This document shows, piece after piece, positions 1 to 12,829 of a stretch of 12,829 nucleotides of DNA (position 1 is its first letter; every line of letters starts with the position of its first letter). The stretch spans positions 1-12,829 of the forward strand of contig JAEOTW010000323.1 of the NCBI GenBank assembly GCA_016839655.1, read 5' to 3'. The DNA comes from Promethearchaeota archaeon. GTDB lineage: Archaea; Asgardarchaeota; Lokiarchaeia; Sigynarchaeales; SOKP01. The position numbers were made by a program, and so were the translations under genes. The notes below the pieces were generated by a model. It searched no databases. It was not told the DNA's origin and was given only the letters and a program-made list of their open reading frames with translations.

Positions 1-2
1 TA

Positions 3-470
3 ATTCCTCGTGTTAAAGCTAATCCAGTTGTAGTTAATCATCATTATCATCCATTACCTATGTTATTGTATTTAATTTTCCTATTTATTGCTACATTCTC
101 TATAGAGCTTTTAGTAATTAAAGTCTTTTTAGGAGCCAATAAACCACTTTTAGATTCTAGATATTTTTACAAATCTGTGTTTGCTGTGAATATTTTTACA
201 TTTTCTTTGACACAAATCGTTGCATTTGTTGTTTATCAATATTTTTTTATTAATATTGAATTTTATTCTGCTTTATTTATCTCTATTTTAATTGAGGTGT
301 TTCCAATTACATTAGAAGGGCTATTGTTTTTAAAAATTTTTAATGCTTTAAATGAAACTGGTTATTTTGAACATCGAATAAGAAATAATACTATACTAAA
401 ATTTACTATTACTGCAAATTTAGTGTCCTTTGCGTTTGGTATTCTTACGTATAGTATAATTCCAGTATAA
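3..470 (+). CDS. Small multi-pass membrane protein, 5'-truncated by window edge
   Basis: I do not recognise this family. The frame is open from the window edge: 19 codons precede the first ATG at 60 and read as a plausible secreted-side segment with a His cluster (NHHYH) and prolines, so the true start is probably upstream and the ATG at 60 may be internal. From 60 onward the protein is very hydrophobic, with about four predicted membrane segments (roughly residues 1-23, 40-65, 68-95 and 114-135 counted from that Met) and short charged loops (e.g. EHRIRNN). The residues just before (PRVKAN) could be the end of a signal peptide, which is inference. It lacks an EAA-type permease loop, so it is not an obvious DppB/DppC partner of the binding-protein genes that follow. 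It lies 19 nt upstream of the first of these, so co-transcription is likely. Function unknown. Confidence 0.7.
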   Translation: MPRVKANPVVVNHHYHPLPMLLYLIFLFIATFSIELLVIKVFLGANKPLLDSRYFYKSVFAVNIFTFSLTQIVAFVVYQYFFINIEFYSALFISILIEVFPITLEGLLFLKIFNALNETGYFEHRIRNNTILKFTITANLVSFAFGILTYSIIPV

Positions 471-489
471 TACAATCTAAGGTTTTATC

Positions 490-2244
490 ATGAAAGTCGT
501 ACTAAATAAAAAACTGTTAGATTCGCTAATAATAACAGGTGTTATTATTAACTTCATAATTTTTGCCACATTTAGTAGTATACTTTTTAGAACAAATATT
601 ATAATAGGACCCTCTGGTAGCGGTCTTAGAATAGCAAGAACATCCAATCCTTATACTATGGATCCAGTGGATGCATGGGATAGTGTTTCAAATGACATGC
701 TCCATCAGGTGGTAGAAACTCTGATTGCTTATGATTTAACAGATCCTGATCTTCCACTTGTTGGGAAGCTTGCTGAATCATGGTATTGGCCTAACAACAT
801 AACTATCGTGTTCAAACTTCGAGAGAATGTATTTTTTCATGATGGTTCCAAATTTACTGCTGATTGTGTTCTCCATACTATAACAAGGATTAACTTTTTT
901 GGTAATTGGTCTGGGACATTAGATCCTGCTACTCATACGATGGCTTTTCCACATTCGCTTTATAAGTTTAGTGATGGAACTCCTATTTTTAATGATTCTT
1001 TAAGCTTTGCTACTGATGATTATAATGTTACCCTTGTGTTGAATCACCCTTATAGTCCTGCTGAAGGATTATTAACGTATACTGCTAGTTCAATTGTCCA
1101 CCCAGATTCTACTCCTGCAGACGAAATGCTGAAACTTGATGAAGATCTCGTTATTGGAACTGGACCTTTTAAATTGGTGAGGTATATATCTGACTCTGAG
1201 GTCTTTTTTTCTCGATGGGAAAGGTATTGGAGAACTGGTCCCTATTGGGATAATATTAAATATACGTATTATCCAGACGCTATTACAGCAAATAATGCTA
1301 TGCTAGCATTAGATATTGACTGGTTAGGGCAGGGAATCGCTTCCCTCAAGCTAGATTTCGAAGCAGATCCAGATATTACAGTAACTGGAAATGGAACCTC
1401 GGATTATATTGCAAGTTCACTTTATTGGTATATTGGGTTTAATTCTGAAATTATAAATCAAACGTGGAGAAAAGCGATGTGCCATGCTTTTAATTACACT
1501 AATCTCATTGAAGATATTAAACAAGATACAGCTATTAAAGCTAACTCATTAGTTCCGCCAGAGTTCCCTGCACATAATAAATCAGTTACTGGAGGAACAC
1601 ATAATATCCCTTACGCTAGGCAAATAATGCAAAGTATGGGTTATGGCTATAAAAATAGCTCGCCTTGGGACGTAGGTTCTCAGGTTGGGGATATTTTCAC
1701 ACCTGGTACTAATGAATCTCTATGGCAATCAGCCGAGTTTACCCCAGATATTGGAAACTTTACACTTAATGGTTTTAATTTCCATTATAGTGGAGCTAGC
1801 AACTTTATATTAGATCTTATTGATCAGTTTAGTGATAATATGCATATGATTGGGATTAAAGCTGCTCACCCAGAACTACGTTTTCAATGGGATGATCCCA
1901 GCCCTCCAAAGGAACTTCATATTTATTATAGAGGGTGGGGTCCTGAATATTTTGAAACCTTTACTATGATTAATCCTCTTGTTAATCCGGCATCTTCAAC
2001 AAACTTTGGAAAAATTAATAATTCTGAAATTAATTCTCTCCTTACTATTACTTTAGCTGAAGCTAATACTATTCAAAGATATGACCATTATAAGAAGCTT
2101 CAGTACTTAATTCATGATAAATATTATTACCATATGCCTCTATTTTATGATAAACTCTATTTTGTGCATGCTGAAAACCTAAAGGGATTTCCATATAATC
2201 CCATGAGTAATTTATATTGGTATCCCACCTATCGAGAAACGTAA
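490..2244 (+). CDS. ABC transporter solute-binding protein, SBP_bac_5 (oligopeptide-type) family, copy 1
   Basis: Likely captures a peptide or similar small solute outside the cell for an ABC importer. The 584-residue length is typical of the family. Residues 12-33 form one hydrophobic N-terminal helix with no lipobox Cys, so it probably works as an uncleaved membrane anchor. From residue 48 the family pattern is clear: ARTSNPYTMDPVDAW, then LVGKLAESWYW, then FKLRENVFFHDGSKFTADCV, and later GTGPFKLVRY (223-232) and WYIGFN (313-318). Many NxS/T sequons suggest surface N-glycosylation. The start ATG is preceded by a weak AAGG at 479-482. A paralogue begins 34 nt downstream. No permease or ATPase gene is in the window, so partner and substrate are unknown; dipeptide, oligopeptide or sugar-oligomer binding all occur in this family. 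Confidence 0.92.
   Translation: MKVVLNKKLLDSLIITGVIINFIIFATFSSILFRTNIIIGPSGSGLRIARTSNPYTMDPVDAWDSVSNDMLHQVVETLIAYDLTDPDLPLVGKLAESWYWPNNITIVFKLRENVFFHDGSKFTADCVLHTITRINFFGNWSGTLDPATHTMAFPHSLYKFSDGTPIFNDSLSFATDDYNVTLVLNHPYSPAEGLLTYTASSIVHPDSTPADEMLKLDEDLVIGTGPFKLVRYISDSEVFFSRWERYWRTGPYWDNIKYTYYPDAITANNAMLALDIDWLGQGIASLKLDFEADPDITVTGNGTSDYIASSLYWYIGFNSEIINQTWRKAMCHAFNYTNLIEDIKQDTAIKANSLVPPEFPAHNKSVTGGTHNIPYARQIMQSMGYGYKNSSPWDVGSQVGDIFTPGTNESLWQSAEFTPDIGNFTLNGFNFHYSGASNFILDLIDQFSDNMHMIGIKAAHPELRFQWDDPSPPKELHIYYRGWGPEYFETFTMINPLVNPASSTNFGKINNSEINSLLTITLAEANTIQRYDHYKKLQYLIHDKYYYHMPLFYDKLYFVHAENLKGFPYNPMSNLYWYPTYRET
655..695 (+). repeat. 41-bp exact repeat, N-terminal part of binding-protein copy 1
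   Basis: Forty-one bases are identical to 2453-2493 in copy 2, flanked by mismatches on both sides. They encode the conserved segment around MDPVDAWDSVSN. Preservation of synonymous sites shows recent duplication or gene conversion rather than protein-level constraint alone. Confidence 0.85.
2156..2201 (+). repeat. 46-bp exact repeat, C-terminal part of binding-protein copy 1
   Basis: Forty-six bases are identical to 3954-3999. They encode the conserved YFVHAENLKGFPYNP segment near the C-terminus. The neighbouring sequence differs at many third codon positions, so this run stands out from its surroundings. Confidence 0.88.
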
Positions 2245-2278
2245 TTGAAAGGATAATATAAAAAAGTGAGAGGTTTAA

Positions 2279-4039
2279 ATGCGAGAAATAACAAATCAAA
2301 AAAAAATAAACTTTGCAATTGTAATTACTGTTCTGGCTAATATAATCATAGTGGGAGCCTTTGGTTCTATACTGCTAAGATCTATTACAGTAGAGGTATA
2401 TATTGATCGGTGGGGTGGACATCTTAAAGTAGCAAGAACATCCAATCCTAAAACTATGGATCCAGTGGATGCATGGGATAGTGTTTCAAATGATATGCTT
2501 GATCAGGTGGTTGAAACCCTCATTGCGTACGATTTAAGTGACCCAGACCTACGACTTGTAGGACGCCTTGCGGAATCATGGTACTGGCCCGATAATACAA
2601 CTATCGAATTTAAACTACGCGAAAATGTGTTTTTTCATGATGGTTCAAAATTTAACGCTGATTGCGTTCTCCATACAATAACGAGAATTAACTTTTTTGG
2701 TAATTGGTCTGGAACCTTAGACCCTGCTACTCATACTATGGCTTTTCCACACTCCCTTTATAAATTTTCAGATGGAACACCAATTTTTAATGATACTCTA
2801 AGTTTCGCTACAGATGATTATAATGTTACTCTTGTGTTAAATCGCCCTTATGGGCCTGTTGAAGGATTATTAACATATACCGCTAGTTCAATTGTCCATC
2901 CCGAATCAACACCTGCAAATCAAATGTTAGAAATTGGAAGAGATCTTATTATCGGAACTGGACCATTTAAATTGGTAAGGTATATTCCTAACTCAGAGAT
3001 AAGATTTGATCGATGGGAGAGATATTGGAGGACTGGGGTCTATTGGGGGGAGGATATTATTTATGTTTATTATCGGGAAGATGTCACCGCGAACAATGCG
3101 ATGTTAGCAGGAGATATAGATTGGTTAGGACAGGGAATCGCAGCTCTCAAACCAGATTTCGAAGCTGATCCGGATATTACGATAACTGGAGATGGTATTA
3201 ATGATTATATAAATGGACCAGTATATTGGTATATTGGATTCAACACTGAAAATATAAATCAGACTTGGAGGAAAGCTATTTGTCATGCGTTTAATTATTC
3301 ATATCTTATCCATGAAATTAAGGAAGACACTATTGTAAACGCTAATTCTTTAGTTCCACCTGGCTTTCCTGCTCATAATTCATCTGTTATAGGCGGCACA
3401 TATAATATACCATATGCACGACAAATTATGCAGAGTATGGGATATGGCTATACAGATGGGGTTCCATGGGATATAGGGACTCAAGTTGGTGTTGATTTTT
3501 ATCCCGGTACAAATGAAAGTCTTTGGAAATGGGCATCTTTTATACCAGCGGACGGAAACTTTTCATCAAATACTTGGGATTTTGGATATAAACAATATGG
3601 TCACTTTATTCAACTTCTTATTCAACGATTCACAGAAGATATGGATTTAATTGGGATTAGTATTACTCCAGAATGTTTAGTTTGGGATCCATTTAACCAT
3701 AAGTTCAATACACGACACATCTGGTTTACAGGTTGGGGACCAGACTATTTTGAGACTTTTGTTATGATCGAACCATTGATAAATCCCGAATCAACAAGTA
3801 ATTTTGGTAAAATTAACAACACTGAACTTAACGTACTCCTTGCTCAAGCTACAATTGAAATTTACACTCCACAAAGGTATCAATACTATAAAAAGCTTCA
3901 ATACTTAATTCATGATAAATACTATTACCATATGCCCTTATTTTATGATAAAATCTATTTTGTGCATGCTGAAAACCTAAAGGGATTTCCATATAATCCT
4001 ATGAGAATGTTATATTTATATCCAACATATCGTGGTTAA
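2279..4039 (+). CDS. ABC transporter solute-binding protein, SBP_bac_5 family, copy 2
   Basis: Tandem paralogue (586 aa) of the preceding gene with the same plan: N-terminal membrane helix (about residues 14-35), then a complete SBP_bac_5 domain to the C-terminus. By eye the first two thirds and the last 60 residues are very similar to copy 1, while about residues 410-480 differ strongly, including the stretch after NESLW and before GWGP-YFETF. That part lies in the second lobe, so the two copies may bind different ligands (inference). The start is supported by GAGG at 2270-2273, five nt before ATG, and the 34-nt gap to copy 1 suggests one transcript. A T8 tract lies 53 nt past the stop. No transporter subunits are adjacent in the window. 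Confidence 0.92.
   Translation: MREITNQKKINFAIVITVLANIIIVGAFGSILLRSITVEVYIDRWGGHLKVARTSNPKTMDPVDAWDSVSNDMLDQVVETLIAYDLSDPDLRLVGRLAESWYWPDNTTIEFKLRENVFFHDGSKFNADCVLHTITRINFFGNWSGTLDPATHTMAFPHSLYKFSDGTPIFNDTLSFATDDYNVTLVLNRPYGPVEGLLTYTASSIVHPESTPANQMLEIGRDLIIGTGPFKLVRYIPNSEIRFDRWERYWRTGVYWGEDIIYVYYREDVTANNAMLAGDIDWLGQGIAALKPDFEADPDITITGDGINDYINGPVYWYIGFNTENINQTWRKAICHAFNYSYLIHEIKEDTIVNANSLVPPGFPAHNSSVIGGTYNIPYARQIMQSMGYGYTDGVPWDIGTQVGVDFYPGTNESLWKWASFIPADGNFSSNTWDFGYKQYGHFIQLLIQRFTEDMDLIGISITPECLVWDPFNHKFNTRHIWFTGWGPDYFETFVMIEPLINPESTSNFGKINNTELNVLLAQATIEIYTPQRYQYYKKLQYLIHDKYYYHMPLFYDKIYFVHAENLKGFPYNPMRMLYLYPTYRG
2453..2493 (+). repeat. 41-bp exact repeat, N-terminal part of binding-protein copy 2
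   Basis: Partner of the 41-bp run at 655-695; a direct repeat about 1.8 kb apart, inside the paralogous coding regions. Confidence 0.85.
3954..3999 (+). repeat. 46-bp exact repeat, C-terminal part of binding-protein copy 2
   Basis: Partner of the run at 2156-2201; same encoded peptide in the second paralogue. Confidence 0.88.
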
Positions 4040-4091
4040 TATTAATTTTCAGACTATTGATATTTTTCCAACAAAACTTTATATTAAGCTA

Positions 4092-4099
4092 TTTTTTTT
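4092..4099 (+). terminator. Oligo-T terminator after the binding-protein genes
   Basis: Eight consecutive T residues 53 nt after the stop of the second binding-protein gene, with no strong hairpin before them. Archaeal RNA polymerase terminates at such tracts, and a new promoter follows at about 4210. Confidence 0.55.
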
Positions 4100-4199
4100 A
4101 ATTTTATGTTAATTGAGAGACTATTGAGTTAATTTAGATTAAAAAATTATAAGTAAAAATAGAGAATATTTGATAGAAAATAAGAAGTCAGTTTTTACA

Positions 4200-4219
4200 A
4201 TAATGATCATTATATATGT
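4200..4219 (+). promoter_or_regulatory. TATA promoter overlapped by a 14-bp perfect palindrome
   Basis: Positions 4200-4213 read ATAATGATCATTAT, identical to the reverse complement. They run directly into the TATA-like TTATATAT at 4210-4217. Transcription would start near 4240, giving a leader of about 25 nt to the GGAGG at 4261 and the zinc-ribbon gene. A dimeric repressor bound here would block TBP. The operator role is inference; the AT-rich context makes some palindromes expected by chance. Confidence 0.5.
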
Positions 4220-4266
4220 TAATAATGAATTAATCTGACTCAATTTTTATTAGATATACAGGAGGA

Positions 4267-4416
4267 GTGATAAAACTGGTTAAAATAATAGTTAATTGTA
4301 AATCTTGTGGGAAAGAGATACGATTGGATTTTAATGACTCAAGGGCTCTATGCAGGAAGTGTCGAAAGAACTACACTATAAATGATAAAAAGACTTCAAA
4401 AAATTTTGATTTTTAA
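4267..4416 (+). CDS. Small zinc-ribbon protein (about 49 aa)
   Basis: A short frame with two CxxC knuckles: CKSC (residues 11-14) and CRKC (29-32), spaced by 14 residues and surrounded by Lys/Arg. This is the classical four-Cys zinc-ribbon pattern, so it should fold around one zinc ion; small archaeal ribbons of this kind often bind nucleic acid or proteins, but no role can be assigned. There is no ATG. The frame is open back to a stop at 4231, with a GTG at 4267 and a CTG at 4276. A strong AGGAGG at 4260-4265 sits only one nt before the GTG but ten nt before the CTG, so the CTG (46 aa) may be the real start. It has its own promoter and converges on the VOC gene. Confidence 0.7.
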   Translation: MIKLVKIIVNCKSCGKEIRLDFNDSRALCRKCRKNYTINDKKTSKNFDF

Positions 4417-4430
4417 TTGAAATCAATTTT
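4400..4430. terminator. Stem-loop between convergent genes
   Basis: TGATTT (4407-4412) pairs with AAATCA (4420-4425) around a 7-nt loop, and AAAAT/ATTTT extends the stem across a two-base bulge. It spans the zinc-ribbon stop and lies between converging genes, so it could act on both strands. The stem is AT-rich and weak. Confidence 0.4.
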
Positions 4431-4444
4431 GAAGCTTCTTAAAG

Positions 4445-4454
4445 AAAAAAAAAA
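4445..4454 (-). terminator. T10 terminator of the VOC gene
   Basis: Ten A on the given strand are T10 in the minus-strand transcript, starting 6 nt after the TAA at 4460-4462. This is a typical archaeal oligo-T termination signal. Confidence 0.6.
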
Positions 4455-4459
4455 TGAAA

Positions 4460-4828
4460 TTATTTTGCGTTTTCATCCATTTGTATTATTCCTAGTACAT
4501 TCCCTTCAGTATCTTCAAACTCAGCATAATATCCTACAGTAGGAATTGAACTTTTTGGAGTTCTTATCTTTCCACCACTTTTCTCAATTTTTTTGACCAT
4601 ATCATCTACAGAGACAACTTCAACATAATTCAGAATTTTGTCCTCTTTATTTTCCCGTTTCTGTAGGCCTCCATTGATTCCCTCTTCTTCATCATCACCA
4701 GCAGTAATATTCCAGTAATCAAGAGGACCTTCCCATTTTTCAATTTTCCAATCAAAAACACTTTCATAAAACTTCTTTGCTCTTAATGGATCATCAGCAT
4801 TTATTTCAAAATGAGTAATTTTAGGCAT
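4460..4828 (-). CDS. VOC (glyoxalase/bleomycin-resistance superfamily) protein
   Basis: A 122-residue single-module vicinal-oxygen-chelate protein. The opening ITHFEINADDPLRAKKFYESVF and the closing EFEDTEGNVLGIIQ match the common pattern of short VOC proteins, with paired beta-alpha-beta-beta-beta units at about residues 3-55 and 65-116. H6 and E8 are at the usual first metal-ligand region, but after H6 there is no other histidine, so a complete glyoxalase I metal site is not evident; a non-canonical metal site or a ligand-binding role is possible. Substrate unknown. It converges on the zinc-ribbon gene, and a T10 tract follows its stop. The ATG start lacks a strong ribosome binding site; a TATA-like element about 50 nt upstream supports its own transcription. 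Confidence 0.88.
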   Translation of the reverse strand: MPKITHFEINADDPLRAKKFYESVFDWKIEKWEGPLDYWNITAGDDEEEGINGGLQKRENKEDKILNYVEVVSVDDMVKKIEKSGGKIRTPKSSIPTVGYYAEFEDTEGNVLGIIQMDENAK

Positions 4829-4870
4829 AATTTAACCACATTTAGCATTTCTTAGTCTAAATCATTCGCA

Positions 4871-4886
4871 AAAAATATAAATTTTT
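4871..4886 (-). promoter_or_regulatory. TATA-like promoter for the VOC gene
   Basis: Read on the minus strand the element is AAATTTATATTTTT, centred about 50 nt before the ATG at 4828, which would put the RNA start near 4852 with a leader of about 24 nt. A second TATA-like stretch (minus-strand TTAAATATATTT) lies near 4910-4921. AT richness limits confidence. Confidence 0.4.
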
Positions 4887-4994
4887 AGCTTAAGATTTGT
4901 AGGAATCAAAATATATTTAATACAAAAGAGTCTCAATTTTTATGGAAAAAAGATAGTAATCTCAAATAGGAACATCTGAATTTTATTTAAAATC

Positions 4995-6938
4995 TTAAAG
5001 GTTTAGTTTAGATCTCCAAAATCTTATCTTACTTCTTAACTCATCTTTTTCGGTGTTAGTTAGTAAGTTCCTATTGCCTTTAAGCGGATTAATTCCCATT
5101 CTTATTTGTCTTAGAATAGCACTAAATCCTTTTTGTTCTAGAAGATCATCCTGTAATTTTTCTAAAAGGAGAGCGATCTGTTCTCCTGTTAATGTGTCGA
5201 TTTTACCTACAATATTATCAAATTGGTGTGAAAGGTTTGCATCAACTGACAAATCCATTCCAGGTTGAATAACTGGAGTTGGCTTTATTGGTTCAGGCGC
5301 TGGTGGAGTTCGTATTGGTTCAGGCTTAGGAGGTAATGGTTGGGAAACTTTTGGTGTGGGTGGGGTGATTGGTGGTTGATATTTTGGTTGTGGCACAGCT
5401 GGTCCAGGTGTTCGTTTTAAAGCTTGGGTAATTTCTACTTGGTCAAATTTTTTACTTTGAATCCAAACATCTTCTAAGACAGCAGCAAACAATTTTACAT
5501 GTTCTTCTAAGACTGAACCCATTCCTGCTATTTGCAATTCACCTGTTTCTGATCTTGATAATACACATACTACGACTTCTTCGAAATCCTTATTTATAGA
5601 CCATAGATTTTCTCTCGGATAATGTCTTATTGTTAAATTTGTATTACCTTCTACTTCTTTCAATCTCATTTGATCTTCTGGGTTATTTAGATCAAAATTT
5701 GCCGAAATTCTAATATTTATATGTTTCTTCAATCTAGTTAATGCCACTAAATCAATATCGCCCAATTTAGGTGCTACGATATGAACTCGCATTTTCACGC
5801 GGGATAATGATTCGTTTATTTGTGCTTTGATACCTTCTATACTTCTTACGAACCAAACATCTTTGAAACTTAATAGAGATGCTTCTTTTGAACGCTCCCA
5901 GAATTCTTGCATTGTCAGCTCTGCACTTTCTAATTGATTTATAATGTTATTAACAATGTCATCTTGTATTGTTTCAAAAATTTCAGTGCGAAATAGCTCT
6001 TTAAGTTCTGCTATCCCAGAAAGAATGTCATCATAGACTCCAGAAACTCTTTTTTCTAAATCTTCTAATGTAGTAACCATTCCACCTTGGATATCAGTAA
6101 ATATCGTCCCTAAGTCAGTACTTATTTCACCTGCAGTATCAGTAATGCTACCTAATTGCGATATAACTTGGTCTAACATGTTTTGGGTCGTTTGTACGAA
6201 TTTATTTTTAAAGGTTTTGGTTATCTCCGCAAATTGTTCTGAGATTACCTTAGAAACGATTTTTTCTGCCATACTACTTAATGCTCCAATTCTAAATTGT
6301 TTTTCGAATCTAGTTGCAATCTCAGATTTTACTGAATCCAATCGGGACTCCATTGCTTCAAAATCTCTAGTTATATCCGCAGGAACAATTTCTTTTAAAT
6401 TAAGTATGAATCTTCTTACATCTTGAAACCTACTTACTTGTTCCATTTCTTTCTCAAAGCGACTGAATTGTTCTTTTATTTGAGCTGGTAATTTTGTTTT
6501 CATTATTTGTAGATAAGTCTTGTAATCATCTAGTTTCTTAAGTTTTGCTGATTGTTCTCCTAATGAATCAAATTTTTCTTGTATATTTTGAGGTGCAATG
6601 TTTTGAAAAACTTTTATTTTCTCTTTAAACTGATGAATTTGACCTACAAGTGCAGCGTAGGGAGGTAAAGCTTCATAGATTGGCATTTTACCAGGAATCT
6701 GCTTAAGAAGACCCTTTTCGAATAAATTATTGGCTATCTCAGTAGCCCTTTCTTCAGTTATATTATTAAGTAGAGCTATTTCCCCTACCATTACAGGACC
6801 TCTTCCTGTAATTTTATAATATGTGTCAACCTCATCGTGAGCTAAACCAATGAGTTCTAAAACATGCTTTGTTGATGAGTCCTCTTCTCCTGACACGGTA
6901 ATTATCAACTCTTTATTATTTTTTATAGGCGGCTTCAA
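4995..6938 (-). CDS. TrmB-like winged-helix protein with long helical region, PLD-like domain and Pro-rich linker
   Basis: Last gene of the four-gene operon, 647 aa as given. Visible parts: a TrmB-type winged helix (about 24-92, ending in a KMPIYEALPP wing segment); a long amphipathic, probably coiled-coil helical region (about 100-350); an alpha/beta region (about 355-500) resembling the phospholipase-D-like domain that follows TrmB helices, starting at FKDVWFVRSIEGI, with no HxK motif and so probably non-catalytic; a Pro-rich linker (about 510-560); and a helical C-terminal domain (about 565-647). TrmB-family proteins are usually sugar-responsive regulators of about 250-350 aa, so the extra helices and C-terminal part are unusual; a structural or adaptor role is possible. 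No membrane segment. The start is uncertain: TTG at 6938 (overlapping the upstream gene by 23 nt), TTG at 6908 and GTG at 6896 are in frame, with no ATG upstream of the winged helix. A T6 tract (4946-4951) lies downstream on this strand. Confidence 0.8.
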   Translation of the reverse strand: MKPPIKNNKELIITVSGEEDSSTKHVLELIGLAHDEVDTYYKITGRGPVMVGEIALLNNITEERATEIANNLFEKGLLKQIPGKMPIYEALPPYAALVGQIHQFKEKIKVFQNIAPQNIQEKFDSLGEQSAKLKKLDDYKTYLQIMKTKLPAQIKEQFSRFEKEMEQVSRFQDVRRFILNLKEIVPADITRDFEAMESRLDSVKSEIATRFEKQFRIGALSSMAEKIVSKVISEQFAEITKTFKNKFVQTTQNMLDQVISQLGSITDTAGEISTDLGTIFTDIQGGMVTTLEDLEKRVSGVYDDILSGIAELKELFRTEIFETIQDDIVNNIINQLESAELTMQEFWERSKEASLLSFKDVWFVRSIEGIKAQINESLSRVKMRVHIVAPKLGDIDLVALTRLKKHINIRISANFDLNNPEDQMRLKEVEGNTNLTIRHYPRENLWSINKDFEEVVVCVLSRSETGELQIAGMGSVLEEHVKLFAAVLEDVWIQSKKFDQVEITQALKRTPGPAVPQPKYQPPITPPTPKVSQPLPPKPEPIRTPPAPEPIKPTPVIQPGMDLSVDANLSHQFDNIVGKIDTLTGEQIALLLEKLQDDLLEQKGFSAILRQIRMGINPLKGNRNLLTNTEKDELRSKIRFWRSKLNL

Positions 6939-8043
6939 GAAATTCCAGATGTTTTATTGCGACATTTTTGTCTAGTTTTTTCTCCATTCTATCTTTACGA
7001 ATCTTTTCTATTATATATTCAGGATAAAAAGTATGAACAACAATATCCGTCAATAAAAATACCCATAATGTTTCCTTACTATCTCTTATAACTTTAAGAA
7101 TTTGATTCTCTTCCATACCTTTTAAATAAGTTCCAATTTGGTCTAAACTTTCTCCAGGACCTTTTGGAATTTTGTTTATGGGATAAGGTCTTTCTCTAAA
7201 TAAAGTAATGTAATCATAATTGTCTGGATTCATTAATGTTCCAGCAATTTTTAAGTTATCCTCAAAATTAGGTTTGTAGTTTGAGAAAAATTTTGTAACC
7301 TCTTCAAGGTATTTTGAGGCAACTTCAGGTGTTGGTAAATTTTTCTTAGCATCTTCAACTAACTTAGATACTGGTGATCTAAAAATTGTAAAATCAGTGA
7401 GAAGAAATAAGGTTATATCAGTATCACCTTCCACCCAATCTTGCATTACCAATCCTGTCTTAATAAAAGGATCCAAGACATATTCTATATTTGGGATTAT
7501 TTTCTGTAATTTTTCTTCAATAATACCTTGTAATTCCCTTCTAGATAATGATCTTTCCTGTAAAGCCTCTAATATTGTTCTTGCTTTTTCGCTTGTATAG
7601 ATTTGTGCTAATCTTTGTTCTTTTGACAAATTTTTTAATCTATCTAAGAGAATTAATGTATTTCTCAAATATAGCTTTATTGTTTTTACAATCTCATAAC
7701 TTTGGGCTATATTAATACTCATTTGTCTTAAATATTTCACTAAATCTTGATTTATTTCCTGTAATACTGCTTCACCAAACATTTCAGGATCTTCTCCTAA
7801 CTCTAACATTAGGTTTATCATTACTGGCATATCAGATTCCAAACCAGTAAAAAAACTTGATACATTAGAGCGAGCTTTTTCTAATCTTACTAAAACATTT
7901 CCAGCTGCACCCGCACCTGTTATATGGGCATAAAAAATTCGCATCATATCATCTAAATCAATTGCGAGGTCTTCCGGATAACTAAGCTTTACAATTAAAC
8001 CTTGGTCTTCAGTCCATTCGGTTATAATAAAACCATGTGGCAT
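6916..8043 (-). CDS. Longin-like domain protein with two winged-helix-like domains
   Basis: A 375-aa soluble protein, third gene of the operon. The predicted order in residues 1-105 is strand (GFIITEW), strand (GLIVKLSYP), helix (LDDMMRIFYAHITG), three strands (NVLVRLEK, NVSSFFTG, PVMINLMLEL), then helix, which is the beta-beta-alpha-beta-beta-beta-alpha order of longin domains. This is a by-eye call and needs a profile search. A helical linker (106-147) leads to a winged-helix-like domain (about 150-222) ending FLLTDFTIFRSP, and a second (about 262-342) ending FLLTDIVVHTFYP; the shared FLLTD suggests an internal duplication. Longins elsewhere work in membrane trafficking and small-GTPase regulation; winged helices bind DNA or proteins, as in ESCRT-II. 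The ATG follows the previous stop directly (TAAATG), with GAGG (8055-8058) eleven nt upstream. Function unknown. Confidence 0.82.
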   Translation of the reverse strand: MPHGFIITEWTEDQGLIVKLSYPEDLAIDLDDMMRIFYAHITGAGAAGNVLVRLEKARSNVSSFFTGLESDMPVMINLMLELGEDPEMFGEAVLQEINQDLVKYLRQMSINIAQSYEIVKTIKLYLRNTLILLDRLKNLSKEQRLAQIYTSEKARTILEALQERSLSRRELQGIIEEKLQKIIPNIEYVLDPFIKTGLVMQDWVEGDTDITLFLLTDFTIFRSPVSKLVEDAKKNLPTPEVASKYLEEVTKFFSNYKPNFEDNLKIAGTLMNPDNYDYITLFRERPYPINKIPKGPGESLDQIGTYLKGMEENQILKVIRDSKETLWVFLLTDIVVHTFYPEYIIEKIRKDRMEKKLDKNVAIKHLEFLEAAYKK

Positions 8044-9702
8044 TTATTTTTCTTCCTCTTTTTTTGTAATTAAGTTTTCATTATACTGATTTTTTAATAA
8101 TTCTGAATTTAAAATAGTTTTTTGATCCTCAAAATGATTTTTAATAAGTTCCTCCCTTTGCCCTACTAAAATAGGTTTCATTCTTTTTGATTTTCTTACT
8201 TTTTTCTTTAATTTTCTTATTTTTCTTACAGTAGGAGGATATTTGAAATGAACTTGATACAGACCTATAACTACTACTACACCAATAATAGCTCCTGTTA
8301 ATGTATAAACTAACCAACTCAAATCTGGTCCGGGACTTACTGGTTCATCTGGTTCTACAATTATATAAGAAATTTCAAGCGATACGTCATCAATTGAAAC
8401 CGTCATATTTTGATCTAAGATAAAATCATCTGCAAGATACACTTGAAGTGAAATATTAACATCATCAGTAATTAAATTTGCCACATCAAAGCCACCAACT
8501 TTGGCATCTTGAAAGGATGTAGTGGCAGTACTTAATTTAATAGTTTCTGTGTGTTTATTATCATTAATTAGGATTCTTATTTCTGAGTTAGGAGATAATG
8601 ATGAATTCCATAAACTATCAATTTTATACTTGAAATTAAGAGTCGCATTTTGCACTAAAACAGGATATGTACTAATATTACTTATCTTCTCACAATCCTG
8701 ATTCCATGAGATTTTAGTAAATCTATCAATTTTTTTCTGGTAATCAAATGTGAGATTACAGGATTTATATAGCAATGAATAATATGTGTCTCTATCTGAT
8801 TGAGCATAATTATCCTCAACATCAATATCTATCCCTAGAAAGATAGTAAAGTTATAATTATCATAATCTAAGACTTTTTCTAAATAGTAAGTTAGTACAT
8901 CTTTAGGCAAAGGCACTAAATATGTATCATATACATGATTTTCGATTCCATCACTAGGGGTGTCATTACTTGCAGGAAGATCTCCAATTCCTAAATCACG
9001 AGGTAAAAAACTAGCTGCTAAATATCTATCCTCCTGTTCCATATCAGATAATTGTACATAGAAAGTTACGTGATCATATTCTGCAGCTGATGGACTCGCT
9101 CCAGTCATATTATCATTGGGGGTTTCAACATTTGTATTTGCGGTTGCATTGAATAATACTGATAAATCTACCGTTGAAATTGAATAATCACTCATATTAT
9201 GCGGCATTTCAATAATTCTTCTCCATAAGATACTAGGGCGATTACGTGTTTGATTACCCATGACACCGTATATATTTAGGGTGGAACTTTCCCAATATTC
9301 ATGTTTTGCTTCACATCCATCTTGGTTGATTTCATAGACATCAGGATAAATTGAGTCACCCGGTTTTTTTGTAGGCGTCCAATCTGAAGCTTTTGGTGTA
9401 CTAGAGATGTTTGAAAAAGTCCACTCTTCCCCAATTATTTTCCAATTTGCCTGTCCCCCATTGATACTTCCATCTACATCAGAATTATCACCTTCAGAAT
9501 CCATATACCAAAATGATTGGGATGTAAAATCAGAATTTTTCACCCATTGTCCTTCTCCTGGTATTCCAGCAGCAAGATCTGGTGGATTTACTGTTTTATC
9601 ATTTAGGGACATTGTTGTTATATTTATTGAAGTGTTACCAAAAATTAATGTGAAAACGTATATAAATAATAAAATGGAATAATTAATTTTCTTGTTATTC
9701 AT
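8044..9702 (-). CDS. Type I membrane receptor-like protein, paralogue B
   Basis: I do not recognise a named family. With the start chosen here it has 552 aa: a signal-type hydrophobic segment (about 8-22), a large beta-rich ectodomain with many N-glycosylation sequons (about 30-460), one TM helix (about 464-484), a polybasic juxtamembrane stretch (RKIRKLKKKVRKSKR, about 493-507) and a cytoplasmic tail to 552. The ectodomain starts with a GEGQWVKNSDF motif, as found at the front of jelly-roll or galactose-binding-like modules, and its membrane-proximal part (FDVANLI, SIDDVSLEISY) suggests a second beta sandwich; both folds are inference. Cys at 315 and 337 are shared with paralogue A and may form a disulfide. 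The frame could begin at an ATG at 9738, but the ATG at 9702 overlaps the upstream stop by a few nt and has a well-placed GGTGAT, so I prefer it. Confidence 0.82.
   Translation of the reverse strand: MNNKKINYSILLFIYVFTLIFGNTSINITTMSLNDKTVNPPDLAAGIPGEGQWVKNSDFTSQSFWYMDSEGDNSDVDGSINGGQANWKIIGEEWTFSNISSTPKASDWTPTKKPGDSIYPDVYEINQDGCEAKHEYWESSTLNIYGVMGNQTRNRPSILWRRIIEMPHNMSDYSISTVDLSVLFNATANTNVETPNDNMTGASPSAAEYDHVTFYVQLSDMEQEDRYLAASFLPRDLGIGDLPASNDTPSDGIENHVYDTYLVPLPKDVLTYYLEKVLDYDNYNFTIFLGIDIDVEDNYAQSDRDTYYSLLYKSCNLTFDYQKKIDRFTKISWNQDCEKISNISTYPVLVQNATLNFKYKIDSLWNSSLSPNSEIRILINDNKHTETIKLSTATTSFQDAKVGGFDVANLITDDVNISLQVYLADDFILDQNMTVSIDDVSLEISYIIVEPDEPVSPGPDLSWLVYTLTGAIIGVVVVIGLYQVHFKYPPTVRKIRKLKKKVRKSKRMKPILVGQREELIKNHFEDQKTILNSELLKNQYNENLITKKEEEK
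8669..8713 (-). repeat. 45-bp exact repeat in paralogue B
   Basis: Forty-five bases identical to 10383-10427, encoding the SWNQDCEKISNISTY segment of the ectodomain, with mismatches at both ends. Surrounding positions are also similar but not identical. Confidence 0.88.
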
Positions 9703-11416
9703 CGTTATCACCATCTTTCTGTAATTTGATATTTTCATTTATATGGTCTTTTTTAGAAATTGATTCACTAGTTTTGTCTTTTTCTATTTCTTGTACTTGT
9801 TTCGATGGCATTGGTTCAAAATCAAGTATTTCTAATTTTTCCTGAACCTTATTTCTAATAATTCCACTTCTTTTGTTTACAATTATAGACTTTAATTTCT
9901 TAGATTTTTTTACTTTTTTCTTTAGTTTTCTTATTTTTCTTACCATCGGTGGATATTTGAAGTGACCTTGATATAATCCGAAAACAATAACGATACCACC
10001 AATAACAGCAATTAATAAGTAAACAAGCCAACCCAATTCAGGCCCTGGGCTTATTGGTTCATCTGGTTCTACAATGATGTAAGATATATCAAGCGATACG
10101 TCATCTATTGATACTGTTATATTTTGATCTAAGATAAAATCATCTGCGAGATACACTTGAAGTGAAATATTAACATCATCTGTTATTAAGTTTTTCACAT
10201 CAAAGCCACCAATTTTTGCATCTTGAAAGGAAGTGGTGGCAGTACTTAATTCAACAGATTCTGTATGTTTATTATCATTAATTAGGATCCTTATTTCTGA
10301 ATTAGGAGATAATGAAGAATTCCATATATTATCAATTTTGTATTTAAAATTAAGAGTTGCATTTTGTACTAAAACAGGATAGGTACTAATATTACTTATC
10401 TTCTCACAATCCTGATTCCATGAGATTGTGGTAAATCTATCAATTTTCTTTTGATAGTCGAATGTAAAATTGCAGGTTTTAAAAAGTAGATAATACCATG
10501 TATCTAATTCCAAACCTGAATAATTATCTTCATTATAAATATCTATACCAAGTGTTATTCTAAAATTTTGATTGTCATGACTTAATACACGGTTAAGATA
10601 AAAAATTAGCTCATCTTCGTCATTTATTTTCATTAAGGTATCGTTTATTTTGCTTGCAATTGCCCTACCCCCCCTCTCAGTTCTATTCTCGTATCCTCTT
10701 CCTAAATCAATAGTCTGATTATATAATACTTCATACATTTCTATTTTGTTTAAGTCTGAAAGATAGACTGAAAAACGAGCGTGATCATATTCAGCAGCAT
10801 AACCATTTGTAGGTTCTCCTTCAATGGATTCGAAGGGTGTTTCAATATTTATATCTGCACTTGCATTAAATATCGCAGAAAGGTCTGCTGATGTAATATA
10901 ATAATCTTCCATACTTAAAGGCATTGTAACAATTCTATTCCAATGAACAATTGGATTGTTTCGACTTTGATTCCTTGGATAACCATATATATTAAGTCCT
11001 CCTGAACCTTCCCAATATTCATGAGTAGCATTTAGACCATATGGAGTGAATTCATAAACATCCGGAAGGATAGATATTGCTGATTCTTTCCCTGGTGTCC
11101 AGGCTGTAGCGTTTGGTATACCAGTTATGTTTGAAAAGAAGTTATGCTCTCCAATGATTATGAAATTTCCTTGTTCTCCACTGATAATTCCATCAACATC
11201 AGTATCATCTCCCTCAGATTCTAAATACCAATATGTTTGGGAACTAAAATCAGTATTTTTCACCCATTGTCCTTCTCCAGGTATTTCACCCGCAGTACGA
11301 ACTCCATTGACTTTACTAAAATTAATTATTATGTACAAATTAAATGGAAAATTTACAAAAATGATAGTTAAAATAAAAAAGCTGAGAAAAAGATGTTTTT
11401 TTTTTACTTCCATCAT
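9695..11416 (-). CDS. Type I membrane receptor-like protein, paralogue A
   Basis: First gene of the four-gene operon, 573 aa from the ATG at 11416 (a TTG at 11428 and an ATG at 11413 are alternatives). Layout: basic N-terminus and hydrophobic signal segment (about 9-32), ectodomain opening with GEGQWVKNTDF, many NxS/T sequons, one TM helix (about 463-483), polybasic juxtamembrane segment (RKIRKLKKKVKKSKK, about 493-507) and a longer, charged cytoplasmic tail of about 65 residues. Two Cys (about 315 and 337) are shared with paralogue B. The membrane-proximal ectodomain (about 320-460) is almost identical to B, while the membrane-distal half is clearly less similar, e.g. about 220-285. No catalytic motif is visible; sensing, adhesion or carbohydrate binding are all possible. 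A T10/A10 homopolymer lies in codons just after the start. The stop overlaps the next ATG. Confidence 0.82.
   Translation of the reverse strand: MMEVKKKHLFLSFFILTIIFVNFPFNLYIIINFSKVNGVRTAGEIPGEGQWVKNTDFSSQTYWYLESEGDDTDVDGIISGEQGNFIIIGEHNFFSNITGIPNATAWTPGKESAISILPDVYEFTPYGLNATHEYWEGSGGLNIYGYPRNQSRNNPIVHWNRIVTMPLSMEDYYITSADLSAIFNASADINIETPFESIEGEPTNGYAAEYDHARFSVYLSDLNKIEMYEVLYNQTIDLGRGYENRTERGGRAIASKINDTLMKINDEDELIFYLNRVLSHDNQNFRITLGIDIYNEDNYSGLELDTWYYLLFKTCNFTFDYQKKIDRFTTISWNQDCEKISNISTYPVLVQNATLNFKYKIDNIWNSSLSPNSEIRILINDNKHTESVELSTATTSFQDAKIGGFDVKNLITDDVNISLQVYLADDFILDQNITVSIDDVSLDISYIIVEPDEPISPGPELGWLVYLLIAVIGGIVIVFGLYQGHFKYPPMVRKIRKLKKKVKKSKKLKSIIVNKRSGIIRNKVQEKLEILDFEPMPSKQVQEIEKDKTSESISKKDHINENIKLQKDGDNDE
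9707..9712 (-). promoter_or_regulatory. Ribosome binding site GGTGAT deciding the start of paralogue B
   Basis: Minus-strand GGTGAT, complementary to the archaeal 16S rRNA 3' end, lies 4 nt before the ATG at 9702. It sits inside the last codons of the upstream gene, pointing to coupled translation. An in-frame ATG (9714) overlaps this site and another lies at 9738. Confidence 0.6.
10383..10427 (-). repeat. 45-bp exact repeat in paralogue A
   Basis: Partner of 8669-8713, a direct repeat about 1.7 kb away within the tandem paralogues. Confidence 0.88.
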
Positions 11417-11431
11417 TGTACTTGTCAATTG

Positions 11432-11452
11432 ATTAATATATATTTAATTTTA
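11432..11452 (-). promoter_or_regulatory. TATA promoter of the four-gene operon, probably leaderless
   Basis: Minus-strand ATTAAATATATATTAAT (11432-11448) preceded by a purine-rich BRE-like AAAATT. Its centre is about 24 nt upstream of the ATG pair at 11416/11413, so the RNA would begin at or next to the start codon. No ribosome binding site is seen before these ATGs, in agreement with a leaderless message. Confidence 0.6.
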
Positions 11453-11711
11453 GATTAAAAATTCATTGGTAAATATACTTGAAAATGTAAAAGTTATTTG
11501 TCGAATTTAGAATAATAATATAAATATAGTGTATAAAAATCTTCTTTTAATTGTTGATAATAATCTCAAAACTCATTTATATAAAATTCAGAAATATTCT
11601 AGTGATATATTAAAAGGATATTTGTTTTTAAATACCCAATTTTAATGTTTATCTTTGTTCTTTATCATAGGATATTTAGGTATTTAAATAATATTTTTAT
11701 AAAAATAAATG
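11453..11711. other. Intergenic stretch, no gene seen
   Basis: All six frames are broken by frequent stops. It is highly AT-rich with several TATA-like words (e.g. around 11576-11584) that cannot be told from background. GGATATTT occurs twice (near 11618 and 11669). I see no RNA gene or mobile-element end. Confidence 0.5.
11692..11707 (-). terminator. 16-bp AT-only palindrome just after the SDR stop
   Basis: TATTTTTATAAAAATA equals its own reverse complement and begins 5 nt beyond the TAA at 11712-11714. It offers a short T5 tract on the minus strand and could end the SDR transcript; being all A/T, it is weak as a hairpin. Confidence 0.35.
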
Positions 11712-12515
11712 TTAAAAAGGACTTTTTACAAAACCTCCATCAACTTGTATCATTGTACCGGTAATGTAACTTGCCTTTTCAGATGCTAAAAATACTACTA
11801 AATTTGCTAATTCCTCTGGTTTTCCTAATCTCCCCAGTGGTATTGGATCTATCCATGTTTTCTCAACTTCTTCATAAGATTTACCTGTATCTTGAACTGT
11901 CGTATTTATTAATTCTTTCATACGATCGGTTAAAGTTGGGCCAGGGCATACAACATTAACTAGAATATTATGATTACCATACACATTAGCAAGTGTTTTT
12001 GCAAAACCTACTATTCCCAATCTAGTTGTATTAGACAAAACAAGGTTATTTAAAGGTTGTTTAGCTGAAACTGAAGTGATGGCAATTATTCTTCCAAAAT
12101 TCTGTTTTTTCATAATAGGAATTATTAAATCTGTTATTCGTACAAAAGAAAGGAGATTTAAATCAATGGAATTCTTCCAATCATCTTTCGTAATTTTATC
12201 AATTGGTCCAGAAGGAGGCCCTCCAGCATTATGAACCAGAATATCAACCCTGCCAAATTCATTTATTGTTTTTTCTACAAGACTTTTAATTTGATCTTCA
12301 TACCTTAAATCTGCAACAACAGAAAAAACTTTATTATTTGAATTCTTTGAACTTATTCTCTCTATATTGTTTTTTGCTATTTCCAAATTTTCTTCTGAAC
12401 GACTGCATAATACAACATTAGCTCCTTCTTCATAAAAACCACTAGCACATGCTAATCCTAAACCTTTACTAGAAGCTAGTACCAACGCCACTTTACTTTC
12501 TAATCCTAAATTCAT
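11712..12515 (-). CDS. SDR-family protein, BKR-like subgroup with non-canonical active site
   Basis: A 267-aa Rossmann-fold protein of the short-chain dehydrogenase/reductase superfamily, cytosolic. Seen: an altered nucleotide-binding motif ASSKGLG (14-20) in place of TGxxxGxG, NAGG (96-99), Ser148 in the catalytic-Ser region, PGP (191-193), and the C-terminal GTMIQVDGG. The catalytic YxxxK site is replaced by SNTTR (161-165), i.e. Ser for Tyr and Arg for Lys. This agrees with a known beta-ketoacyl-ACP-reductase-like SDR subgroup whose members lack the full motif and tetrad. Oxidoreductase activity is therefore uncertain and the substrate is unknown. The gene follows a Cys-rich small ORF by 17 nt, so the two are probably co-transcribed; before the ATG there is only a weak GGTTAT. 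Confidence 0.9.
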   Translation of the reverse strand: MNLGLESKVALVLASSKGLGLACASGFYEEGANVVLCSRSEENLEIAKNNIERISSKNSNNKVFSVVADLRYEDQIKSLVEKTINEFGRVDILVHNAGGPPSGPIDKITKDDWKNSIDLNLLSFVRITDLIIPIMKKQNFGRIIAITSVSAKQPLNNLVLSNTTRLGIVGFAKTLANVYGNHNILVNVVCPGPTLTDRMKELINTTVQDTGKSYEEVEKTWIDPIPLGRLGKPEELANLVVFLASEKASYITGTMIQVDGGFVKSPF

Positions 12516-12532
12516 ATTTAATAACCAATTTT

Positions 12533-12703
12533 TTATTTTGTTTTTGAAATGAAATCTGCGAATCTATTACATTTTTGGAAAAACTCATTACACCTAGAGC
12601 AATTTTCAGCATTTAAACATTTTACGGAATATGGACAAATAATTCCATTTTTGTCTAATTTTATCATAACTCTATGTAATCGATTTTCTATTTCATTTCT
12701 CAT
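12533..12703 (-). CDS. Cys-rich small protein (56 aa) upstream of the SDR gene
   Basis: A complete short frame from ATG to TAA. The sequence has five Cys at residues 23, 29, 35, 38 and 45 (C-x5-C-x5-C-x2-C-x6-C) after a charged N-terminal helix. Such spacing suggests a zinc or Fe-S site or a treble-clef-like knuckle; I do not recognise the family. The gap to the SDR start is 17 nt, so both are probably on one mRNA and may act together. Support for its reality is the ordered Cys spacing, the ATG, and the fit in the gap; there is no clear ribosome binding site, but a TATA-like element about 28 nt upstream would make it nearly leaderless. Confidence 0.65.
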   Translation of the reverse strand: MRNEIENRLHRVMIKLDKNGIICPYSVKCLNAENCSRCNEFFQKCNRFADFISKTK

Positions 12704-12726
12704 ACTTTTTCATTAAAATTATTAGG

Positions 12727-12735
12727 TTTTTAATA
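12727..12735 (-). promoter_or_regulatory. Weak TATA-like element for the Cys-rich/SDR pair
   Basis: Minus-strand ATATTAAAA centred about 28 nt before the ATG at 12703. Placement fits an archaeal promoter with a very short leader, but the surrounding sequence is so AT-rich that chance is a real alternative. No other gene is seen from 12704 to the window end. Confidence 0.3.
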
Positions 12736-12829
12736 TCTTGCTTTTAAAATCTTGTGCTTTTATGTCATTATTCCTAAATTTCCTATGAAAGATTTTAAAA
12801 AGATAATTTTATAAATTCAAATAATTATA

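Follow-up and report, generated by a model that had tools for sequence, protein, structure and literature searches.

A recurrent four-gene set of Lokiarchaeia with two surface-protein genes and genes for a longin-winged-helix protein and a TrmB-like protein

The ORF list of the window (the whole stretch of 12,829 nucleotides that was analyzed) places four consecutive genes, P1, P2, P3 and P4, on the minus strand at 4995..11416, as proposed in an earlier note on this DNA. All features described below lie on that strand. The TAAATG junction claimed there is present, the stop codon of P2 and the start codon of P3 abutting as TAA-ATG, and the other two junctions depend on the start codons chosen. 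The 8-nt overlap of P1 and P2 requires the ATG at 9702 as the P2 start, which is preferred, and becomes 44 nt for the longest frame, which begins at 9738. Likewise, the 23-nt overlap of P3 and P4 holds with TTG at 6938 as the P4 start, a possible choice, and gives way to a 19-nt gap with the preferred GTG at 6896. The position of this GTG is used by most aligned homologues, and the resulting gap resembles the P3/P4 gaps of many relatives. The GC content of the window is 31.5%. A scan for sigma-70 sites, a model unsuited to archaea, gave 41 against 37.5 expected and did not confirm the promoter noted earlier, and neither Rfam (gathering scores) nor a tRNA search gave a match in the window.

P1 (9695..11416, 573 aa from the ATG at 11416) and its paralogue P2 (8044..9702) were assigned as type I surface proteins from their ORFs and homologues. 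Hydropathy analysis gave each of them a hydrophobic segment at the N-terminus and a single C-terminal transmembrane segment, located at residues 465-483 of P1 (9980..10036, hydropathy 2.69) and 475-493 of P2 (8260..8316, hydropathy 2.26), in agreement with the single-pass topology suggested earlier. The cytoplasmic tails carry a common motif, KYPPMVRKIRKLKKK in P1 (9698..9979) and KYPPTVRKIRKLKKK in P2 (8047..8259). They are polybasic next to the membrane, as had been claimed, since the first 45 tail residues comprise 17 K/R and no D/E in P1 and 15 K/R and 4 D/E in P2. The proposed glycosylation is plausible judged by sequon number, with 15 (P1) and 13 (P2) N-glycosylation sequons in the ectodomains, where shuffling gives means of 5.6 and 5.7. 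P1 has 396 homologues; no precomputed Pfam domain is recorded among the 120 listed, and a Pfam search of 31 members of the P1/P2 family gave no match. No credible match to the P1/P2 ectodomain was obtained among PDB sequences, the single one, at E 1.3, being taken as chance. Family comparison revealed that the ectodomains differ between loci and that the transmembrane segment plus polybasic tail is conserved. Four giant proteins of C type were tested, and three of them showed weak Ig-like, LamG and CarboxypepD_reg traces.

P3 (6916..8043, 375 aa) has no Pfam match at E≤1. A first AlphaFold2 model from 31 close homologues was discarded (mean pLDDT 53), and an alignment of 97 diverse rows gave a confident one (pLDDT 91.2, pTM 0.80). 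In this model a longin domain (residues 1-137, 7633..8043) precedes two winged helices, at residues 141-223 (7375..7623) and 239-339 (7027..7329). The longin-like domain read from the letters thus agrees with the model, and the single winged helix noted alongside it became two. When the model was searched with Foldseek, all three matches at E≤0.001 were chains of the GATOR1 complex, the output leaving unstated which subunit each chain is. The longin fold is common to TRAPP, AP and SNARE proteins by fold search, and the second winged helix aligned with DNA-binding ArsR-type regulators in profile and fold searches. A winged-helix pair of the ESCRT-II Vps22/25/36 type was absent among the matches listed (50 fold-search rows for P3). 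The protein is acidic, with a net charge of -10 for the whole chain and -8 for the longin domain, and most of its probable recognition helices have an acidic or neutral character: a charge of +2 or more occurs in one of 97 rows for the first winged helix and in 19 of 97 for the second.

P4 (4995..6896) consists of a TrmB-type winged helix, a long helical region and a C-terminal part. The winged helix (residues 28-93 in long-frame numbering, 6660..6857) matches Pfam PF01978 marginally (E 1.6e-5, 25.1 bits, cut-off 25.6), the P4 profile matches TrmB (PDB 3qph) at 4.6e-6, and PF01978 is precomputed on most of the 120 P4-family proteins listed, the P4 of the window among them, so that the TrmB-like character noted earlier is borne out. 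The central region (about residues 110-345, 5904..6611, bounds approximate) is coiled-coil-like by sequence, from the alignment and weak helical Pfam matches. The C-terminal part gave no Pfam or PDB-sequence match, and the PLD-like domain noted earlier, or a sugar-binding effector domain, was therefore not confirmed there. Of 45 rows, 43 have a net negative charge in the P4 winged helix; the corresponding stretch of 3qph, the one TrmB used for comparison, has +3. Overall, the domain and fold searches assigned no unrelated known function to P3 or P4.

The earlier note had asked whether the gene types recur together, and they do so across Lokiarchaeia, also as a second paralogous module. We collected 132 distinct P3 genes or fragments after removal of repeats of identical sequence. 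A surface-protein gene with the tail lies directly upstream of the class A P3 gene at 38 of 39 testable Lokiarchaeia loci, and P4 lies directly downstream at 36 of 41, these counts being confined to genes with at least 300 nt of sequence upstream and at least 600 nt downstream, respectively. A second, paralogous P3-P4 set (P3b, P4b), usually with P1-like surface genes, was found at 16 loci elsewhere. Hence the four-gene set is genuine and recurrent. Within a distance of three genes, both tail and P4 are lacking at 44 of 90 P3 genes outside class A, many of them with short flanks. The SDR and glyoxalase genes that neighbor the set are partly conserved too, and part of the synteny could therefore be background.

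The tail itself leads back to P3. With a profile built from genes adjoining P3, a tail-only search of 18 genomes gave 91 tails, of which 80 lie no more than 10 kb from a P3-like gene, compared with 1-5% expected per genome; in G001, a single-contig genome, this applied to 7 of 7. The 93 P3-like places used for this count reach into the winged helices at E≤2.3e-24 and exclude longin-only matches and short C-terminal fragments. Tail and P3 domain also occur in one reading frame in three of these genomes (G001, G127 and G122), and a fusion protein of 2087 aa combines an N-terminal hydrophobic segment, an ectodomain, a transmembrane segment, a P1/P2-type tail and a P3 domain. The coupling of P3 to surface receptors is thus well supported. 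From a midpoint-rooted FastTree of P3 we used only the grouping of A and B, which cluster with two genes of locus L084 at 0.998; the place of C, among GTPase-linked genes, is in a part of the tree where several nodes are weakly supported.

A second association emerged from relatives of P3 in other Asgard archaea. In 20 of 20 genomes examined, an Arf-family GTPase gene lies on the same strand 0.3-3.3 kb from the P3 relative, compared with a chance expectation of 4-10% per genome (mean 6.5%). These derive from 25 genomes picked out of at least 147 with a P3-profile match (best E about 1e-35 to 1e-29); G006, G008, G187, G189 and G207 were left out of the distances, and G006, G189 and G207 have GTPase genes beside P3 as well. 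The GTPases concerned carry about 115-165 residues ahead of the G domain. No tail was found at any of the 20 GTPase-linked relatives in flanks of about 5 kb, which places the links to receptors and to GTPases mostly in different relatives. In class A, 42 P3 genes were examined with the GTPase profile, and none has a GTPase gene within 3 kb as far as the flanking sequence covers. GTPase genes do flank some tail-linked P3 loci (L073, L120 and L123), and counts with the GTPase profile, loci with short flanks included, gave at least 27 of 58 and at least 8 of 32, the split of B from C/D being made by length only.

On these computed observations, namely the recurrence of the set, the common tail, the fusions, the predicted fold of P3 and the GTPase neighborhood of P3 relatives, we tentatively favor a model, with close to an even chance of being right, in which P3 is a membrane-recruited acidic adaptor between surface receptors and small GTPases and P4 is an accessory TrmB-derived protein. 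P1 and P2 would be modular type I receptors with a variable ectodomain and a constant transmembrane and polybasic juxtamembrane part. The acidic soluble P3 would dock at the membrane on this tail, to which it is fused in some genomes, and its longin domain may bind and regulate a small Arf-like GTPase as GAP, GEF or effector platform. The GTPase partner of the A-type module of the window would then be encoded elsewhere. P4, which was found with A and B modules only, could serve as an accessory scaffold, its winged helix probably not binding DNA and its long helical region forming a stalk. Tail-P3 binding, GTPase regulation, the role of P4 and the direction of signaling are all parts of this proposal. 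The surface-sensing or membrane-organizing module envisaged earlier is in this way supported at the sequence level and may be sharpened by the NPRL2/NPRL3-like architecture of P3 and the Arf-family GTPase neighbors of its relatives.

Another explanation, with an appreciable minority chance, takes P1 and P2 as adhesins or cell-coat proteins that P3 and P4 only anchor or cluster, perhaps to the cytoskeleton, without any GTPase signaling. Large variable ectodomains, the Ig-like, LamG and CarboxypepD_reg traces of the giant proteins and a conserved anchoring tail would fit this well, as would the missing GTPase gene near class A and the missing tails of GTPase-linked relatives. However, it does not account for the GTPase pairing in all 20 other genomes or beside the three tail-linked loci, and longin domains are typical GTPase platforms. 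It is unlikely that P3 and P4 regulate transcription as membrane-tethered proteins that the receptors release or switch. There are three winged helices in total, two in P3 and one of TrmB type in P4, and one of them resembles those of ArsR-type regulators, but the acidic or neutral recognition helices of P3 and the negative winged helix of P4 argue against this, charge being only an indication, and the fusions demonstrate that the P3 domain can belong to a membrane protein. An ordinary transcription factor was also considered for P3 and ranked low on the charge and fusion evidence. Least probable is that the tails are sorting signals, which a short conserved tail on swapped ectodomains resembles, and that P3 is a longin-type coat or TRAPP-like adaptor loading receptors into budding membranes with Arf-like GTPases, given that the shared longin fold and the GTPase neighbors would suit it but no observation in this analysis points to budding.

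We then compared the preferred adaptor model with known systems. Asgard archaea are the closest prokaryotic relatives of eukaryotes, and small GTPases without known partners are numerous in their genomes. In human cells, GATOR1 subunits regulate growth-controlling GTPases: NPRL2 and NPRL3 form a complex with each other and DEPDC5 that has GAP activity on RagA, a catalytic arginine in a longin loop being another mark of this group. P3 appears to share with NPRL2/NPRL3 (Npr2/Npr3 of SEACIT) the N-terminal longin domain, and its predicted winged helices at 141-223 and 239-339 would match their two or more C-terminal winged helices. Unlike them, P3 is linked to surface proteins, and no sequence similarity was found. 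The hhalign probability with NPRL2 was 0.2 of 100 and Pfam PF06218 and PF03666 (NPR2/NPR3) exceeded the cut-off in 0 of 227 genomes, and membership of P3 in these Pfam families was rejected. Whole-chain TM scores of 0.22-0.25 with an rmsd above 20 imply that the domain order may be common to both and the arrangement is not. Arg78 of NPRL2 presumably lies in the beta4-beta5 longin loop, as read from its sequence without superposition; an arginine in that loop, its equivalence likewise read and not superposed, is present in 2 of the 35 rows of class A and in 23 of the 62 remaining rows.

A confirmed function would make this a novel type of archaeal signaling from the surface to the inside, with swappable surface proteins and a GATOR1-subunit-like inner protein, and a possible archaeal source of a GATOR1-type regulator and of eukaryotic receptor signaling. 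A bolder version, which we consider doubtful, holds that longin-winged-helix proteins ancestral to NPRL2/NPRL3 regulate Arf/Rag-like GTPases under swappable receptors and that the GATOR1-type nutrient-signaling core began as archaeal surface sensing. Arf and Rag GTPases are targets of known longin GAPs (PMC8213707, PMC8534245). Longin-DENN GAP/GEF proteins (FLCN/FNIP2, Lst4, C9orf72-SMCR8, DENND1) differ in having DENN after the longin domain, where P3 is predicted to have two winged helices.

No account of the four-gene set was found in open-licence PMC literature, in line with the claim that no such system has been described. P3 shares fold class and organisms with Asgard longins and GTPase-longin/roadblock fusions, in whose description the term winged helix does not occur (PMC10933270); it differs in joining a longin domain to winged helices and in the pairing of its relatives with GTPase genes. 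The stretch of about 115-165 residues ahead of the G domain in the GTPases beside P3 relatives is a further likeness. The same text states that GTPase and longin genes of MK-D1 as a rule do not share operons, and that matching Asgard GTPases to GAPs and GEFs is difficult because operons are generally not shared with roadblock, longin or TRAPPC3 genes (PMC10933270). The P3 family, with its GTPase-regulator architecture, recurs next to a GTPase gene in a number of Asgard genomes and next to surface receptors in Lokiarchaeia, and its P3-GTPase pairs can be expressed for testing. The ArvA-ArvB-ArvC operon of a vesiculating GTPase is alike in joining an archaeal small GTPase to conserved partner genes and differs in these partners, a DUF2073 protein (ArvB) and a zinc ribbon protein (ArvC), the accessible part of the paper mentioning no longin or receptor (PMC10927574). 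Finally, P4 has the N-terminal winged helix in common with TrmB and TrmBL2 and differs from this family by its long helical insert, its acidic winged helix, the lack of a detected effector domain and the position of its gene, which adjoins P3 and the surface genes.

On the minus strand of the window (31.5% GC), four genes lie at 4995-11416, with genes for an SDR oxidoreductase and a glyoxalase on either side. P1 (573 aa) and P2 are paralogous type I surface proteins. Each has a hydrophobic segment at the N-terminus and, behind the ectodomain, a single transmembrane segment towards the C-terminus that leads into a polybasic tail; the ectodomains contain 15 and 13 sequons, respectively, compared with 5.6 and 5.7 in shuffled sequences. 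They are followed by P3 (375 aa), which is predicted to combine a longin domain with two winged helices, and by the TrmB-type protein P4. Two of the three gene junctions reported in the earlier note depend on the choice of start codon. The 8-nt overlap of P1 and P2 holds with a P2 start at 9702, whereas the 23-nt overlap of P3 and P4 was not retained: P4 most likely begins at GTG 6896, where most aligned homologues begin, which would leave 19 nt after the end of P3. Among the matches listed, the nearest named proteins stem from MAGs that bear various Asgard names, Hermodarchaeota, Promethearchaeota and Odinarchaeota among them. In the part encoding the second half of the ectodomain, P1 (frame 9695-11428) and P2 (8044-9738) have three stretches of identical DNA in common (45, 32 and 29 nt), which is suggestive of gene conversion; a further identical block of 44 nt is the frame overlap itself. 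On the plus strand (490-4039), two similar SBP_bac_5 (PF00496) solute-binding proteins, each with an N-terminal hydrophobic segment, are encoded in tandem, and a related pair is likewise found downstream in locus L001.

Scanning of the P3 alignment against 84,980 species genomes returned 37 loci, all with Lokiarchaeota or Lokiarchaeia titles, and the window is assigned here to Lokiarchaeia. Together with loci from a further genome search, these yielded 132 distinct P3-family genes or fragments, 42 of which (profile score >380) constitute class A, the group of the window's P3. A same-strand, tail-bearing surface gene is located directly upstream in 38 of the 39 class A loci whose sequence extends far enough, and P4 is the next gene after P3 in 36 of 41. 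P4 is missing from that position in five cases, namely L016 (the first of its two P3 copies), L017, L081, L082 and L083; in L082, P4 resides on the opposite side of the surface gene, and in L081 likewise, as a fragment. Part of this synteny is background because an upstream SDR gene is also common to many loci. The second copy, the third arrangement with its fusion, and the tail and GTPase findings described below are independent of that background. In L016 (7147-18486), surface genes of unequal size (948 and 1353 aa) each directly precede one of two P3 copies, and P4 is present behind the second copy only. Surface proteins matching P1/P2 twice in one frame, with several internal hydrophobic segments, occur in L080 (1460-4726), L081 (1798-7509) and L082 (9964-13278).

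Class B comprises P3 relatives of about 417 aa that are encoded at a different place. A P4 relative follows them, and between one and three P1-like surface genes are present in divergent orientation (L072, L091, L093, L094, L097, L098, L099, L101). In the midpoint-rooted P3 tree, classes A and B group together with very high support (0.998). P1-like, P3 and P4 genes thus stayed together as a set through duplication. Counting P4 and tails within three genes of P3, the 90 P3 genes outside class A divide into 11 with both, 5 with P4 only, 30 with a tail only and 44 with neither. In L092, L096 and L100, the class B P3 gene and an oppositely oriented gene for a 545-aa protein are 135 nt apart; in the L100 copy of that protein, a Ras-family domain begins at residue 169, and in L092 and L100 a second gene of similar size follows.

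The genes of class C proteins (about 370 aa) come after those of giant surface proteins, which measure 1167-2598 aa where complete; in most cases the two genes overlap by one base or have no gap between them. A single 2087-aa protein in L074 begins with a hydrophobic segment at the N-terminus and continues with an ectodomain bearing weak traces of DUF2341, LamG and CarboxypepD_reg, a transmembrane segment (1611-1629), the tail and a P3 domain (1725-2080). Tail and P3 matches in the same frame were found in three of 18 genomes searched, namely G001 and G127 (2095-aa frames in both) and G122 (a 565-aa frame with little ectodomain within it); G001 is the source genome of L002 and L074. Since it is fused behind transmembrane segment and tail in one frame, the P3 domain is predicted to be cytoplasmic. 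In L073, the class C P3 gene has a RuBisCO-large-like gene (PF00016, 4e-44; 5397-6767 on the minus strand) close behind it; genes of comparable size (438-464 aa) follow P3 in L109, L111, L114, L117, L118 and L120.

The conserved juxtamembrane stretch reads KYPP.VRKIRKLKKK in class A, KYP.PVRKVRKY.KTL in class B and IP.FVKK.REM.K.IKGRK in class C. Complete tail-bearing proteins span 506 to 2598 aa, save four short frames of 148-340 aa; their ectodomains differ, and in several loci likeness to P1/P2 is limited to transmembrane segment and tail. A profile of these two elements alone detected 91 places in 18 genomes. For 80 of them, the distance to a P3-like gene is at most 10 kb, versus 1-5% expected; in the single-contig genome G001, this holds for seven out of seven. 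The profile was made from tails adjoining P3 genes and may favour such tails. The 11 exceptions comprise six in the distant genomes G181, G185 and G214, two on contig C54 of G002, which has no P3 place, and three at 10.9, 24 and 52 kb from a P3-like gene. In the reverse direction, a tail was nearby for 55 of 66 strong P3-like genes versus 1 of 27 weaker paralogues. Also present in these genomes are short frames, about 125-145 aa long, that are related to the longin part of P3.

A second association emerged in 20 further genomes from this Asgard phylum, picked among those with weaker P3 matches. In all 20, an Arf-family GTPase match lies on the same strand 0.3-3.3 kb from the P3 relative (downstream in 18), with a chance expectation of 4-10% given 12-30 Arf matches per genome; neighbours tested with Pfam gave Arf, Roc and Ras matches. 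No tail-bearing gene was present at the P3-relative locus in these genomes (with flanks reaching about 5 kb if the contig was long enough). Some genes of classes C and B likewise have GTPase genes beside them (L073, L092, L100, L120, L123). In the sequence searched, none of the 42 class A P3 genes has a GTPase gene at a distance of 3 kb or less; the window's GTPase partner, if any, is therefore encoded elsewhere. The receptor link and the GTPase link are thus mostly found in different P3 relatives.

The longin domain is a usual platform for GTPases. In eukaryotes, longin GAPs acting on Arf and Rag GTPases are described in PMC8213707, PMC8534245 and PMC9646525. In the literature searched, none of the matches listed tied Asgard archaea to NPRL2, GATOR1 or a longin-winged-helix protein, or described these P1/P2-type surface proteins. 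A Vps28-like part was not noticed in P3. P3 has a net charge of -10, and the 45-residue P1 tail contains 17 K/R and no D/E. The acidic P3 could dock onto the polybasic tail, and its longin domain may regulate Arf-like GTPases at the membrane, beneath surface proteins with different ectodomains, as GAP, GEF or effector. An arginine at the presumed NPRL2-finger loop, placed by our own reading, is found in only two of the 35 rows of class A; this rarity argues against a GAP of the NPRL2 kind in that class.

Among the loci examined, P4 was found alongside class A and B genes. It comprises, in order, a TrmB-type winged helix, about 250 coiled-coil-like residues, a conserved region, a proline-rich linker and a C-terminal segment, the last missing from some relatives. 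The net charge of this winged helix is below zero in 43 of 45 rows, compared with +3 for a stretch of TrmB (3qph). As a guess, P4 might serve as a scaffold or stalk. In L013, L022, L028 and L029, P4 relatives of about 490-515 aa lack both proline-rich linker and C-terminal segment.
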